Both the position numbers and the translations under genes were made by a program. Below, in pieces: positions 1 to 64,000 of a stretch of DNA of 64,000 bases. Source of the DNA: Pseudonocardia sp. SCN 73-27 (GTDB lineage Bacteria; Actinomycetota; Actinomycetes; Mycobacteriales; Pseudonocardiaceae); contig MEGH01000039.1 of the NCBI GenBank assembly GCA_001725415.1, positions 41,556-105,555 of the forward strand, in the 5' to 3' direction. The notes beneath the pieces are model-generated. The model did not search any database, was not told where the DNA came from, and saw only the letters and a program-made list of their open reading frames with translations. Each line of letters opens with the position of its first letter. Within the stretch, counting starts at the first letter, position 1.

Positions 1-312
1 GGACTTGGCGACCGCGGACACGGCGCAGGTGTAGAGCGTCGGCTCGACGGGGATCGGGCGGCCGGTGAGCCGGGCCTTGCTGTGGTAGTTCATGCCGACG
101 CCCCAGAGCGTGCCGATCGTGCCGAGGGGGGCGATCAGGCCGGCGGTGGCCTCGTGGAGCGGGAGCCGGCGGGTGACGGGCGCGAGGTGCATGTCCTGCA
201 GCGATCCGGTGGCCCGGACCAGCTCGCCGACGTCCCGGTGGGGCAGGTCGAGGAGTGCGACTTCGGCGCCGTCTCGGCGCGCGACCCCCCATCGGGTGGC
301 AAGGACGTCCAT
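1..312 (-). CDS. Fumarylacetoacetate hydrolase family protein, N-terminal part (cut by window edge)
   Basis: The gene runs off the left edge; 104 residues from the start codon are visible. The stretch GVGMNYHSKARLTGRP (about residues 71-86) resembles the core of FAH-family hydrolases and isomerases, which cleave C-C bonds of 2-oxo or acylpyruvate acids with a bound divalent metal. The metal-binding acidic residues lie beyond the edge, so activity cannot be judged. The ATG at 312 lies about 10 nt from a predicted -10 region and has no clear ribosome site, so translation may be nearly leaderless. It sits downstream of a TauD-like dioxygenase on the same strand but has its own copy of the island's shared promoter element. 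Confidence 0.75.
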   Translation of the reverse strand, partial: MDVLATRWGVARRDGAEVALLDLPHRDVGELVRATGSLQDMHLAPVTRRLPLHEATAGLIAPLGTIGTLWGVGMNYHSKARLTGRPIPVEPTLYTCAVSAVAKS

Positions 313-315
313 ACG

Positions 316-358
316 TCGCATCTTTCGATGCGAGACGCCGTCTTGTCAACTATCCCGT
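316..358 (-). promoter_or_regulatory. Promoter/operator element, copy A
   Basis: Read on the minus strand it contains TTGACA (complement of 344-349), then AGACGGCGTCTCGCATCGAA and AGATGCG. It aligns with two other copies in the window, at 6747-6789 and 8065-8106, though less closely than those two match each other. TTGACA is a good -35 box, and the AAAGAT region about 17 nt on would be the -10. The FAH-like gene starts about 10 nt downstream. A local inverted repeat, CGCATC TTTC GATGCG, sits at 318-333. Confidence 0.6.
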
Positions 359-538
359 GATGGCATCGCGGATCGTGAGACGGTCAGCACTCTAGGAAAG
401 GTGGCGTCGACGGTAGAACCACAGGTCAGATGCCATGCTGCCGCGACAGCGCGCTCGTGCATCACGGGCGGAACGCACGCACCGGCCGACGTCGCGAGAC
501 GGCCGGCCGGCGAGGGAGAGCCTGGAGAGGGGCCCGCG

Positions 539-1609
539 TCAGTTGCCCCAGTCGAGCCGGGGCTGCGTGACCTCCCCGATGCGGTGGCGACCGTCGGGGT
601 GGCCCGGACCGTCGGCCACCCCCTGCTCCTTGACGACGTGCTTGCCGAAGCCCGGCACGAGCGGTCGCGTGCCGCGCTTGAGCCACAGCCGCATCAGGTG
701 CCGACGCCGCCCGGGCTCGGGATGGTCGACGAACGCCGTGCGCGAGTGGAGCGCGGCATGGTTGGACAGCCACTGGATGTCGCCGGGCCGGAAGTCCATG
801 TGCAGGACGAGCCCGTCGTGGCGCAGGATCTCGTCGAACAGGTCGAGCAGCTCCTCCTGCTGCGGCGTCAGCCGCGGGACCTCCTCGTAGTCCTGCGCCG
901 AGCGGATGATCCGGTTGCCGGCGTACATGCTGAACACGCCGTCGACGACACAGACCATCGGCGAGGTGTAGGTGTTCGCGGGCGCGTCGTGGTCCTGCTT
1001 GTACCAGTCCCAGTGCCACGTCTCGAACATCAGCGGCGCCAGGTCGGGCCGGCGCTCCAGCACGGTGTTGTAGATCGTCGCCGCGCAGATCAGACTGCTC
1101 GCCCCGCCCTCCTTCGCCGGCCGCAGGCACAGCAGGCCCACGACGTCGCTGGAGTCGGAGTGGAAGTTGAGGCTGTCGCGGATCGCCGACCCGAGCGCCG
1201 TCGGGTCGTCGCGCTTCTTGTCCGAGGTCGCCCGCACGTGGTCGAGCAGGTCTCCCATCTGGTTGAGCTGCATGGGCACGCCCAGGTGCAGCCCCAGCAC
1301 GAAGTAGATGGCCCCGGACAGGGCGTCGCCGTACTCGTCGACGCGCAGGCCACGGACCAGCACGAAGCCGCGGCCGCCGTCGAGGACGCGGGCCCATTCG
1401 TCGACGGCCGGGCGGCACACCGGCAGCGGGTAGTCGTCGGCGGTGACGCGGCGCAGGTCGGGGTCGTCGGCGACGAAGCGCCGGCCGACGGTCTCGAGCT
1501 CGGCGAGCTCGTCTGTCGTCAGCCGGTGGATCCAGTCGGTACGGGCGGACAGCTCGTCGCCACGCCACACGGCGGGGCCGCTGACGGGCTGGGACGTCAT
1601 GGTGGACAT
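539..1609 (-). CDS. TauD/TfdA-family Fe(II)/2-oxoglutarate dioxygenase (paralogue 1)
   Basis: A 356-residue protein of the TauD/TfdA superfamily, which hydroxylates small molecules using Fe(II), O2 and 2-oxoglutarate. The iron-binding facial triad is visible: H150 and D152 in NFHSDSSDVVGLL and a distal histidine at H288 in ALHSRTAF, with the conserved arginine region near R307 (RLWL). Start at 1609 is supported by GAGG seven bases upstream. It is clearly paralogous to the plus-strand gene at 8163-9152. It lies 224 bp after the enolase-family gene. The substrate is unknown; taurine, aryloxyalkanoate or another organic acid or sulfonate are family precedents. Confidence 0.85.
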   Translation of the reverse strand: MSTMTSQPVSGPAVWRGDELSARTDWIHRLTTDELAELETVGRRFVADDPDLRRVTADDYPLPVCRPAVDEWARVLDGGRGFVLVRGLRVDEYGDALSGAIYFVLGLHLGVPMQLNQMGDLLDHVRATSDKKRDDPTALGSAIRDSLNFHSDSSDVVGLLCLRPAKEGGASSLICAATIYNTVLERRPDLAPLMFETWHWDWYKQDHDAPANTYTSPMVCVVDGVFSMYAGNRIIRSAQDYEEVPRLTPQQEELLDLFDEILRHDGLVLHMDFRPGDIQWLSNHAALHSRTAFVDHPEPGRRRHLMRLWLKRGTRPLVPGFGKHVVKEQGVADGPGHPDGRHRIGEVTQPRLDWGN

Positions 1610-1833
1610 GTCTGTTCCTCGGGTGATCGGGCGGTTTTTCGACCCGTCGTGGGCGCGGCCGCGCGCCGGGTCCGGTGCGTCCCGATCAGAAGTGCGCGTA
1701 GATCCCGTTGACTGCTGTGCCGTGCCGCAGGCCGTGGCGCTTGGGCGCCGACCTGCGACGTGGGTACGGATTCGTCGTCCTCACCTCCCTACGAAGCCTC
1801 CCTGCGGTGCGTCCCGAGCTCAGACGTCCCAGC

Positions 1834-3000
1834 TCAGACGTCCCCGTTGAAGCGGTCCAGGAGTCCCTTCGACGTGCCGACGACGCGGCCGCGCGGAGGG
1901 GAGTAGGGGTGCTTCGCGGCGGCTGCCTCGTCGAGGTCGACACCCAGGCCCGGGCCGTCGGGGATCGGCAGCATGCCGTCGACGACCTGGTCGAGTCCAA
2001 GCTTGGCGCCCACCGACAGCTCCTCGTGCGCGGGCACGAGGTGCAGCGAGTACTCGACGAGCCGGATCGCCGGCACCGTCGCGGCCAGGTGAAGGTTCGC
2101 CGTCAGCGCCAGCGGGCCCGCCGAGATGTGGGGGACGACGCGGGCGCCGTAGCGCGACGCCGCGACCTGCGCCATCCGCCGCGCCACCGAGATGCCGCCG
2201 TTGACCGCGGCGTCGGGCTGCAGCACCGACACCCCGCTCTCCAGGACCTGAATCGCCTCCTCGACGCCGAACAGGTGCTCGCCGTAGGCGATCGGCACCG
2301 CGCTCGCCCGTGCGGCCGACGCGATCCCGGCCCACGCCGTCTGCGGCATGGGCTCCTCGAACCAGCGGATGCCGAGGTCGGCCAGGTGCCGCGAGAGCTC
2401 GACGGTGGTCGCCTGTGTGTAGGTCTCGCTGCCGTCGATCATCAGCTCGACGTCCGACGGCAGCAGGCCGCGCAGCTCGGTGAGCACGCGCAGGTCGTCG
2501 TGCCAGGCCGGGCCCAGCCGCACCTTCGCCTTGGTGACGCCGCGCTCGGTGGCGCGCGAGATCAGCTCGTGGTGGAAGCTCGCCGGGCCCTCGTCGAGGA
2601 ACGTCGACGACGCGTAGATCTCGACGGCGTCACGCACCCGGCCGATCAGGGCGCTGACCGAGCGCCCGGACGCCTTGCCCAGCAGGTCCCACAGCGCGAT
2701 CTCGACGGCGCTGCGTGCCTGCGCCGCGATCCAGACGTCGCCGAGGCGGCGGCGGGTGGCCATGCGCAGCTTCTCGGTCAGCGGCTCGACCGCGACCAGC
2801 TCCTCGCCGGCCAGGAGCGGGTCGTAGACGTCGCGGATCAGCGTGGCCAGCACCGAGGCGTAGGAGCAGCCGTAGCTGTCGCAGGCCTCGCCGTAGCCGA
2901 CGAGCCCGTCGTCGGTGGTGATCTTGACGAAGAGCAGCGACATCGGCTCCCGGCGCAGCGGGAACGTGACCGGGATCGGCTCGATCGACCGGATTCTCAT
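1834..3000 (-). CDS. Mandelate racemase/muconate lactonizing enzyme family protein
   Basis: A 388-residue enolase-superfamily protein. Such enzymes abstract a proton alpha to a carboxylate, giving racemisation, cycloisomerisation or dehydration of acids. Visible elements: a KxK-type lysine pair at K157/K159, metal ligands D189 (LMIDGSE), E215/E216 (WFEEPM) and E241 (YGEHLFG), and a His-Asp dyad candidate D263 (QPDAAVNGG) with H291 (VVPHISAG). This pattern fits the mandelate racemase or sugar-acid dehydratase subgroup better than muconate cycloisomerase. Its ATG overlaps the stop of the ABC ATPase by ATGA, so it is the fifth gene of the transporter operon and probably acts on the imported compound. 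Confidence 0.85.
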   Translation of the reverse strand: MRIRSIEPIPVTFPLRREPMSLLFVKITTDDGLVGYGEACDSYGCSYASVLATLIRDVYDPLLAGEELVAVEPLTEKLRMATRRRLGDVWIAAQARSAVEIALWDLLGKASGRSVSALIGRVRDAVEIYASSTFLDEGPASFHHELISRATERGVTKAKVRLGPAWHDDLRVLTELRGLLPSDVELMIDGSETYTQATTVELSRHLADLGIRWFEEPMPQTAWAGIASAARASAVPIAYGEHLFGVEEAIQVLESGVSVLQPDAAVNGGISVARRMAQVAASRYGARVVPHISAGPLALTANLHLAATVPAIRLVEYSLHLVPAHEELSVGAKLGLDQVVDGMLPIPDGPGLGVDLDEAAAAKHPYSPPRGRVVGTSKGLLDRFNGDV

Positions 3001-3872
3001 GCCTTCAGCTCCGAGGGCCGGCCGTCGAGCTCGGCGTCGCTCCCCGCGGACGAGGTCGCGGCCGGGCGGCGGACCAGGGTGAACACCTCGGCGCGCCGCT
3101 TCACGAACTCCGGCTCGGCCTTGGTGGTGAGCTGGTCGCGACGGCCCAGGTCGACCGGGATGTCGGCGATGAGCCGGCCCGGGTGGGCGGCCAGCACGAT
3201 GACGCGGTCGGCCACGTACACGGCCTCGTCGATGTCGTGGGTGACCATCGCGACGGTCATGTCGTACCGGTCACGCAGCGCCAGGACCAGGTCCTCGAGG
3301 TCGGCGCGGGTCTGGGCGTCGACGGCGGCGAGCGGCTCGTCCATCAGCATGACGGTCGGCTCGACGACCAGCGCGCGGGCGATCGCGACGCGCTGCTGCA
3401 TGCCGCCCGACATCTGCCACGGGTACAGCGCCTGTGTCCCGGCGAGGTCGACGGCCGTCAGCGCCTCGTCGACGCGGCGGGCCACCTCGGCCTTGGGCAG
3501 CTTGTCGGCCGCCGCGGCCATCGACAGGTTCTTGCCGACGGTCATCCACGGGAACAGCGAACGTCCGTAGTCCTGGAAGACGACGGCGACGCCGGGAGGC
3601 GGGCCGGAGATGGGCGTGGAGCCCAGCCGGATTCCGCCCGCGGTGGGCTTGAGCAGCCCGGCCATCATCATCAGCAGGGTCGACTTGCCGCAGCCGGACG
3701 GCCCGACGATGGAGATGAACTGGCCGCTCTCGACGGTGAACGAGGTCTCGTCGAGTGCGAGGCGGGCCGTGGGGCCGTCCCCGTAGACCTTCTTGACGCC
3801 TTCGACGTGCAGATCCATCGGTGCCTTCGCTCCGTTCGGCGTGCGTGTTCGCGGTGTCGCGAGGATGGTCAT
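2997..3872 (-). CDS. ABC transporter ATP-binding protein (NitT/TauT type)
   Basis: A 291-residue ATPase with Walker A GPSGCGKST (57-65), Q-loop FQDYGRSLFPW, signature MSGGMQQRVA, Walker B VMLMDEP and switch histidine THDIDEA. The Q-loop and overall length fit the nitrate/sulfonate/taurine importer family (SsuB/TauB-like). It would energise the two permeases encoded just upstream. Start 3872 gives an ATGA overlap with the upstream permease stop, and its own stop overlaps the next ATG the same way, indicating translational coupling. The only ATPase of this transporter type in the window, so both binding proteins (5597-6580 and 9210-10205) probably use it. Confidence 0.93.
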   Translation of the reverse strand: MTILATPRTRTPNGAKAPMDLHVEGVKKVYGDGPTARLALDETSFTVESGQFISIVGPSGCGKSTLLMMMAGLLKPTAGGIRLGSTPISGPPPGVAVVFQDYGRSLFPWMTVGKNLSMAAAADKLPKAEVARRVDEALTAVDLAGTQALYPWQMSGGMQQRVAIARALVVEPTVMLMDEPLAAVDAQTRADLEDLVLALRDRYDMTVAMVTHDIDEAVYVADRVIVLAAHPGRLIADIPVDLGRRDQLTTKAEPEFVKRRAEVFTLVRRPAATSSAGSDAELDGRPSELKA

Positions 3873-4771
3873 TGGCCGCTCAGCCCCTCCCGGCGCTGCC
3901 AGCGCAGCACGCGCTTCTCGATGAGCTCGAGGACGACGTTGAGGAGCACGCTGATCACGCCGATCAGCAGGAACGCCGACCACATCTGCAGGAACTTGAA
4001 GGACTGCTGGTTGAGCAGGATCTCGTAGCCGACACCCGCGGTCGTCGCGTAGAGCTCCGAGATCACCATGAGGATCAGTGCGACGCCGATGCTGACGCGG
4101 ACACCGGTGAGGATGCCCGGCATCGCGGCGGGCACGAGGACCCGCCGGTACAGCGTGAACGGTGAGATCCGCAGGCTGCGGGCCGTCTGCAGGGTCATCC
4201 GATCGACGCCCGCGACGCCGTCGGCGGTGTTGACGATGATGAGCCCGACGGTGCCGACGAAGATCAGGAAGACGTTCATGCTGTCGGCGATGCCGAAGAT
4301 CTGCACGGCGACCGGGATGATCGCCGACTTCGGCTCGGCCAGCCAGAACCGGATGAACGGGAAGTACATGGCCGCGGCGACGGCGCTGCGGCCCAGCAGG
4401 ATGCCGACGGGGATGCCGACGACCAGCGCCAGCCCCCAACCCTGCGCGAGACGCCGGAGGCTGGGCAGGGCGGCGTCGAAGAAGTGCTGGGACAGGAACA
4501 GCGACGACGGGTCGCCGGTGAACCAGTCCTGGCCGAACTGCACGAAGATCTTCGACAGCGGCGGGAAGTAGAGCGTCGGACTGAGGGTGGCGACGACCTG
4601 CCACAGGATCGCGATCGCGACGAGCAGCCACAGGCTGCTCACCCCGCTCACCAGGCGGCGGCCGAAGGGGCGCTTTCGGCGCGGGACGCGCGTGGTCGGC
4701 GCCTTGTCGCCGGCGGGTGGGGGCGGCGGTGCGGACGTGAGAGTGGACGTGGCCCCGGACGGGTCAGGCAC
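3869..4771 (-). CDS. ABC transporter permease (NitT/TauT type), first of two
   Basis: About 300 residues with a proline-rich cytoplasmic N-terminus, then hydrophobic segments and the EAA-like coupling stretch (near GVDRMTLQTARSLRISPF) of SsuC/TauC permeases. I chose the GTG at 4771 because GGAGG precedes it by 4 nt and it overlaps the upstream stop by eight bases. An earlier ATG at 4831 would overlap the upstream gene by 68 nt. It would pair with the second permease to form a heterodimeric channel, since the two sequences are alike but distinct. Confidence 0.88.
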   Translation of the reverse strand: MPDPSGATSTLTSAPPPPPAGDKAPTTRVPRRKRPFGRRLVSGVSSLWLLVAIAILWQVVATLSPTLYFPPLSKIFVQFGQDWFTGDPSSLFLSQHFFDAALPSLRRLAQGWGLALVVGIPVGILLGRSAVAAAMYFPFIRFWLAEPKSAIIPVAVQIFGIADSMNVFLIFVGTVGLIIVNTADGVAGVDRMTLQTARSLRISPFTLYRRVLVPAAMPGILTGVRVSIGVALILMVISELYATTAGVGYEILLNQQSFKFLQMWSAFLLIGVISVLLNVVLELIEKRVLRWQRREGLSGQ

Positions 4772-5600
4772 TGGCCCTCCAACCGACGGCGCGACGCTCG
4801 AGACGGACCAGCACGGTGTAGAGGAGCGCACCGAGCAGGCCGACGACGATGACGGCCGCGTAGACGATGTCGGGGCGCAGCGCCTGCTGGTACAGCCGCA
4901 GGAACGTGCCGACCCCGGAACGCGCGCCGAGCAGCTCGGCGGCGATGACGACGACGAGTGCCGTGCCCGTCGCGACCCGCACGCCGGTGAGGATCGACGG
5001 CAGCGCGCTGGGCAGCGTGACGTACACCTGGCGGCGCCACCACGGCCAGCGCATGGACCGTGCGGCGTCGAGGCGCAGCGGCTCGGTGCCGAGCACGCCG
5101 TAGCTGGTGTTGATGATGATCGGCCACAGGATCGCCCAGAAGGCGATGGCCACCTTCATCTCCGTCGCCAGCCCGAACATCAGGATGGCGATCGGCAGCA
5201 GTGCGGTGGCCGGGACGGCCCGCGCGACGTTGACGACGACCATCGACGGCCGGCGCAGGAACGGGATCGCGCTGGTGACCAGACCGATGAGGATGCCCGC
5301 CGCGCTGCCGAGGGCGAGCGCGATCAGCCAGGTGAGCAAGGTGTCGCCGAGGGCGCCGAGGAACTCGCCGCTGGTGAGCACGCCGGGCAGGGCGGCGGCC
5401 ACCACCGCCGGCCCGGGGAGGGCCGACGGCGGGATGACGCCGGTGGAGGCGCCGAGCTGCCAGAGCGCGATCAGCGAGCCGGTGCCGAGGATGCCGAGCA
5501 GTATCCGCTGGGTGCGGCTGAGCTGGGCGGCGGTGACTGCGCGCGACGAACCGGGCGGGACCTGCTGCCTCGGCCGGGTCGTCGTCGACGCCGCGGTCAT
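4764..5600 (-). CDS. ABC transporter permease (NitT/TauT type), second of two
   Basis: A 278-residue integral membrane protein with about six hydrophobic segments and an EAA-type loop (EPLRLDAARSMRWPWWRRQVY), as in SsuC/TauC. It starts at the ATG at 5600, which overlaps the stop of the binding-protein gene as ATGA. Gene order is binding protein, permease, permease, ATPase, enolase-family enzyme, all in one direction with 4-8 nt overlaps: a single tightly coupled operon driven from the promoter at 6747-6789. Confidence 0.88.
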   Translation of the reverse strand: MTAASTTTRPRQQVPPGSSRAVTAAQLSRTQRILLGILGTGSLIALWQLGASTGVIPPSALPGPAVVAAALPGVLTSGEFLGALGDTLLTWLIALALGSAAGILIGLVTSAIPFLRRPSMVVVNVARAVPATALLPIAILMFGLATEMKVAIAFWAILWPIIINTSYGVLGTEPLRLDAARSMRWPWWRRQVYVTLPSALPSILTGVRVATGTALVVVIAAELLGARSGVGTFLRLYQQALRPDIVYAAVIVVGLLGALLYTVLVRLERRAVGWRASA

Positions 5601-6580
5601 CCGGTGGTCCAGGCGAAGTCGGCGACCTTGGTCTCGACGGGGAAGTCGGCCGGGATGGCCTTCGTCTCGGCGAGGATCGACTTCATCCGCATGAACGAGC
5701 CGCGGTCGATGCGCCCGGCGTAGCCCTGCTCGGCGATCTGCGCGAGGTCGGCGGCGGGGCGCTTGCAGTACTTGGAGAAGATGTCGAACTTCTGGGCGTT
5801 GTTGGCCTTGTCGTTGCCCGCCTTGGCCGCCTCGTCCATGGCGTCGGTGAACTGCACGACGGCCTTCTGGTTCTTCGCGAGGAAGTCGTTCGAGGTGGCG
5901 TAGAGCGCGGTCGGGGTGGCGCCGCCGGCGGCGTCGAAGATCGGGTTGCCGATCGAGCGGCCGGTACCGGCCTTGGTCACCTCGAAGATCTCGGTCGACG
6001 TGACCTGCGCGCCGTCGACGGCCTTGTTGGCGACGGCCGTGGCGAGCTCGGGGAAGGGCAGCGCGGTGAACTTCGGCGCGGTGCCGCCGGCGTCGGTGAT
6101 CCACCGGGAGGTGAGGACGGCGCCGGTGCCGGTCAGCTCGTTGACGGCGACGGTCTTGCCGGAGAGGTCGGCGGGGCCGCGGGCGGGGGAGTCGGCGGCG
6201 ACGATGACGCCGTGGCTCTCGGGCGTCGAGACGCCACTGCCGGAGACGATCGTGAGCGGCAGGCCTTGCGCGAGCGCGTTGAAGATGGCCGCCGAGCTGA
6301 CGAACGCGACGTCGGCCGAGCCGGACTGGACCGCGGCGATGCCGGCGTTGCCCCCCGTGGACTTGACGAGCTCCACGTCGAGGCCGTGCTTGGCGAAGAT
6401 CCCGGCGTCCTGGGCGTAGAGGGCGATCTCGTTGCAGAGGCCGAGGCTGGTGACCCGCAGGGGGATCCGGCCGGACTCGCTGGCGGCCACCTCGTCGGTC
6501 GATGACCCGCACCCGGCCAGCGTCGCGAGGGCGACCACCGATGCGACGGCGGTCGCGACCCACCTGAGACGTCGATTCAT
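5597..6580 (-). CDS. ABC transporter substrate-binding lipoprotein 1 (NMT1/SsuA-like)
   Basis: A 327-residue periplasmic-type binding protein. The N-terminus has an arginine-rich start, a hydrophobic core and the lipobox LAGC with C24, so it is lipid-anchored outside the membrane. The mature part has the NMT1/SsuA pattern (DAGIFAKHGLDVELVKSTGG; LQGLPLTIVSGSG-like segments). ATG at 6580 is preceded by GGAG with 6-nt spacing. The leader from the predicted promoter is about 170 nt. A close paralogue at 9210-10205 is on the opposite strand. Ligand unknown; the family binds sulfonates, nitrate, pyrimidines and aromatic acids. Confidence 0.9.
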   Translation of the reverse strand: MNRRLRWVATAVASVVALATLAGCGSSTDEVAASESGRIPLRVTSLGLCNEIALYAQDAGIFAKHGLDVELVKSTGGNAGIAAVQSGSADVAFVSSAAIFNALAQGLPLTIVSGSGVSTPESHGVIVAADSPARGPADLSGKTVAVNELTGTGAVLTSRWITDAGGTAPKFTALPFPELATAVANKAVDGAQVTSTEIFEVTKAGTGRSIGNPIFDAAGGATPTALYATSNDFLAKNQKAVVQFTDAMDEAAKAGNDKANNAQKFDIFSKYCKRPAADLAQIAEQGYAGRIDRGSFMRMKSILAETKAIPADFPVETKVADFAWTTG

Positions 6581-6746
6581 GGGGCACTCCGTTGTGTGGT
6601 GGAACGGCCGTCGGCGGCGCGGCTCTCGCCTGCGCCTTCTGTCTGCTCCGCCGCCGCGGCGGGTCCGGGTGAACACATGCTTACCGAGTCCTGTATCGAC
6701 CGCCGTGCGACATTCGCCACGTTCGTGGAGGAGCGGCCGAGGTGGC

Positions 6747-6789
6747 GCCATCTTGTATTGCGATACGCCGTCGTGTCAATCAATACGGC
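6747..6789 (-). promoter_or_regulatory. Promoter/operator element, copy B
   Basis: On the minus strand: CCGTATTGA, then TTGACACGACGGCGTATCGC, then AATACAAGATGG. It differs from copy C (8065-8106) at only 3 of 42 positions. TTGACA (complement of 6774-6779) is a consensus -35; TACAAG 16 nt downstream is a possible -10. The GTAT CGCA ATAC inverted repeat within it is a candidate repressor or activator site. It lies between the acetamidase stop and the transporter operon and would give that operon its own promoter. Confidence 0.65.
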
Positions 6790-6821
6790 AGTGCGACCGT
6801 CGAGGCGCCCGGGCGGGCGGA

Positions 6822-7928
6822 TCACGCGAAGATCGACCGGTCGATGCCGCAGTGCGCGCCGAGCACTCCGTCGACCACTTGCGTGACGCCGAGGTCGCCC
6901 GCGACCGACACCAGTGAGTAGGCGTCATCGGCCGAGAGCCCCACTCGCCACCGCAGCAACGCGACCATCTCGCGCGCTGCCATCAGCGCGGCGGCGTCCA
7001 GGTCGTCGCCGAACCCGTGGGTGAACCAGTGCGTCGCTGTCTCCAGCAGCGGCGTGCGGATCTCGATGTCGTCGACTGCGGCGACGCGGATCGTCGCGTT
7101 CATCGACGCCTCGATCGCCGTCCCGCACACCTCGCCGTCGCCCTGCGCGAAGTGCGGGTCGCCGACGTAGATGCCCGCGCCCTCGTGGAAGACCGGGAAG
7201 AAGACGGTGGCCCCTTCGCCGAACCGCCAGTTGTCGACGTTCCCACCGAACACGCCGGGCGGCACCGTCGAGACGGGTTCGGTGCCGGGCGGCAGCACCC
7301 CGATCACGCCGAAGTGCGGACGGACCGGGATGCTCACCGGACGGCTGAACGGCTCGTCGGCGCGTGCGTCGGCAGGGGAGAGCCAGCCGGGGACGTCGTA
7401 TACCGGGCGGCTGCGGAAGTCGTAGGCGAACTCGGGGCGGGCGGTGGCGGGGAAGGCGTCGCCGTTCTCGTCCAGGCGATAGATCGTGATCCGCTCCTTG
7501 CCGAAGTCGGAGTGCAGCAGTCCCCAGTTGGCGGCGCAGTTGGAGCCGTAGGGCACGCGCGGCGCGGTCGACTCGATGCGGACGGCGACCGCGCCCCCGG
7601 GCCGCGCACCGGCGACGGCGACCGGTCCGGTCAGGACGTGCACGCCCGGGCCGCGCTCGTGCTCGGGGAACGCCGACCAGATGGCGTGCAGGCCGTCGTC
7701 GAGCATCAGCTCGGGGGCGTCGCCGGCGTGGTGGCTGACGGCCTCGACGTCGAGACGGGCACCGGAGTCGACGGTCCGGACGGGGGGCGCGGCCGGGTCG
7801 ATGGAGCCCCAGCGGACGGTCTGCGGGGTCGCGGGCAGCGCGTGGGCCGGGGGTGCGGCGGCGGCGAAGGTCTCGGTCGTCGTGGGCGAGAGCGTCTCGA
7901 TCGCGTGCAGAGTGGGGGTACGGGTCAT
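6822..7928 (-). CDS. Acetamidase/formamidase family protein
   Basis: A 368-residue protein of the FmdA/AmdA family, which hydrolyses short amides to ammonia and a carboxylate. The characteristic block NVDNWRFGEGATVFFPVF followed by GDPHFAQGDGEVCGTAIE is present, as is the YGSNCAANWG segment. Length is slightly above the usual ~310-400 range centre, with an extra N-terminal stretch of about 40 residues. No Shine-Dalgarno is seen before the ATG at 7928, so a leaderless or alternative start is possible. The gene is divergent from dioxygenase 2 and upstream of the importer operon on the same strand, so it may release ammonia from the imported compound. Confidence 0.85.
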   Translation of the reverse strand: MTRTPTLHAIETLSPTTTETFAAAAPPAHALPATPQTVRWGSIDPAAPPVRTVDSGARLDVEAVSHHAGDAPELMLDDGLHAIWSAFPEHERGPGVHVLTGPVAVAGARPGGAVAVRIESTAPRVPYGSNCAANWGLLHSDFGKERITIYRLDENGDAFPATARPEFAYDFRSRPVYDVPGWLSPADARADEPFSRPVSIPVRPHFGVIGVLPPGTEPVSTVPPGVFGGNVDNWRFGEGATVFFPVFHEGAGIYVGDPHFAQGDGEVCGTAIEASMNATIRVAAVDDIEIRTPLLETATHWFTHGFGDDLDAAALMAAREMVALLRWRVGLSADDAYSLVSVAGDLGVTQVVDGVLGAHCGIDRSIFA

Positions 7929-7988
7929 GGTTCAAGGAGGCCCCGGGACTGTTGCCGACGCGTGACGTCGCAGTAAAACCGTCCCGCA

Positions 7989-8004
7989 TTGCGTGATGAC
8001 GTAA
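7989..8004. promoter_or_regulatory. Imperfect inverted repeat in the divergent promoter region
   Basis: TTGCGT and ACGTAA are separated by 4 nt (5 of 6 arm positions pair). It lies in the 234-bp region between the divergent acetamidase and dioxygenase 2 genes, on the acetamidase side. It could be a regulator site for the minus-strand gene; there is no second copy to support it. Confidence 0.25.
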
Positions 8005-8064
8005 CGCACCGTGCGGTGACGCCGACTACACCTGCGGGAGTGCGATGCGCTTCGTTCGGCCCCG

Positions 8065-8106
8065 CCGTATCGATTGACACGACGGCGTATCGCATTACAA
8101 GATGCC
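8065..8106 (+). promoter_or_regulatory. Promoter/operator element, copy C
   Basis: Plus-strand copy with TTGACA at 8074-8079 and the same GACGGCGTATCGC core and ACAAGATG end as copy B. CGTATCG occurs twice, about 20 bp apart (two helical turns), in CCGTATCGA and GGCGTATCGC. It would drive dioxygenase 2 and probably the second binding protein, with a leader of about 55 nt. Near-identity with copy B on the opposite strand indicates one shared regulator. Confidence 0.65.
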
Positions 8107-8162
8107 GGAATCCGTGCGGCAGGACCGTTCCGCCGGATTCCCAGCGATGAGAGGCGGTTGGT

Positions 8163-9152
8163 GTGGCTCGAGTGATCGGTGGCCCCGCGGCATGGCGCGG
8201 ACCGGAGATCGTCGACTCCCCCGAGTGGAAGATCGAGCTGACCCCCGAGCACGTCGATGAGCTGCGGGCCGCGCTGCGCGGTGTCGACGAGCCCGACCGC
8301 GCACTGCGCTCGATCACCCGCGAGAACTTCCCCCTGCCCACCCTCGCCCCCGTCCTCGCCGCCGTGCAGGACGAACTGGTCGACGGCCGCGGCTTCGTGC
8401 TGCTGCGCGGCGTCCCCGTCGAGGAGCTCACCGAGCGCCAGGCCGAGCTCATGTACTGGGGCATCGGCCTCTACGTCGGCGTCCCGATCCACCAGAAGGG
8501 CGAGGACGACCTGCTCCTGCACATCCGCGACATGGGGCTCGACCGCAACGACCCCCTCGTCCGTGGCTTCCAGACCTCGGCGCGGCTCGACTATCACGCC
8601 GACTCCTCCGATGTCGTCGGCCTGCTGTGCATCCGGCCGGCCATGCGCGGCGGCGTCTCGACGATCGTCAGCGCCGTCGCCGTCCACGACGAGATCGTCC
8701 GCCGCCGCCCCGACCTCGCCGAGGTGCTGCACGAGCGCTGGTGGCACGACCGCCGCTCCGGCGACGGCCCCGAGAGCTTCTTCGAGTGCCCGATCTTCGC
8801 CGAGGAGGGCGGCAAGCTCTTCGCCCACTACGGCCGCGCCTACATCGACTCCGCCCCGCGCGGCGAGGGCGTCCCGGATCTCACCCCCGCGCAGGTCGAA
8901 GCCATGGACCTGCTCGACGAGCTGGACAACAGCGCCGAGTTCGTCCTCAACATGAACTTCGCGCCCGGCGACATCCAGTTCCTGAACAACTACACGATCA
9001 TGCACGCGCGCACCGACTACGAGGACTACCCCGAGCCGGAGCGCAAGCGCGACCTGATCCGCCTGTGGCTGGTGCTCGACCGCGACCTCGGCCTCCCGGC
9101 CGACTTCGAGGCCGGGGGCATCACTCCGCGCTCGGCCGCGCTCAGCCGCTGA
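8163..9152 (+). CDS. TauD/TfdA-family Fe(II)/2-oxoglutarate dioxygenase (paralogue 2)
   Basis: A 329-residue dioxygenase with iron ligands H145 and D147 (LDYHADSSDVVGLL) and a distal H281 (IMHARTDYED), and RLWL near residue 300. It shares long identical stretches with the minus-strand paralogue at 539-1609, so the pair arose by duplication. Starts at GTG 8163 with a purine-rich GAGAGG about 10 nt upstream. Followed after 57 nt by a binding-protein gene. Two diverged copies beside two binding proteins suggest two related substrates or two successive oxidations; this is inference. Confidence 0.87.
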   Translation: MARVIGGPAAWRGPEIVDSPEWKIELTPEHVDELRAALRGVDEPDRALRSITRENFPLPTLAPVLAAVQDELVDGRGFVLLRGVPVEELTERQAELMYWGIGLYVGVPIHQKGEDDLLLHIRDMGLDRNDPLVRGFQTSARLDYHADSSDVVGLLCIRPAMRGGVSTIVSAVAVHDEIVRRRPDLAEVLHERWWHDRRSGDGPESFFECPIFAEEGGKLFAHYGRAYIDSAPRGEGVPDLTPAQVEAMDLLDELDNSAEFVLNMNFAPGDIQFLNNYTIMHARTDYEDYPEPERKRDLIRLWLVLDRDLGLPADFEAGGITPRSAALSR

Positions 9153-9209
9153 CCTGCAAGGAAACCGTACGTCCCCCGAACCCCGCTGATCCCTCCACGG
9201 AGCATCCAG

Positions 9210-10205
9210 ATGAACCGACGTCTCAGATGGGTCGCGGCCGCCGCGGCGGCATCGCTGGCCCTCGTCCTGTCCGCCTGCGGCGGTGGCTCCTCCGGCACCG
9301 AGGTCGCCGCCGGCGCCGACGGCAAGGTCAAGCTCCGCGTCACCAGCCTCTCGCTGTGCAACGAGCTCGGCCTCTACACCAAGGACGGCGGCTACTTCGA
9401 CAAGCACGGCCTCGACGTCGAGTTCGTCAAGGCGACGGGCGGCAACGCCGGCGTCGCGGCACTGCAGTCCGGCGCGGCCGACGTCGTCACCGTGAGCCCC
9501 GCCGCGGTGTTCAACGCGATGGCCCAGGGCATCGACCTGACCATCGTCTCCGGCGCGGGCCGCACCACCCCGGAGACGCACGGCATCATCGTCAAGGCGG
9601 ACTCGCCGCTGCAGGGCCCGAAGGACCTCGCGCAGGGCAAGACCCTCGCCGTCGTCGAGCTGTCCGGCACCGGTGCCGCGCTGACCAAGAAGTGGGTCGA
9701 GAACGCCACCGGCGGTCAGACCGACCTCAAGTTCACCGCGCTGCCCTTCCCGGAACTCGCGCCGGCGGTCGTCAACGGCACCGTCACCGCCGCCCAGGTC
9801 ACCGCGTCGGAGATCTTCACGGTGACCAAGGCCGGCACCGGCCGGTCCATCGGCAACGCGATCTACGAGGCGTCCGGCGGCCCCACCCCGGTCTCGCTGT
9901 ACGCCGTCTCCCCCGACTTCCTGGCCAAGAACCAGAAGACGATGGAGCAGTTCACCGCCGCTATGCAGGAGGCCGCGGTCAGCGCGAACGACCCGAACAA
10001 CACCGAGAAGTTCGACGTCTTCTCCAGCTACTGCAAGCAGCCGGCCGCCGACCTGGCCCAGATCCCGCAGGTCACGTTCGAGGGCAACATCGACCGCGCG
10101 TCGTTCATGCGCATGGTCAAGGTCGTCCACGACGCGAACATGATCCCGGCCGACTTCCAGCCGGAGACCAAGGTCGCCGAGTTCGCCTGGGCGCCCAACA
10201 CCTGA
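9210..10205 (+). CDS. ABC transporter substrate-binding lipoprotein 2 (NMT1/SsuA-like)
   Basis: A 331-residue lipoprotein with lipobox LSAC (C23) and the same fold signature as binding protein 1, including YFDKHGLDVEFVKATGGNAG and the ending TKVAEFAW. The two proteins align over their whole length with clearly more than half the residues identical by eye. No permease or ATPase follows on this strand, so it probably docks on the importer encoded at 2997-5600. It lies directly after dioxygenase 2 and is closed by a strong hairpin. Confidence 0.9.
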   Translation: MNRRLRWVAAAAAASLALVLSACGGGSSGTEVAAGADGKVKLRVTSLSLCNELGLYTKDGGYFDKHGLDVEFVKATGGNAGVAALQSGAADVVTVSPAAVFNAMAQGIDLTIVSGAGRTTPETHGIIVKADSPLQGPKDLAQGKTLAVVELSGTGAALTKKWVENATGGQTDLKFTALPFPELAPAVVNGTVTAAQVTASEIFTVTKAGTGRSIGNAIYEASGGPTPVSLYAVSPDFLAKNQKTMEQFTAAMQEAAVSANDPNNTEKFDVFSSYCKQPAADLAQIPQVTFEGNIDRASFMRMVKVVHDANMIPADFQPETKVAEFAWAPNT

Positions 10206-10219
10206 TCCCTGCTCACACG

Positions 10220-10260
10220 CAGCGGTCCTGCCGTCCGTCCCCAGGGTGGCAGGACCGCTG
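10220..10260 (+). terminator. Hairpin terminator after binding protein 2
   Basis: A perfect 13-bp stem, CAGCGGTCCTGCC at 10220-10232 and GGCAGGACCGCTG at 10248-10260, with a 15-nt loop. It starts 15 nt after the stop codon. There is no U-run, which is common for actinobacterial terminators. Confidence 0.75.
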
Positions 10261-10282
10261 TATGTCCGGAGGTCCTGCTCGC

Positions 10283-11170
10283 ATGGTGCAGATCGTGGTG
10301 GCCGACGACGAGGGCGCCGCGGTGCTCACGGAGGTCGTCCCGGGGTCTTCGACGGTCGTCGTCCCGTTGTCCGGGCCGTTGCCGGCGGCCGCTCTCGGGG
10401 CGGAGGTGCTCGTCCCGCCGTTCGCGGTGCGCGGCACCAGGTTCCAGGAGCTGGCCGCGCGGATGCCGCGGCTGCGGCTGATCCAGCTGCTGACCGTCGG
10501 CGTCGACCAGTGGCAGGGCGCCGTCCCCGCCGGGGTCACGCTCTCAAACTGCCGCGGCGCCCACGACGCCCCCGTGGCCGAGTGGATCGTCGCGTCCCTG
10601 CTGGCGGTGCTGCGGGACCTCCCCCGCTACGTGCACGCACAGGCGGCCTCGGCATGGGCTCCCGGGCAGGCCGAAACCCTTGCGGGGAAACGGGTCCTGG
10701 TCGTCGGAGCCGGTGACGTCGCCACCGCGGCGCGGGCCCGGCTGGAGGTCTTCGGCGCGACCGTGACGCTGGTCGGCCGCGCCGCGCGCCACGGCGTCTC
10801 GGGGATCGACTCGCTCGACGACCTGCTCCCGCACCACGACGTCTGCGTGCTCGCCATCCCGCTGACCGACTCGACGGCCGGCCTGATCGGGGCGTCCCGC
10901 CTCGCGGCCCTTCCCGACGGCGCCGTCCTGGTCAACGCCGGCCGCGGCGGCCTGGCGGACACCACGGCCCTCGACGCGGCGCTCCGCACCGGCCGCCTCC
11001 GCGCGGCCCTCGACGTCACCGACCCCGAACCGCTCCCGGCCGATCATCCACTGTGGAGCGCACCCGGCCTGCTCCTGACCCCGCACGTCGCGGGCCGTGT
11101 CGCAGGCGTGGGCCGCCGCGCCTACACCGTGGCAGGCCACCGCATCGCGTCGTACTTCCAGAGCCTGTGA
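10283..11170 (+). CDS. D-2-hydroxyacid dehydrogenase family protein
   Basis: About 295 residues. It resembles NAD(P)-dependent D-2-hydroxyacid dehydrogenases, which interconvert 2-oxo acids and D-2-hydroxy acids. Family elements: a degenerate nucleotide-binding loop VVGAGDVA (G-x-G-x-x-A), catalytic arginine in NAGRGGLAD, glutamate in DPEPLPADHPLW and histidine in LTPHVAG. ATG at 10283 is chosen because GGAGG lies 10 nt upstream; an in-frame ATG at 10262 falls against the preceding terminator. Its TGA stop lies inside the first copy of a 40-bp palindrome. It could process a 2-oxo acid made in the island. Confidence 0.83.
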   Translation: MVQIVVADDEGAAVLTEVVPGSSTVVVPLSGPLPAAALGAEVLVPPFAVRGTRFQELAARMPRLRLIQLLTVGVDQWQGAVPAGVTLSNCRGAHDAPVAEWIVASLLAVLRDLPRYVHAQAASAWAPGQAETLAGKRVLVVGAGDVATAARARLEVFGATVTLVGRAARHGVSGIDSLDDLLPHHDVCVLAIPLTDSTAGLIGASRLAALPDGAVLVNAGRGGLADTTALDAALRTGRLRAALDVTDPEPLPADHPLWSAPGLLLTPHVAGRVAGVGRRAYTVAGHRIASYFQSL

Positions 11171-11206
11171 GCGGTAACGGTCGCTGTGGCGACCATCACC
11201 GCTCAC
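11167..11206. repeat. 40-bp palindrome copy 1 (bidirectional terminator)
   Basis: GTGAGCGGTAACGGTCGC, a 4-nt centre, then GCGACCATCACCGCTCAC: two 18-nt arms with two mismatched pairs. It sits between convergent genes (the stop TGA of the dehydrogenase is within it). Four more copies occur at 16042, 28261, 29292 and 44504. Confidence 0.8.
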
Positions 11207-11216
11207 GAGGGCTGGG

Positions 11217-13412
11217 TCAGAGGTCCAGGGTCAGGGACGCCGACCGCGCCCGGCCGACACACACGATCATCGTTGCTCCACTCGCCCGGTCGTCGTCGGT
11301 GAGGACGGTGTCGCGGTGCTCCGGCGTGCCGTCGAGGACCCGCGTCTCGCACGCGCCGCAGTAGCCCTGCTCGCAGTCGTAGGACAGCGTCGGGATCTCC
11401 TCGCGCAGCGCGTCGATCAGGCGCTGGTCGGCCGGGACCGTCACGGTCCGGCCCGTCCGGGCGAGGACGACGCCGAACGCCCTGTCGCCCGAGGTGTCCC
11501 AGACCGGCTGGTCGGAGGGGGCGGTGAAGCGCTCGACGTGCAGGTCCGCCGACCGACCGGCCGCCTCGCACACCACCGTCGCGGCGTCGATCATCACCGA
11601 CGGACCGCAGCAGTAGATCGCCGTCCCGGGCTCGGTGGCAGCGACCAGCGCGGCGAGATTTGGGATGCCGTCGGTGTCCTGGGGGACGAGACGCAGGTCG
11701 TCCCCGAGCAGCGCGGTGAGCTCGTCGGCGAACGCCATCGACGACCGCGTCCGCCCGCCGTAGACCATCCGCGGCCGCTGCCCGCGCGCCACGAGGTCCC
11801 GCGCGATCGCGAGCAGCGGCGTCACGCCGATGCCGCCCGCGAGCAGCAGGTGCCCCGGCGCGTCGACGAGCGGGAAGCGGTTGCGTGGCCCGCGGACGGT
11901 GAGCGCCAGCCCGTCGCGGACGACGTCGTGGACCTCCTTCGACCCACCCCGGCCCGCCTCCGCCCGCAGGACAGCGACCGTCCATGTCGGACTCTCCGGG
12001 TGGCCGCACAGGGAGTACTGCCGGATGCGACCCGACGGCAGGTGCAGCTCGACGTGCGAGCCCGGCGCCCAGTCCGGGAGCGGGCTGCCGTCGGCCGCGG
12101 CCATCGTGAGGGCGATGACGTCGTCGGCCTTCTTCTCGACGCCGGTGACCTCGACGCGCAGGTCCGTCGCGATGGACGTCGACGGGGCCGCGCCGAGCCG
12201 TGGGCCCGGCGTGAACGTCGCCGGGAGCGCGTCCCAGCCCGTCTGATTGCCCCGCGTCGGGTACGGGACGGCCCGGCCGGCGTCGATCACGAAGTCCGGC
12301 AACCGGGTCAGGACCTGCCGCATCATCTCCCCGAACATCGCCCGCGCCAGGTGCGCGCCCGCGCAGCGGTGCGTGCCGATGCCGAACGAGAGGTGGCGGC
12401 GGGCGTCGCGGTCGAGCCGGATCGTCTCCGGGTCGTCGAACACCGCGGGGTCGTGGTTGGCCGCGACCCACGGGATGAGGACGCGCTCGCCCCGCGCGAC
12501 CGGGCAGCCGCCGATCTCGGTGTCGGCCATGACGGTGCGCGCCATGGACTGCGACGGCGCGAACGCCCGCAGGAACTCCTCCGTCGCGTCGGTGAGCAGA
12601 TCGGGGTCGTCGATCAGGCGCTGCCGCTCCTGCGGGTGCGCCGACAACCAGACCAATGTGGACCCGGTCAGCGATGTCGTGGTGTCGACGCCGCCCGCGA
12701 TCAGCAGGAACACCACCGACACGAGCTCGTCGTCGGTGAACGGGCGGCCGTCCGGGCGGGTGGCCGCGACCAGGGTGCTGACGGCGCCGTCGGCGGGCCG
12801 GGCGCGACGGTCCGCGAGCAGCTCCCGGATGCGGACCTCCAACGCCCCCAACGCCTCGCCGCCGCGGCGGGCCCGCTCGCTGCCGGCGACCGCGGCGAAG
12901 ATGTCGTGCACCGGCTTGGCGTAGCGCGCCCACTCGTCGGTGCCGAAGCCGAGCCAGTCGAGCGTCACCGCGGCGGGCAGCGGGTTGGTCAGGTCGGCGA
13001 CGAAGTCCACCGACCCGGCCTCCACGAAGCCGTCGACGATCCGCGTCGCGTGCGCGGCGATCATCGGCCGCAGCCGGTCGACGGACTCCGGCGAGAGCAG
13101 CGGGTTGATCAGCTCCCGGTAGGGCGTAGAGCTGGGCGGGTCGAGCTCGATCGGCAACTGCACCAGGCCCGCGCCCGGCGGGATGACGAAGGAGACGCCC
13201 TGGTCGCCGGCCGGTGCACGCTCGGAGGAGAACGTCGCGTCGTCCCGGGCGATGCGGGCGACGTCGGCGTAGCGCGTCGTGTAGACGAACCCGTCGTGCG
13301 CCGACGTCCGGCCCACCGGGCAGCGCTCGCGGAACTCCCGGTAGTACGCAACGGGATCGGCGTTGGCCTCGGTGCCGTGGTGGTCGAACTCCGGCTGGAT
13401 GGTCCGCGTCAT
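11217..13412 (-). CDS. Self-sufficient cytochrome P450 fused to FMN reductase and [2Fe-2S] ferredoxin
   Basis: A 731-residue fusion. Residues 1-400 are a P450: I-helix AGGVDTTTS (239-247), K-helix ExxR (279-282), heme loop FGIGTHRCAG with ligand C350. Residues about 415-625 are a phthalate-dioxygenase-reductase-like module with the flavin motif RQYSLCG (464-470), nucleotide loop GGIGVTPLL (526-534) and CGPSVM (602-607). Residues 640-731 are a plant-type ferredoxin with C680, C685, C688 and C718. This order matches the P450RhF/CYP116B-type class. It needs only NAD(P)H and O2 to hydroxylate a substrate or O-demethylate an aryl ether. Only 69 nt separate it from the aldehyde dehydrogenase, so the two probably share a transcript. 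Confidence 0.92.
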   Translation of the reverse strand: MTRTIQPEFDHHGTEANADPVAYYREFRERCPVGRTSAHDGFVYTTRYADVARIARDDATFSSERAPAGDQGVSFVIPPGAGLVQLPIELDPPSSTPYRELINPLLSPESVDRLRPMIAAHATRIVDGFVEAGSVDFVADLTNPLPAAVTLDWLGFGTDEWARYAKPVHDIFAAVAGSERARRGGEALGALEVRIRELLADRRARPADGAVSTLVAATRPDGRPFTDDELVSVVFLLIAGGVDTTTSLTGSTLVWLSAHPQERQRLIDDPDLLTDATEEFLRAFAPSQSMARTVMADTEIGGCPVARGERVLIPWVAANHDPAVFDDPETIRLDRDARRHLSFGIGTHRCAGAHLARAMFGEMMRQVLTRLPDFVIDAGRAVPYPTRGNQTGWDALPATFTPGPRLGAAPSTSIATDLRVEVTGVEKKADDVIALTMAAADGSPLPDWAPGSHVELHLPSGRIRQYSLCGHPESPTWTVAVLRAEAGRGGSKEVHDVVRDGLALTVRGPRNRFPLVDAPGHLLLAGGIGVTPLLAIARDLVARGQRPRMVYGGRTRSSMAFADELTALLGDDLRLVPQDTDGIPNLAALVAATEPGTAIYCCGPSVMIDAATVVCEAAGRSADLHVERFTAPSDQPVWDTSGDRAFGVVLARTGRTVTVPADQRLIDALREEIPTLSYDCEQGYCGACETRVLDGTPEHRDTVLTDDDRASGATMIVCVGRARSASLTLDL

Positions 13413-13481
13413 CGGGACTCCGTCGTGATGGTTCTGCGCGCGGTGTTGCCCGGCCGCGCCACCGGGGTCGTACCCGTCTTT

Positions 13482-14903
13482 CTAGCCGAGCTTGACCGCG
13501 ACGCCCTTCTCGCGGGTGTACTCGCGCAGCGCCTCGTGGCCGACGCCGCGGGCGTAGCCGGAGGCCTTCTGCATCGCGAACGGGAAGCCGATCACACCGG
13601 CGTCGGCGAACTGGTTGACCGACACCTGCCCGGTCCGGACGGCCGCCGCGGCGCGCAGGGCCCGGGAGACGTCGGCCGTCCACAGGCAGGTGAGCAGCCC
13701 GAAGTCGGTACCGTCTGCCAGGGCGAGGGCCTCGTCGTCGCCGGTGAACGTCTGGATCGCCAGAACCGGGCCGAACACCTCCTCGCGCAGCAGCCGCGCG
13801 TCGGGGGCGAGCCCGTCGACCGCCGTGGGCTCGACGTACCAGCCCTCCGGTGAGCCGCCGCCGGTCAGCACACGCGCGCCCGTGCCGGGGAGCTCGTCGA
13901 GGAACCCACGGACCCGGGCGTGCTGGGTGGCGCTGACCAGCGGGCCCAAGTCGGCGCCTTCGTCCCAGGCGCCCAGCCGCAGCGTGCTCATCGCGGCGAC
14001 GACCCGGTCGCGGACCTCGTCGGCGATCGCGGAGGCGACCAGCAGGCGCGAGCCGGCGTAGCAGTTCTGGCCGGAGTCCTCGGTGATCGAACCGACGATC
14101 GCAGGGATCGCGGTGTCGAGGTCGGCGTCGGCGAACACGACGTTGGCCGACTTCCCGCCCAGCTCCAGCTTGGCCGGCACCAGGTTGGCGGCGGCGGCCG
14201 CGGCGACGGCCCGCCCGGTCGACGTCGAGCCGACGAAGCTGACGTGGTCGATGCCCGGGTGCCCCGACAGCGCCGCACCCGCGACGCCGTCGCCGGTGAC
14301 GACCTGCAGCACGCCCTCCGGCAGCCCGGCCTCCGCGGCGAGTGCTGCCATCTCGATCGCGACCAGCGGCGCGACCTCCGACGGCTTGAGGACGACGGTG
14401 TTGCCGGCGGCGAGCGCCGGGGCGACGTTGGCCGCGGTGAGGACGGCGGGCACGTTCCACGGGATGATCACGCCGCACACGCCGAGGGGTTCGCGCAGCG
14501 TGTAGCCGTGGAAGTCGGGGCTGCGCGTCGGCAGCGTGACGCCGGTGATCTTGTCGGCCGCGCCCGCGAAGTACCGGACGATGCCCGACGCGATGTAGAC
14601 GTTGAGGATGCCGCCGCCGAGCGGCTTGCCGACGTCACGGGCCTCGACGGCCCCCAGCTGCTCCGCGCGCCCGGCCATCAGGTCGGCCCAGCGGCCGAGG
14701 ACCGCGCCACGGTCGCTCGCCGAGGTCGCGGCCCAGTCGTGCGCGGCCCGGCGGGCGATGCCGACGGCGGCCTCCACGTCGGCGGCGGTGGCGCGGGCGA
14801 CGGTCGTGATGGCGGTGCGGGTCGCGGGATCGAGGACCTCGATCTCGTGCCTCCGGACGGCCCCGGTGGTCGTCGTCATGGGGCGATCGTCACGGGAATC
14901 CAT
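13482..14903 (-). CDS. NAD(P)-dependent aldehyde dehydrogenase
   Basis: A 473-residue ALDH-superfamily enzyme that oxidises an aldehyde to an acid. Catalytic residues are all present: oxyanion N150 (IPWNVP), general base E247 (LELGGKS) and nucleophile C281 (SGQNCYAGSR). Two starts are possible: ATG 14903, following TTGAGAG, or an internal ATG at 14879. Only about 37 bp separate it from the divergent alcohol dehydrogenase, so the pair shares a bidirectional promoter. With the P450 downstream and the alcohol dehydrogenase across, it forms a hydroxylation, alcohol and aldehyde oxidation series. Confidence 0.92.
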   Translation of the reverse strand: MDSRDDRPMTTTTGAVRRHEIEVLDPATRTAITTVARATAADVEAAVGIARRAAHDWAATSASDRGAVLGRWADLMAGRAEQLGAVEARDVGKPLGGGILNVYIASGIVRYFAGAADKITGVTLPTRSPDFHGYTLREPLGVCGVIIPWNVPAVLTAANVAPALAAGNTVVLKPSEVAPLVAIEMAALAAEAGLPEGVLQVVTGDGVAGAALSGHPGIDHVSFVGSTSTGRAVAAAAAANLVPAKLELGGKSANVVFADADLDTAIPAIVGSITEDSGQNCYAGSRLLVASAIADEVRDRVVAAMSTLRLGAWDEGADLGPLVSATQHARVRGFLDELPGTGARVLTGGGSPEGWYVEPTAVDGLAPDARLLREEVFGPVLAIQTFTGDDEALALADGTDFGLLTCLWTADVSRALRAAAAVRTGQVSVNQFADAGVIGFPFAMQKASGYARGVGHEALREYTREKGVAVKLG

Positions 14904-14940
14904 CTCTCAAGTCAAGATGGTCTCTCGTATTGTGTCGCGT
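14904..14940. promoter_or_regulatory. Compact divergent promoter between aldehyde and alcohol dehydrogenase genes
   Basis: Only 37 bp lie between the two start codons, so at least one mRNA is probably leaderless. It contains CAAGATGG (14913-14920) and GTATTGTG (14927-14934), which resemble the end and core of the island's shared element (copy B has GTATTGCG and CAAGATGG). The resemblance is partial. Confidence 0.4.
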
Positions 14941-16029
14941 ATGCGCCCCGTCACCGCCGCCGTCCTGCGCTCGCCCGAGGGCCCGTTCGAGCTCGCCGAC
15001 CTGCAGCTGGAGGACCCCCGACCCGACGAGGTCGTCGTCCGCACGGTCGCCGCCGGCATCTGCGGGACCGACCTCGAGTTCGCCTCGATGATGGCGACGC
15101 CGGTCGTCCTCGGGCACGAGGGCGCGGGCGTCGTCGAACAAGTCGGTGCCGACGTGTCCGACCTCGTGGTCGGCGACCGCGTCACCATGACCTTCGCCCG
15201 CTGCGGCACCTGCCGGCCCTGCTCGGCCCGTGCCTTCGCCTACTGCGAGCGCTTCTGGGAGTACAACTTCATCGGCACCCGCCCCGACGGCAGCACCGCC
15301 CTGCGCGACGGCGACGGCACCCCGGTCAACGGGCACTTCCTCGGCCAGTCCTCGTTCGCCAGCCATACGCTCGCGAAGCGCACCAGCGTCGTCCGCGTCC
15401 CCGACGCGATGGACCTGTCGGTCAGCGCGCCCTTCGGCTGCGGCTTCCAGACCGGCGCCGGCGGCGTCCTCAACGTGCTGCGCCCCGCGCCCGGCTCGTC
15501 GATCGCCGTCTTCGGCGCGGGTGCGGTCGGTGCTGCCGCGCTGGCGGCCGCGAGGATCGCCGGCTGCGGGACGATCATCGCCGTCGACGTCGCCGACAGC
15601 CGCCGCGAACAGGCCCTCGCCCTGGGCGCGACGCACGCGATCGACGCGGGGGAGGGGCTCGCCGAGCGCGTCCGCGACCTCGCCGACGGCGGCGTCGACT
15701 TCGCGATCGACACCACCGGCCGCGCCGAGGTCCTCCGCGCCGCCGTCGAAGCCCTCGCACCGCTCGGGACCTGCGGCGTCGTCGGAGTCGGGGCCAGCGC
15801 GGAGATGAGCTTCGAATGGCGCTCGGTCCTCAACGGCCGCACGATCACCGGCATCATCGCCGGTGGCGGCGTGCCCGAGGAGTTCCTGCCGCAGCTCATC
15901 GACCTGCACCTCGAGGGCCGCTTCCCCGTCGACACCCTGCTGACCCGGTTCCCGTTCGCCGATATCAACGAGGCGATCGCCGAGCTGCGGGTGGGGCGCG
16001 TCGGCAAGGCGGTGCTGACGTTCGAGTAG
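14941..16029 (+). CDS. Zinc-dependent alcohol dehydrogenase (aryl-alcohol type)
   Basis: A 362-residue medium-chain dehydrogenase/reductase oxidising an alcohol with NAD(P). Catalytic zinc ligands C41 (GICGTD) and H59-E60 (GHEGAG), structural zinc cysteines C88, C91, C94 and C102, and a nucleotide-binding FGAGAVG loop are visible. The sequence resembles benzyl-alcohol/geraniol dehydrogenase-type members more than ethanol dehydrogenases. ATG 14941 is used because it opens the domain; an in-frame ATG at 14917 would overlap the divergent promoter. Ends at palindrome copy 2. Confidence 0.9.
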   Translation: MRPVTAAVLRSPEGPFELADLQLEDPRPDEVVVRTVAAGICGTDLEFASMMATPVVLGHEGAGVVEQVGADVSDLVVGDRVTMTFARCGTCRPCSARAFAYCERFWEYNFIGTRPDGSTALRDGDGTPVNGHFLGQSSFASHTLAKRTSVVRVPDAMDLSVSAPFGCGFQTGAGGVLNVLRPAPGSSIAVFGAGAVGAAALAAARIAGCGTIIAVDVADSRREQALALGATHAIDAGEGLAERVRDLADGGVDFAIDTTGRAEVLRAAVEALAPLGTCGVVGVGASAEMSFEWRSVLNGRTITGIIAGGGVPEEFLPQLIDLHLEGRFPVDTLLTRFPFADINEAIAELRVGRVGKAVLTFE

Positions 16030-16041
16030 GCCCCGGGGGTC

Positions 16042-16081
16042 GTGAGCGGTAATGGTCGCTATAGCGACCATTACCGCTCAC
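16042..16081. repeat. 40-bp palindrome copy 2 (perfect)
   Basis: GTGAGCGGTAATGGTCGC, TATA centre, GCGACCATTACCGCTCAC: the full 40 bp is its own reverse complement. It lies between the convergent alcohol dehydrogenase and NTF2-like genes, a position suited to a two-way terminator. Confidence 0.85.
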
Positions 16082-16086
16082 AGGCT

Positions 16087-16497
16087 CTATGCGGGGGCGG
16101 GCATCGCGCCGATCTGGACCAGCAGGCCGAGCATGTCGGTCGACGACCATCGCTCCACGCAGACGCCGTCACGCATCCGCAGGATCGTGATGCCGTCCAA
16201 CGCGACCGGGTTCCCCGTCGGCGGGACGCCCATGAACGCGCCGTCATGCGTACCCGACAGCGTGAACCGGGAGACGATCCGGTCTCCGGAGCCGAAGGTG
16301 TCGTGCAGGTCGATCCGACTGCCGGGGAACGACGCCATCAGGGCCTCGTAGAAGCCGCGGACCCCGACCTTGTCCAGCGGCTCGGGGCCGAACCCGTGCA
16401 CCTGCACGTCGTCGGCGTAGATCCGCAAGTAGCCGTCGAGGTCCCCGGCGTTCCACCGGTCGATCGCCTCGTTCAGCGCCGCTTCGTTCGTCGTCAT
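16087..16497 (-). CDS. NTF2/SnoaL-like protein
   Basis: A 136-residue protein with the cone-shaped NTF2-like fold pattern: N-terminal helix (AALNEAIDRWNAGDLDGYLRIY), a YADDVQVHG strand and a C-terminal ILRMRDGVCVERWSSTDML. Family members include SnoaL-type cyclases, limonene-epoxide-hydrolase-like enzymes and many proteins of unknown role. ATG 16497 is preceded by GAGGGGGAC. It is 86 bp downstream of the ABC-2 permease and may belong to that operon. Specific function not recognised. Confidence 0.75.
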   Translation of the reverse strand: MTTNEAALNEAIDRWNAGDLDGYLRIYADDVQVHGFGPEPLDKVGVRGFYEALMASFPGSRIDLHDTFGSGDRIVSRFTLSGTHDGAFMGVPPTGNPVALDGITILRMRDGVCVERWSSTDMLGLLVQIGAMPAPA

Positions 16498-16583
16498 CAC
16501 GTCCCCCTCGTCCTCGGTTGCGGGGATCGTGGCCCGGTGCCCGGCTCGGCGCACCGGCCGTTGGGCCCCCGACCGGAGCGGGG

Positions 16584-17393
16584 TCAGCCGCGCGGGCGGA
16601 TCGACGCGCGCTCGTACAGCCGGCGCGACCACAGGTAGCCCGCGCCCGCGATCACGACGCACCAGCCGACCGCCACCACGCCCGTCGTGCCCACCGGGGT
16701 CCCCGACAGCAGGGCCCGCAGCGTCTCGATCACCGGGGTGAACGGCTGGTACTCGGCGAACCAGCGCAGCAGCGTCGGCATCGAGTCGGTGGGCACGAAA
16801 CCGCTGCTCAGGAACGGCAGCAGCATCAGGATCATCGGGGTGTTGCTGGCGGTCTCGACGCTCTTCGCCTTCAGCCCCAGCGCCACGGCAAGCCAGATCA
16901 TCGCGAGCCCCGCCAGGACCAGGAGCCCGATCGCGCCGAGCCAGCCGCCGACGCCGGCGCCGGGCCGGAACCCCACCGCCAGCGCCACCGCGGTCACAGA
17001 GACGAGTCCCACGAACACCTGGATCAGGCTGCCGATCACATGCCCGGTCAGTACCGACGCCCGGGAGATCGACATCGTCCGGAACCGGGCGACGATGCCC
17101 TCGGTCATGTCCATCGCGATCGAGATCGCCGTGCCCTGCACCGCGCCTGCGATCGTCATCAGCAGGATGCCGGGGACGACGTAGTTGGCGTACGCCGCGC
17201 GCCCGGTCAGGCCGGCCGCCGGGCCGCCCAGGCCCGACCCCAGCGTCCCGCCGAAGACGAACACGAACAGCAGCAGGAACACCACCGGCAGCCCGACGAG
17301 CATGACCGTCAGCGACGGATAGCGGAGCATGCGGCGGACGTTGCGGCGCAACATGGTGCGCGAGTCGCGCAGCGGGTAGGTCATGGTCGTCAT
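16584..17393 (-). CDS. ABC-2 type transporter permease (DrrB-like)
   Basis: A 269-residue membrane protein with about six hydrophobic segments and the ABC-2 pattern (EGIVARFRTMSISRASVLTG; SSGFVPTDSMPTLLRWFAEYQP). It pairs with the preceding ATPase gene, overlapped by ATGA at 17390-17393, to form a DrrAB-type exporter. Such exporters move hydrophobic drugs or lipids outward. The cargo cannot be inferred. Confidence 0.88.
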   Translation of the reverse strand: MTTMTYPLRDSRTMLRRNVRRMLRYPSLTVMLVGLPVVFLLLFVFVFGGTLGSGLGGPAAGLTGRAAYANYVVPGILLMTIAGAVQGTAISIAMDMTEGIVARFRTMSISRASVLTGHVIGSLIQVFVGLVSVTAVALAVGFRPGAGVGGWLGAIGLLVLAGLAMIWLAVALGLKAKSVETASNTPMILMLLPFLSSGFVPTDSMPTLLRWFAEYQPFTPVIETLRALLSGTPVGTTGVVAVGWCVVIAGAGYLWSRRLYERASIRPRG

Positions 17394-18361
17394 CGGACGG
17401 CCTCCTTCGCCGGGGCATCGGTCGCCGCGCGGGGGCGGCCGGTCAGGGACAGGAACACGTCGTCGAGGTCGGGGCTGTGCACGGTCAGCTCGTCGGGCTG
17501 CACCCGGACAGCGTCGAGCCCGTCGAGCACTGCGCGCAGGGAGCCGACGCCACCGTCGGCCGGGATCTGCAGGGTCAGCGTCTCGTCGTCACGCCGGCCT
17601 CGGGTGAACACGCCGGCCGCCGCGGTGAGCGCGACCGGGGTGGCGAACCGCACGCTGATGTGCCCGCCGGGGATCATCCGCTTCAGTTCGGCGGCGGTCC
17701 CCTCGGCGACGATCCGGCCCTGGTCGAGCAACGCGATCCGGTCGGCCAGCTCGTCGGCCTCCTCCAGGTACTGCGTGGTCAGGAAGATCGTGACGCCGCT
17801 CGCCGCGAGGTCGCGGATCGCCTCCCACATCATGCGGCGCGTCCGCGGATCGAGGCCCGTCGTCGGTTCGTCGAGGAAGATCACCTGCGGGTCGCCGATC
17901 AGTGTCATCGCCAGGTCGAGCTTGCGGCGCATCCCGCCGGAGTAGGTGGCGGGGGCGCGGTTCGCGGCGTCGACGAGGTCGAACCGTTCCAGCAGCTCCG
18001 CGGCCCGGCGCCGGCCCTCGGCGCGGTCGAGGTGCAGCAGGTCGGCCATGAGGACGAGGTTCTCCGCGCCGGTCAGCAGGTTGTCGACCGCCGAGAACTG
18101 GCCCGTCACGCCGATCGCGCGGCGTGCGGCATCGGGTTCGTCGGTCAGGTCGTGACCGGCGATCCGGACCGTGCCGCCGTCGGCGGGCAGCAGCGTCGTG
18201 AGGATGTGGACGGTCGTGGTCTTGCCGGCGCCGTTCGGCCCGAGCAGGGCGAAGATCGAACCCGCGGGGACCGTGAGGTCGATGTCGTCGAGGACGACCT
18301 CGGTCCCGAACGACTTGCGCAGCCCGATCACCCTCACGGCGTCGGAACGGTTGGTGGACAT
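17390..18361 (-). CDS. ABC transporter ATP-binding protein (DrrA-like)
   Basis: A 323-residue ATPase with Walker A GPNGAGKTTT (41-50), signature YSGGMRRKLDLA, Walker B VIFLDEPTTGLD and a C-terminal extension of about 80 residues typical of DrrA (daunorubicin-resistance) proteins. It energises the ABC-2 permease encoded next. It starts 22 nt after the DUF4097 gene, so the two are likely co-transcribed. Confidence 0.92.
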   Translation of the reverse strand: MSTNRSDAVRVIGLRKSFGTEVVLDDIDLTVPAGSIFALLGPNGAGKTTTVHILTTLLPADGGTVRIAGHDLTDEPDAARRAIGVTGQFSAVDNLLTGAENLVLMADLLHLDRAEGRRRAAELLERFDLVDAANRAPATYSGGMRRKLDLAMTLIGDPQVIFLDEPTTGLDPRTRRMMWEAIRDLAASGVTIFLTTQYLEEADELADRIALLDQGRIVAEGTAAELKRMIPGGHISVRFATPVALTAAAGVFTRGRRDDETLTLQIPADGGVGSLRAVLDGLDAVRVQPDELTVHSPDLDDVFLSLTGRPRAATDAPAKEAVR

Positions 18362-18383
18362 GGCATCTCCACTTCGGAAAGGG

Positions 18384-19232
18384 TCAGGCGCGGCGGACGA
18401 CGATGTCGCCGCTGTCGGTGTGTGCGTGGATCTCGACGGTCTCGGTGAAGCCGTCGGGGTTGTCGCGGGCGTCGAGGGAGTTGCGGACCTTCCCCGACGT
18501 GGAGCTCACGTCGAGCCACGCGGCCGTGCCGGCGCGGATGCCGACCTCGAGGACGCCCGAGGTCGTCGTCAGCTCGACGGTGCCGCGGACGACCTCGTCG
18601 ATGCGAACGCCGCCGTAGGCCGTCTTCGCCGCGACGCCGCCCTCCGCGCGGCTGATCCGCACGTCGCCGTAGAGGCCGGTGACCCGCAGGTCGCCGCCGG
18701 CGTGGCCGATGCGGGTGCCGCCGTAGTTGTTGCGGACGGTCCCCGCCGCGTCGAGCGTGCGGGCCTCGATGTCGCCGGAGCCGGTGGAGAGCTCCGCGTC
18801 GTCGAGGGCGTGCTCGACGTGGACCTCGCCGTAGGTCGTCTCCAGCGTCAGCGGGCCGCCCTCCTCGACGCGGATGTCGCCGTAGCGCGTGAACAGGCTG
18901 CACTCGCCGAGCGGGCCGTCGCAGCGGTACTCGCCCATCGAGAGCGTCGCCTTCACGTGCGACCCGGCGGGCAGCTCGATCTCGACGTTCTCGGCGGTGC
19001 TGCCGCGCAGCCAGTCGAGCGCCCAGGCGAAGCGGCGCTGCGCCGGGCCCGTGATCGCGAGCTCGCCGTCGGCGAACGTGACGCGGGTGGCGGTCTCGGC
19101 GTCATCGGAGCCGTCGTGGGTCACGGTGACCCGGGCGTCGGTGCGGTCGCTCGCAAGGATGCGGACGCTGCCGTGCGGCAGGTCGATGGTGACCCGGACC
19201 GGCCCGGTCGTGTCGAAGACGTGGGTGGTCAT
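18384..19232 (-). CDS. DUF4097-family beta-strand repeat protein
   Basis: A 282-residue protein almost entirely of short alternating repeats such as GDIRVEEGG, GEVHVEHAL, GDIEARTLD, GDVRISRAE and GVRIDEVV, each fitting one coil of a right-handed beta helix. No signal peptide or membrane segment, so it is presumably cytoplasmic. The start at 19232 lies 4 nt after the ribbon-helix-helix gene. The order RHH regulator, DUF4097, DrrA, DrrB is one I associate with many actinomycetes, but the molecular role of DUF4097 is not known to me. Confidence 0.85.
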   Translation of the reverse strand: MTTHVFDTTGPVRVTIDLPHGSVRILASDRTDARVTVTHDGSDDAETATRVTFADGELAITGPAQRRFAWALDWLRGSTAENVEIELPAGSHVKATLSMGEYRCDGPLGECSLFTRYGDIRVEEGGPLTLETTYGEVHVEHALDDAELSTGSGDIEARTLDAAGTVRNNYGGTRIGHAGGDLRVTGLYGDVRISRAEGGVAAKTAYGGVRIDEVVRGTVELTTTSGVLEVGIRAGTAAWLDVSSTSGKVRNSLDARDNPDGFTETVEIHAHTDSGDIVVRRA

Positions 19233-19236
19233 GTCG

Positions 19237-19740
19237 TCAGCCCACCCATCCGGTGAGCCGGCCGCCGTGCGCGCGCCCGGTGGTCTTGCGGTCGCTCGCC
19301 GGGTCGAGTGCCGACGTCGCGGCACGGACGAGCCACGCGTTGACCGACAGGCCTTCCTTGCCCGCGGCCTCCTCGATCCGGGCTTTCAGCGTCTCCGGCG
19401 GCCGGAAGTTGATCCGTGACGTGGCGCCATCGATGGCGTCAGGCTGGCCCACCGGCGGGGCCGGGCGCTCGTCGGTGCTCGCGGCAGCGCGACCGGTGGC
19501 CGGCGCGGAGACCACGAAGTCGGGTTCGCGGCCGCGGAGCCGCAGGTGCACCGATCCCGGCGCCAGTTCGCGGGTGATCTCGTCGGTGGCGACCGACAGC
19601 GCATCCAGCAAGGTCAGCCGGGTCGCCGACTCCAGTGCGGGCACGAGCCGCTCGGCCAGCGCCCGCATGTCGTCGCCACCGGCCTCGGCCGCCACGAGCA
19701 GCTCGCGGCGGAGGCTCTCGACGTACCCCCCGATGTCCAT
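19237..19740 (-). CDS. Ribbon-helix-helix (HicB-like) regulator
   Basis: A 167-residue protein. Residues about 115-155 (INFRPPETLKARIEEAAGKE then GLSVNAWLVRAATSAL) form an Arc/MetJ/HicB-type ribbon-helix-helix DNA-binding domain; the N-terminal 70 residues are helical. No partner toxin is next to it, so it is probably the operon's repressor and not a toxin-antitoxin member. Start taken as ATG 19740, which lies inside a triple palindrome that is probably its own operator. Confidence 0.8.
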   Translation of the reverse strand: MDIGGYVESLRRELLVAAEAGGDDMRALAERLVPALESATRLTLLDALSVATDEITRELAPGSVHLRLRGREPDFVVSAPATGRAAASTDERPAPPVGQPDAIDGATSRINFRPPETLKARIEEAAGKEGLSVNAWLVRAATSALDPASDRKTTGRAHGGRLTGWVG

Positions 19741-19769
19741 GGCGCCACTATGGCGCCAGGATGGCGCCA
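19740..19769. promoter_or_regulatory. Triple TGGCGCCA operator
   Basis: Three perfect 8-bp palindromes TGGCGCCA start at 19740, 19751 and 19762, exactly 11 bp apart, so they lie on one face of the helix. The first includes the start codon of the ribbon-helix-helix gene. Tandem short palindromes are how MetJ- and CopG-like proteins bind, so autoregulation is the natural reading. Confidence 0.7.
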
Positions 19770-19800
19770 TGCGCAAGTGGAGGGCGCAGATACTTCCGAC

Positions 19801-19929
19801 TCAGGGCCGATCGACGACCTCGAACCAGCTCTCTCCGCCGGAGTGCAGGCGCATCGCGAGGGCCCGGGGGTCGCAGCCGGCGTACTGCCGGCCGGCCGTG
19901 GAGCCCTTGAGCGGGACGGTCAGCTCCAC
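19801..19929 (-). CDS. Possible 42-residue protein coupled to the FAD monooxygenase
   Basis: A GTG at 19929 overlaps the monooxygenase stop codon and opens a 42-residue frame with a balanced, protein-like composition (for example RQYAGCDPRALAMRLH and ESWFEVVDRP). I do not recognise a family. It could be a genuine small coupled gene or the tail of a decayed one. The rest of 19770-19919 shows no other feature. Confidence 0.3.
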   Translation of the reverse strand: MELTVPLKGSTAGRQYAGCDPRALAMRLHSGGESWFEVVDRP

Positions 19930-21440
19930 GACGGCACCGCGATCCGCAACGTCGTCGCCAGGTAGTCGCGCAGCACGTCGGGGTGGGCGGAGTCGGCGAC
20001 GAGGCCGAGGTAGCCGTCGGGACGGATCAGCGCCATGCCGTCGATCGGCCAGCCGTAGGCCCGGACGAGGGCGGTGTCGGCGGTGACGACCTGGCCGAGG
20101 TCACCGAGGACCTCACGCAGCGCGGCCTCGTGCTCGGCACCGCTGACGACCAGCAGGAAGCCGGGCGTCGTCAGCAGGTCCTCGATCGCGACGGCGGTGC
20201 CCTCGGGGTCCGGGGCGTGGTTGCCGGCCTTCACGGCGGCGCGACCGTGGTGCACCGACAGGGCGCTGTCGCGGTAGTTGATCGTCAGCTCGGCCATGGT
20301 CGAGCCGACGACGTTGCGGATCGCGGGGACGTGCCCCACCAGGTACATCGCGACGTTGCGCAGGGCGGCCTGCGGGCCGGAAGCGGTGCCGACGTCGGTC
20401 AGCGTGGTCGTTGTGCGGACCACCATGGCGCCGACGGGGTGCCGCTCGTCGTTGTAGCTGTCGAGCAGCGCGGCGTCGGCCCGGCCCTGGGCGACGAGCG
20501 CGAGCTTCCACGCGAGGTTCGCGGCGTCCTGGATGCCGGTGTTCATGCCCTGCGCCCCGGCCGGGCTGTGGATGTGCGCGGCGTCGCCGGCGAGGAACAC
20601 GCGGCCGAACCGGTACTGCGGCACCTGGGCGTGGTGGACCTCGAAGTAGGTGAGCCAGCGCGGCGTGCCCATCGTGACCGCGCCGCCCATCCGGACGTCG
20701 GCCATCGCCTGCATCTCCGCGAGCGTCGGTGCGGTCTTCCCCTCGGGCGGGGTGTCGACGAGGAACATGATCCGCGCCCGGTCGCCGGCCAGCGGGAACA
20801 GCATCCCCATGCCGTCGGGGTGGGTGAACATCCGGATCGCGTCGGGCGCGTAGCTCGTCTCGACGTCGGCGTCGGCCATCGCGAAGTGCTGGCCGTGGAA
20901 GCCGCCGTCGAGCTTGGTCCCGACGAGGCGCCGCGTCGTGCTGTGCCCGCCGTCGGCACCCAGCACCCAGCCGTAGCGGACGGTCGACTCACCGTCGGCG
21001 CTGCGCAGAGTGACGTCGACACCGTCGTCGTCCTGGGTGAGCGCGGTCAGCGTGACACCCCGCTCGACGACGACGCCCAGCTCGGCGGCCCGCTCGGCCA
21101 ACACGGCCTCGGTGTCGGGCTGGGCGACGTCGAGCACGTAGGGGTGGCGGCTGGCGGTGTCGCTGAGGTCCAGCCGGTTGCGGCTGCGGCCGGTCCTGCC
21201 GTCGATGACGTCGAGCGCCGGGATCCGGCGGCCGAGAGCCTCGAGCCGGTCGAGCACCCCGAGCGACGCGAGCATCTCCAGGCTGCGGGCGTGCACGCCG
21301 ACGGCGCGCGACTCGGTCGTCGGCTGTTCCAGCGCCTCGATCACCCGGACGGCGACGCCGAGGCGGGCGAGCTGGACGGCGGCGGTCAGGCCGACCGGGC
21401 CGGCCCCCACGACCAGGACGGTGTCGGAGGTGGCGTTCAT
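19920..21440 (-). CDS. FAD-dependent aromatic monooxygenase (PheA/TfdB type)
   Basis: A 506-residue class A flavoprotein hydroxylase. It has the Rossmann loop VVGAGPVGLTAA (11-22), the DG motif LGADGGHSTTRR and the FAD-ribityl motif LAGDAAHIHSPAGAQGMN. The C-terminal thioredoxin-like domain (about 380-506) places it with phenol/resorcinol hydroxylases and polyketide or rifampicin monooxygenases. It uses NAD(P)H and O2 to hydroxylate an aromatic ring. It overlaps the upstream DUF1269-like gene by ATGA, so both are expressed from the promoter with 11-bp repeats at about 21995-22023. Confidence 0.9.
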   Translation of the reverse strand: MNATSDTVLVVGAGPVGLTAAVQLARLGVAVRVIEALEQPTTESRAVGVHARSLEMLASLGVLDRLEALGRRIPALDVIDGRTGRSRNRLDLSDTASRHPYVLDVAQPDTEAVLAERAAELGVVVERGVTLTALTQDDDGVDVTLRSADGESTVRYGWVLGADGGHSTTRRLVGTKLDGGFHGQHFAMADADVETSYAPDAIRMFTHPDGMGMLFPLAGDRARIMFLVDTPPEGKTAPTLAEMQAMADVRMGGAVTMGTPRWLTYFEVHHAQVPQYRFGRVFLAGDAAHIHSPAGAQGMNTGIQDAANLAWKLALVAQGRADAALLDSYNDERHPVGAMVVRTTTTLTDVGTASGPQAALRNVAMYLVGHVPAIRNVVGSTMAELTINYRDSALSVHHGRAAVKAGNHAPDPEGTAVAIEDLLTTPGFLLVVSGAEHEAALREVLGDLGQVVTADTALVRAYGWPIDGMALIRPDGYLGLVADSAHPDVLRDYLATTLRIAVPSWS

Positions 21441-21928
21441 CGGATGGCTCCTGTCGAGTAGGTGTCGGCGGAGAACGCGCGGGTGAGCGCGTCCTCCTCG
21501 GTGCGGGTGAGCGTGCTGACGAGCAGGTCGGCGTGCACGTCCGCGAACAGGTCGCGGACGAGGTCGAGTTCACCGGAGTCGGACAGCAGGAACAGTGCCG
21601 ACGTGCCGGCCGTGACCCGGCCGTGGACCAGCTCGAGGAACTCGTCGGAGAGGCCCACGTGTGCGAGCCCGGCCCCGGCCGTGGGTCCGCTGAGCGGGAG
21701 GAGGAACACCGTCCCGAACAGCAGGCCCCAGAACGCGCCGGACAGCGCGGCCGTCCCGGCGGCGGTCCCGACCTGGTAGGTCCGGGGCCGCACCGCGTCG
21801 GCCGCCCACGCGACGACGGCGACGTCGTCGAGGGCGAGCTGCCGCTGGTTCTGCCGGCGCTCGAGCGGCCTCAGCGCGGCTTCGGCACCGGCCTCGGTGG
21901 CGAACGTCCAGATGCTCAGCGTGGTCAT
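21437..21928 (-). CDS. DUF1269-like small membrane-associated protein
   Basis: A 163-residue protein. N-terminus like a ferredoxin-like strand-helix unit (LSIWTFATEAGAEAALRPLE), a central glycine-rich hydrophobic pair (ALSGAFWGLLFGTVFLLPLS) and a C-terminal TSALFLLSDSGELDLVRD segment, the layout of DUF1269 proteins. Function unknown. It is the first gene of the operon with the FAD monooxygenase, preceded by repeats typical of SARP binding sites. Confidence 0.7.
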   Translation of the reverse strand: MTTLSIWTFATEAGAEAALRPLERRQNQRQLALDDVAVVAWAADAVRPRTYQVGTAAGTAALSGAFWGLLFGTVFLLPLSGPTAGAGLAHVGLSDEFLELVHGRVTAGTSALFLLSDSGELDLVRDLFADVHADLLVSTLTRTEEDALTRAFSADTYSTGAIR

Positions 21929-21994
21929 GTCGGGTACTCCGGTCCCGCTGCGGGCGGTGTCTCCGTCCGTCTGCCGACAACGGTGCCCGGGGGT

Positions 21995-22023
21995 ACTCCA
22001 ACTCGGCTCCAACTCCGGTCCCA
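21995..22023 (-). promoter_or_regulatory. SARP-type direct repeats upstream of the DUF1269/monooxygenase operon
   Basis: On the minus strand GTTGGAG occurs twice, with starts 11 bp apart (complements of 22006-22012 and 21995-22001). A weaker third copy, GTGGGAC, lies 11 bp further upstream (22017-22023). Ten nt after the last repeat is CACCGT (21979-21984), a possible -10. The same spacing is seen at 24100-24129 and 26440-26457. Confidence 0.6.
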
Positions 22024-22040
22024 CGCGTTGAAATCGCTGC

Positions 22041-22589
22041 TCAGGCCAGGAACTCGGCGAGGCTGGTGCGGGCACCCTCGGGGTGGGGGCGTCGACCTGG
22101 GTGCGCCGCAACCTCGCGCGGATCGACGCGAGGTCGTCGTCCAGCGCGGCGTACCAGCCCGCCATCGTGTGCGCGTCCAGCCGCGGCTTCGCCCGGGCCA
22201 GGGTCTCGACCCATGCGTCGCGCCGCGCCGCCGGACGCTCCCCGGCCCGGTCGGCCTCGTGGTCCGGGGACGTTCTCCACCAGCTCCGCGACGGCGTCGA
22301 GGACGTGCTCGCAGTTGTCGAGGACGACGAGCATCCGCCGGGCAGAGGTGAAGCGGCGCAACGCGTCGGTGGGCTCGACCGGCCCCGCGGCGGGCAGTTC
22401 CAGTGCCGACGCGATCGTGTCGGGGACCCGTTCGGGGGTGGCGACCGTGAGGTCGACGAAGCACGACCCGCCGGGCGGTGCTTCCTCCCGGGCGCCGCCC
22501 ACCGGGCTCGCCGCACCGGCCCGTTCGACCTCGAGCGGACCGAGGTCCCGGAAACGAACGGACGGTTCGGCAGGCGTGTCCGCGGTCAT
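22041..22589 (-). pseudogene. Collapsed SARP (AfsR/BTAD) regulator gene
   Basis: Only about 0.55 kb of a gene that is normally 2-3 kb. The first residues read VRFRDLGPLEVERAG, the start of a BTAD/SARP domain. They jump directly to the NB-ARC middle (FVDLTVATPERVPDTIAS; RRMLVVLDNCEHVLDAVAEL). The P-loop and the rest of the DNA-binding domain are missing. Then a second gap and frame change lead to a C-terminal piece in another frame (DAWVETLARAKPRLDAHTMA). At least two internal deletions are needed. It cannot make a working regulator, yet three promoters nearby carry SARP-type repeats. Confidence 0.75.
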
Positions 22590-22682
22590 CGGCTCCCCTC
22601 ACACCGTGAGTGAGCTCGTCGTCACGCCTCCGAACATGAACCAGACATGACCCAGATCACAACGTATCTGCGGGGGCAGGAC

Positions 22683-24038
22683 TCACGACACCGTCGCGGG
22701 TGCCGGGATCGTGACGCCGGTCCGGAACAGGTTCCGCGGGTCCGTCGCGGCCTTCACGTCCTGCAGCCGGCCGAGCGTCTCCGCGTCGAACGCACCGCGG
22801 GCGTCGACGGCCGCGCCGTCGGGCCGGGAGGTGAAGTTGAACAACGACCGGCCACCGCTCCACGGCGACAGCCGTTCGTAGAACGCGGTCTGGACGCCGG
22901 CGGCGTCGGCGAACGCCGGGCCCGGGTAGGCCGAGGTGAACACGTTGAACGCGGCGTCTCGGTTGCCGACGGCGTCGGGGACCGCGGCCGGGCGCGCGAG
23001 GGCGCCGCCGAGGTGACGCAGCTCCAGCATGTGCGGCGTCGCCGGGCCGATCTCGTCGAGCAGCACCTCGATCGCGGCGTCGTCCCACGCCGGGAGCACC
23101 GCGCCGCCGCAGCTCACGGGCTGCGGGGTGGTCGGGTCGCCGTGGACCGTGCCGAACTCGAGGATCGGCAAGGGCCGCACGGTGTCGACGATCGGCGTCG
23201 CCACACCGCGCAGCGGGGCGATCAGCCGCTCGGCTTCCTCGGGTGAGCCCGTGCAGGTCACGCGCAGGTGCGCGACGAACCGGCCGCGCAATGGCGCCGG
23301 GACGGCGTCGATCGGCGGGAAGGACACGAAGGCCACGGACAGGCTGAGCGCATCGGGAGCGCCCGCCGTGACGCGACCGAACGCGGCCAGCAGCTCCGGG
23401 GCGCACTCTCCCGGCAGGAACAGCCCGCCGCCGTACATCGCGTCGCCGGGAACGAGGTCGAACTCCAGCTCCGTCGCGACACCGAAGCCGCTGCCACCGC
23501 CGCGGACCGCCCAGAACAGCGCGGGGTCGGAGTCGGCGGTGACGTCGCGGGCCTCGCCGTCGGGGGTGACCAACCGGACCCGGCGGACCCGGTCGGCCGC
23601 CCAGCCGTGCCGGCGGCCGAGCGGGCTCAGCCCGCCGCCCATCGTGTACGACGCCACGCCGACGTCGGGCGACGACCCGCACAGCGGGATCAACCCGGCC
23701 GGCGCGCACCGGGCGAGGACCGGCGTCCACGTCGCGCCGCCGCCGACGACCGCGGTGCGCCGCTGCGCATCCACGGCGACCCGGGCGAGCGCGCGGGTGT
23801 CGACGAGCACGCCTCCCGCGGTGCCGCCGACCGGGCCGTGGCCCGTCGTCCGGACCACGACCGGCAGGTCGCGCTCGGCGGCGAACCGCACCGCAGTGAC
23901 GACGTCGGCCTCGTCGCGGGCGGAGACCGCCACGTCGGGGGTGGGGACCGCAGACAGGTCGAAGCCGCCGCGGGCCGCGTCGTAACCCGGGGTGCCGGGG
24001 GCGAACACGGTGGGGATGGTGTCGAGGGTGGTGGACAT
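22683..24038 (-). CDS. FAD-linked oxidoreductase (berberine-bridge-enzyme/PCMH type)
   Basis: A 451-residue flavoprotein of the PCMH/BBE family. The FAD-linking histidine is H67 in RTTGHGPVGG. The second, cysteine attachment site of bicovalent members is absent (DVGVASYTMGGG), so FAD is probably bound through one covalent bond. The C-terminal ATDPRNLFRTG motif is typical. Such enzymes oxidise C-H or alcohol groups of sugars, polyketides and alkaloids with O2. Start at 24038; its promoter carries three 11-bp-spaced TTGGAG repeats. Divergent from the FUSC-like membrane protein. Confidence 0.87.
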   Translation of the reverse strand: MSTTLDTIPTVFAPGTPGYDAARGGFDLSAVPTPDVAVSARDEADVVTAVRFAAERDLPVVVRTTGHGPVGGTAGGVLVDTRALARVAVDAQRRTAVVGGGATWTPVLARCAPAGLIPLCGSSPDVGVASYTMGGGLSPLGRRHGWAADRVRRVRLVTPDGEARDVTADSDPALFWAVRGGGSGFGVATELEFDLVPGDAMYGGGLFLPGECAPELLAAFGRVTAGAPDALSLSVAFVSFPPIDAVPAPLRGRFVAHLRVTCTGSPEEAERLIAPLRGVATPIVDTVRPLPILEFGTVHGDPTTPQPVSCGGAVLPAWDDAAIEVLLDEIGPATPHMLELRHLGGALARPAAVPDAVGNRDAAFNVFTSAYPGPAFADAAGVQTAFYERLSPWSGGRSLFNFTSRPDGAAVDARGAFDAETLGRLQDVKAATDPRNLFRTGVTIPAPATVS

Positions 24039-24085
24039 GGCCGGGCTCCTGGGGGTGGGGCCGCTCGTCGGCCCGCTCGGCGACG

Positions 24086-24129
24086 ACATTCCGCGCCGCG
24101 GCTCCAAGGCGGCTCCAATCCGGCTCCAG
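24086..24129 (-). promoter_or_regulatory. SARP-type triple direct repeat upstream of the BBE-like gene
   Basis: Minus-strand CTGGAGCC, TTGGAGCC, TTGGAGCC (complements of 24122-24129, 24111-24118 and 24100-24107), exactly 11 bp apart. Ten nt after the last TTGGAG comes GAATGT (24086-24091), a possible -10 hexamer. Spacing and period fit SARP activator sites that overlap the -35 region. Confidence 0.7.
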
Positions 24130-24162
24130 CAGAATTGGAGACGGCCCTGTCACGATCCGGAC

Positions 24163-25806
24163 GTGCTGAGGAGCCCATCCGCCCTGCGGTCCGCGCTGGC
24201 GCCGCTGCCCGGCCACTGGGGAGTCGCCCCAGGGCTGCGCGCGGCGATCGCCGCCGTGCTCGTGCTGGGCGGGTCCCTGCTGGTCGCGGACCTGAGCGTC
24301 GGCGGCATCGCCTACCTCGGCGTCGCCTGCGCCGCGGCGTTCATCGGGACCGGCGACCACCGCGCCCGCGTCGTGCGGGTCGGCGCCCAGACTCTCGGCG
24401 CAGCAGCGGGCATGGTCGTCGGTGCGCTCGTCCTGGACAGCGCGCCGTGGGTGATCGCCGCGGCCGTCGTCGTGGGGGTGGTCGCCGGGATGGTCGGGTG
24501 CATCGGCCCGGCGTCGACCGGCGCCGCCGTGATGGCCGTCATCGGCGTTTCGTACACGCAGTTCGGGCGGCTCCCGATGCCGTGGTGGGAGCCAGTGGTG
24601 GCCTACGCCGTCGGCAGCGCGGTGCTGCTCGGGCTCAGCCTCGTCGGCCCGCTGCGCCATCGTTCGCGGTACCGCCTGGACGCGGTCGCCGCCGTCCTCG
24701 ACGCGGCCGCAGACCTGCTCGACCACCCCTCCGACGACGCCCGGCACCGGCTCGCACTCGCCTCGGCCGCCGCCCGTGACGCCGTCGCCGGCTACCGCGG
24801 CACCGTCGCCGGTCCGCTCGACGCCGCGTGGGCTGAGGCCCGGTCCGCGGCGGCCGTCGCGGCGCAGGTGGTGGCGGCGTCGGCTGTTGCGCCGGCCGAT
24901 CCGGCGGCCTGGCGGGCCCGGGCGGCGGCGATCCGGGCGGGTGACCTCCGGGACGCTCCCGCGGGTCCGCCGCGGGTCGGCCGAGCCCGTGCAGCGCTGC
25001 GCACCGCGACCAGCAGGGACGCGCTGTGGATGGGGGCGCGGATCGGGCTGTGCGTCGGCGTCGCGACCGCGCTCGCGCTCGCGTTGCACCCGCCGACGCA
25101 CGCCTACTGGATCGCCCTGACCGTCGCCGTCGTGCTACGCCCCGAGTACGGCGCGGTGCTGGTCAGAGCGGTGCACCGACTGGTCGGGACGATCGTCGGC
25201 GTCGTCCTGGTCGTCGTTCTCCTCGAGCTGACACGATCGCCGGTCTGGCTCGCCGTGGCCGCTGCCGCCGCGCTCGGGCTGGCCGGTCTTGCGCGTCCCC
25301 GGCTCTACGGGCTCGCGGTCGTCGGCATCACCGGGTCCGCGCTGTTCAGCATCGCCGTCGGCGACCCGGCCGCCGTCGAACCCTGGGCCCGGCTGCTCGA
25401 CACCGTCCTCGGCTGCGCCGTCGCGGTCGTCGCCGGTGTACTGCTGTGGCCGCGTCGCGGTGTGCCCGACCAACCGCGCGCGTTCGCCCGCGCCGCCTCT
25501 GCTCTCGACCGGATGCTCTGCTCCTCCGGGGGCGCCGCCGCCGACTCCTCCGGGGGCGCCGCCACCGACGAGGCCTACCGCGTCGCCCACGCATGGCGCG
25601 CGCAGCTGGAGCGTGACCTCGCCGAACCCGACCCCGCCCACGCCGCCGCGGCGTGGCTGCCGGTGGCGCTGCAGCTGGAAACGGTGGTCGACCTCGCCGC
25701 GGCGACGGGCGACCCGGCCGCCGCGGACCTGCTGCACGGTTCGGCGACGACCCCGTCCGACGCATCCGCCCTGCTCACGGCCGTCGCCGCGCAGCTGAAA
25801 TCCTGA
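24163..25806 (+). CDS. FUSC-family (aromatic acid exporter-like) membrane protein
   Basis: A protein of about 547 residues made of two hydrophobic blocks (about 20-160 and 290-440), each with roughly four to six membrane segments. The blocks are separated by a cytoplasmic helical stretch and followed by a C-terminal helical tail. This two-block layout matches the FUSC/ArAE efflux-like family (YccS, AaeB). Motif ALHPPTHAYWIALTVAVVLR is typical of the second block. GTG 24163 chosen because it opens the protein just after the divergent promoter. Probably exports an aromatic or other organic acid. Confidence 0.78.
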   Translation: MLRSPSALRSALAPLPGHWGVAPGLRAAIAAVLVLGGSLLVADLSVGGIAYLGVACAAAFIGTGDHRARVVRVGAQTLGAAAGMVVGALVLDSAPWVIAAAVVVGVVAGMVGCIGPASTGAAVMAVIGVSYTQFGRLPMPWWEPVVAYAVGSAVLLGLSLVGPLRHRSRYRLDAVAAVLDAAADLLDHPSDDARHRLALASAAARDAVAGYRGTVAGPLDAAWAEARSAAAVAAQVVAASAVAPADPAAWRARAAAIRAGDLRDAPAGPPRVGRARAALRTATSRDALWMGARIGLCVGVATALALALHPPTHAYWIALTVAVVLRPEYGAVLVRAVHRLVGTIVGVVLVVVLLELTRSPVWLAVAAAAALGLAGLARPRLYGLAVVGITGSALFSIAVGDPAAVEPWARLLDTVLGCAVAVVAGVLLWPRRGVPDQPRAFARAASALDRMLCSSGGAAADSSGGAATDEAYRVAHAWRAQLERDLAEPDPAHAAAAWLPVALQLETVVDLAAATGDPAAADLLHGSATTPSDASALLTAVAAQLKS

Positions 25807-25896
25807 ACGCGAAAAACTTCCCCGCGTGGGCGATGAGTTCCGTCAGAGCCCGGCGTCTACCCCGATGACACCCACGCACGCTCCACGGAGGACACA

Positions 25897-26433
25897 ATGA
25901 GCAAGATCATCGCGGGCCTGTTCAGTTCGGTCGACGGCGTCGTCCAGGACCCCCAGGACTGGCACTTCCCGTACTTCGACGACGAGGTCGGCGCCGTCGT
26001 CGGCTCCCTCATGAAGCCGCGGATGCTGTTGGGCCGCAAAACCTACGTCGGCTTCGCCGAGCACTTCGCGCCGCTCGCCGGCCAGGAATTCGCCGACCAG
26101 ATGGCCGCCCCGCCCAAGTTCGTCGTCTCCACCACCCTCGAGTCCGCCGAGTGGGGCAACGCCACCGTCCTCGGCACCGACTGGGTCGAGCGGCTCCGGG
26201 AGATCAAGGCCGGGGACGGCCCCGACCTCGGCATGTCCGGCAGCGTCGTGCTGATCCGTTCGCTCATCGCCGAGGGCCTGCTCGACGAGCTGCACCTGCT
26301 CGTGCACCCCGTCGTCGTCGGCAAGGGACAGCGCGTGTTCGCCGACGGCGAGTCGTTCCCGCTGCCGCTGGCGTCGTCGACCCAGCTGGGCAACGGCACC
26401 CTGCACGTCGTCTACGCGCCCGAGACCCGCTGA
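25897..26433 (+). CDS. Dihydrofolate-reductase-like (RibD C-terminal domain) protein
   Basis: A 178-residue protein starting SKIIAGLFSSVDGVVQDP with later LGRKTYVGF, GSVVLIRSLIAEGLLDELHL and HPVVVGKGQRVF: the RibD-C/DHFR-like reductase fold that binds NADPH. Actinobacteria have many paralogues of this kind with unknown substrates. A strong site, CACGGAGGACACA, precedes ATG 25897. It ends just before the SnoaL-like gene, whose promoter repeats overlap this stop codon. Confidence 0.85.
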   Translation: MSKIIAGLFSSVDGVVQDPQDWHFPYFDDEVGAVVGSLMKPRMLLGRKTYVGFAEHFAPLAGQEFADQMAAPPKFVVSTTLESAEWGNATVLGTDWVERLREIKAGDGPDLGMSGSVVLIRSLIAEGLLDELHLLVHPVVVGKGQRVFADGESFPLPLASSTQLGNGTLHVVYAPETR

Positions 26434-26439
26434 GCGCGC

Positions 26440-26473
26440 GTTGAAGGCGGGTTGGAGCGGGGCCGTGCAGACT
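26440..26473 (+). promoter_or_regulatory. SARP-type direct repeats upstream of the SnoaL-like gene
   Basis: GTTGAAG at 26440-26446 and GTTGGAG at 26451-26457, 11 bp apart, then exactly 10 nt to CAGACT (26468-26473), a possible -10. The start codon at 26480 would follow within a few bases of the transcription start, so the mRNA is probably leaderless. Confidence 0.55.
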
Positions 26474-26479
26474 CCGGAC

Positions 26480-26887
26480 ATGGCTGACACCGACGCGACC
26501 CGCGCCTTCCTCACCGACTGGTTCGACCGGCTCGCCGCGAGCGGCTTCTCCGGCGAGGTCTTCCTCGGCGCCCTCTCCGACGACCTCGTCTGGACCGCCA
26601 CCGGCGAGTCGCCCGTCTCCGGGACCTTCCACGGCAAGCAGGCCTACGCCGACGGCATCTGGTGCAAGCTCGACGACCGCCTCGAACGCTGGCCCCGCGC
26701 CAGCGTGCTGCGGATGATCGTCGACGGGGACTGGGCCACCGTCGAGTTCGACGGCGTCGACGGCTTGGGGCGCAACGGGACCGACTACTCGATGCGCTAC
26801 TGCTGGCTGCTGCGGGTCGCCGACTCCCGGATCGTCGAGGTCATCGGGTACTACGACCAGGTCAAGGTCAACGCGCTGTTCGCCTGA
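26480..26887 (+). CDS. SnoaL-like (NTF2-fold) protein
   Basis: A 135-residue NTF2-like protein (TRAFLTDWFDRLAASGFSGE; VWTATGESPVSGTFHGK; RYCWLLRVADSRIVEVIGYY). It resembles SnoaL-like domain proteins often found with flavoenzymes in secondary metabolism. ATG 26480 is chosen because upstream codons lie within the promoter repeats. It probably belongs with the flavoenzymes at 20-24 kb as one regulon. Confidence 0.78.
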   Translation: MADTDATRAFLTDWFDRLAASGFSGEVFLGALSDDLVWTATGESPVSGTFHGKQAYADGIWCKLDDRLERWPRASVLRMIVDGDWATVEFDGVDGLGRNGTDYSMRYCWLLRVADSRIVEVIGYYDQVKVNALFA

Positions 26888-27057
26888 GCGCGACGGCCTC
26901 GACCATCGGGATCAGGACATTCGGCGTCCACCGATCGGCCGACACACCTCTCATCCACCCGGTCCGACGTTCACCCGACGGTGCGGGCCGGCCGTCCACG
27001 AGACCGTGAGGTCGAGCCCGGAAGACACCGGGGAGACGACGGGACGGAGTGGTTTCG

Positions 27058-27399
27058 ATGTGGAGGAAGACGCTGGTCACGGGCGGGGTCGCGGCGATCG
27101 TCCTGGCCTTGAGCGCGATCTCGATGGGCACCGCCTCGGCCGCCGAGGCGTCGAGCAGCAAAGGCGTCATGAAGCGGTCTGCGCACTCGTTCTCGGCCCC
27201 GACGGTCTTCAGCCCGCCGGTGGCGTGGATCGAGCGCGACACGCCCGTCGAGGTCGTGTGCTTCGTCGAGGGACAGCGGGCGCCCAACAGCGACAGCATG
27301 TACTGGTACCGGATCCGGCAGGACCACAACGGCTCGTCGTTCGTGCACAACGACAACATCGCCGCCCCGCCGACGACGCGCCCCTGCCCGCAGACCTGA
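27058..27399 (+). CDS. Secreted small protein, possibly SH3-like
   Basis: A 113-residue protein with an export signal: WRKTLV, then a hydrophobic core and ASA cleavage site near residue 29. The mature part (WIERDTPVEVVCFVEGQ; YWYRIRQDHNGSSFVHND) resembles a single bacterial SH3-like domain with two cysteines (VCF and PCPQT) that could pair. ATG 27058 is supported by GGAG 8 nt upstream; the GTG at 27049 is the alternative. The 170 bp before it show no other feature. Confidence 0.7.
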   Translation: MWRKTLVTGGVAAIVLALSAISMGTASAAEASSSKGVMKRSAHSFSAPTVFSPPVAWIERDTPVEVVCFVEGQRAPNSDSMYWYRIRQDHNGSSFVHNDNIAAPPTTRPCPQT

Positions 27400-27417
27400 G
27401 AGGCGCGACAGCACACG

Positions 27418-27957
27418 TCAGCGCTTCTCGGTGTCGCCGATCGAGCAGAGGGGGCAGCGGCGGCCGGGCTCGGCGGTGAGGTCGGGCATGCCGGGCGTCG
27501 CGGCCCGGCCGCAGATCGTCCGCCGGGCCTGCCCCGAGATCACCCTGTGCAGCAACGTGTCCGCCTCGATCTGGACCCATCGCTGCCCGTGGTGCTCCGA
27601 GGGCGGCTTCGGTGCCTTGGGGGCTCGGGGTGCCTTCGGCGTCGCGGCGGCGGGGCGGGTGGCCGGGGCGGGCGTCGTGGCGGGAGCCGGTACGGGGTTG
27701 AGGGAGCGTCGCAACCGGGCGACGCGGCGTTCCAGCTTCTCCGCGTCGTCGACGACGCGTCGCCACCGTGCGTCGGTCCCGCTGGGGTCCTCGCTGCGGG
27801 CGGCGCGGTGCAGGTCTTCGAGGCGGTCGGTGAGTCCGTCGAGGTCGGCGTCGGCGGCGTTCTCGATGCCGCGCACCTCGATCCCGAGGGCGTCCAAGGA
27901 CTTCATCGCAACGTCGAAATGGTCGAGCGGGCGGCGTTCGGTGTGTCCCGTGTCCAC
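27418..27957 (-). CDS. Hypothetical coiled-coil protein with C-terminal cysteine motif
   Basis: A 179-residue protein I do not recognise. Residues about 30-90 are a charged coiled coil (DAEKLERRVARLRRSL), 90-120 a proline/alanine/lysine-rich linker with repeated PKAPKAP, and the C-terminus has TICGR and RCPLCSIGD cysteines with H121/H122 and H136 nearby. A small zinc-binding tail is possible. Starts at ATG 27957, convergent with the secreted protein gene. Confidence 0.65.
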   Translation of the reverse strand: MDTGHTERRPLDHFDVAMKSLDALGIEVRGIENAADADLDGLTDRLEDLHRAARSEDPSGTDARWRRVVDDAEKLERRVARLRRSLNPVPAPATTPAPATRPAAATPKAPRAPKAPKPPSEHHGQRWVQIEADTLLHRVISGQARRTICGRAATPGMPDLTAEPGRRCPLCSIGDTEKR

Positions 27958-28009
27958 GTCGGGGAAGTCTATGCCGCGGTTTCCGGCGGCCTCCCCGTGG
28001 CGCCGTGTG

Positions 28010-28220
28010 CTACCGAACGAGCTGGACGAGCTCGTGACGTGAGGTGGTGCCGGTCTTGGCGTAGGTGTTCGACAGGTGGAAGGCCACGGTGCTGCGGGTG
28101 ACGTAGGGCTCCTTCGCGATCTGGGCGTAGCTCAGGCCTTCGAGCAGCAGCGCGACGACCTCGCGCTCGCGCTCCGACAGCGGCGCAAGGGGGATCGCCG
28201 ATCGCCTCGTCCGTCGTGCC
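28010..28220 (-). pseudogene. LuxR-type helix-turn-helix remnant
   Basis: The frame ending at 28010 encodes a complete LuxR HTH (LSEREREVVALLLEGLSYAQ; VTRSTVAFHLSNTYAKTGTT) but only about 30 unrelated-looking residues before it. A LuxR or LAL regulator normally has a receiver, sensor or ATPase domain of 100-800 residues there. Coding-like text in another frame just upstream suggests a frameshift as well as truncation. Palindrome copy 3 sits where the missing part should continue. Confidence 0.6.
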
Positions 28221-28260
28221 GCTGACGGCGTGGATCGAGCCGCGCCACGAGAGCCGGGCG

Positions 28261-28300
28261 ATGAGCGGCAATGGTCGCCATGGCGACCATTGCCACTCAC
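28261..28300. repeat. 40-bp palindrome copy 3
   Basis: ATGAGCGGCAATGGTCGC, CATG centre, GCGACCATTGCCACTCAC; two mismatched arm pairs. Lies between the LuxR remnant (minus strand) and the thioesterase gene (plus strand). Unlike the other copies it is in a divergent gap, which fits a truncated gene whose 5' end has been lost. Confidence 0.75.
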
Positions 28301-28357
28301 GAGGGGGTGGGAAGCTGATCATCGGCCCACCCGGTTCCGCGCCCCCGAGGATGATCG

Positions 28358-28837
28358 ATGCCCGAGACCCAGATCGCCGAGCCCCACGTCGACGAGGGCC
28401 GGCACCGGCTGTCGATGACCGTCCTCATGACCCCGGACATGGCCAACTTCTCCGGTCACGTCCACGGCGGACAGATCCTCAAGCTGCTCGACCAGGTCGC
28501 GTTCACGTGCGCGAGCCGGTTCGCCCAGACCTACGTCGTGACGCTGTCGGTCGACCGCGTCGTCTTCCGGGAGCCGATCGACATCGGCGAGCTGGTGACG
28601 TTCCAGGCGTCGGTCAACTACACCGGCCGGTCGTCGATGGAGGTCGGCATCCGGGTCACGACCGAGAACATTCGGCGGAACCTGGTGCGCCACACCAACA
28701 GCTGCTATTTCACGATGGTCGCGGTCGACGACGCGGGCACGCCCGTGCCGGTCCGCCCGCACGTGCCGGTGACCGACGACGAGAAGCGCCGCTGGGCCGA
28801 GGCCGTGCGTCGCCGGGAGATCAGCCGGGCGGAGTAG
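28358..28837 (+). CDS. Acyl-CoA thioesterase (hotdog fold, YciA/BACH-like)
   Basis: A 159-residue single hotdog domain: MANFSGHVHGGQILKLLDQ with the conserved catalytic-type aspartate, then SVDRVVFREPIDIGELVTF and GRSSMEVGIRVTTEN. These enzymes hydrolyse acyl-CoA to free acid and CoA. ATG 28358 follows CGAGGATG. A GyrI-like gene follows after 14 nt, possibly in the same operon. Confidence 0.88.
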   Translation: MPETQIAEPHVDEGRHRLSMTVLMTPDMANFSGHVHGGQILKLLDQVAFTCASRFAQTYVVTLSVDRVVFREPIDIGELVTFQASVNYTGRSSMEVGIRVTTENIRRNLVRHTNSCYFTMVAVDDAGTPVPVRPHVPVTDDEKRRWAEAVRRREISRAE

Positions 28838-28851
28838 TCCAGGATGGGCGG

Positions 28852-29295
28852 GTGGTCGTCGAGGAGCACGTCGAGGCCAGGCCGACGCTCGTCGTCACCG
28901 CGCTGACCGGTTGGGACCGCTTCCCCGCGGAGTGGCCGGGGATGCTCGACGAGGTCTGGGCGCACCTGCGCGCCAACGGCGTCGACCGGGGCTGCCGCAA
29001 CGTCATGCTCCACCGCGACACGGCCGACGGTGTGCACGTCGAGGTAGGGGTCCTCGCCGCGGAGGGCGTGGCGCCCGCGGGCCGGGTCGTCGCCTCCACC
29101 CTCCCGGCCGGCCGGGTCGCGACGACCGTCCACCGCGGCCCGTACGCGGGACTCGGCGAGACGCACCGGGCGGTCGGGGAGTGGTGCCGCGCCTCGCGCA
29201 CGAGCCCTGCCGGTGTGCGGTGGGAGGTCTACGGCCCGCACCACGACGACCCGGCCCAGCTGTGGGTCGAGGTCGCCTGGCTGCTGGGGTCGTGA
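28852..29295 (+). CDS. GyrI-like/effector-binding domain protein
   Basis: A 147-residue protein resembling the GyrI-like (AraC effector-binding, SOUL-like) fold: VEARPTLVVTALTGWDRFP, GVHVEVGVLAAEGVAPAG, AGRVATTVHRGPYAGLGETH and a final LWVEVAWLL. The fold binds small hydrophobic ligands. GTG 28852 is the first in-frame start; the upstream ribosome site is weak. Its stop lies inside palindrome copy 4. Confidence 0.72.
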   Translation: MVVEEHVEARPTLVVTALTGWDRFPAEWPGMLDEVWAHLRANGVDRGCRNVMLHRDTADGVHVEVGVLAAEGVAPAGRVVASTLPAGRVATTVHRGPYAGLGETHRAVGEWCRASRTSPAGVRWEVYGPHHDDPAQLWVEVAWLLGS

Positions 29296-29331
29296 GCGGC
29301 AATGGTCGCTATAGCGACCATTGCCGCGCAC
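29292..29331. repeat. 40-bp palindrome copy 4
   Basis: GTGAGCGGCAATGGTCGC, TATA centre, GCGACCATTGCCGCGCAC, one mismatched pair. The TGA of the GyrI-like gene is inside it, as in copy 1. Here the flanking genes are in the same direction. Confidence 0.8.
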
Positions 29332-29385
29332 AGGGTCTGCGCGCGATGCCAGGTATTCGGCGCCGGGGCGGCGCAGGCTGGGGTG

Positions 29386-30468
29386 ATGCAGACGCGGCTG
29401 ATCGACGCGGGTGATCTCGAGAGCGGGCTGTGCCGGATGTTCGAGGCCGCGGGCTGCGCCGGCGAGGAGGCCGCGCGGGTGGCGCGCGATCTCGTCGACG
29501 CCAACCTGACCGGCCACGACAGCCACGGCGTCGTCCGCGCCCCGGCCTATGTGGACTGGCTGCGCGACGGGCTGGTGCGGGCCGGGCAGGACGTCGAGGT
29601 CGTCACCGATGGTGGCACGTTCGCGGTGCTGGAGGCGCACCGCGGGCTGGGGCAGACGGTCGCCGCCCAGGCCACCGACCTGGGCATCGCCCGCGCCCGC
29701 GAGTACGGCACGAGCATCGTGGCGCTGCGCAACGCCGGGCACGTCGGCCGGGTCGGCCGCTACGCGGAGACGGCGGTGGCGGCCGGGTTGATCGCGATCC
29801 ATTTCGTCAACGTCGCCGGGTCGGTACTGGTCGCGCCGTTCGGGAGCGCAGAGCGCCGGTTCTCGACGGCGCCGTTCGCGATCGGTCTGCCGTTGCCGGG
29901 CCGGCCGATCGTGCTGGACTTCGCGACGTCGCTGGTCGCCGAGGGGAAGGTGCGGGTGGCGTCGTTGGGCGGTAAACCGCTGCCCGACGACGCGCTGGTC
30001 ACCGCCGGTGGCGTGCTGACCGGCGACCCGCACGCCGTCTATGGCGACTACGGCCCGCACGAGGCGCGGTCGGCGGCACTCGGCAGGGGTGCCATCCGCG
30101 CGTTCGGTGAGCACAAGGGGTCGGGGCTGGCGCTGATGTGCGAGCTGCTGGGTGGGGCGCTGACCGGCGGGCCCTGCTCCGGCCCGGTCACCGAGGCGGG
30201 CCGCGGGATCACCAACGGGATGCTGTCGATCCACCTCTCGCCCGCGCACTTCGGGACGCAGGCCGCGTTCGAACGCGTCGGCCGCGACTACCTGGACTGG
30301 GTGGTGTCGGCGGCCCCGATCGACGACGACGCGCCCGTTCTCGCGCCGGGCGACGTCGAGGCCCGTACCCGCGCAGCGCGCCTCGCCGGCGGCGTCCCGA
30401 TCCCTGTCGACGTGTGGGAGTCGTTGCGCCGCAGCGCCTCCGCGCTCGGGGTGGACCTCGTCGGCTGA
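29386..30468 (+). CDS. Ldh-family (malate/L-lactate/sulfolactate-type) oxidoreductase
   Basis: A 360-residue NAD(P)-dependent dehydrogenase of the YlbC/YiaK/ComC family, a fold distinct from classical lactate dehydrogenase. Visible: TGHDSHGV with H44 and H47, NAGHVGRVGRYAE and GEHKGSGLALMCELL. Members reduce 2-oxo acids such as oxaloacetate, 2,3-diketogulonate, ureidoglycolate or sulfopyruvate. ATG 29386 is the best start; no strong ribosome site. A ComA-like gene of the sulfolactate branch lies 31 kb away, but no link is shown. Confidence 0.87.
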   Translation: MQTRLIDAGDLESGLCRMFEAAGCAGEEAARVARDLVDANLTGHDSHGVVRAPAYVDWLRDGLVRAGQDVEVVTDGGTFAVLEAHRGLGQTVAAQATDLGIARAREYGTSIVALRNAGHVGRVGRYAETAVAAGLIAIHFVNVAGSVLVAPFGSAERRFSTAPFAIGLPLPGRPIVLDFATSLVAEGKVRVASLGGKPLPDDALVTAGGVLTGDPHAVYGDYGPHEARSAALGRGAIRAFGEHKGSGLALMCELLGGALTGGPCSGPVTEAGRGITNGMLSIHLSPAHFGTQAAFERVGRDYLDWVVSAAPIDDDAPVLAPGDVEARTRAARLAGGVPIPVDVWESLRRSASALGVDLVG

Positions 30469-30529
30469 CGTGGGGCGTCGGCGTCTGCGACGATCGCTGC
30501 CGTCACGCCGGGGCAGCGAGGGGGCCGGA

Positions 30530-30577
30530 TGCCGCGCGATCTCGACCTGCGCAAGGTGCGGTATTTCGTCGCGTTGA
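30530..30577 (+). pseudogene. LysR-type regulator, N-terminal scrap
   Basis: ATG 30530 opens PRDLDLRKVRYFVAL, the very start of a LysR DNA-binding domain. The next codons no longer fit that family; instead the opposite strand is coding for a dehydrogenase fragment. About 280 residues are missing. Confidence 0.6.
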
Positions 30578-30725
30578 CACCGGCCCGGCGGCTGGAGACG
30601 AGGGCGACCCGGGCGCCCGCGTCGGCGGCGAGACGGGCCGTCGCCAGCCCGATTCCGGACGTGCCGCCGAGGACGACGACGTCGGCGCCGGCGAGTGGGG
30701 TGCTGAGCGGTGCGGTGAGGTCCAT
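30578..30725 (-). pseudogene. Short-chain dehydrogenase, N-terminal scrap
   Basis: From ATG 30725 on the minus strand: ADVVVLGGTSGIGLATARLA with the TGxxxGIG-type cofactor loop, then DAGARVALVSSRRAG. It stops matching after about 50 residues where the LysR scrap begins. The two remnants face each other, so one deletion removed the 3' parts of two convergent genes. Confidence 0.65.
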
Positions 30726-30800
30726 GCCGCCACGGTGCGCCCGCCGGCGCGCTCGCGTCCAAGACCTGCCCGGGGCGGCTGTGATGCCTGGCGGGTATCA

Positions 30801-30834
30801 GGCGACGGCCGGGCCCCCGGCTCCGGCCGTCGCC
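30801..30834 (-). terminator. Hairpin terminator after the C1 peptidase gene
   Basis: GGCGACGGCCGG at 30801-30812 pairs perfectly with CCGGCCGTCGCC at 30823-30834 (12 bp, 10-nt loop), 22 nt beyond the peptidase stop on the minus strand. Confidence 0.65.
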
Positions 30835-30856
30835 GTCTTTCCCGTGGTCCGTGCGC

Positions 30857-31669
30857 TCAGAGCGACACGATGTAGGCCTCGGGGAAGAACCCGTCGGCGA
30901 TGTACTCCGGCGAGGCGTAGCCGAAGCCGTCGTCGCCCCAGCTCGTGCCCCAGCTGTTGCGCAGGATGATCGCGCCGTCGCTGCGATAGCCGACCGCGCA
31001 CACCGCGTGCCCGCCCCGGGCGGTGGCCGGCTGGTAGTCCTTCAGCTCGCCTGCGGTGTCGGCGGCGTTGCGCCAGGTGTCGTCGACGGTGAACCCGACG
31101 AGGACGGGGTTGCCCGCGGCGATCGCGTCGCGCCACTTGTCGAGGTCGCGGCCCAGGTTGAAGTAGGAGCTCGCCCGGCGCTGGGAGGCGGCGGCCCAGA
31201 ACTGGGTCTCGTCACCGGTGTAGAGCGTGGTGTTCAGCGCGAACGGCAGCATCGTGTCGGTGACGACGCCGTTGTCGCGGCACACCGTCACCGCCGCCTT
31301 GAGCGAGGTGCCGCTGCGCTCGATGAACGTCTCCGGACGGGTGGTGAACTCGTCGGTCTCCTTCGACGCCATCCACACGTACCGGGTGGAGACGTGCTGG
31401 GTCGGTGCGAGCCTGCCTGCCTTGGTCAGCATGTAGCGCATCACGCCGTCGCCGGTGGCCCAGCCGACGCACGAGCCGGTGCCGCCCTGGTCGCCGATGT
31501 CCCACCAGGCCTCGCGCAGGTCGGCGTGGGCCGGTCGGGCGGCGGCGGCGAGGGCGCCGACGGCCTGCGCGTCCTCCAGCCGCCAGTCGGCCTCCGTGCC
31601 CGCCGACGGCACGAGGTTGCAGATGCGGTGGCTCTGGTCGTCCCGTGTGCGGGTGCGTTTCGTCGCCAT
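30857..31669 (-). CDS. C1-family (papain-like) cysteine peptidase
   Basis: A 270-residue protein with the papain catalytic set: Q61 and C67 in DIGDQGGTGSCVGWA, H221 in ARGGHAVCAVGY and N238 in LRNSWGTSWGDDGFGY. No signal peptide and no inhibitory propeptide of the usual type, so it looks like a cytoplasmic, constitutively folded enzyme. That is less common than secreted members. It stands alone between remnants and the SARP gene. Substrate unknown. Confidence 0.87.
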   Translation of the reverse strand: MATKRTRTRDDQSHRICNLVPSAGTEADWRLEDAQAVGALAAAARPAHADLREAWWDIGDQGGTGSCVGWATGDGVMRYMLTKAGRLAPTQHVSTRYVWMASKETDEFTTRPETFIERSGTSLKAAVTVCRDNGVVTDTMLPFALNTTLYTGDETQFWAAASQRRASSYFNLGRDLDKWRDAIAAGNPVLVGFTVDDTWRNAADTAGELKDYQPATARGGHAVCAVGYRSDGAIILRNSWGTSWGDDGFGYASPEYIADGFFPEAYIVSL

Positions 31670-31728
31670 GTCTCCCCCTTGCTCGGTGCTGGTCAGGGGA
31701 TGAGGAGCCGGCGGGCCCCGTGGATACG

Positions 31729-34417
31729 TCAGGTCGTGGCCGGGAGTGACGCGAGCAGTGAGGCCGCGTGATCGGCGCCGTCGCCCGCGCCGGCATCGAC
31801 GTAGAACTGCGCGGCCGACGTCAGCAGGTCGCGTGCGGTGTCGTGGTCGCCCGCGGCGATCGACGCCTCCGCGAGCGCGACCCGGGCGACCGCGAGCAGC
31901 CGCAGGTCACCGGCCCGCTCGGCCTCGTCGACGGCCCGGCGCAGCATCGCGGCCGCGGCGGGGTCCCCGGCGTCGAGCAGGGCCCGGCCGAGATGGACGT
32001 GGTGCAGCGCCGCCGCGCCGGCGGCACCGAGCCGGTCGGCCGACTCGGCGGCCCGGCCGTGGTGGGCGGCGGCGTCGGCGAACCGGCCCTCGGCCTGCGC
32101 GATCCGCCCCAGCGCGGCCTCGGCGTGGGCGAGACCCCACGCGTCGCCGAGCGGCGCGACGATCCGGATCGCGTCCTCACAGGCCGTGCGGGCGGCCGCG
32201 AGCTCGCCCAGCGCGGCGAGGGAGAACGCCTCGAGCAGCGCGGCGGCGCCCTTGTCCCACGTCCCGGGAGCCGCTGCGGACCTGCTGCGCCGCAACGCGT
32301 CCACCGACGCCGCCGGGTCGCCCTCCTGGAACAGCACGAACCCGGCGACGCGGTCGGCGTCGACGGTCCCGGGTGTCGCGGCGTCGAGCGCGGACCGTGC
32401 CGCGTGCAGGTCGCCGGACATCGCCTCGTGCCACGCCTCCAGCAGCAGCGCGTGATCGCGCAGCTCGGTGGGTGGGTCGGGTGCGGCCTCCCGGGCGGCA
32501 CGCAGCCGGCCGGCGGCGGCGGTGTCGTCGAGCAGCACCCAGGTCCAGCCGAGGTCGGCGGCGATCCGCAGCCCTTTCTCCTGGTCGCGGTTCCGGGCGT
32601 GGGCGAGTGCGGCGTCGATCGTGGCCCGTTCGGTGGCGACGGCCGCGACGCAGCCCGCCTGCCCCGGCCCCCGCACCCGGGCCGCGGCGTCGGCGGCGAA
32701 CCCGGCGACCCAGCCGACCAGCGCGTCGGCGGCCGTGACGTGCTCGTCCGCCGCGGCGGCCCGCCCCGCGGCGAACATCCGCACGCTGTCGAGGAGCCGG
32801 TAGCGGCTGGGCGGTCCGGTCGGTCCCGGCCGTCACCAGCGACCGGTCGACGAGCCGGTCGACGACGTCGAGCGCTGCCCCCGCGGGCACGTCCAGCGCA
32901 GCCAGCACGTGCGCCACCGCGGCCGGGCCGGCGCCGTCGGGGAACTGCGCGAGCGCCCACAGCCCGCGCTGGTCGTCGGGGAACAGCAGGTCGTACGACC
33001 AGGCGATGGCCGCGTCGAGGGACCGCCGCCGCGCGGCCGGGTCGGTGAGCAGCGCGAACCGGTCGTCGAGACGCGCCGCGATCTCGGGCACCGTCAGCAC
33101 CCGGGTCCGCGCCGCGGCGAGCTCCAGCGCGAGCGGAAGACAGTCCAGCGCCCGGCACAGGTCCTCCAGCTGGGCGGGATCGTCGCCGGGACGGGCGGCA
33201 CGCGCCCTGAACAACGCGACCGCGTCGGCCTCCGGGAGCGGGTCGAGCGCCCGGACGCGCTCGCCGTCGATGCCGAGCGCGCGCCGGCTCGTCGCCAGCA
33301 CCCGCAGCTGCGGCGCGGCGTCGAGCAGCGTCGCGACGAGGGCGGCGACGTCGTCGGCCAGGTGCTCGCACGTGTCGAGCAGCAGCAGATGGTCGGCGCC
33401 GCGCAGCCCGCCGGCGGGATCGGTCGCGTCGACCCCGGGCACGACGTCGGCCAGCGCGGCGGCGATCCCGGCCGGGTGGGCGACGCCGTCGAGGCGCACC
33501 AGCCACGCCCCCGACGGCCGCGCCGCCTCGACGGCCAGCCGCGTCTTGCCGACACCGCCCGGCCCGACGACCGTCACCAACCGGTGTGCGTCCAGGTCGG
33601 CGACGAGCCCGGCGAGGTCGTCGACCCTCCCGACCAGTGGCGACGTCAGCGACGGGAGGTTGCCGCGCGGCCGGGGGACGGGATCGAGCGACTCGTCCTG
33701 GGCGAGCAGCTTGCGGCCGACCGCCGCCAGCTCGGGGCCCGGATCGACCCCCAGCTCCTCGGCCAGCAACGCGGTGACACGGCGGTGCGCGGCCAACGCG
33801 TCCGACTGCCGGCCCGCCCGGTACAGCGCAGTGACCAGCAAAGTCCACAGCCGCTCCCGCAGCGGGTGCGCCGCGACCAGGCCCTCCAGCTCTCCGACGA
33901 GCTCACCGGCCTGACCCAGCTCCAGCCGCGCCGCGGCGCCGTCCTCGGCCAGCCGCAGCCGCGTCTCCTCCAGCCGCGCCCGGTGCGGCGCGGCCCAGTC
34001 ACCGGCGCCCGGGAGCACCTCCGTCCCGAACAGGGCCAGCCCGTCGGCGCAGGCCGCTGCGGCCGCCCTGACGTCGCCTGCAGCCAGCAGCGCCGAGCCT
34101 TCTTCGGCTCGCGTCACCGCGACGGCCGCATCCACCGACTCCGACGGCACGGCGAGGGTGTAGCCGTCCGCATCGCCGACCAGCAGCCCTGGATCACCGA
34201 GAGCGCGCCGCAGCTGCGACGCCTTGGCCTGCAACGTGTTGGGCCGCGCCGCCGGGTCGTCGGGCCACAGCTCGTCGAGCAGGCGGTCGGTGCGCACCCG
34301 CGTCCCGGCCTCGAGCGCGAGCCGGACCAGCAACGCCGTCGTCAGCCCGCGGGGGACCGGCACCGCGACCCCGTCGCGGTGAGCCTCGACGCGACCCAGC
34401 ACCGCGACGGTGAGCAC
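31729..34417 (-). pseudogene. SARP (BTAD/NB-ARC/TPR) regulator split by a frameshift
   Basis: One 2.7-kb gene in two frames. The 5' part, from GTG 34417, has an OmpR-like winged helix (about 1-90: LVRLALEAGTRVRTDRLLDE) and BTAD (90-240). It then has NB-ARC with Walker A VGPGGVGKTR near residue 285. The 3' part (31729 to about 32800) continues in another frame with RYRLLDSVRMFAAG and a TPR-like helical region ending LLASLPATT. The frames switch at about 32803-32825. The total of 2689 nt leaves one extra base, so a single-base indel (mutation or sequencing error) explains it. If real, the product loses its TPR sensor half. Confidence 0.75.
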
Positions 34418-34424
34418 CCGGCGC

Positions 34425-34473
34425 AGCGTAGGAGCCGACGGGCGTCAGCGGAACCGTCAGCGCGTCGTCAGCG
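34425..34473 (-). promoter_or_regulatory. Direct repeats CGCTGACG upstream of the SARP gene
   Basis: CGTCAGCG occurs at 34443, 34455 and 34466 (spacing 12 and 11 bp); on the minus strand this reads CGCTGACG three times toward the SARP start. TACGCT (34425-34430) lies 12 nt beyond the last repeat and would place transcription start close to GTG 34417. This looks like a SARP autoregulatory site and may also control the divergent pair starting at 34494. Confidence 0.45.
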
Positions 34474-34493
34474 GCCCCCGCGACCGTTACCCC

Positions 34494-34820
34494 ATGAACA
34501 CCGACTCCCTGGTCCGCGGTCTCCTCGCCGGCGACGCCCACGCCATCCGCGAGCTCCGCGCCCGGGCCCCCACCAGCGACGACGTCACCCTGCTCGTCGC
34601 CGCCGCCCTCACCTCCGACGGCTGGGCGGCGCTGCTCGACCGGGCCGGCCGCCTCGCCGCCGGGCTCCCCGACCGCCAGCTCGTCACGATCGCCCGCGCC
34701 CATCTCGGCGGCGACGACGACCGCGCCCGCCTGCTCGCCCGCGACCACCTCGCGGAGCACCCCGAGTCCCTGCTGGTCGCCCACATCGCGACCGCCACGT
34801 CCACCAGGAGGACCCCGTGA
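34494..34820 (+). CDS. Hypothetical helical protein
   Basis: A 108-residue all-helical protein (SLVRGLLAGDAHAIRELRAR; ARLLARDHLAEHPESLLVAH) that I do not assign to a family. It starts 76 bp from the divergent SARP gene and overlaps the next membrane-protein gene by GTGA, with that gene's AGGAGG inside its 3' end. The pair is a likely target of the adjacent SARP regulator. Confidence 0.65.
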   Translation: MNTDSLVRGLLAGDAHAIRELRARAPTSDDVTLLVAAALTSDGWAALLDRAGRLAAGLPDRQLVTIARAHLGGDDDRARLLARDHLAEHPESLLVAHIATATSTRRTP

Positions 34821-35488
34821 ACGCCCCCGTCACCACCCGCCCCGGCACGCTCCGCGGCACCGCCGTCGCCATGATCGCCGCCGCGGTCGTCGTCAACATC
34901 GCCTTCACCGGCCTCGGTGCCGTCTTCGACTACCCGGACGTCCTCAAGCACCCGCCCGCCGACGCACTCGCCGCCTTCCGTGAGTCCCAGGGCGCGGTGA
35001 GCGCGTGGTTCCTGGCGCTGGCCCTCGGTGCTGCGCTGCTGGCGCCGGTGGCGGTCGGAGTCGGACGGCTGTCGACGAGCCGGGCGATGCGCTGGGCCGT
35101 GCCCGTCGGGATCTCCGCGGCCGTCGTGCAGATCGTGGGCCTGCTGCGGTGGCCGCTGCTCACCCCCGGCTGGGCCGCCTCCGGGGACGTCGACTCCTTC
35201 GCGAAGGCCAACCGCGTCCTCGGCACGGTCGTCGGCGAGACCGGGGGCTATCTGCTCACCGCGCTCTGGACGGTCCTCGTGCTGGTCGCGCTGGGGACGT
35301 CGTTCGCGGGCCGCTGGTTCGTCGTGCTCGGCGGGGTCTCCGCGGCGCTCGTGTTCGTCGGGGTGCTCTCGCCCGTGGGGCTTCCGCTGGTCGACCTCGC
35401 CAACTTCGCCGGCTACGTCCTCTGGAGCCTGTGGCTCGTCGTCTTCGCGATCCTCCTGCTCGTCCGGTCGCGCCGGCAGGCCGACTGA
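34817..35488 (+). CDS. DUF4386-like integral membrane protein
   Basis: A 223-residue protein with about six membrane segments (AMIAAAVVVNIAFTGLGAVF; WFLALALGAALLAPVAVGV; LTALWTVLVLVALGTSF; VVLGGVSAALVFVGVLS; YVLWSLWLVVFAILLLV). The layout fits DUF4386-type proteins of unknown role. GTG 34817 is preceded by AGGAGG with 5-nt spacing and overlaps the previous stop, so translation is coupled. Confidence 0.7.
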   Translation: MNAPVTTRPGTLRGTAVAMIAAAVVVNIAFTGLGAVFDYPDVLKHPPADALAAFRESQGAVSAWFLALALGAALLAPVAVGVGRLSTSRAMRWAVPVGISAAVVQIVGLLRWPLLTPGWAASGDVDSFAKANRVLGTVVGETGGYLLTALWTVLVLVALGTSFAGRWFVVLGGVSAALVFVGVLSPVGLPLVDLANFAGYVLWSLWLVVFAILLLVRSRRQAD

Positions 35489-35592
35489 CCACACCCCGCG
35501 CCGGAGTGGGACGCCGAACATGTGCTTGCGGACGACCGTCGAGGAGGACGACGGTGGAGTAACGAAACGCCACGACCACCGGTGAGGACGCC

Positions 35593-36684
35593 ATGACCGC
35601 AGCCACCCGCATGCGGTCGCTCCTGCGCCCCCTCGCCACCCACGGCAAGTCGATCGCGCACTGGGCGCTCGTGCTCGCCGCGCTCGGCTACCTCGCCTGG
35701 CGGTCGCCGGACCTGCTCCGCTCCGCCGCCGCGGCCGGCGACGCGCTGGCCCGGCTGAGCTGGACCTGGACCGGCGTCTGCGCGCTGCTGGCCCTGGCCG
35801 CACTCGCCGTCTACGGGGAGCTGCACCGGCGGCTGCTCGTCGTCGCCGGGGCACCCGTCGGCATCGTGCCGATGCAGGCGATCACGTTCGCGGAGAACGC
35901 GATCTCCAGCACCGTGCCCGTCGTCGGCGGGGCGGGGTCGATGGCCTACTCGATCGCCCGGCTGCGCCGCCGCGGCGTCGACCCCACCCTCGCCTCCTGG
36001 TCCGTCGTCCTGCCCGGAGCCCTGTCGACGATCGTGCTGATCGACCTCGCCATGGTCGCCGCCGGCGCCGCAGGGTGGCTGCCGGTGTGGCTCGCCGTCG
36101 TCCTCGGCCTGGCCGTCGCATTCGGGTCCGCGCTGCTCTGGGCGGTGCTCACCCGGCCGGTCGTCCTGCGCCGCGCACTCACCGGTCTCCTGCACGTCGG
36201 ACGCCGCATCCCGTGGGTGTGCCACCGCTGCCGCGGCGCCTGGGCACTCGACCCCTACACCGTCTCCGACCGGCTCGCCGCCCGTATCGGCCTGCTCCGG
36301 CCCACCCCGACCCAGTGGCTGGTACTCGTCGCACTGGCCGTCGTCAGCTGGGGTTTCGACTACCTCGCCCTCGCCGCCGCGGCCACCGCCGTGGGCACCC
36401 CCGGCGGGTGGGGGCCACTCGCCCTCGGGTTCCTCGCCGTCCAGGCCAGCATCGCCCTGCAGATCCTCCCCGGCGGCGCCGGACTCGCCGAGGCCGGGCT
36501 GCTCGGCACCCTCGTCGCCGCAGGTGTCGGCGCCGGACCTGCCGCCGCGACCGTGCTCGTCTACCGCATCATCACGTGGCTCGGCCTGTCGGTCATCGGC
36601 TGGATCGTCTATGCCGTGCAAATCCACACCGGCCCGACCCACCGCCACCGCCACGCACCCGAGCTCGCCCGGCACGCGGCCTGA
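35593..36684 (+). CDS. Flippase-like / lysylphosphatidylglycerol-synthase-TM family protein
   Basis: A 363-residue membrane protein with about eight hydrophobic segments and the UPF0104/LPG_synthase_TM signature region (ENAISSTVPVVGGAGSMAYS; LQILPGGAGLAEAGLLGTLV). These proteins resemble the membrane half of MprF, without the synthase domain, and are thought to move lipids. A short loop insert, WVCHRCRGAW, has a CxxC that could bind metal or form a disulfide. Ends at a strong two-way hairpin shared with convergent msrA. Confidence 0.83.
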   Translation: MTAATRMRSLLRPLATHGKSIAHWALVLAALGYLAWRSPDLLRSAAAAGDALARLSWTWTGVCALLALAALAVYGELHRRLLVVAGAPVGIVPMQAITFAENAISSTVPVVGGAGSMAYSIARLRRRGVDPTLASWSVVLPGALSTIVLIDLAMVAAGAAGWLPVWLAVVLGLAVAFGSALLWAVLTRPVVLRRALTGLLHVGRRIPWVCHRCRGAWALDPYTVSDRLAARIGLLRPTPTQWLVLVALAVVSWGFDYLALAAAATAVGTPGGWGPLALGFLAVQASIALQILPGGAGLAEAGLLGTLVAAGVGAGPAAATVLVYRIITWLGLSVIGWIVYAVQIHTGPTHRHRHAPELARHAA

Positions 36685-36701
36685 CCGGGCCGGAACACGG
36701 A

Positions 36702-36736
36702 CACGGCCCGTCCACGCGCGTGCGGGACGGGCCGTG
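36702..36736. terminator. Bidirectional hairpin terminator
   Basis: CACGGCCCGTCC (36702-36713) pairs perfectly with GGACGGGCCGTG (36725-36736); 11-nt loop. Placed between the convergent flippase-like gene and msrA. Confidence 0.8.
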
Positions 36737-36748
36737 GACGGTCGTTCG

Positions 36749-37267
36749 TCAGGCGTTGGCGCTCGCGTCGCGACGCGGTAGCACCCAGTCGGGCCGCGGG
36801 AAGTGACAGGTGTAGCCGTTGGGGATGCGCTCCAGGTAGTCCTGGTGCTCGGGCTCCGCCTCCCAGAACGGGCCCGCCGGCTCCACCTCCGTGACGACCT
36901 TGCCGGGCCACAGCCCCGACGCGTTCACGTCGGCAATCGTGTCCACCGCGACATCGCGCTGGTCGTCGTTCACGTAGTAGATCGCCGACCGGTACGACAT
37001 GCCGATGTCGTTGCCCTGCCGGTTCTTCGTCGTCGGGTCGTGAATCTGGAAGAAGAACTCCAGAATCTCGCGGTAGCTGGTCTCGGCCGGGTCGAAGACG
37101 ATCTCGATGGCCTCTGCGTGCGTGCCGTGGTTGCGGTAGGTGGCATTGGTCACGTCACCGCCTGTATAACCGACGCGCGTCGTGACGACGCCGGGACGGC
37201 GGCGAATCAGGTCCTGCATACCCCAGAAGCACCCCCCGGCGAGGATGGCCTTCTCGGTCTGGCTCAT
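36749..37267 (-). CDS. msrA: Peptide-methionine (S)-S-oxide reductase
   Basis: A 172-residue MsrA that repairs oxidised methionine in proteins. The catalytic motif GGCFWG with C13, plus [18 protein letters not shown] and [14 protein letters not shown], identify it clearly. Only one other cysteine (C153, in YTCHF) is near the C-terminus and may act in recycling. ATG 37267 follows GGAACCCGAC. It has its own 190-bp upstream region and is not obviously in an operon. Confidence 0.95.
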
Positions 37268-37416
37268 GTCGGGTTCCTTCCGTCGTGGGCCTGCCACCAC
37301 GGTCAACACGTGGAAGGGGATCACCCATCCCGGGAAGGCGCTCGCACCGGCGGTGGTGGCCGTCACCCCAGCATGCTCCCCGAGACGGCTCCGCGACAGA
37401 GGGAACGGTCACCCGG

Positions 37417-37447
37417 CGGCGCCCGGGCCCGGATTGCCGGGGCGCCG
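37417..37447 (-). terminator. Probable hairpin terminator after the VOC gene
   Basis: CGGCGCCC (37417-37424) pairs with GGGCGCCG (37440-37447) across a 15-nt GC-rich loop, 11 nt beyond the VOC stop codon on the minus strand. Confidence 0.5.
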
Positions 37448-37458
37448 CGGCGGATGGA

Positions 37459-37887
37459 TCAGCCGAAGTCACCGGGCGTGAACTGACGCGGCTCGACCAG
37501 CACCATCCAGTTCCCGGAGTTGTCGCGGGCCACCGCCTCGATGCCGTACGGACGCTCCTCCGGCGGGTTGATGAACTGCACACCCTTGGACACCAGGTCC
37601 TCGTAGGTCTTGCGGCAGTCGTCGACGTTCATGCCCAACCCGTTCATGCCGCCGCCGTCCTGCGAGCGCTTGATCGCCTCGACCATCTCCGGGGAGAAGG
37701 GCGGGCCCGGCACCGTCAGGTGGACCTGCAGCTCGGGCTGGTTCGGGTGCTTGACGGTGCACCACCGGTAGCCGTCGCCGATGGTGATGTCGGTGTGCTC
37801 CTCGAAGCCGAGGATGTCGATGTAGAAGGCCTTGGACTCGTCGACGTCCTTGACGAAGACGCTGGCGATGCTGATGTTCGTGATCAT
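37459..37887 (-). CDS. VOC (glyoxalase/bleomycin resistance) family protein
   Basis: A 142-residue two-module VOC protein: ISIASVFVKDVDESKAFYID opens it, and GIEAVARDNSGNWMVLVEP closes it. The metal-ligand glutamates are present near the end of the modules (E115, E133 region). Such proteins are dioxygenases, lyases or drug-binding proteins. It begins 10 nt after the AraC-type regulator gene, so the two form an operon and the regulator may sense the same compound. Confidence 0.88.
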   Translation of the reverse strand: MITNISIASVFVKDVDESKAFYIDILGFEEHTDITIGDGYRWCTVKHPNQPELQVHLTVPGPPFSPEMVEAIKRSQDGGGMNGLGMNVDDCRKTYEDLVSKGVQFINPPEERPYGIEAVARDNSGNWMVLVEPRQFTPGDFG

Positions 37888-37897
37888 GCGGGAAAGG

Positions 37898-38356
37898 CTA
37901 TGAGCCGGCGGGGTCGGCGGGCTTCTCCTGGATTGCGGAGTCTCTCCTCTCCGCGAGCCCCCACATGAACACCCAGCAGCCGGGGATGCGCGGCGCCCCC
38001 GCCTCAGACCACCGCCGCTGGAACTCCTTCGGCGTCTCCCCGACGATCTCCCGGAACCGGCTGCTGAACGAGCCGAGACTGGAGAAGCCGACCGCGTGGC
38101 ACACCTCGGTGACCGTGAGGTTGGTGGCGCGCAACAGATCCTGGGCCCGCTCGACCCGCCGCTGCGACAGGTGCGCCGCCGGTGAGAGCCCGTACGCCGC
38201 GGTGAACAGGCGCTGGAAGTGGTACTTGCTGATCCCGGCGATCGCGGCGACCGCGCCGAGGTCGAGCGGTTCGGTGTAGTGGCTGTCGATGTGGTCGCGC
38301 GCCCGGCGCAGGTGCACGAGCACGTCCCCCGGCACCCGGACCTGCGCCTCTCCCAC
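37898..38356 (-). CDS. AraC-family transcriptional regulator (short form)
   Basis: About 152 residues, consisting of the double helix-turn-helix DNA-binding unit (AVAAIAGISKYHFQRLFTAA; VTEVCHAVGFSSLGSFSSRF) with a short C-terminal tail and no separate sensor domain. The short N-terminus (residues 1-20) leaves little room for ligand sensing. GTG 38356 is the likely start; an upstream stop in the spacer limits longer forms. It leads the operon with the VOC gene. Confidence 0.8.
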   Translation of the reverse strand: MGEAQVRVPGDVLVHLRRARDHIDSHYTEPLDLGAVAAIAGISKYHFQRLFTAAYGLSPAAHLSQRRVERAQDLLRATNLTVTEVCHAVGFSSLGSFSSRFREIVGETPKEFQRRWSEAGAPRIPGCWVFMWGLAERRDSAIQEKPADPAGS

Positions 38357-38539
38357 GCCAGGGGAGTCTAGAGCCCGCCGAGCTCGACAGGCGGCCGGTC
38401 CCGCCGGTGCACTACTTCCTGTCGACGTCGTGCGTCGTCCCGCTGACGCCGTGCGCGACGAACACGGCATTCGACGTGCGCCGGACCGCCGCCGTCCTGG
38501 GGGTGGATCCGCCGGACCGGCGCACGGCACACTCCGGGA

Positions 38540-38827
38540 ATGGCTGACAAAGACGGGTCGCTGCTGTCGATCGGCAGCACGGGCTCGATCCTGTCCATCG
38601 GCAGCAGCGGGTCGATCCTGTCGATCGGCTCGACGGGCTCGATCCTGTCGATCGGGTCGGCAGGCTCCTTCCTGTCGGTCATGTCGGTGGCGTCGTTCTG
38701 CAGCGTGGCGTCGATCCTCAGCGCGTTGTCGGATCGTTCGCTGCTGTCGTGGCGGTCGCGCCGCGCGGTGTTGTCGTCGGAGGGCGAGCGGCGCGTGATC
38801 CCGCTCAGGCGGTCGCGTACGGCGTGA
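38540..38827 (+). CDS. Serine/glycine-rich nonapeptide-repeat protein
   Basis: A 95-residue protein. Residues 6-45 are four consecutive copies of the nine-residue unit GS(T/S/A)GS(I/F)LS(I/V), encoded by a tandem 27-bp DNA repeat. A looser serine/alanine part and a basic tail (RSRRAVLSSEGERRVIPLRR) follow. A regular Ser/Gly/Ile period could stack as a small beta structure or self-assemble. I recall similar unnamed proteins in other actinobacteria but know no function. Its 3' end overlaps the antisense dehydrogenase remnant by 23 nt. Confidence 0.6.
   Translation: MADKDGSLLSIGSTGSILSIGSSGSILSIGSTGSILSIGSAGSFLSVMSVASFCSVASILSALSDRSLLSWRSRRAVLSSEGERRVIPLRRSRTA
38556..38672 (+). repeat. Tandem 27-bp coding repeats
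   Basis: About four near-identical 27-bp units reading GGCTCGATCCTGTCGATCGG with small changes, in frame, encoding the repeats of the serine/glycine-rich protein. Boundaries are approximate. Confidence 0.65.
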
Positions 38828-39168
38828 TGACGGGCTTGATGTCGCGGTAGGCCCGAGGGCGTCGTCGATCTGGTCGATCCGGTAGTCGTTTCCGATCACG
38901 AGGTTCCAGCCAGCGACGTCGAGACGTCGGCGCCGTCGCCGATCGCGGCGATCCTCCCGACGACCTCGTGGCCGAGGACCAGCGGCAGCTCGATCGGCAG
39001 GACACCGGCGTACTGCCCCCGCCGGCCGTGGACGTCGGTGCCGCACACCGAGGCGACGTCGACGGCGACGGTGAGCGCGCCCGGTTCGGGCTGGGGCACC
39101 GGGTACTCGACGATCTCCATCGGTGCCCTGTACTCGCGCACGACGGCGGCCAGGCATGTCTCGGTCAT
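38805..39168 (-). pseudogene. Zinc alcohol dehydrogenase with internal deletion and frameshift
   Basis: From ATG 39168 the first ~80 residues are a normal medium-chain dehydrogenase start (VASVCGTDVHGR with the catalytic cysteine; LVLGHEVVGRIAAIGDGA). They jump straight to the C-terminal tail (YRIDQIDDAL ... AYRDIKPVITPYATA), which is in a different frame by one missing G. Roughly 250 middle residues, including the cofactor-binding fold, are absent. It cannot be active. Confidence 0.75.
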
Positions 39169-39292
39169 GAGTCGCTCCGTTGCGATCGGTGGACGGTGCC
39201 GTCCGCATCATCGCCGGCGGCCCGGCCGGCTGTTGCCTTCGCAGGGAGAGAAAACGCTGCCCTCGAATGGCCGGCCTCGCTACCGTCGCGAG

Positions 39293-40399
39293 GTGCCCGC
39301 CGCCGGACCGCCGCCTCAGCAGGTGCGTTTCTGCCGTTCGCACGACGGTGTCCGGATCGCGTACGCCCGGTACGGCGAGGGCCCGCCGCTCGTCATCAAC
39401 TCGTGCTGGCTCTCGCACCTGCAGTACGACTGGCAGAGCCCGGTGTGGCGGCACTTCGTCGAGGGCCTCGGCCGGTCGACGACGACGCTGCGTTACGACG
39501 AACGCGGCTTCGGCCTGTCGGACTGGGACGTCGCCGACTTCTCGTTCGGGGCCCGGATCGCCGACCTGGAGGCGGTGGTCGACGACGCCGGGTTCGATCG
39601 CTTCACGCTGCTGGGTATGGCGCAGGGCGGGCCGGTCGCGATCGCCTATGCGGCGCGGCACCCCGAGCGTGTCGAGCGGCTGATCCTGTCGAGCTGCAGC
39701 CCCGCGACGATCGTCGACGAGCAGGACGCCGAGATGGAGGAGGCGTTCATCCACCTGATCCGGGTGGGGTGGGCGCGGCCGGAGAGCGAGTTCCGGCGCG
39801 TCTTCACCAGCCTGATGATTCCCGGCGCGACGCCCGAGCAGATGGCGTGGGTGGACGACCTGCTGAAGATGGCCACCTCGGCCGACAACTGCATCGCCGC
39901 ACGTCGGGGCCGTTACGACATCGACGTCCGCCCGCTGCTCGGCGACCTCGACGTGCCGACGCTGGTGATCCAGTCCCGCGGTGACCGGCTCACCGACTTC
40001 GACGAGGCCCGTGAGCTCGCGGCGAGCATCCCCGGCGCGCGACTGGTGCCGTTGGAGAGCGAGAACCACATCCTTCTCGCCGAGGAACCCGCCTGGCCGG
40101 TGTTCCTCCGCGAGGTGACAGGGTTCGTGGCCCCGTCGGCGGCGCGCCCCGATGCGGCCGATGCGGTCCGCACGCTCACCGCCCGGGAGCGCGCCGTCCT
40201 CGCGCGGGCCGCCGCGGGCGACGACAACGACGCCATCGCCGCCGCGCTGACGCTCAGCCCGCGGACGGTCGAGCGGCACCTGCAGAACGTGTACCTGAAG
40301 CTCGGACTGTCGGGCCGCGCGGCGCGGGCCGGGGCGGTCGCGGCGCTCATGGACGACCTACGCGTACGCGGGCCGGCCGGCAGTGGGATTGGGTACTGA
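39293..40399 (+). CDS. Alpha/beta-hydrolase-fold LuxR regulator with substituted nucleophile
   Basis: A 368-residue fusion: an alpha/beta hydrolase fold (about 10-285) and a LuxR helix-turn-helix (LTARERAVLARAAAG; LSPRTVERHLQNVYLKLGLS, about 294-345). The elbow, usually G-x-S-x-G, reads GMAQG with A110 in place of serine. D231 and H259 remain. The domain is therefore probably a ligand sensor and not an enzyme. GTG 39293 is used; an earlier start is possible. No partner gene is obvious. Confidence 0.82.
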   Translation: MPAAGPPPQQVRFCRSHDGVRIAYARYGEGPPLVINSCWLSHLQYDWQSPVWRHFVEGLGRSTTTLRYDERGFGLSDWDVADFSFGARIADLEAVVDDAGFDRFTLLGMAQGGPVAIAYAARHPERVERLILSSCSPATIVDEQDAEMEEAFIHLIRVGWARPESEFRRVFTSLMIPGATPEQMAWVDDLLKMATSADNCIAARRGRYDIDVRPLLGDLDVPTLVIQSRGDRLTDFDEARELAASIPGARLVPLESENHILLAEEPAWPVFLREVTGFVAPSAARPDAADAVRTLTARERAVLARAAAGDDNDAIAAALTLSPRTVERHLQNVYLKLGLSGRAARAGAVAALMDDLRVRGPAGSGIGY

Positions 40400-40464
40400 C
40401 GCGGATTCTTCCTGGTCGGAGCCCTCATAGCGTCGGAGGCATCCGAGAGCACAGGGGGAGTCCG

Positions 40465-40944
40465 ATGTCCGTCATCACCGAGTCCGTCGAGAAGTTCAGT
40501 GCCGACCCCGGCACCGGCCGCATCACGCCCGCCGTCACCGCGACCGCCGCCAACGGCCACACCCGACTGTCGACGGGTCCGTTCAACTTCGAGTGCGACC
40601 TGCCGCCGGCCGTCGGCGGGGGCGGCACCGCGCCGAGCCCGACGGCGTACCTGCTCGGTGCCCTCGCCGGCTGTGCGGTCTCGTTCATCTCCTCGACGCT
40701 CGCACCGCAGTTCGACGTCGAGCTCGACGAGCTGTCGGCCACCGCGCGCTGCGAGAGCAGCCTCGCCGCGTTGGTGGGGGTCGAGGGCGCCGTGCCCGAC
40801 CTGACGGGTCTGACGATCGAGATCGCGATCGTCTCGCCCAGCCCGGCGGAGCGCGTCGACGCCATGCGCCGCGCCTGGACCGAGCGCTGCCCGGTGTACC
40901 TGTCGCTGGTCCGCCCGATGGCCGTCGACGTGCGGTTCGTCTGA
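40465..40944 (+). CDS. OsmC/Ohr-family peroxiredoxin-like protein
   Basis: A 159-residue OsmC-fold protein. The two reactive cysteines are in ALAGCAVSF (C72) and ERCPVYL (C142 region). The family reduces organic hydroperoxides, using thiol reductants, or is of unknown role in the OsmC-like branch. Preceded by AGGGGGAGTCCG before ATG 40465. Confidence 0.85.
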   Translation: MSVITESVEKFSADPGTGRITPAVTATAANGHTRLSTGPFNFECDLPPAVGGGGTAPSPTAYLLGALAGCAVSFISSTLAPQFDVELDELSATARCESSLAALVGVEGAVPDLTGLTIEIAIVSPSPAERVDAMRRAWTERCPVYLSLVRPMAVDVRFV

Positions 40945-41070
40945 CGCAGAAGACGCCGCTCACTGGGGGGGTTTGCCCTCCGACGCCGGGGGAGTGCCCG
41001 ATCGATCCGGCTCGTCGCCCGCGCGAGGGTGGAGCGAACACGACCACGGCGACGAAACGGACGGTGCCCG

Positions 41071-41943
41071 ATGCTGCACGCCGAACCGGAGACCGACACC
41101 GGGACCGACCCGGCCGAGCTCCACGCCCTCGTGCGGCAGCACAGGACCGGCAGCCTGCCCGCCGAGCTGCTCACCCGGCTCCACGAGGAGCGGGCCGCGA
41201 CCCGCGACCCGTTCCTCGTCGACTACCTCGACGGCGTCCTCTCCGCCTCGGGCGGGCAGCTGGGCATGCTGCTGTTGGAACGGGTCCGGGTCGCCGCCGC
41301 GCTGTCGGCGGAGGAGATGGCCACCCTGCTCGTCGCCGACGTCGTCGCCCACGAACAGGGCGGCGACGAGCACCGCCGCCGGGTGCGGCACGCGCTGCGG
41401 TTTGTCGCCGTCTCGACCGGCACCCCGCCGGCCGACGTCGACCCGCCCGCGTTCCCGGACGGTCCGGCCGAGCCCTGGTTCGCCCGCACCGTCACCGCGA
41501 CGGACGGCGACGAGCTCGCACTGGTCCGCGTCCTGCAGGCTCGGGAGATGCTGTTCACCGTCCTCGCCGACGACGTCCGCGCCGCCACCCTCGCCGTCCG
41601 CGACGGCCGGTCGGACGAGGCGGCCGAGCTGGTCGCCCACGCCGCGACGATGTTCGACCGCGCCACGATGCTGTCCCGGGTGATCGCGATCCCGCTGGCC
41701 GGGGACGTGCGGTCCGAGCGCTACGAGCGGTTCGCCGCGGCGTGCGGCCCGCTCGGCACGCGGCTGCGTGAGGCGCGCCCCGACACCCTCGCCGGGGCCG
41801 TCGCCGCCGACCCGGAGTCGGAGCTCGTCCCCGCCCTGGAGCTGCTCGACGCCGCCCGCCGCCGGTGGGCGGGCCGGCTCGCCGCCGACGCGATCCGCGC
41901 ACCTCGGTCCGACGGCTCGGCGTCCGAGGCCGACGCCGCCTGA
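41071..41943 (+). CDS. Hypothetical helical protein
   Basis: A 290-residue, highly charged, mostly helical protein (LLTRLHEERAATRDPFLVDY; EEMATLLVADVVAHEQGGDE; AELVAHAATMFDRATMLSRV). I do not recognise the family. ATG 41071 is used; an in-frame ATG at 41029 would add 14 basic residues. It is followed immediately by a LuxR scrap, so the 3' neighbourhood is rearranged, but the frame itself looks intact. Confidence 0.6.
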   Translation: MLHAEPETDTGTDPAELHALVRQHRTGSLPAELLTRLHEERAATRDPFLVDYLDGVLSASGGQLGMLLLERVRVAAALSAEEMATLLVADVVAHEQGGDEHRRRVRHALRFVAVSTGTPPADVDPPAFPDGPAEPWFARTVTATDGDELALVRVLQAREMLFTVLADDVRAATLAVRDGRSDEAAELVAHAATMFDRATMLSRVIAIPLAGDVRSERYERFAAACGPLGTRLREARPDTLAGAVAADPESELVPALELLDAARRRWAGRLAADAIRAPRSDGSASEADAA

Positions 41944-42075
41944 GTGGGGATCGCGGAGCGGACGATGCAGAAGCACCTGCAACGGGTCCACCTGAAGCTC
42001 GGGGTCGCCGACCGGCTCACCGCGGCCCAGCGTGCGGGCGCACTCGGCCTGGTCGGGGGCGCCGGGCCGACCTAG
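41944..42075 (+). pseudogene. LuxR helix-turn-helix C-terminal scrap
   Basis: Directly after the preceding stop, GTG 41944 opens IAERTMQKHLQRVHLKLGVA then DRLTAAQRAGALGLVG: the recognition helix and end of a LuxR domain. The first HTH helices and all upstream domains are missing. A 43-residue relic. Confidence 0.65.
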
Positions 42076-42085
42076 TGTCGATGTC

Positions 42086-43123
42086 ATGGACATCCCGGTG
42101 CTGGCTTTCGACCGGGCGCGTGGCGCCGACGGCACGTTCGACCCCCGGTTCCTCGACCAGCTGCGCGCCGCACTGCACGAGGTGGGCTTCCTGCAGCTGA
42201 CCGACTTCGGCGCCGCGCCCGGGCAGGTCGCGGAGTTCTCCGACGTCGTCGGCCGGTTCTTCGCGTTGCCGCCGCAGGAACGCCTCGCCCTCGACAACCG
42301 GCTGTCCCCGCACTTCCGCGGCTACACCCGGCTCGGCCACGAGATCACCGCCGGCCGTCCCGACGCCCGCGAGCAGCTCGACTACGGCCCCGAGCTGCCG
42401 GTCCGCCCGCGCGACGAGTGGGACGCGTCGTTCCGGCTGCTGGAGGGTCCGAACCAGTGGCCCGACGCCGCGCTGCCCGAGCTGCGCACCGTGGTCCTGG
42501 CCTGGGCGGACCTGATGTGCCGGGTCGCGGAGGAGCTGACCCGCGCGGTCGCGGTGTCGCTGGGGCTGCCCGAGGACCAGTTCGCCGACGCCTTCTCCGG
42601 CGAGCCGCACTGGTTCGGAAAGCTGATCCGCTACGTGGGCGCCGACTCCGACGGCCCCGACGCCCAGGGCGTCGGACCACACGCAGACTGGGGCTTCCTC
42701 ACCCTGCTGCTGCAGGACGGCTCCGGGGGCCTGCAGGCCCGCCCGCCGCGCGCGCCCGAATGGGTCGACGTCCCGCCCCTCGACGAGGCGCTGGTGATCA
42801 ACGTCGGCGAGATGCTCGAGGTGGCCACGCACGGCTACCTGGTGTCGACGGTCCATCGCGTGCTGCCGTGCGCGCCGGGGACGACACGGCAGTCGGCCGG
42901 GTTCTTCTGGTCGCCGCGGCTCGACGCCACGCTCGACGCGGTCCCGCTGACCCCCGAGCTGGCCGCGAACGCGCCGGGCGTCACCGAGAGTGCGCACAAC
43001 TCGCTGCTGCCGCGCTTCGGGGACAACGCGTTGAAGGGCTGGTTCCGCTCGCACCCCGAGGTGGCGCAGCGCCACCACCCCGAGCTGGCCCGGGAGCTGG
43101 CAGCCGCGGCGGCGCGTACCTGA
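42086..43123 (+). CDS. Isopenicillin N synthase-like Fe(II)/2-oxoglutarate oxygenase
   Basis: A 345-residue oxygenase. N-terminal DIOX_N-type part (DIPVLAFDRA; GFLQLTDFG), then the iron triad HxD in VGPHADWGFLTLL (about H192/D194), a distal histidine in STVHRVLP and the 2-oxoglutarate arginine in RQSAGFFW. Members hydroxylate, desaturate or cyclise small molecules. The ATG at 42086 lies 10 nt after the LuxR scrap. Substrate unknown. Confidence 0.87.
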   Translation: MDIPVLAFDRARGADGTFDPRFLDQLRAALHEVGFLQLTDFGAAPGQVAEFSDVVGRFFALPPQERLALDNRLSPHFRGYTRLGHEITAGRPDAREQLDYGPELPVRPRDEWDASFRLLEGPNQWPDAALPELRTVVLAWADLMCRVAEELTRAVAVSLGLPEDQFADAFSGEPHWFGKLIRYVGADSDGPDAQGVGPHADWGFLTLLLQDGSGGLQARPPRAPEWVDVPPLDEALVINVGEMLEVATHGYLVSTVHRVLPCAPGTTRQSAGFFWSPRLDATLDAVPLTPELAANAPGVTESAHNSLLPRFGDNALKGWFRSHPEVAQRHHPELARELAAAAART

Positions 43124-43245
43124 CCATCGGGAGTACGCAGTTCCCGTCAGGTCGGGGAGCGTCCGGGGAGACGTGAATCCGTGCCCCGAACACCACCACG
43201 ACGGGGAGCTACGCCCCGCCCACGGGCTCGCCCGACGCGGACGAG

Positions 43246-43596
43246 ATGAACGCCGCCTGCGCAGCCGCGCACGGCTGCCGGGTCGACGAGCTGGGCTGGG
43301 TCAACACCCTGTTCGTCGGCACCGGCGTGCACGGGCTCGGCGTCGGCCGCCTCCTGCTGGAGACGGTCGTCGCCGACCTGCGCGAGCACGACCTGCGCCC
43401 GTGCCCGGAGGTGCTCGCCGTCCACGACGCGGCCGCCCGGCTCTACGTCGCCGCCGGGTGGCGCGAGGTGCACCGGCTGCGGCGGGACCACGCGCCGGGA
43501 ACGAACGGGACTTCTTCCCGGAGGGGTCCTCCGACCGGTGGCGGCGGCCCGAGATCCACGGGACGATCCCGGCGTGGACTACGCAACGATGCGTGA
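43246..43596 (+). pseudogene. GNAT acetyltransferase remnant (N-terminally truncated)
   Basis: The C-terminal half of a GNAT domain is clear: VNTLFVGTGVHGLGVGRLLL (acetyl-CoA loop) and AVHDAAARLYVAAGWREVHR. A stop at 43174-43176 closes the frame upstream, leaving no room for the first strands and helices. The frame then runs on with unrelated arginine-rich residues into the next gene. Probably decayed. Confidence 0.55.
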
Positions 43597-44500
43597 CCTG
43601 TTCTTCGCCGCCCCCTCGCAGGGGCGCCCGCCGGCGCCCGCCGTGTCGGGGGCGAGCCCCGCGCGCGCCCTGCGCGACGCCTTCGAACCCCTTGCCTCGC
43701 AGGCGATCTGGTCGGCCGAGAGCGCCGACGGCTACCGTGAGCTGGGCCTCGACGACTTCTTCGTCGCCTACGTCCGGCAACGCACCGCGCCGCTGGGCGA
43801 GCCGGCCGCGTCGGTCGCGGTGACCGCGATGGGCGTCTTCTCCTACGACCTCATCGCGCCCCAGTACGAGGCCGGCATCGCCGCGATCAGCCGCAACGAC
43901 GCCGTCCGCGTCCGCACCAACGCCCCCGGTCCGACGTTGCGCCGCGTCCTCGCCGGCGAACCGGATCTCGACGCCCGCGCCGCCGCCGTCCTCGCCGCGC
44001 TGCGCCGTGGCCTCGACGCCGCCGACGCCACGTCGCGGCCCCTGTTCACCGGGCTGCGTGCCGAGCCGTGGCCCGCCGACGTCCTCGCCGCCCTCGTCCA
44101 CGCCTGCAACCAGCTGCGTGAGCACCGTGGCGACTCCCACCTCGCGGTGTGCGCCGTCGCCGGGCTCGATCCGGTCGAGATGAACATCCTGACCGAGCTG
44201 TACTGCGGCTACCCGATCCTGGAGTACACCGCGACCCGCGGCTGGAGCCCCGAGCAGATGGAGGCCGCCGTCGGCAGGCTCCGCGCCCGCGGTCTGGTCG
44301 ACGACTCCGGCGCGATGACCGCGGCCGGCCTCGACTTCCGGCACGGCCTGGAGGAGCAGACCGATGCGATGCAGCAGTCGATCGTCGACGCGATCGGCGG
44401 CGACATCGGCATCGTCACCGCGGAGCTGAACCGCTGGTCGGACGCCCTCGTCGCCGGGGGCGCGGCGCCGGTCGACCCGGCGAAACGCCTCGCCGGGTAG
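43574..44500 (+). CDS. SCO6745-family protein
   Basis: About 308 residues, matching the actinobacterial family named after Streptomyces SCO6745: ALRDAFEPLASQAIWSAESA, GYRELGLDDFFVAYVRQRTA, RPLFTGLRAEPWPADVLAAL, LREHRGDSHLAVCAVAGLDP and an HTH-like MEAAVGRLRARGLVDDSG near the C-terminus. Function is unknown, although the C-terminal part looks like a winged helix. GTG 43574 is used; ATG 43589 is an alternative. Ends three bases before palindrome copy 5. Confidence 0.78.
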   Translation: MDYATMRDLFFAAPSQGRPPAPAVSGASPARALRDAFEPLASQAIWSAESADGYRELGLDDFFVAYVRQRTAPLGEPAASVAVTAMGVFSYDLIAPQYEAGIAAISRNDAVRVRTNAPGPTLRRVLAGEPDLDARAAAVLAALRRGLDAADATSRPLFTGLRAEPWPADVLAALVHACNQLREHRGDSHLAVCAVAGLDPVEMNILTELYCGYPILEYTATRGWSPEQMEAAVGRLRARGLVDDSGAMTAAGLDFRHGLEEQTDAMQQSIVDAIGGDIGIVTAELNRWSDALVAGGAAPVDPAKRLAG

Positions 44501-44503
44501 GTC

Positions 44504-44543
44504 GTGCGCGGCAACAGTCGCTGTAGCGACTGTTGCCGCGCAC
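44504..44543. repeat. 40-bp palindrome copy 5
   Basis: GTGCGCGGCAACAGTCGC, TGTA centre, GCGACTGTTGCCGCGCAC: the 18-nt arms pair perfectly but carry compensating changes relative to other copies. Lies between the SCO6745 gene and the antisense aldo/keto reductase remnant. Confidence 0.8.
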
Positions 44544-44555
44544 AGGGTCGGAACT

Positions 44556-45112
44556 CCTCGTGCACGTCCGGGTCCTGGCCCCAGATCCGGCCGCGCTCCA
44601 GGCCCGAGATCGCAGTGACCTCGTCGTCGGTCAGCGTGAACCCGAAGACGTCGATGTTCTGACGGCGGCGCTCCGGATTCGACGACGCCGGGATCGGCAC
44701 CGCGCCCAGCTGCGTGTGCCAGCGCAGCACGACCTGCCCCGGTGACACACCGTGCGCCTCGGCGATCCCGGTGAGGACCGGCTCCATCAGCAGGTCGCCG
44801 CGGCCGAGCGGGCTCCAGCTCTCGGTGACGATCCCGTGCGCCGCACGGAACTCGCGCAGCGCCGCCTGGGGGAAGGAGGGGTGCAGCTCCACCTGGTTGA
44901 CCGCCGGGACGACGCCGGTCTCGTCGGCCAGCCGGGTCGGCTGCGCCTCGGTGAAGTCGGAGACGCCGATCGACCGGATCAGACCCTGCTCGCGCAGCTC
45001 GATCATGGCCCGCCAGCTCGCGACATAGGCGTCGAGACGCGGCAGGGACCAGTGGATCAGGTAGAGGTCGACGTGGTCGAGCGCCGGCGATGTGAGCGAC
45101 TCGTGGAACCCC
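44556..45112 (-). pseudogene. Aldo/keto reductase, N-terminally truncated with lost stop
   Basis: The C-terminal two thirds of an aldo/keto reductase (HVDLYLIHWSLP; QGLIRSIGVSDF; VNQVELHPSFPQ; SNPERRRQNIDVF; LERGRIWGQDPDVHEEF). The first ~90 residues with the catalytic Asp/Tyr are missing: the frame begins directly at the stop of the SRPBCC gene. At the natural end, TTC CGA replaces the expected TTC TGA, so the frame reads on through palindrome copy 5 to 44209. Both ends are damaged. Confidence 0.7.
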
Positions 45113-45610
45113 TCACGCCGCCAGCGAGATCGCGATCTGTTCGAGGCGGTCCATCGCCTCCTGCATGCCGGCCTCCATGCCCGACCCGATGTGGGCGTCG
45201 CGGTGCTCGGGGACGGTGTGCTGCACCAGCATCGTCAACGTCGTCCGGCCGTCGACCTCGGTGAACGTCACCGTGTCGAGAGCCTCGCCGTCGGGCATCC
45301 CCTCGAACACCTCGGTCATGACGAGCTTCTCGTTCGTCTCGATCTCGCGGTACTCGCCGTGGAAGCCCACCTCGAAGCCCCCGTTGGCCACCAGCACGTA
45401 GCGCCAGGCCCCGCCGACGCGCAGGTCGACCTCCGCCAGCGTCACCTCCCCGCGCTCGCCCGCCCACCAGCGCTTGATCAGCTCCGGCGTCGTGTACGCC
45501 TTCCACACCAGGTGCTTCGGCGCCGCGAACTTCCTGGTGATGACGATCTCGCGGTCACCCCGCAGCGTCACGGTCGCGCTGTGCTGCGTCGCCGCCGTCG
45601 TCTCTGCCAT
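45113..45610 (-). CDS. SRPBCC/AHSA1-family protein
   Basis: A 165-residue START-like domain protein: REIVITRKFAAPKHLVWKAY, KRWWAGERGEV, WRYVLVANGGFEVGFHGEY, TLTMLVQHTVPEHRDAH. AHSA1-like SRPBCC proteins bind hydrophobic ligands and are often paired with ArsR regulators, as here. ATG 45610 is chosen because GGAGAGAG precedes it; this overlaps the ArsR 3' end by 56 nt. Confidence 0.85.
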   Translation of the reverse strand: MAETTAATQHSATVTLRGDREIVITRKFAAPKHLVWKAYTTPELIKRWWAGERGEVTLAEVDLRVGGAWRYVLVANGGFEVGFHGEYREIETNEKLVMTEVFEGMPDGEALDTVTFTEVDGRTTLTMLVQHTVPEHRDAHIGSGMEAGMQEAMDRLEQIAISLAA

Positions 45611-45959
45611 CTCTCTCCGCCTCCATCGGTTCTGCGTCCATGAGTTCTGTGAGTACGACATCCATCCGGTCGAACCGCTCCGACCAGAGCTGCTCGAAGC
45701 CGCGCACCCATTCGTGGATCGGCTTGAGCGGCACGGGGTTCAGCCGGTAGAGCCGGCGGCGTCCGTCGTCGCGGACGTCGACCAGGCCGACCTCCCGCAG
45801 CACCTTCAGGTGCTTCGACACGAGGGGCTGTGCGACGCCCATTCGCTCGACGATGTCGTTCACCGCGAGCTCGCCGTGCGTGAGCAGGTCGAGGATCTGC
45901 CGCCGCCTCGGCTCGGCCACCGCGTTGAACGCGTCGGTGGTGGTCGCCGCCCGTGCCAT
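45555..45959 (-). CDS. ArsR-family helix-turn-helix regulator
   Basis: A 134-residue winged-helix protein (AEPRRRQILDLLTHGELAVN; MGVAQPLVSKHLKVLREVGL; RLYRLNPVPLKPIHEWV). It lacks the metal-binding cysteine motif of arsenic/zinc sensors, so it belongs to the ArsR/SRPBCC pairing type. The last ~25 residues (ERDGRDDGGDAAQRD) are low complexity and encoded where the next gene starts. A 20-bp palindrome just upstream is its probable operator. Confidence 0.87.
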   Translation of the reverse strand: MARAATTTDAFNAVAEPRRRQILDLLTHGELAVNDIVERMGVAQPLVSKHLKVLREVGLVDVRDDGRRRLYRLNPVPLKPIHEWVRGFEQLWSERFDRMDVVLTELMDAEPMEAERDGRDDGGDAAQRDRDAAG

Positions 45960-45968
45960 GGCCAGAGC

Positions 45969-45988
45969 GTATACCCATATGGGGATAC
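45969..45988. promoter_or_regulatory. Palindromic operator upstream of the ArsR gene
   Basis: GTAT A CCCATATGGG G ATAC: a 20-bp palindrome broken only at one symmetric pair, 10 bp from the ArsR start codon and 75 bp from the divergent flavin monooxygenase. A-T-rich for this genome. Likely site for the ArsR protein, possibly controlling both directions. Confidence 0.65.
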
Positions 45989-46063
45989 GTCAAGGGGTGC
46001 CCCTTCCGGCGTTCCCGTTGTTGAATGTCGACGAGGACGTCCCCGTGGCAAGGAGGCCATCGA

Positions 46064-47872
46064 GTGACCCAGTCCGTCGAGACCGCGAGTGCCGCTGCGA
46101 CCGCCACCGAGCAATGGCTCACCGCGTTCCAGAACGCGTTGACCGCACGCGACGTCGACGCCGCCGCCGCCCTGTTCGCCGACGAGAGCTTCTGGCGCGA
46201 CATCGTCTCGTTCACCTGGAACATCACGACCGTCGAAGGCCCCGCAGGCGTCGCCGACCTGTTGCGCGCCACCCTCGACGACGTCGAACCCGCCGGGTTC
46301 CGCGCCACCGAGGAACCCGCCGAGGCCGACGGTGTCATCACCGCGTGGATCGCGTTCGAGACCAGGGTCGGCCGCGGGTCGGGGCTGCTGCGGCTCGTCG
46401 ACGGCAAGGCGTTCACCCTTCTCACCACGCTCGACGAGCTGAAGGGCCACGAGGAACCCGCCCGCGACCGACGCCCCCAGGGTGTCCGCCACGGCGCCTA
46501 CCGCGACCGCGTCACCTGGGCCGAGAGCCGCGAACAGGAGGCCGCCGAGCTCGGCTACACCGTCCAGCCCGAGGTCGTCATCGTCGGCGGCGGCCAGGGT
46601 GGCATCGCCCTCGGCGCACGGCTGCGCCAGCTCGGCGTCCCCACGATCATCATCGAGCGCAACGCCCGCCCCGGCGACTCGTGGCGCAAGCGCTACAAGA
46701 GCCTCGCCCTGCACGACCCGGTCTGGTACGACCACCTGCCGTACATCCCGTTCCCCGAGAACTGGCCGGTCTTCTCGCCGAAGGACAAGATCGGCGACTG
46801 GCTCGAGATGTACACGAAGGTCATGGAGCTCAACTACTGGGGCTCGACGACCGCGAAGAGCGCCTCCTACGACGAGTCCTCGAAGACCTGGACCCTCGTC
46901 GTCGACCGCGACGGCGAAGAGGTCACGCTCCAGCCGAGGCAGCTCGTGCTCGCCCTCGGCGCGTCCGGCCTGCCCGTCGTCCCCGAGATCCCGGGCGCCG
47001 AGAAGTTCCGCGGCGCCCAGCACCACTCCTCGGCCCACCCCGGGCCCGACGAGTACAAGGGCAAGAGGGCCGTCGTCATCGGCTCGAACAACTCCGCCCA
47101 CGACATCTGCGCCGCGCTCTGGGAGGCCGGCGTCGACGTCACGATGGTGCAGCGCAGCTCCACCCACATCGTCCGGTCCGACACCCTCATGGACCTCGGC
47201 GTCGGCGACCTCTACTCCGAGCGCGCCCTCGCCGCCGGCGTCACCACGTTCAAGGGCGACACGATCTTCGCGTCGCTGCCGTTCCGCATCCTGCACACGT
47301 TCCAGATCCCGGTGTACGCGGCGATCAAGGAACGCGACCAGGACTTCTACGACAGGCTCGAGAAGGCCGGCTTCGACATCGACTGGGGCGTCGACGACTC
47401 CGGCCTGTTCCTCAAGTACCTGCGCCGCGGATCGGGCTACTACATCGACGTCGGCGCCTCCGAGCTCGTCGCGAACGGCGACATCAAGCTCGCGAAGGGG
47501 CAGGTCACCGAGCTGACCGAGGACGAGGTCGTGCTGCAGGACGGCACGCGCCTGCCCGCAGACCTCGTCGTCTACGCCACCGGCTACGGCTCCATGAACC
47601 AGCTGGCCGCCGACATCATCGGCCAGGACGTGGCCGACAAGGTCGGCAAGGTCTGGGGCCTGGGATCGGGCACGCCGAAGGACCCCGGCCCGTGGGAGGG
47701 CGAGCTGCGCAACATGTGGAAGCCCACCGCCCAGGAGGGCCTGTGGATCCACGGCGGCAACCTCGCCCTGTCGCGCTACTACTCGCTCTACCTGGCCCTG
47801 CAGCTCAAGGCCCGCCAGGAGGGCATCCCGACGCCCGTCTACAACCAGGCCGAGGTGCACCACACGGAGTGA
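46064..47872 (+). CDS. Flavin-containing monooxygenase with N-terminal NTF2-like domain
   Basis: A 602-residue protein. Residues 1-130 are NTF2-like (ATEQWLTAFQNALTARDVDA). The rest is a flavin monooxygenase: FAD loop GGGQGG (175-180), the family motif FRGAQHHSSAHP, a second nucleotide loop GSNNSA and the late VVYATGYGS. It would oxygenate a soft nucleophile or carbonyl using NADPH and O2. GTG 46064 is set by AGGAGG 7 nt upstream. Similar NTF2-FMO proteins occur in bacteria; substrates are mostly unknown. Confidence 0.88.
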   Translation: MTQSVETASAAATATEQWLTAFQNALTARDVDAAAALFADESFWRDIVSFTWNITTVEGPAGVADLLRATLDDVEPAGFRATEEPAEADGVITAWIAFETRVGRGSGLLRLVDGKAFTLLTTLDELKGHEEPARDRRPQGVRHGAYRDRVTWAESREQEAAELGYTVQPEVVIVGGGQGGIALGARLRQLGVPTIIIERNARPGDSWRKRYKSLALHDPVWYDHLPYIPFPENWPVFSPKDKIGDWLEMYTKVMELNYWGSTTAKSASYDESSKTWTLVVDRDGEEVTLQPRQLVLALGASGLPVVPEIPGAEKFRGAQHHSSAHPGPDEYKGKRAVVIGSNNSAHDICAALWEAGVDVTMVQRSSTHIVRSDTLMDLGVGDLYSERALAAGVTTFKGDTIFASLPFRILHTFQIPVYAAIKERDQDFYDRLEKAGFDIDWGVDDSGLFLKYLRRGSGYYIDVGASELVANGDIKLAKGQVTELTEDEVVLQDGTRLPADLVVYATGYGSMNQLAADIIGQDVADKVGKVWGLGSGTPKDPGPWEGELRNMWKPTAQEGLWIHGGNLALSRYYSLYLALQLKARQEGIPTPVYNQAEVHHTE

Positions 47873-47903
47873 CTCGGGGATCGACGTGGGGGTAGGCCCG
47901 CGT

Positions 47904-48260
47904 ATGGCGCGACCGGCTTTCGTCCTGCACGAGCACCGACGACCGCGGCACCACTTCGACCTCCGGCTGGAGGAGAACGGGGTGCTGCGGTCGTGGGCCG
48001 TGCCGCGCGGTCTGCCCGACGACCCCCGCCGCAACCGTCTCGCCGTGCCCGTCCCCGACCACGGGATGGACCACCTCGGCTACACCGACGTCGACAAGGA
48101 CATCGCCGACACCGGCTGGTGGGAGGAGCACGACCGCGACGACCGGCGGATCGTCTTCACCCTGCACGGGCGCGAGGGCTCACGCCGCTACGCGCTCATC
48201 CACACCGGCGACGACTGGCTGCTCCATCTGACCAAGGAGCAGCCCGACGTCACTTCTTGA
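47904..48260 (+). CDS. Stand-alone LigD 3'-phosphoesterase (PE)-like protein
   Basis: A 118-residue protein with the PE-domain signature FVLHEHRRPRHHFDLRLEEN, GVLRSWAVPRGLPDD and a later YALIHTGDDWLLHL. In LigD this domain trims 3' ends during non-homologous end joining. Here it is alone, without ligase or polymerase. The histidines and the R-L-E motif are present, so activity is plausible. ATG 47904 is preferred; GTG 47886 adds six residues. Its 3' end overlaps the convergent DsbA-like gene by 11 bp. Confidence 0.82.
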   Translation: MARPAFVLHEHRRPRHHFDLRLEENGVLRSWAVPRGLPDDPRRNRLAVPVPDHGMDHLGYTDVDKDIADTGWWEEHDRDDRRIVFTLHGREGSRRYALIHTGDDWLLHLTKEQPDVTS

Positions 48261-48984
48261 GGCGCCGGCTCCCGCCGTGCCAGTCCTCGACCTTGCCCGA
48301 CTCCTGCGCCCGGACGCCCATCGACGGCAGCTGCGGACGCTCCCGCAGGCTGCGCTTGAGCTCGGCGAACCCGGGGAACCGGGCCAGGCCGACGACGTGG
48401 TCCCACAGCTGCGCGGCCTGCGCCTCGTCGGGCAGCCGGCTGATCACCGGGCCGAAGAACGCCACGCCCTCTGGCGGTTCGAAGTGCAGGATCGGGGTGC
48501 CGACGTCCTTGCCCGTCAGCGACAGCGCCTCGTCGGACTCGGCCTGGATCTCCATGTCGCGGGCCGTGTCGTCGAGGGCGTCGGCGAACGACGTGGGGAG
48601 TCCCGCCTCGGCGAGCGCGTCGGCCGCGAGTTGCGGCGTGCCCTGCCAGCCAGGGGCACGGCCCTCGTCGGGTGACGTCTGGAAGATGCGGGCGCCGAGA
48701 GCGGCGTAGAGCGGCCCCACGGCGTCGCGGCCGTGCTGCTCCCGCACCGCCGACGCCACGCGCAGCAGCCGCAGACCCGCGGTGTGCTGGGCGTCGTAGC
48801 CGTCGGGGAAGTGACTGTCGTAGTCCAGGTGCGAGTTGATCAGTCGTAGGGAGATGAACCGCCAGTCGACGCTGTAGTCGCGCTGCGACTGCACGATCCG
48901 GATCCATTTGCTCGTCATCCAGGCGAACGGGCAGATGGGGTCGAAATAGAAGTTGATGTCGGCATGCGCCGTGTCCGCGCTCAC
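48250..48984 (-). CDS. DsbA-family oxidoreductase (Rv2466c-like) with CPFA active site
   Basis: A 244-residue DsbA-fold protein resembling mycothiol-dependent nitroreductase Rv2466c: FYFDPICPFAWMTSKWI, LDPLY-like GPLYAALGARIF, EDVGTPxxH-like GKDVGTPILHFEPPEGVAFF. The active-site motif is C18-P-F-A21 and not CPxC, so only the nucleophilic cysteine remains and it must work with an external thiol such as mycothiol. GTG 48984 is the start before the domain. Confidence 0.8.
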   Translation of the reverse strand: MSADTAHADINFYFDPICPFAWMTSKWIRIVQSQRDYSVDWRFISLRLINSHLDYDSHFPDGYDAQHTAGLRLLRVASAVREQHGRDAVGPLYAALGARIFQTSPDEGRAPGWQGTPQLAADALAEAGLPTSFADALDDTARDMEIQAESDEALSLTGKDVGTPILHFEPPEGVAFFGPVISRLPDEAQAAQLWDHVVGLARFPGFAELKRSLRERPQLPSMGVRAQESGKVEDWHGGSRRLKK

Positions 48985-49027
48985 GGATCCGAGGCTAGAC
49001 CGGATCGGTCCGATGACCACGGTATCT

Positions 49028-49056
49028 CTCATGGTTGTGTTCGACGTGACCATGAG
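49028..49056. promoter_or_regulatory. Inverted repeat between the DsbA-like gene and the hydrolase
   Basis: CTCATGGT (49028-49035) and ACCATGAG (49049-49056) form a perfect 8-bp inverted repeat with 13-nt spacing in the 153-bp divergent region. Candidate site for a dimeric regulator. Confidence 0.4.
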
Positions 49057-49137
49057 GAACAAACGATGGTCTCCGCGGGACCGCGGGTCGGGTGGACACT
49101 GGTCCCAGTCGACGCCGACACCCCTGGGAGACACCAC

Positions 49138-49881
49138 ATGCCGCGCCTGGACGTCACCATCCCCGCTCCCGACGGCGATGCCGCCGCGACCCTGCACGTT
49201 CCCGACGGCGACGGCCCCTGGCCCGGGGTGCTGATGTTCCCCGACGCGGGCGGCGCCCGGGAGACGTTCTCGGCCATGGGTGACCGGATGGCGTCGATGG
49301 GCTACGTGACGCTCGTGCCCGACGTCTACTACCGCAACCCCGGCTACGCGCCCTTCGACCTCGCGACGGTCTTCTCCGACCCCGACGAGCGCGCCCGCCT
49401 CGGCGAGCTCATGAGCACACTCACCAACGACCGCCTGATCGCCGACGCGAACGCCTACCTCGACTTCCTCCTCGCCCGCCCCGAGGTGACGGGCACCGGC
49501 GCGGGGACGACCGGCTACTGCATGGGCGGGCGCGCCTCGATGCTCGTGGCGGGCGGTGTGCCCGACAAGGTCGCCGCGGCGGCGTCGTTCCACGGCGGCC
49601 GGCTCGCCCCCGCCGACGACCCCACCAGCCCCCACCTGCTCGCCGCCGCGGTGAAGGCCAAGGTCTACGTGGCCGGGGCGTCCGACGACTCCTCGTTCCC
49701 CCAGGAGCAGTTCGACACCCTCGACGCCGCCCTGACCGACGCGGGTGTCGAGCACACCATCGAGACCTACCCCGCCGCCCACGGGTTCGCGGTGCCCGAC
49801 AACCCCACCTACGACAAGGACGCCGAGGAACGGCACTGGGCCGCCCTCGACGACCTCTACGGGTCGGCGCTCAGCCGCTGA
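49138..49881 (+). CDS. Dienelactone hydrolase family protein
   Basis: A 247-residue alpha/beta hydrolase. The nucleophile elbow GYCMGG carries a cysteine, as in dienelactone hydrolases; catalytic Asp and His candidates are in GASDDSSFP and YPAAHGFAVPD. It would hydrolyse a lactone or ester. ATG 49138 follows GGGAG with 8-nt spacing. A second family member lies at 59369-60118. Its end overlaps the convergent cupin gene by 11 bp. Confidence 0.9.
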   Translation: MPRLDVTIPAPDGDAAATLHVPDGDGPWPGVLMFPDAGGARETFSAMGDRMASMGYVTLVPDVYYRNPGYAPFDLATVFSDPDERARLGELMSTLTNDRLIADANAYLDFLLARPEVTGTGAGTTGYCMGGRASMLVAGGVPDKVAAAASFHGGRLAPADDPTSPHLLAAAVKAKVYVAGASDDSSFPQEQFDTLDAALTDAGVEHTIETYPAAHGFAVPDNPTYDKDAEERHWAALDDLYGSALSR

Positions 49882-50377
49882 CCCGCGGCGCAGGCGGCGG
49901 CCCGACCATCTCGACGCCGTACTCGCCCATGGCCGCGACCAGCGCGTCGATGTCCGGCGGGCCCTGCGGCGGGGGCGGCAGCTCGAGGGAGGCGGCGGGC
50001 TCGCCCGTCGCGAAGAAGAACTTGTCCATGCCGCCGTCGGTGGAGAACGCGAGGAACTTCGCCGTCGGCGACTCGACGCAGAACGCGTGGGCGACGTCGC
50101 GGGGCGCCCAGGCGAAGCTGCCGGGCGTCGCGGTGATGACGTCGTCGCCGACGTAGAGGGTCAGCTCGCCCTCGAGCACGTAGAAGGCCTCGTCCTCGCG
50201 GGTGTGCCGGTGCACGGGCGTCGCGTAGCCGGCGGCGCCGTAGGCCTCCTGCACCCACAGCCGGCCGCCGGTGTTCTCGCTGGTCGCCTTGAACGTGAGC
50301 AGGGCACCGAGGTGCCACAACGCGGGGCCCTCGCCCTCGGCCAGGTGGTAGGGGCGGGTCGTGGTGGGTGAGCTCAT
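49871..50377 (-). CDS. Cupin-domain protein
   Basis: A 168-residue single cupin: TPVHRHTREDEAFYVLEGEL holds the first metal motif (HxH...E) and PGSFAWAPRDVAHAF the second (with His). Similar to quercetin-dioxygenase-like cupins. Divergent from the LAL regulator gene across 147 bp, so it may be its target. Confidence 0.87.
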   Translation of the reverse strand: MSSPTTTRPYHLAEGEGPALWHLGALLTFKATSENTGGRLWVQEAYGAAGYATPVHRHTREDEAFYVLEGELTLYVGDDVITATPGSFAWAPRDVAHAFCVESPTAKFLAFSTDGGMDKFFFATGEPAASLELPPPPQGPPDIDALVAAMGEYGVEMVGPPPAPRVSG

Positions 50378-50524
50378 CGCGGTCTCCCGGTCGTGTCGGC
50401 GGTTCGGTACTGCTGACCCGGAGAAGCCTGCTGCGGCGACGGCCCGCAGCCATCGGGGCGACCACGTACTTAGCGGTCGCCCGGATACGTACCGTGGCGG
50501 ACCCGTCGGTTCTACGCTCCGTGG

Positions 50525-53320
50525 ATGGCGGCCGTGCGGTGTCCCACGACCGTGGGCCGCCGTGCCGAGTTGACGGCGCTGCGGTCGGGGCTGGCGGCCG
50601 CGCGGCTGGGCCGTGGCGCGACGGCGGTGCTGTCGGGACCCCCGGGCATCGGCAAGTCCCGGTTGGCCCGGGAGACGGCGTCGGCGGCGCAGGCGTGGGA
50701 CCTGCCGGTGCTGGTCGGACGCGCGGTGGAGTCGGGGCACGGCACGGCGTTCCGGCCGCTGGCAGAGGCACTGCTGGGCGGGCTGCGGCGGGTGCCGGAG
50801 CCCGACGACCCCGCGCTCGCGCCCTTCCGGCCGGCGCTCGGGAGGCTGGTGCCCCAGTGGCGGGTGCCGGCCCCGTCCGACGACTCCCTCGTGGTCCTCG
50901 GCGAGGCGGTGCTGCGGCTGCTGGCCGCCCTCGCCGGCGACGGCGGGCTGCTGCTGGTCCTGGAGGACCTGCACTGGGCCGACCCCGAGACCCTGGCCGT
51001 GCTGGAGTACGTGGCCGACAACGTCGCGCAGGAACGGGTGCTCGTGCTCGTGACCGCCCGCGACGACCCGGGGCCGCCATCGACGCTGGTCCGCGCCCTG
51101 GCGGCCCGGGGCGCAGCGTCGGTGCACCGGCTCGCCCCGCTGGACGACGACGAGGTCGCCGAGATGGTCCGGGCGTGCCGGGACGGCCGCGACGACGGCC
51201 CGCCGGCCGACGTGCTGGCCGCGCGCAGCGGCGGGACGCCGCTGTTCGTCGAGGAGCTGCTGGCCGCCGACGACCCGTCGTCGCACGTCCCCGCCGGGGT
51301 CGCTGACCTGTTCACCGGCCGGGTCGCCGCGCTGCCCGCCGCGGCGCGCAGCTGCCTGGAGGCAGCGGCGGTGCTGGGGGAGCGGTTCGACTGGCGGCTG
51401 CTGCCGGCGGTGACCGGGCTGTCGGACGTCGAAGTCGCGGCAGGGCTGCGGGCGGCGGTCGGGGCGGGGCTCGTCGAGACGGCCGTCGACGACGGGTTCC
51501 GGTTCCACCACGCGCTGGGCCGCGACGCGGTGCTGGCGGCGATGCTGGCCCCGGAGCGGGTCGGCCTGGCGCGCCGGGCGTCGGCAGCGGTGGAGCAGGC
51601 ACATCCCGGTCTGGACGGCGCCTGGTGCGACGTGGCCGCCGACCTGGCATTGCAGGCGGGCGACGCGGCGCGGGCCGCGGCCGTGCTCACTGAGGCGGGC
51701 AGGCGCAACCTCACGCGCGGGGCGCTGGGGTCGGCGGAGTCGGTGCTGGTCCGCGCGCGGGAGCTGGCCGGTGCCGGCGACGAGATCGACGAGCTGCTCT
51801 CCCGGACGCTGGTGCTGGCCGGGAAGACCGACGCCGCGGTCACGGTGACGACCCGCATGATCGACGGCCTGTCGGCGCGCGGCGCCGACGCGTCCGTGCT
51901 CGCCGCGGCCGAGCTGCGCCTGGCGGAGGCGTGGACGACCGCGGGCGACTGGCCCGCGGCCGAGGCGTGCCTCGACCGGGCCCGCCGCCTCGCGACTGAC
52001 CCCGACCTGCAGGTGCGCATCGCGGCCGTCGGTGCCCGGGTGGCGCTCGACGACTCCCGCTTCGACGACGCCCGCCGGCTGGCAGAGCAGGCGCTCACCG
52101 GTGGAGACGCCGAGGTCCGGTGTGCGGCGTTGACGGTCCTCGGCCGGATCGCCCGCCGCCAGGACCTCGCGGCCGCCGACGAGCTGTTCACCCGCGCCCG
52201 CCGCACCGCGGAGGAGGCGGGTCTGCCGGTGGCCGCGGCCCGGGCCGCGGAGGAGATCGCGATCGGCGACGTCCAGGAGAGCCTGCGTATCGACCGGCTC
52301 TCCGACGCCAGGGAGCGCGCCCGGGCGCTCGGTGACGTCGGGGTCGTCGCGGTGCTCGACCTGCAGGCGGCGGCGATCCACAACTCGCGCTGGGAGGCCG
52401 ACGAGGGCGTCGCGGCCGCGCAGCGGTGCGTCGCCGCGTCACGCCGGTTCCGCCTCGCGACACTGCCGAAGGCGCTGGTCCTGGGCGCCGTCGCGCACGA
52501 CTACCGCGGCGACACCGACACCTCCGACGCCTGGCTGGCCGAGGCCTTGACGCTGGCCCCCGACGACACCCACCTGCGCGGCGAGGTGTCGGGCGCACGC
52601 GCCTACCGCCACATGGCGGCCGCCGACGACGCCCGCGCGCTCGCGCACCTCGACGCGGCGCTGGCGTCGTTCGCGTTGCGGCCCAACGAGGTCACGGGCT
52701 CACCGGTCGTGGGCTGCTGGCTGCTGATGCGCACCGCACTCGACCCGGCCGCGACGTCGCCACCGGTCCCGCCGGACCCGATCGCGAACCGCTGGAACCG
52801 CGGGCTCGCGAGGTTCGCCGACGCCGTCGCGCTCGGCCGCGCCGGAAAGCCGGTCGACGCGGCGGCCGCGTTCGCCGACGCCGACGCCGTCATGCGCGAC
52901 CCGGTGCCCGTCGAGTGGTTCCGCCTGCAGGCCAGGCGGGTCACGGCTGCCGCGGCCCTGGCCGACGGCTGGGGCGAGCCGGCGCGCTGGGCCGCCGAGG
53001 ACCTGGTGGTCCTGGACGCGCGCCGCGAGGAACGGTGGGCGGCGGCGGTGCGCGGGCTGCTGCGCCGGGCCGGTGTCGCGGTGCCGCGCCGCGGCCGCGG
53101 CGGCGCGGAGGTGCCGGCCACGTTGCGCGCGTTGGGTGTCACCAGCCGTGAGACCGACGTGCTGCGCCTGGTCGCGGAGGGGTGCAGCACCCGGGAGATC
53201 GCGGAGCGGCTGTTCCTGTCGCCGCGGACCGTGGAGAAGCACGTGGAGCGGTTGCTGGCCAAGACGGGCACGACGCGGCGGACCGAGCTCGTCGCCTACG
53301 CCGCCCGCACCGGGGTGTAG
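50525..53320 (+). CDS. LAL-type (large ATP-binding LuxR) regulator
   Basis: A 931-residue regulator: AAA-type ATPase with Walker A GPPGIGKS (38-45) and Walker B LLLVLEDLHWAD, a long helical TPR-like middle, and a LuxR HTH at about 865-925 (TSRETDVLRLVAEGCSTREI; LSPRTVEKHVERLLAKTGTT). LAL proteins activate local genes in response to unknown ligands. It is intact, in contrast to the broken SARP genes in this window. Start ATG 50525. Confidence 0.9.
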   Translation: MAAVRCPTTVGRRAELTALRSGLAAARLGRGATAVLSGPPGIGKSRLARETASAAQAWDLPVLVGRAVESGHGTAFRPLAEALLGGLRRVPEPDDPALAPFRPALGRLVPQWRVPAPSDDSLVVLGEAVLRLLAALAGDGGLLLVLEDLHWADPETLAVLEYVADNVAQERVLVLVTARDDPGPPSTLVRALAARGAASVHRLAPLDDDEVAEMVRACRDGRDDGPPADVLAARSGGTPLFVEELLAADDPSSHVPAGVADLFTGRVAALPAAARSCLEAAAVLGERFDWRLLPAVTGLSDVEVAAGLRAAVGAGLVETAVDDGFRFHHALGRDAVLAAMLAPERVGLARRASAAVEQAHPGLDGAWCDVAADLALQAGDAARAAAVLTEAGRRNLTRGALGSAESVLVRARELAGAGDEIDELLSRTLVLAGKTDAAVTVTTRMIDGLSARGADASVLAAAELRLAEAWTTAGDWPAAEACLDRARRLATDPDLQVRIAAVGARVALDDSRFDDARRLAEQALTGGDAEVRCAALTVLGRIARRQDLAAADELFTRARRTAEEAGLPVAAARAAEEIAIGDVQESLRIDRLSDARERARALGDVGVVAVLDLQAAAIHNSRWEADEGVAAAQRCVAASRRFRLATLPKALVLGAVAHDYRGDTDTSDAWLAEALTLAPDDTHLRGEVSGARAYRHMAAADDARALAHLDAALASFALRPNEVTGSPVVGCWLLMRTALDPAATSPPVPPDPIANRWNRGLARFADAVALGRAGKPVDAAAAFADADAVMRDPVPVEWFRLQARRVTAAAALADGWGEPARWAAEDLVVLDARREERWAAAVRGLLRRAGVAVPRRGRGGAEVPATLRALGVTSRETDVLRLVAEGCSTREIAERLFLSPRTVEKHVERLLAKTGTTRRTELVAYAARTGV

Positions 53321-53384
53321 GTCACCGGCGGCGTGTCCCGGGCCGGGGCAATAGGCTCGGCGATCACACTCCTGGGGGCCGCCG

Positions 53385-54455
53385 GTGATCAACGACGACG
53401 AGCGCATCGCACTCTTCCTCGACTACGAGAACCTCGCGATCGGTGCGCGCGAGGGGCTCGGGGTGTCGCCGTTCGACTTCGGCCCGATCGCGGACGCCCT
53501 GGCCGAGCGGGGGCGGGTGGTGTCGCGGCGGGCGTACGCGGACTGGTCGTACTTCGACGAGGACCGGCGGCTGCTGGCGCGGGCGCAGGTCGAGCTGATC
53601 GAGATCCCGCAGCGGATGGGCGGGTCGCGCAAGAACGCGGCCGACATCAAGCTCGCCGTCGACGCCATCGAGCTGGCCTACGAGCGCGGCTTCGTGACGA
53701 CGTTCGCGATCGGGACCGGCGACTCCGACTTCACCCCGCTCGTCCACAAGCTGCGGGAGATGGACAAGCGGGTGATCGGGATCGGGGTGCAGTCGTCGAC
53801 GTCGGCGCTGCTCCCGCCCGCGTGCGACGAGTTCCTGTTCTACGACCGGCTCCCGGGTGTCGACGCGCACCCGCAGTCGCCGCGCAAGGCGCGCCGTCGT
53901 GAGCCGGTGGCGCCCGATCCCGCGGTGACCGCGCCCGAACCGGAGCCGGCACCGGTGGAGCCCGTGTCGACGTCGGACGGCGACGTCGGCCGGCTGGTGG
54001 CGAGCACGCTGGCCGGTCTGCAACGGCATGCCGACGGCCCGGTCCAGGCGTCGCGGCTCAAGCGGGCGATCCTGCGCAAGGACCCCACGTTCGACGAGGG
54101 CGACCACGGGTTCCGCGGTTTCGGGGAGCTGTTGCGGCACCTGGAGGGCGAGCGGGTCGTCGAGCTGCGGCAGGGGAGCGCACAGGGCGATCCGGAGGTG
54201 ACGTTCCCGGAGGACGGCTCGGCCGACGACGACGCGTTCGCGCTGCTCGTCGACGTCGTGCGGGGCCTGGCGGGCCGCGACGGTGTCCAGCTGTCGGGGC
54301 TGAAGGACCAGATGCGCAAGCGGGTGCCCGACTTCAGCGAGAAGCGCTACGGCTTCAACAGCTTCCTGTCGTTCGCGAAGGCGGCGAGGGCGCGCGGGCT
54401 CGTCGCGATGGAGTGGGACGACGACCTCGCCGACCACCGCCTGACCCCGCGGTGA
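53385..54455 (+). CDS. NYN nuclease-like protein with two OST-HTH/LOTUS domains
   Basis: A 356-residue protein. Residues 1-155 are an NYN (PIN-like) domain with acidic residues D13, D87/D93 and D113/D115 (GTGDSDF), expected to bind metal and cleave RNA. A proline-rich linker (160-195) is followed by two OST-HTH/LOTUS modules at about 200-265 and 283-352 (each with a KGF-like HGFRGFGELL or RYGFNSFLSF core). LOTUS modules bind RNA in eukaryotic germline proteins; bacterial NYN-LOTUS fusions are presumed RNA-processing factors. GTG 53385 is the start. Confidence 0.87.
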   Translation: MINDDERIALFLDYENLAIGAREGLGVSPFDFGPIADALAERGRVVSRRAYADWSYFDEDRRLLARAQVELIEIPQRMGGSRKNAADIKLAVDAIELAYERGFVTTFAIGTGDSDFTPLVHKLREMDKRVIGIGVQSSTSALLPPACDEFLFYDRLPGVDAHPQSPRKARRREPVAPDPAVTAPEPEPAPVEPVSTSDGDVGRLVASTLAGLQRHADGPVQASRLKRAILRKDPTFDEGDHGFRGFGELLRHLEGERVVELRQGSAQGDPEVTFPEDGSADDDAFALLVDVVRGLAGRDGVQLSGLKDQMRKRVPDFSEKRYGFNSFLSFAKAARARGLVAMEWDDDLADHRLTPR

Positions 54456-54571
54456 GCACGCCGGCGCCGATGCCCGAGGACTGGTCCCGGGCACTCGCGG
54501 TCGTCGCCCATCCCGACGACCTGGAGTGCGACGCGGCGACGGCCGTGACGTTCGAGACGATCGGTTTCTGA
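54452..54571 (+). pseudogene. PIG-L/LmbE deacetylase remnant with internal deletion
   Basis: A 39-residue frame starting at GTG 54452 (overlapping the previous stop). It begins WSRALAVVAHPDDLE, the zinc motif of PIG-L deacetylases, then within a few residues reaches VTFETIGF and stops. About 200 residues between the zinc motif and the usual C-terminus are missing. Confidence 0.6.
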
Positions 54572-54572
54572 C

Positions 54573-54819
54573 GTGACGCCCCTGACCTTCGACGACCTGG
54601 ACCTCGACGCGGCCCCGGCGGTGCGGCCCCTCGCCGGGGCGCCTCGGGGTCGCCGACGGCGCGACCCTGCCCGATTCGCGGAATCTGTTGCGCGGCACCG
54701 GGAAGCGGCACCGCCACATCCGTGTCGACGACGTGGCGGTGCTCGCGGATCCGGGTGTCCGGGCGCCGCTGGAGGCGTCGGTCGCGGCGCATCCGCGACC
54801 GGCGCCCCCGCAGCTCTGA
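54573..54819 (+). pseudogene. Short frameshifted fragment, possibly DUF1801-like
   Basis: Two frames join into one plausible text: MTPLTFDDLDLDAAPAVRPL then LGVADGATLPDSRNLLRGTG, KRHRHIRVDDVAVLADPGVR. One extra G in a GGGG run near 54640 would explain the shift; the 247-nt length has one surplus base. The GTGKRHRH segment resembles the C-terminal part of DUF1801-like proteins, so the 5' half may be lost too. Low certainty on the family. Confidence 0.4.
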
Positions 54820-54835
54820 GCCCCCGGAGCAGGGG

Positions 54836-56053
54836 TCAGGCCGCCAGTGACCCGTGGGGGTCGATGACGTACTTGCGCGCCGCTCCCTTGTCGAACTCCT
54901 CGTAGCCGCGCGGGGCGTCGTCGAGGGAGATGACCGTGGCGTTGACGGCCTTCGCGATCTGCACCCGGTCGTGCAGGATCGCCTTCATCAGCCCGAGGTT
55001 GTAGCGCATCACGGGGCACTGGCCCGTCGTGAACGACAACGACTTGGCCCAGCCGGTGCCCAGCGACAGCGAGAGCGACCCGACCTTGGCCGCCTCGTCG
55101 ATCCCGCCCGGGTCGCCGGTGACGTAGAGGCCCGGGATACCCATGGCGCCACCGGCGGCCGTGATCTCCATGAGCGAGTTGAGGACGGTCGCCGGGGCCT
55201 CGGACGACGAGCCGTCGCCGTGCCCGCGGGCCTCGAACCCGACGGCGTCGATGCCCGCGTCGACCTCGGGGACGCCGAGCAGCTGCTCGATCTGGTCCTT
55301 CGGGTCGCCCTTCGAGACGTCGACGGTCTCGCAGCCGAACGACCGCGCCTGCGCGAGCCGCTCCTCCTGGAGGTCCCCGACGATCACGACGGCCGCCCCC
55401 AGCAGCTGCGCCCCGGCCGCGGCGGCGAGCCCGACCGGCCCGGCGCCCGCGACGTAGACGGTCGACCCCGGTTTCACGCCCGCGGTGACCGCGCCGTGGA
55501 AGCCCGTCGGGAAGATGTCCGAGAGCATCGTCAGGTCGCGGACCTTGGCCATCGCCTGGTCGCGGTCGGGGAAGACGAGCAGGTTGAAGTCGGCGTACGG
55601 GACCATCACGTACTCGGCCTGGCCCCCGACCCAGCCCCCCATGTCGACGTAGCCGTAGGCCGACCCCGGCCGGTCGGGGTTGACGTTGAGGCAGATCCCG
55701 GTCTTGCCCTCCTTGCAGTTGCGGCAGCGTCCGCATGCGATGTTGAACGGCACCGACGCCAGGTCGCCGACCTTGGTGAACTCGACGTCCGACCCGGCCT
55801 CGATCACCTCGCCGAGGATCTCGTGGCCCAGGACCAGGCCCTGCGGCGCGGTCGTGCGGCCGCGGACCATGTGCTGGTCGCTGCCGCAGATGTTGGTGCT
55901 GACGACCTTGAGGATCACCCCGTGGTTGCACTTGCGGCCGACGTTGGCGGGGTTGACCCCGGGCCCGTCCTTGAGCTCGAGCGTCGGATAGGGGATGTCG
56001 TGCACCTCGACCTTCCCCGGTCCCACGTAGGCGACTGCCCTGTTCCCGGACAT
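54836..56053 (-). CDS. fdhA: Zinc-dependent formaldehyde dehydrogenase (glutathione-independent type)
   Basis: A 405-residue medium-chain dehydrogenase very like Pseudomonas putida FdhA: catalytic zinc C56 (NICGSDQHMVRGR), H77/E78 (LVLGHEILG), structural cysteines C107, C110, C113 and C121, and the long insertion YGYVDMGGWVGGQAEYVMVP. FdhA oxidises formaldehyde with tightly bound NAD; relatives dismutate other aldehydes. ATG 56053 has GAGGGAGGGAG upstream. Divergent from the acyl-CoA dehydrogenase gene. Confidence 0.9.
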   Translation of the reverse strand: MSGNRAVAYVGPGKVEVHDIPYPTLELKDGPGVNPANVGRKCNHGVILKVVSTNICGSDQHMVRGRTTAPQGLVLGHEILGEVIEAGSDVEFTKVGDLASVPFNIACGRCRNCKEGKTGICLNVNPDRPGSAYGYVDMGGWVGGQAEYVMVPYADFNLLVFPDRDQAMAKVRDLTMLSDIFPTGFHGAVTAGVKPGSTVYVAGAGPVGLAAAAGAQLLGAAVVIVGDLQEERLAQARSFGCETVDVSKGDPKDQIEQLLGVPEVDAGIDAVGFEARGHGDGSSSEAPATVLNSLMEITAAGGAMGIPGLYVTGDPGGIDEAAKVGSLSLSLGTGWAKSLSFTTGQCPVMRYNLGLMKAILHDRVQIAKAVNATVISLDDAPRGYEEFDKGAARKYVIDPHGSLAA

Positions 56054-56200
56054 GCGTGCTCCCTCCCTCGTGTCGAACGGCCTCCTGTCCCGGCGTACCC
56101 CCATGTCACCGTGACGAGAACCGCTGAACGGCCCGCATCGCTGAACCGGAGGAGGTACTCACCACCCCCGGGTTGCCCACGACCGTCCGGTCGGTCGACG

Positions 56201-57451
56201 ATGCCTGACGTGCCGACGACCGCCACCCGTGACATCTCGCCGTCCGATCGCGTCCTCGACTACAGGTCCCGCTTCCGGACGTTCCTCGACAGCGAGGTCG
56301 CACCGCTGGAGAGCGAGCTGGACGCCGCGGGCGCCGGGACGCCGTGGAACCCCCGTCTCGACGACAAGGGCCGCATGCACCCGCTGGTCTGGGAAGCGCG
56401 CCGCGAGGTGCAGCGCCGCTCGGCCAAGGCGGGGCTCTACAACCCGCACATCCAGGCGGACCTGGGCGGCGGTGGCTTCGGTCGCGTCGAGATGCACCAC
56501 GTCGAGGAGTACGTCTACCGCGAGTCGGGGCTCGGCCTGGGGCTCGCCGCGCTGGCCTGGACCGAGGGCGCCAACCCCGCGATCACCCACGTCTCCGACG
56601 CCGCCCGCAGCCGCTACCTCGACCCGCTCCTCGCGGGCGAGGTGACGACGGCGTTCGCCAACACCGAACGCGACGTCGGCACCGACGTCCTCGCCATGGG
56701 CACCCGCGCCCGCCGCGACGGCTCCGACTGGATCCTCGACGGCACCAAGGCGTGGATCACCAACGCGCACTTCGCCGACTTCGTGCAGGTCGTGGCCGTC
56801 ACCGAGGCCGGGGCGGGCACCCGGTCGCTGTCGATGTTCCTCGTGGACGCCGACGCCGAGGGTTTCCACCGCGGCCGCGACATCCCCACGATGCTCAACG
56901 ACGGCCTGACCGGTGAGCTGCACCTCGACGGGGTGCGGGTGCCGGCGGAGAACGTCGTCGGCGAGATCGGCGACGGGTTCGCGCTCGCCATGTCGTGGAT
57001 CAACTGGCGACGGATGTGCCGCGGTGGGATGTGCGCCGGCTGGGGTGAATGGCTGCTCGCCCGGGCGGCGGAGCGGGCCCGCACCCGGGAGTCGGGTGGC
57101 CGTCCGATCGGCGACCTCCAGGCGATCCAGCACCTGCTCGCCGACATGGACGCCGACGTCTACGCCGCCCGCTCGACCTCGCTCGTCGCGCAGGCCGACC
57201 TCGACGAGCTGGGCGCTTTCGACATCCCCGCCCACCGCGACGTCCCACGCCTCGTCTCCCTGATCAAGATCGTCAACGACGAGGCGTTCTTCCGGGTCGC
57301 CGACCGGGCCGTCCAGATCCACGGCGGCACCGGGCTGCTGCTCGGATCGGCCGAGGAGAAGCTGTTCCGGATCGCCCGCAACCTGCGGATCCCGGCCGGG
57401 ACCGTCGAGATCCAGCGCAACGCCATCGCGCGCGGGCTGCTGCGTCCGTGA
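56201..57451 (+). CDS. Acyl-CoA dehydrogenase family protein
   Basis: A 416-residue flavoprotein with the ACAD layout: helical N-domain, beta-domain (TTAFANTERDVGTDV; SDWILDGTKAWITNAHFADF) and C-terminal helical domain ending VQIHGGTGLLLGSAEEKLFR and VEIQRNAIARGLL. It would introduce an alpha-beta double bond in an acyl-CoA. Its stop overlaps the next gene by GTGA, which is unusual company for an ACAD. Confidence 0.9.
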   Translation: MPDVPTTATRDISPSDRVLDYRSRFRTFLDSEVAPLESELDAAGAGTPWNPRLDDKGRMHPLVWEARREVQRRSAKAGLYNPHIQADLGGGGFGRVEMHHVEEYVYRESGLGLGLAALAWTEGANPAITHVSDAARSRYLDPLLAGEVTTAFANTERDVGTDVLAMGTRARRDGSDWILDGTKAWITNAHFADFVQVVAVTEAGAGTRSLSMFLVDADAEGFHRGRDIPTMLNDGLTGELHLDGVRVPAENVVGEIGDGFALAMSWINWRRMCRGGMCAGWGEWLLARAAERARTRESGGRPIGDLQAIQHLLADMDADVYAARSTSLVAQADLDELGAFDIPAHRDVPRLVSLIKIVNDEAFFRVADRAVQIHGGTGLLLGSAEEKLFRIARNLRIPAGTVEIQRNAIARGLLRP

Positions 57452-57966
57452 GGCTGCTCGGCTGCGTCACCGGCCGGTTCCAGCCCGTCCACGATCAGCA
57501 CCTGGAACTGTTCGAGCTGGTCGCGGCGGAGTGCGAGCACCTGGTCGTCGCCGTGACCAACCCTGACAGCGGGGCCCGGCGTGAGGAGCCGACGTCGGCG
57601 CACCGGCACACACCCGAGGCCAACCCGTTCAGCTACTTCGAACGGGTCCGGCTGCTGACGGTCGCGCTGGAGGCCGCGGGCCTCGGTGGTCGAATGACGA
57701 TCGTGCCCTTCGACCTGACGCGTCCCGAGGTGTGGACGCAGTACGTGCCGCAGCACGCCCACCAGTACGTCCGCGTCTACTCGTCGTGGGAGCGCGACAA
57801 GGCGGGCCGGCTGGCCGCCGCGGGCTACGAGGTGACGGTGATCGAGGGCGACCCGGCGACGAAACGGCACGCCGCCGACGTCCGCGCCGCCCTCCGAGCG
57901 GGCGGCGACTGGGCGTCGGCCGTCCCGGCCGCCACCGTCCCGGTGCTGAAGGCGCTGCAGACGTGA
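57448..57966 (+). CDS. Nicotinamide-nucleotide adenylyltransferase-like protein
   Basis: A 172-residue nucleotidyltransferase: GCVTGRFQPVHDQHLELF carries the (H/Q)xxH-type ATP motif, and FERVRLLTVALEAAG and VRVYSSWERDKAGRL fit the archaeal NadM/NadR-type NMN adenylyltransferase. The ISxTxxR-like tail (DPATKRHAADVRAALRAGGD) is changed at the usual serine. It makes NAD from NMN and ATP, or adenylates a related phosphate. GTG 57448 overlaps the upstream stop, and its stop overlaps the next GTG at 57963. Confidence 0.8.
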   Translation: MRLLGCVTGRFQPVHDQHLELFELVAAECEHLVVAVTNPDSGARREEPTSAHRHTPEANPFSYFERVRLLTVALEAAGLGGRMTIVPFDLTRPEVWTQYVPQHAHQYVRVYSSWERDKAGRLAAAGYEVTVIEGDPATKRHAADVRAALRAGGDWASAVPAATVPVLKALQT

Positions 57967-59336
57967 GGGCCCCCGGCTACGGCGAGGACCAGCCCCGCCT
58001 CGACGACGACCGGATGCCCGTCGTGCTCGTCGTCCTCGACGGGCTGGGCGACCGGCCCGTCCCCGAGCTGGGCGAGCGCACCCCGGCCGAGGCCGCCCAC
58101 ACCCCGGTCCTCGACGCGCTCGCCCGGCGCGGGGCATCGGGCTGGCACGTGCCGTTCGGCTGGGGCCGGGCACCCGCGTCGGAGCTGGCGCACTGGGCGA
58201 TGTTCGGGTTCGCCGACATCCCGTTCCCCGGCCGCGCGGTCGTCGAGGCCCTCGGCGCGGGTCTCGCGGTGCCGTACGGTGTCGCCGCCACGCACGCCGC
58301 GCTGCGGACGTCGGTCGCCGACCGGGGCCTGGTGTGGCTGACCGGCCGCGCCGCCCGCTCCGACGCCGACGACGCCCTGGCCCTGCTGGAGAGCCTCGCC
58401 CCGGTCCTCGAGAACCATGGCGCGACGCTGCAGCCGATCGGCGCGCGCGGCGAGGCGTTGCTGCTCCTCGACGGCCACCCGGAGGGTGCGGTCACCGACT
58501 CCGACGCCTTCTTCGAGGACCGCCACCCGTGGCTGCGGCCGCTCCCGACCCGGCCCGTCGACACGCAGACCGCGCTCGTCCTCACCGACCTCCTCCTCGA
58601 CGCCCGTGAGCTGCTCCTCACCCACCCCGTGAACGCCGTCCGCCGCGACCGCGGCCTGCCCGCCCTCGACGTACTCACGACGAAGTGGTCCGGCACCCGC
58701 GAGCTGATCCCGACCTTCACCGCCAACGCGGGCGTCGCCGGGGGCATGGTCACGAGCACCCGGCTCTACCGGGGCCTGGCGGCCGCCCTGGAGATGGTGG
58801 ACCTGCACGTCCCGCCGGTCCCGGGCGTCGCGGCCGACCTCGCGGCCCGCGTCGACGCCGCCGGGACGTTGATCGCGGAGGGCGCGCGGTTCGTCCACGT
58901 CCACACCAAGGCCACCGACGAGGCCGGCCACACCAAGCAGCCCCTCGCGAAACGCGACGTGATCGAGGCCGCCGACGCCGGGCTCGCCGCCCTGCACGAC
59001 CTCGCCGACCGGGCCGTGGTCTGCGTGACCGGCGACCACGCCACCCCGTCGACGGGCGGGGTCCTGCACACCGCCGACCCGACCCCGCTCGTCGTCACCG
59101 GCCCCGACGTCCGCCCCGACGCCGTCACCGCGTTCGGCGAGAGCCACGCCCACGGCGGCTGGTACGGCACGGTCCGAGCGGCGGAGCTGCTGCCGCTGCT
59201 GTTCGGGCACGCCAACCGGCCCGTGTTCCTGGGCCACCGCGCGACGCCGGCACCCACCCTCGCACTGCCCGACCACCCCGAGCCGATGCCCCCGCGCAGC
59301 GGGAGCAATCATGAAACATCAAGGGGCGCAGGCTGA
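57963..59336 (+). CDS. Archaeal-type phosphoglycerate mutase-like protein (alkaline phosphatase superfamily)
   Basis: A protein of about 457 residues resembling cofactor-independent phosphoglycerate mutase of the archaeal (ApgM) type: D26 in VVLDGLGDRP, nucleophile S73 in PASELAHWAMFGF, VHTKATDEAGHTKQPLAKRD and VTGDHATPSTGGVLHTADPT, all metal-site segments. The fold also serves phosphonate and other phospho-transfer enzymes. Coupled by overlap to the adenylyltransferase, so the two may act on one phosphorylated metabolite. The proline-rich last 30 residues are unusual. Confidence 0.82.
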   Translation: MRAPGYGEDQPRLDDDRMPVVLVVLDGLGDRPVPELGERTPAEAAHTPVLDALARRGASGWHVPFGWGRAPASELAHWAMFGFADIPFPGRAVVEALGAGLAVPYGVAATHAALRTSVADRGLVWLTGRAARSDADDALALLESLAPVLENHGATLQPIGARGEALLLLDGHPEGAVTDSDAFFEDRHPWLRPLPTRPVDTQTALVLTDLLLDARELLLTHPVNAVRRDRGLPALDVLTTKWSGTRELIPTFTANAGVAGGMVTSTRLYRGLAAALEMVDLHVPPVPGVAADLAARVDAAGTLIAEGARFVHVHTKATDEAGHTKQPLAKRDVIEAADAGLAALHDLADRAVVCVTGDHATPSTGGVLHTADPTPLVVTGPDVRPDAVTAFGESHAHGGWYGTVRAAELLPLLFGHANRPVFLGHRATPAPTLALPDHPEPMPPRSGSNHETSRGAG

Positions 59337-59368
59337 TTCACTCAGACGTGACGATCCGGGAGGAACCC

Positions 59369-60118
59369 ATGGGGTACGACGCGGTGCTCGCCGAGACAAT
59401 CGGGATCCAGGGCGCGAACGGCGACGAGATCGAGGCCTACAGTGCCCGCCCGCTCGACGGGTCGGCCCGTGGCGGCGTGGTGGTCATCCACCACATGCCC
59501 GGCTACGACCGCGAGTCCAAGGAGACGGTGCGGCGCTTCGCCACCGAGGGCTACAACGCCGTCTGTCCGAACCTGTACCACCGCGAAGCCCCCGGCGCGG
59601 CCCCCGACGACGCCGCCGCCACCGCGCGCGCCAACGGCGGGGTGCCCGACGACCGGCTCGTCGGCGACGTCGGCGGTGCCGCCGCGTGGCTGCGGCGGCT
59701 GCCCACCTCCAACGGCAAGGTCGGGACGATCGGCTTCTGCTCCGGCGGGCGCCAGGCCGTCCTGACCGCGCTGTCGCTCGACATCCAGGGCGCGGTCGAC
59801 TGCTACGGCGCGTTCGTCGTCGGCGAGCCGCCGGAGGGGTTCCCGCTGCGCATCCGCCCCTTCGGCGACCGGATCGGCGAGCTGCGCGCCCCGCTGCTGG
59901 GCATGTTCGGCAACGACGACAAGCACCCCTCGCCCGCCGACGTCGACGAGCTGGAGAAGCTCCTGCAGGAGGCGGGCAAGGAGTACGAGTTCCACCGCTA
60001 CGACGACACCGGCCACTCGTTCTTCTCCGTCGACCGGCCTGCCTACCGGCCGGCCTCGGCCGTCGACGGCTGGGAGAAGATCCTGGCGTTCTTCGGCGCG
60101 AAGCTCGGCGGGGCGTGA
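59369..60118 (+). CDS. Dienelactone hydrolase family protein
   Basis: A 249-residue alpha/beta hydrolase with a cysteine nucleophile elbow, GFCSGG, and catalytic Asp/His candidates in FGNDDKHPSP and YDDTGHSFFSV. ATG 59369 follows GGGAGGAAC. It overlaps the DUF6295 gene region closely and may be in one operon with it. Distinct from the paralogue at 49138. Confidence 0.88.
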   Translation: MGYDAVLAETIGIQGANGDEIEAYSARPLDGSARGGVVVIHHMPGYDRESKETVRRFATEGYNAVCPNLYHREAPGAAPDDAAATARANGGVPDDRLVGDVGGAAAWLRRLPTSNGKVGTIGFCSGGRQAVLTALSLDIQGAVDCYGAFVVGEPPEGFPLRIRPFGDRIGELRAPLLGMFGNDDKHPSPADVDELEKLLQEAGKEYEFHRYDDTGHSFFSVDRPAYRPASAVDGWEKILAFFGAKLGGA

Positions 60119-60123
60119 CCGGG

Positions 60124-60381
60124 ATGTGCACCTACAGCACCGAGAAGATCGACGTCGAGCGCAGCAGCGGCAAGGGTGCCGACGGCTGGTTCCCGCTGCG
60201 CACGGCGACCGTCTACTACGACCACCCCGTCCACGCACCGGACGACCACACCGTCAACATCGACTTCCTCGCCCCCGACCGCGGCCCCGGCGCCAGGGTG
60301 GCCGTCGAGCTGAGCCTCGACTCGGCGAAGGCGCTGCTGGAGGCGCTGCAGGTCACCGTGGAACGGGCCGCGCACCACTGA
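60124..60381 (+). CDS. DUF6295-family protein
   Basis: An 85-residue protein (MCTYSTEKIDVERSSGKGAD; GWFPLRTATVYYDHPVHAPD; VAVELSLDSAKALLEALQVT) that matches a small actinobacterial family of unknown function. Two histidines in YYDHPVHAPDDH and C2 could bind metal. The start is set 6 nt after the hydrolase stop; a GTG at 60115 overlapping that stop is the alternative. A strong hairpin follows. Confidence 0.75.
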   Translation: MCTYSTEKIDVERSSGKGADGWFPLRTATVYYDHPVHAPDDHTVNIDFLAPDRGPGARVAVELSLDSAKALLEALQVTVERAAHH

Positions 60382-60400
60382 CGGATTCCCCCGGCCGATC

Positions 60401-60428
60401 CCCCCGGCGCGGCTGACCGCGCCGGGGG
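60401..60428 (+). terminator. Hairpin terminator after DUF6295
   Basis: CCCCCGGCGCGG (60401-60412) pairs perfectly with CCGCGCCGGGGG (60417-60428) across a CTGA tetraloop; 20 nt after the stop codon and just ahead of the RpiB-like gene. Confidence 0.8.
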
Positions 60429-60450
60429 CACTTCGGCAGCATTCCCGCTC

Positions 60451-60918
60451 GTGCGTGTCTATCTGGGTGCCGACCATGCCGGGTTCGACCTCAAGGCGGT
60501 GCTCCTGCAACACCTCTCCTCGGCCGGCCACGACGTCGTCGACGTCGGTGCCCTCACCTACGACGCCCAGGACGACTACCCGGCGTTCTGCTTGGAGACG
60601 GCCCGCCGGGTCGTCGCCGACGAGGGCTCGCTGGGCATCGTGCTGGGCGGCTCGGGCAACGGTGAGCAGATCTCGGCCAACAAGGTGCCGGGCTGCCGGG
60701 CGGCGCTGGCATGGAGCGTCGAGACCGCGTCGCTGGCCCGCGAGCACAACGGCGCCCAGGTCATCGGCCTCGGCGCTCGGATGCACACCGAGGACGAGGC
60801 GAAGGCGATCGTCGACGCCTTCCTGGCCACCCCGTTCTCCGACGAGCCCCGTCACCAGCGGCGCATCGACGTCCTGACCGCGTTCGAGGCCGACCACGAG
60901 TACCCGCTCTTGTCCTGA
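60451..60918 (+). CDS. RpiB/LacA/LacB-family sugar-phosphate isomerase
   Basis: A 155-residue RpiB homologue: LGADHAGFDLKAVLLQHL, the GGSGNGEQISANKVPGCRAA active-site loop and LGARMHTEDEA. It isomerises ribose 5-phosphate/ribulose 5-phosphate or a related phospho-sugar. The catalytic cysteine of E. coli RpiB is not at its usual place, as in mycobacterial RpiB. GTG 60451 is directly after the preceding terminator. The ComA-like gene begins about 60 nt downstream but has its own promoter box. Confidence 0.87.
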   Translation: MRVYLGADHAGFDLKAVLLQHLSSAGHDVVDVGALTYDAQDDYPAFCLETARRVVADEGSLGIVLGGSGNGEQISANKVPGCRAALAWSVETASLAREHNGAQVIGLGARMHTEDEAKAIVDAFLATPFSDEPRHQRRIDVLTAFEADHEYPLLS

Positions 60919-60938
60919 GAGGCGCGACACGGTTTCCG

Positions 60939-60964
60939 ATAGTGGATGCCTGCACACTATGCGA
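60939..60964 (+). promoter_or_regulatory. Box upstream of the ComA-like gene
   Basis: ATAGTG and CACTAT form a 6-bp inverted repeat (60939-60944, 60955-60960). The complement of 60955-60964 reads TCGCATAGTG, identical to a box at 62024-62033 upstream of the flavoprotein gene. A shared regulator for both genes is likely. Confidence 0.5.
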
Positions 60965-60979
60965 AGTAGGATCCGTCCG

Positions 60980-61765
60980 GTGACACTTCCTGCATTCCTC
61001 GACCTTCCGCCGCGTTCCGTGAAGCCGCGGACGGTCGGAGTCACCCACGTCATCGACCAGGGGGCCGGTACCGCGGCCACGGCCGACCTCCTGGCGTCGG
61101 CGGCAGGGCACATCGACATCTGGAAGGTCGGCTGGGGCACCGCCTACGTCGACTCGGCGCTCCCGGCCAAGCTCGCGCTGCTCGAGGCGCACGACGTGGC
61201 GGCCTGCCTGGGCGGCACCATGCTGGAGATCGCGTGGGCCCAGGGTGCGGCCGAGGCCTGCCTGGAGTGGGCGGGCGAGGTCGGTTTCCGGCTGATCGAG
61301 GTCTCGCGCGGCACGGTCGCGATGTCGATGCAGGAGAAGCGGGAGCTGATCCGCCGCGCGTCGCGCGACTTCACGGTCCTCGCCGAGACGGGCGCCAAGT
61401 CCCCGGGCGAGCGCAACCCGGCGCGGCACTGGCCGGCCGAGTGCCTGTCCGACCTCGACGCGGGCGCGCGGTTCGTCGTCACCGAGGGCCGGCAGAGCGG
61501 GAACGTCGGCACGTTCGACGAGTCGGGCCGGGTCCGCCCCGACGTCGTGGAGGCCGTCGTGGCCGCCACCGGCGTCGAGCGCGTCATATTCGAGGCGCCG
61601 CGCGCGGCCCAGCAGGCGTGGTTCGTCCGCCGTTTCGGGCCCGACGTGAACCTGGGCAACGTCGCGCTCGCCGACGTGCTGTCGGTGGAGACGCTGCGGC
61701 TCGGGCTGCGGTCGGACACCGCCGCGGTCGTGCGCCGCGAGCACCAGGAGGCGGAGCTCGCCTGA
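60980..61765 (+). CDS. ComA-like phosphosulfolactate synthase
   Basis: A 261-residue TIM-barrel protein of the ComA family, which adds sulfite to phosphoenolpyruvate to make (2R)-phosphosulfolactate, the first step of one coenzyme M pathway. Conserved blocks: LPPRSVKPRTVGVTHVIDQG, IDIWKVGWGTAYV with K49, LGGTMLEIA, GFRLIEVSRGTVAM with E107, LAETGAKSPGE. Start is either GTG 60980, after AGTAGGAT, or ATG 60959. No other recognised CoM gene adjoins it, so the end product could be CoM or another sulfonate. Confidence 0.8.
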   Translation: MTLPAFLDLPPRSVKPRTVGVTHVIDQGAGTAATADLLASAAGHIDIWKVGWGTAYVDSALPAKLALLEAHDVAACLGGTMLEIAWAQGAAEACLEWAGEVGFRLIEVSRGTVAMSMQEKRELIRRASRDFTVLAETGAKSPGERNPARHWPAECLSDLDAGARFVVTEGRQSGNVGTFDESGRVRPDVVEAVVAATGVERVIFEAPRAAQQAWFVRRFGPDVNLGNVALADVLSVETLRLGLRSDTAAVVRREHQEAELA

Positions 61766-62078
61766 CGCGTCATCCGCGTGCACCACGGGGCCGGGCGTGC
61801 CGACCTGCCCGGGGTCGGCCGTCCGACCTCTTCCGTACCCGGGGCGCGCACTCCGCGGTGACTGGGGCACCATGGGGCGCAACGGTCCTTCGCGACAGCG
61901 CACGCCGGCCGCTGGTCACGGTCGCGCGTTGCTCCTGACCTGGAGTGACGGTGCCGCGCACCGGTATCCACCGTCGGGGGGCGTTGACACAGGACGGCCG
62001 TTGAGTATGGTAAAAATCCTGAATCGCATAGTGAATGACTGGCGAACCTCAGCGTAGACGGCGGAAGGCGGGCGCAAC
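61766..62078 (+). other. Gene-free spacer before the flavoprotein gene
   Basis: About 310 bp with no convincing coding region. It holds a weak hairpin just after the ComA-like gene (GCCGACC 61799-61805 with GGTCGGC 61813-61819) that may terminate it, then featureless GC-rich DNA, then the promoter at 61984-62011. Confidence 0.5.
61984..62033 (+). promoter_or_regulatory. Promoter and operator of the flavoprotein gene
   Basis: TTGACA (61984-61989), 16-nt spacer, TATGGT (62006-62011): a near-consensus promoter in an unusually A/T-rich patch (GGTAAAAATCCTGAATCGC). TCGCATAGTG at 62024-62033 lies just downstream of the likely transcription start and matches the box at the ComA-like gene, suiting a repressor site. 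Confidence 0.65.
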
Positions 62079-63425
62079 GTGCCGCGGAAGACAGTGATCA
62101 TCGGTGGAGGTCCTGCCGGCACCGGCGCCGCGGGCGGCGTGAAGGCCGTGGACCCCTCCGCGGAGGTGGTCCTCTACACCCAGTTCGAGGACATCGCCTA
62201 CAGCCCGTGCGGCATTCCGTACGTCCACGGTGGCGAGATCGACAGCTTCGACCGGCTGATCCTTGCCGGCAAGCAGGCGTACGTGGACGCGGGCATCGAC
62301 GTCCACTACGAGACGACCGTGAAATCGATCAACACGGCGAAGAAGACCATCATGGTCGAGGGCGAGGGTGAGGTCTCGTACGACAGCCTCATCATCGGTA
62401 CCGGCTTCGCGTACGCCGACCCGGGCGTCCCCGGCACCGAGCTCGGTGGTCTGTACTACGTCAAGAACATCCGGGCCGCCCAGGAGTGGGACAAGGTCAT
62501 CGCCAACTCCAAGCGCGCGGTCGTCGTCGAGGCGTCCCCGCTGGCCATGGAGATGGTCTCGGCGCTGGCGCACCGCGGTATCGAGACGCACCTGGTCGAC
62601 GCCAACCCGTACGCCCTGTCCAACATGGCGGACCCGGACATCATGGCGCCGGTCGAGGAGTCGTTCCGCGAGCTGGGCATCCACCTGCACTACAACACCA
62701 CCCTTGAGGCCTTCCTGGGCGACTCCGAGGGCAAGCTGCGCGCGATCAAGACGTCGGCGGGCGAGATCCCGGTCGACCTCGCGGTCGTCGCGACGCACAA
62801 GACCCCGAACAACGCCCTCGCGGCGGCGGCGGGCATCAAGATCGGCTCGACCGGCGGCCTCATCGTCGACGAGAACATGAAGACGTCGGCCCCCGACGTG
62901 TGGGCCGCGGGCGACGCCTGCGAGATCCCGCACGGCCTCGCGGGTACGCCGCTGCAGGGCCTCACCGGCTCGCACGCCTACGCGCAGGGCAAGGCCGCCG
63001 GCCAGAACGCCGCCGGTGGCTCGAAGGCCTACCGCACCGTCTTCATCCCGTGGGGCACGCCGGCCGGCAAGTGGGTCATCGGTGGCGCCTCGTTCGGTGA
63101 GGCCACCGCCACCGCGCTGGGAATCCCCTACATCGTCGGTGTCGCGGAGGGTGTCTCGCGCTCGCGCTACTACTCGGGCGTGAAGAAGACCAAGCTGAAG
63201 ATCCTGGCCGACCCCAAGACGCACAAGCTGCTCGGGGCCCAGATGGTCGGCGGCGGCGACGGCATCAAGGAGCGGGCCGACTTCCTGGCCCAGGCCATCC
63301 GCTTCGGCATGACCCTCGAGGACCTCGCCACGATGGACACGGTGTTCGCACCCGCGATCGGAGCGCTCACCGAGCCGATCGTCGCCGCGGCCAACAACGG
63401 CCTCGCCGCCGCGAAGAAGGGCTGA
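62079..63425 (+). CDS. CoA-disulfide-reductase-like FAD/NAD(P)H oxidoreductase
   Basis: A 448-residue two-dinucleotide-binding flavoprotein. FAD loop GGGPAGTGAAGG (9-20), a single redox cysteine C44 in YSPCGIPYVHGGEI (the position of Cys43 in CoA-disulfide reductases and NADH oxidases), second FAD motif VWAAGDACEIPHG, and the C-terminal dimerisation domain. Unlike glutathione reductases it has no CxxxxC pair. It would reduce a low-molecular disulfide, persulfide or O2. In most such enzymes the NAD loop reads GxGxxG; here VVVEASPLAMEMV is degenerate, so cofactor preference is unclear. GTG 62079 follows GGAAGGCGGG. Confidence 0.82.
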   Translation: MPRKTVIIGGGPAGTGAAGGVKAVDPSAEVVLYTQFEDIAYSPCGIPYVHGGEIDSFDRLILAGKQAYVDAGIDVHYETTVKSINTAKKTIMVEGEGEVSYDSLIIGTGFAYADPGVPGTELGGLYYVKNIRAAQEWDKVIANSKRAVVVEASPLAMEMVSALAHRGIETHLVDANPYALSNMADPDIMAPVEESFRELGIHLHYNTTLEAFLGDSEGKLRAIKTSAGEIPVDLAVVATHKTPNNALAAAAGIKIGSTGGLIVDENMKTSAPDVWAAGDACEIPHGLAGTPLQGLTGSHAYAQGKAAGQNAAGGSKAYRTVFIPWGTPAGKWVIGGASFGEATATALGIPYIVGVAEGVSRSRYYSGVKKTKLKILADPKTHKLLGAQMVGGGDGIKERADFLAQAIRFGMTLEDLATMDTVFAPAIGALTEPIVAAANNGLAAAKKG

Positions 63426-63427
63426 TC

Positions 63428-63691
63428 GTGGCAGGCGGCTTCTCCGGCTGGCTCCGCCACAACGCCGAGCACTACCTCCTCGTCGACGCCCAGCGCAAGC
63501 TGTCGGTCAAGCTCGGGACGGCCGCCCCGCGGCCGCCCAAGGGCGCCAAGGAGATCTTCTGGCTGAAGATCTTCGCCCCGGTCTACAGCGTTCTGCCGTG
63601 GTCGCTGCGTCACTCGATCATGCGAGCCATGCCGGGAAGTCACCGGAAGACGTGGGCCTCGCCGCCGGCCCTGCAGGGGCCGGCGGTCTGA
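63428..63691 (+). CDS. Unknown 87-residue basic protein
   Basis: Starts with GTG 63428, directly after the flavoprotein stop, so probably coupled. The sequence is basic and mildly amphipathic (GWLRHNAEHYLLVDAQRKLS; GAKEIFWLKIFAPVYSVLPW; LRHSIMRAMPGSHRKTW). No cysteine and no clear membrane segment, though the FWLKIFAPVYSVLPW stretch could bind a membrane or partner. I know no family. Placement suggests it helps the flavoprotein or the following protein. Confidence 0.65.
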   Translation: MAGGFSGWLRHNAEHYLLVDAQRKLSVKLGTAAPRPPKGAKEIFWLKIFAPVYSVLPWSLRHSIMRAMPGSHRKTWASPPALQGPAV

Positions 63692-63730
63692 CCCTCGAAG
63701 CACCACCCATCCAACAAGAAGGAGTGCACT

Positions 63731-64000
63731 GTGGCTCAGATCGTCGGTGAGCGGGCTCAGGCGGGCGACGCGATTGTCGACTACGACGAGAAGCTGTTCG
63801 ACGACATCCAGGCCGAGGCGGGCGAGAAGGCTTACATCTTCATGCACACCGTGCCCTACGAGGGCTCGGTCGGTCTGGTCAACATGCTGACCTGTACCCG
63901 CATCAACCGTAAGGGCTTCGACACCTCCCTGGTGCTCTACGGTCCCGGCGTGCTGATGGCGTCGGCCACCCGTGGCTTCCCGACCGTCGGCTCGGAGGCC
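63731..64000 (+). CDS. MSMEG_0572/Sll0783-family protein, N-terminal part (cut by window edge)
   Basis: The visible 90 residues ([71 protein letters not shown]) resemble the family of cyanobacterial Sll0783 and Mycobacterium smegmatis MSMEG_0572, described as nitrogen-starvation-related and DsrE-like in fold. In those organisms it sits with a nitrilase/radical-SAM gene set. Here its upstream neighbours are a ComA-like synthase and a disulfide reductase-like protein. GTG 63731 follows AAGGAG with 7-nt spacing. Confidence 0.72.

What the first reader, a model, noticed from the sequence alone, without database searches (positions are those of the whole stretch)
60939..64000. Candidate thiol/sulfonate-cofactor locus: ComA-like, disulfide-reductase-like, unknown protein, MSMEG_0572-like
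A phosphosulfolactate synthase homologue lies beside a flavoprotein with a single active-site cysteine of the CoA-disulfide-reductase type, a coupled protein with no known family and a DsrE-like family protein. Coenzyme M and related sulfonates need both synthesis and disulfide reduction, so a CoM-like cofactor or a persulfide relay is plausible. The usual nitrilase/radical-SAM partners of MSMEG_0572 are not in the visible part. I know no described system with this combination.
Basis: partly seen in the sequence, partly recalled or inferred. Interest (0 to 1): 0.8.

Follow-up and report, generated by a model that had tools for sequence, protein, structure and literature searches.

The report
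Coenzyme M genes in nitrile-assimilation cluster
Four genes at the end of a Pseudonocardia contig are one end of a roughly 20-gene cluster, found in many other bacteria, that joins genes for making coenzyme M to genes for using nitriles or cyanide as a nitrogen source, which would be a new job for this cofactor if experiments bear it out.

Summary
The four genes are real: ComA (60959-61765), a CoA-disulfide-reductase-like flavoprotein (FDR, Cys44), an 87-aa orphan (SML) and MSMEG_0572, cut off because the contig itself ends at 64000. They are one end of a conserved cluster. SML leads to 74 loci (Pseudonocardia, Actinomycetospora, Nocardioides, Acidimicrobiia, Ruegeria and others). FDR-SML-0572 are adjacent in 65 of the 66 loci where all three were found. 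Around them lie the coenzyme M (CoM) genes comA-xcbA-xcbD-xcbE-xcbC, a cobalt-type nitrile hydratase (or an amidohydrolase instead), oxamate-carbamoyltransferase genes (AllFGH) with carbamate kinase, and Nit1C (cyanide-assimilation) genes: radical SAM, GNAT, AIR-like, glycosyltransferase. The window's genome holds most of these on other contigs, including a paralogous locus with all five Xcb-type genes. No epoxyalkane:CoM transferase orthologue was found in 30 carrier genomes searched, so the known bacterial use of CoM does not explain it.

Best reading: CoM-dependent assimilation of nitrile or cyanide nitrogen. Proposed, untested: cyanide is carried as CoM-SCN, hydrated to S-carbamoyl-CoM and phosphorolysed to carbamoyl phosphate, giving ATP, NH3 and CO2. 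Three paper searches found no description.

The parts
60959..61765 (+). comA/xcbB: phosphosulfolactate synthase homologue (first step of CoM biosynthesis), 268 aa
   Evidence: Pfam ComA 269 bits; aligned over residues 14-255 with 1u83 and 27-255 with 1qwg; 76% identical to the ComA of the paralogous locus G000:C45; 52% to a ComA of M. chubuense NBB4 beside Xcb genes, 40% to the Xanthobacter Py2 homologue
62079..63425 (+). FDR: CoA-disulfide-reductase-like flavoprotein, 448 aa; catalytic-type Cys44 (codon 62208-62210) in YSPCGIP
   Evidence: motif YSPCGIP in 68 of 74 FDR proteins of the set (65 of 70 from the loci), Cys-less YGSAG[TI]P in 4, two called without their N terminus
63428..63691 (+). 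SML: 87-aa orphan, no cysteine, predicted helical, conserved PGSHR..W and C-terminal GPAV
   Evidence: no family; 74 loci; alignment A4: no cysteine in 43 of 43 rows, C terminus GPAV in 26 and PA[VI] in 38 of 43, but the Ruegeria copy, not in A4, has one cysteine and another C terminus; model pLDDT 78, no fold match at E<=0.001; fused to MSMEG_0572 in three copy-2 loci
63731..64000 (+). MSMEG_0572/Sll0783 family gene, first 90 codons; truncated by the end of the contig
   Evidence: TIGR04044 111 bits; full-length relative in L055 224 bits; DsrE/DsrF fold; Cys114 invariant in the 42 rows aligned (42 of 58 full-length ones)

Best explanation
The window holds the comA-FDR-SML-0572 end of a cluster for coenzyme M-dependent assimilation of nitrile or cyanide nitrogen. 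SHOWN: conserved clustering of five modules: CoM synthesis (comA, xcbA, xcbD, xcbE, xcbC), the FDR-SML-0572 core, nitrile hydratase (or an amidohydrolase in its place), AllFGH plus carbamate kinase, and the Nit1C genes rSAM/GNAT/AIR/GT. INFERRED, strong: the cluster makes CoM or a very close relative and uses it itself. INFERRED, moderate: the substrate is cyanide or a nitrile used as nitrogen source. PROPOSED mechanism, untested: cyanide is taken up on the sulfur of CoM (attack on CoM disulfide or on a persulfide; FDR, the DsrE-like 0572 protein and SML handle this redox/sulfur step) to give CoM-S-CN; nitrile hydratase adds water to give S-carbamoyl-CoM; AllFGH phosphorolyses it to carbamoyl phosphate and free CoM; carbamate kinase makes ATP, NH3 and CO2. 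Only a nitrile on a heteroatom yields a carbamoyl group that AllFGH-type chemistry could release, which is why a thiol carrier makes sense of the set.
For: Gene order in 74 loci: 30 of 43 loci with full 10-kb flanks hold at least one gene each of CoM synthesis, NHase or amidohydrolase, AllFGH/ArcC and Nit1C partners. Over curated cut-offs in L055: XcbA, NHase alpha, beta and accessory, MSMEG_0572, MSMEG_0568 rSAM, MSMEG_0567 GNAT, MSMEG_0565 GT, AllG, AllH. Same genome: five Xcb-type genes on C45, NHase on C75, AllG-FdrA-ArcC-GT on C49, rSAM on C3. No EaCoMT orthologue in 30 carrier genomes. Pathway split in P. hydrocarbonoxydans: the cluster has comA and xcbC, the xcbA-D-E types lie on another contig, and the only ComA found in the genome is in the cluster. 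Presence of XcbA and SML agrees in 56 of 62 genomes of the genus, and of AllG and SML in 56 of 62. NHase and amidohydrolase never together: 33, 6 and 0 both, of 43. AllFGH converts oxalurate to carbamoyl phosphate by phosphorolysis (PMC11326118, abstract and passages). Nit1C serves cyanide assimilation (PMC11049912 passages; PMC10094980 passages).
Against: No chemistry was tested. In L055 XcbC, XcbD, XcbE, FdrA and ArcC (TIGR00746) score below their NCBIfam cut-offs, so the product could differ from CoM. Ruegeria (L085) has no xcbE between xcbD and xcbC; 6 of 43 full-flank loci show no CoM gene within 10 kb. AllH was found in only 16 of 43 and not in the stretches of this genome that I read (no genome-wide AllH search). 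The NHase scores as an ordinary nitrile hydratase (290 bits), better than as thiocyanate hydrolase (174 bits, below cut-off), so an ordinary C-nitrile is possible. This genome also has a Nit1C-type nitrilase outside the cluster (C5, 507 bits). A Cys-less FDR persists in the second copy of four genomes. One carrier outside (G377) does have an alkene-type CoM set. The roles of rSAM, GNAT, AIR, GT and SML are not explained.
Confidence: 0.5

Rival explanations
1. Nitrile or cyanide assimilation with CoM only as a protective or sulfur-transfer thiol: persulfide (0572, FDR) turns cyanide into thiocyanate, the NHase-like enzyme hydrolyses thiocyanate, and AllFGH/ArcC handle an unrelated carbamoyl compound.
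For: 0572 has the DsrE fold with an invariant Cys; the NHase alpha of L055 also matches thiocyanate hydrolase gamma; OsmC in 29 of 43 full-flank loci; among the solved relatives of FDR are CoA-disulfide and CoA-persulfide reductases and Nox.
Against: The thiocyanate hydrolase match is below its cut-off (174 of 291) while nitrile hydratase is above (290 of 250). A mere buffer thiol does not explain why 40 of 43 full-flank loci have an AllFGH or carbamate kinase gene.
Confidence: 0.2
2. The cluster degrades a specific organic nitrile (C-linked) whose carbon skeleton is activated or carried by CoM; AllFGH/ArcC recover the nitrogen.
For: NHase subunits of L055 meet the nitrile hydratase cut-offs; Co-type CTLCSC motif in 44 of 46 alpha subunits; AmiS/UreI-like channel gene in 6 of 43 full-flank loci (family name recalled, not scanned).
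Against: A C-linked amide does not give a carbamoyl group to AllFGH (chemical reasoning); I recognised no amidase by eye among the recurrent gene clusters (not scanned for).
Confidence: 0.13
3. The genes build an unknown CoM-derived cofactor or natural product (rSAM, GNAT, AIR-like, glycosyltransferase as tailoring enzymes), and nitrile hydratase and AllFGH are tailoring steps.
For: rSAM, GNAT, AIR-like and GT genes are unusual for a simple catabolic route; XRE-cupin and AfsR/BTAD-type regulators.
Against: AllFGH with carbamate kinase is a nitrogen-recovery set in E. coli (PMC11326118); the Synechocystis operon with sll0783 is repressed by ammonium and linked to cyanide use (PMC10094980 passages).
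Confidence: 0.1
4. Ordinary alkene/epoxide CoM cluster of the Xanthobacter/Mycolicibacterium kind.
For: Same Xcb-type genes in the same order as in M. chubuense NBB4, beside an FAD oxidoreductase.
Against: No EaCoMT orthologue in 30 carrier genomes (best 85 bits, 33%) against 341 bits, 48% for the NBB4 control; cluster XcbD proteins form a group apart from the alkene-type ones, support 92/81; no SML, 0572 or NHase model hit in the NBB4 and Py2 stretches.
Confidence: 0.03
5. CoM here feeds LarE as sulfur donor for the nickel-pincer cofactor.
For: LarB/LarC/LarE-like genes lie beside comA in Pseudonocardia loci (names by eye); use of CoM by a LarE is recalled, not seen in a call.
Against: LarB or LarC in only 10 of 43 full-flank loci; other carriers have the cluster without them in the flank.
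Confidence: 0.04

Closest known systems
Nit1C cyanide-assimilation cluster (nitBCDEFGH; sll0783-0787; MSMEG_0565-0572)
   Same: MSMEG_0572/Sll0783 protein, MSMEG_0568 radical SAM, MSMEG_0567 GNAT and MSMEG_0565 glycosyltransferase over cut-off, AIR-like gene below it
   Different: Nitrilase replaced by nitrile hydratase or an amidohydrolase; CoM synthesis, FDR, SML, AllFGH and carbamate kinase added; Nit1C-type nitrilase over its cut-off in only 2 of 31 carrier genomes, in the window's genome away from the cluster genes
Bacterial CoM biosynthesis and alkene clusters (Xanthobacter Py2 xcb; Mycolicibacterium etn/VC cluster)
   Same: ComA, XcbA, XcbC, XcbD, XcbE homologues, in the same order as NBB4; an FAD oxidoreductase neighbour
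   Different: No EaCoMT orthologue; no 2-KPCC, SDR or CoA-transferase recognised by eye among the recurrent clusters; FDR only about 30% identical to the NBB4 FAD oxidoreductases
AllFGH oxamic transcarbamylase with carbamate kinase of E. coli (PMC11326118)
   Same: AllF (FdrA), AllG, AllH and carbamate kinase homologues together in L055
   Different: No allantoin gene recognised by eye; FdrA 376 bits, below the cut-off of 433; AllH in only 16 of 43 full-flank loci; substrate must differ if the proposal holds
Thiocyanate hydrolase / Co-type nitrile hydratase
   Same: beta, alpha and accessory genes, CTLCSC metal motif
   Different: Embedded with CoM and Nit1C genes; thiocyanate hydrolase gamma cut-off not met

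Membership tests
Phosphosulfolactate synthase (ComA/XcbB) | Whole-domain match to Pfam ComA and to solved ComA structures | tested here: met
   269 bits, residues 18-253; 1u83 and 1qwg alignments
Phosphosulfolactate synthase (ComA/XcbB) | Sulfite addition to PEP | not testable with these tools
   needs an enzyme assay
Bacterial CoM biosynthesis (XcbA-E) | comA, xcbA, xcbC, xcbD, xcbE homologues in one genome | tested here: met
   all five in the paralogous locus G000:C45 by BLAST to NBB4 and Py2 and in L055
Bacterial CoM biosynthesis (XcbA-E) | NCBIfam cut-offs of the Xcb models | tested here: inconclusive
   L055: XcbA 296 of 150 met; XcbD 575 of 600, XcbE 240 of 450, XcbC 419 of 575 not met
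Alkene/epoxide CoM pathway | Epoxyalkane:CoM transferase in the genome | tested here: not met
   30 carrier genomes: best 85 bits, 33%; control NBB4 341 bits, 48%
Nit1C cyanide cluster | MSMEG_0572, rSAM, GNAT partners present | tested here: met
   over cut-off in L055; rSAM over cut-off in 20 of 22 carrier genomes, incl. G000 (of 14 control genomes 7 ring, 1 over cut-off)
Nit1C cyanide cluster | Nitrilase NitC/Sll0784 in the cluster | tested here: not met
   over cut-off in 2 of 31 carrier genomes; all 31 have weaker nitrilase-like matches; in G000 it is on C5 with no cluster gene in the 20 kb read
CoA-disulfide reductase | FAD/NAD domains and single active-site Cys | tested here: met
CoA-disulfide reductase | NCBIfam equivalog cut-off | tested here: not met
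   228 of 579 bits
DsrE/DsrF fold | Fold and conserved Cys for MSMEG_0572 | tested here: met
   best Foldseek hits 3mc3, 1l1s, 3pnx, 2qs7, 1jx7, 2hy5; Cys114 in 42 of 42 aligned
Nitrile hydratase | alpha, beta and accessory subunits over cut-off | tested here: met
   290/250, 161/152, 70/46 bits in L055
Thiocyanate hydrolase | gamma-subunit cut-off | tested here: not met
   174 of 291 bits in L055
Oxamic transcarbamylase AllFGH | AllF, AllG, AllH all present | tested here: inconclusive
   L055: AllG 203/27, AllH 68/25, FdrA 376/433, below cut-off; AllH found in 16 of 43 full-flank loci

The most novel reading that the evidence does not exclude
A cofactor-borne cyanide pathway: coenzyme M carries cyanide as an organic thiocyanate, nitrile hydratase turns it into S-carbamoyl-CoM, and an AllFGH-type enzyme releases carbamoyl phosphate, so that bacteria gain ammonia, ATP and reducing power from HCN. 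This would be a second use of CoM in aerobic bacteria beside epoxide metabolism, and it would give Nit1C proteins (0572, rSAM, GNAT) a biochemical setting.
Probability: 0.33. Interest if true: 0.93.

Novelty: categorically new. Interest (0 to 1): 0.82.

Why it matters
CoM genes were stated to be known only in methanogens and aerobic alkene users (PMC11507031, discussion passage); here they are tied to a nitrogen-assimilation type cluster, with no epoxide enzyme orthologue in the 30 carrier genomes searched. If true, CoM has a further metabolic role, Nit1C gains a mechanism, and cyanide could be a source of nitrogen plus ATP rather than only a toxin to be hydrolysed. It also supplies clear test strains (P. 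dioxanivorans, P. hydrocarbonoxydans, Actinomycetospora) and gives an orphan protein a defined setting.

Tried and rejected
Alkene/epoxide role of CoM: rejected for the carriers searched, no EaCoMT orthologue (27 of 32 genomes or records have some match at E<=0.001, in carriers only weak family matches); L036's genome (G377) was not in that search and does carry alkene-type sets. Canonical Nit1C membership: rejected on the nitrilase test. Thiocyanate hydrolase identity of the NHase: cut-off not met. SML by fold: no match at E<=0.001. MSMEG_0572 by sequence against PDB: best E 0.82; assigned by fold instead. LarE as main CoM user: too rare. RpiB and the genes upstream of comA in the window: not among the recurrent cluster genes. 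Paper searches on the combination: (PMC6941271 seen in the listing only; PMC4412061 and PMC12625717 passages read: the first mentions the two enzymes separately, the second AllFGHK and nitrile hydratase in nitrifiers, CoM not among its matched terms). Environmental leads, weak: PMC4919992 passages list a Pseudonocardiaceae OTU among users of 13C-ferrocyanide carbon in one of three soils.

Weak or circular points: the HMMs were built from the same loci they count; my gene caller was home-made and missed genes in lower-GC loci (L085 was read from the ORF list); L018, L019 and L020 are re-fetches of L086, L077 and L088, judged by equal contig lengths, and sit in the 78-locus set and in the 74 FDR proteins; SML was the search bait, so its own presence is not evidence; relatedness of the genomes is not corrected for. 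XcbA-only genomes G350 and G373 and the SML-only genome G380 (72% complete) do not fit the co-occurrence. Other genomes with two SML matches exist; P. asaccharolytica (L031, L038) keeps the FDR cysteine in both loci. The window's genome has an estimated contamination of 4.16%. AmiS, EaCoMT, 2-KPCC, Lar, NitB = MSMEG_0572 and LarE-CoM are names partly recalled or given by eye.


Full report
What is there. The window is G000:C39:41556-105555 and the contig ends with it, inside MSMEG_0572. The genome is a Pseudonocardia by its matches: its SML is 95% identical to that of P. sulfidoxydans and its paralogous XcbD groups with the same species. The clue was in the same genome: a DNA search found a paralogous locus on C45 and a third MSMEG_0572 on C57.

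The paralogous locus. On C45 (L010, minus strand) the order is LarE-like, LarB/LarC-like, a 119-aa orphan, ComA, a 334-aa protein, an adenylosuccinate-lyase-like protein, a D-cysteine-desulfhydrase-like protein, an argininosuccinate-lyase-like protein, FDR2, an SML-0572 fusion, a 204-aa orphan and a GNAT (Lar names by eye). The equivalent proteins of L055 match XcbA, XcbD, XcbE and XcbC in NCBIfam (only XcbA over its cut-off). Identities of the C45 and L055 proteins to M. chubuense NBB4 are 52-53% ComA, 41-44% XcbA, 51-55% XcbD, 37-43% XcbE, 43-46% XcbC; to the Xanthobacter Py2 homologues 37-47%. So this genome has a full set of homologues of the bacterial CoM pathway, and the window's comA is a second copy (two ComA in all).

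The conserved cluster. SML is rare in the order (4 of 298 genomes) but one scan of the collection of 84,980 species genomes gave 74 loci (93 stretches matched a pattern, 74 confirmed). Calling and clustering genes and counting with HMMs built from these loci gave, among 43 loci with full 10-kb flanks: FDR 43, SML 42, 0572 42, XRE-cupin regulator 37, GNAT 37, NHase accessory 35, ComA 34, NHase alpha 33, XcbC 33, XcbD 32, XcbA 31, NHase beta 31, OsmC 29, glycosyltransferase 29, FdrA 29, p209 29, AllG 28, XcbE 27, rSAM 26, ArcC 26, AllH 16, AIR-like 11. FDR-SML-0572 are adjacent and co-directed in 65 of the 66 loci (of 74) where all three were found. Thirty of 43 hold at least one gene of each of the four outer modules; 6 of 43 show no CoM gene in the flank, 3 of 43 no AllFGH/ArcC gene, 3 of 43 no Nit1C partner. 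Ruegeria sp. THAF57, an alphaproteobacterium, has most of the cluster, without xcbE, in the stretch read, so spread between phyla is likely.

The same parts in the window's genome. C49 carries AllG, FdrA, ArcC, GT0565 and a partial NHase-like gene (84% DNA identity to the region downstream of the matching locus in P. dioxanivorans), C75 carries NHase beta, alpha and accessory genes and an XRE-cupin gene, C3 the rSAM gene. AllH was not found in the stretches read. In P. dioxanivorans the order comA-FDR-SML-0572-p209-GNAT-AfsR(-)-ArcC-FdrA-GT is intact (L024), which predicts what follows base 64000.

CoM and not something else. Three results tie CoM to the cluster itself. First, of 30 carrier genomes searched (29 through loci, plus G000; L043 was not held) none has an EaCoMT orthologue: the best is 85 bits and 33% over about 214 residues, against 341 bits and 48% for the NBB4 control; 5 of the 30 have no match at E<=0.001. 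Second, within the genus XcbA and SML agree in 56 of 62 genomes: 28 both, 28 neither, 5 XcbA only, 1 SML only; AllG and SML likewise: 28 both, 28 neither, 5 AllG only, 1 SML only (counted by hand). Three of the five XcbA-only genomes have alkene-type sets, two of them beside an EaCoMT of 73 and 78% identity. The simplest reading is that both kinds of Xcb enzyme serve one product, CoM.

What it is for. AllFGH yields carbamoyl phosphate from oxalurate by phosphorolysis, and carbamate kinase can make ATP from that (PMC11326118, abstract and passages). Nit1C genes serve cyanide assimilation (PMC11049912 and PMC10094980, passages) and the Synechocystis operon was presumed to act on unusual nitriles (PMC3901256, passage). 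The nitrile hydratase is Co-type (CTLCSC in 44 of 46) and an amidohydrolase (Pfam Amidohydro_2 in L065) stands in 6 of 43 loci, never together with it, which suggests that both do one step. A carbamoyl group arises from a nitrile only if the CN sits on a heteroatom; a thiol cofactor next to a disulfide-reductase-like flavoprotein and a DsrE-type protein offers that. Hence the proposed route CN- to CoM-SCN to S-carbamoyl-CoM to carbamoyl phosphate. All steps of this route are inference.

The core trio. FDR has one CoADR-type cysteine, kept in 68 of 74 proteins; in the second copy of four Pseudonocardia genomes (L010, L025, L026, L029) it is lost, while P. asaccharolytica keeps it in both of its loci. 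In three of the Cys-less loci (L010, L025, L026) SML and 0572 share one open frame, which suggests that they touch. The 0572 model (pLDDT 86) matches DsrE/DsrF/Tus structures and carries an invariant cysteine at the strand-helix junction. SML has no cysteine in 43 of 43 aligned rows, a C terminus PA[VI] in 38 of 43, and no fold match.

Confidence. The cluster and its link to CoM genes: very likely real. CoM itself as product: about 0.8. Nitrile/cyanide nitrogen as purpose: about 0.65. The exact CoM-SCN route: about one third. I rate it categorically new because it fails the defining test of both nearest systems (nitrilase for Nit1C, EaCoMT for alkene clusters), although every enzyme family but SML and two other orphans is known. 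ComA near a CoADR-like gene is already described for vinyl-chloride clusters (PMC8727900, passages). My three searches for the combination found no description, but many subscription papers are not held, including the two central CoM papers.

Noticed in passing
L010:1516-2379 (G000:C45): SML and MSMEG_0572 are fused in one 287-aa frame, and the 0572 part carries a 10-residue tandem insertion absent from the 275-aa fusion of L026; it could be an assembly slip or a real duplication.
   Followed up: partly
L010:2386-3717; also L025, L026, L029: Second-copy FDR has lost the active-site cysteine (YGSAG[TI]P) in four Pseudonocardia genomes but stays open and linked to the cluster.
   Followed up: partly
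L126 (G000:C49:1-20000): A Calvin-cycle gene set (RuBisCO-, phosphoribulokinase-, transketolase-, aldolase-, CbbX-like by eye) with a second carbamate kinase and an AmiS/UreI-like gene lies on the contig that carries AllG-FdrA-ArcC.
   Followed up: no
L010:9536-12421 and several Pseudonocardia loci: LarB/LarC/LarE-like genes (names by eye) and a 109-119-aa orphan (no Pfam family for the L030 copy) sit directly upstream of comA.
   Followed up: no
L065:10859-11692 and 9 more loci: An amidohydrolase takes the place of nitrile hydratase; the two are never found together in 74 loci (48, 10, 0 both).
   Followed up: partly
L011:8824-9393 (G000:C57): A third MSMEG_0572 gene, 91% identical to the window copy over 90 residues, with no other cluster gene found in the 19 kb read.
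   Followed up: no
G000:C5:10667-11563: A Nit1C-type nitrilase just over its family cut-off (507 of 502.6 bits), away from the cluster genes.
   Followed up: partly
L147:4048-5139 (G377:C133): A 29%-identical EaCoMT-like protein next to an alkene-type xcbE-xcbD-xcbA set; function unclear.
   Followed up: no
L037: One carrier MAG (Pseudonocardia sp. 73-21) has contigs labelled SCNpilot, a label used for thiocyanate-reactor genomes (PMC8061750, passage).
   Followed up: partly
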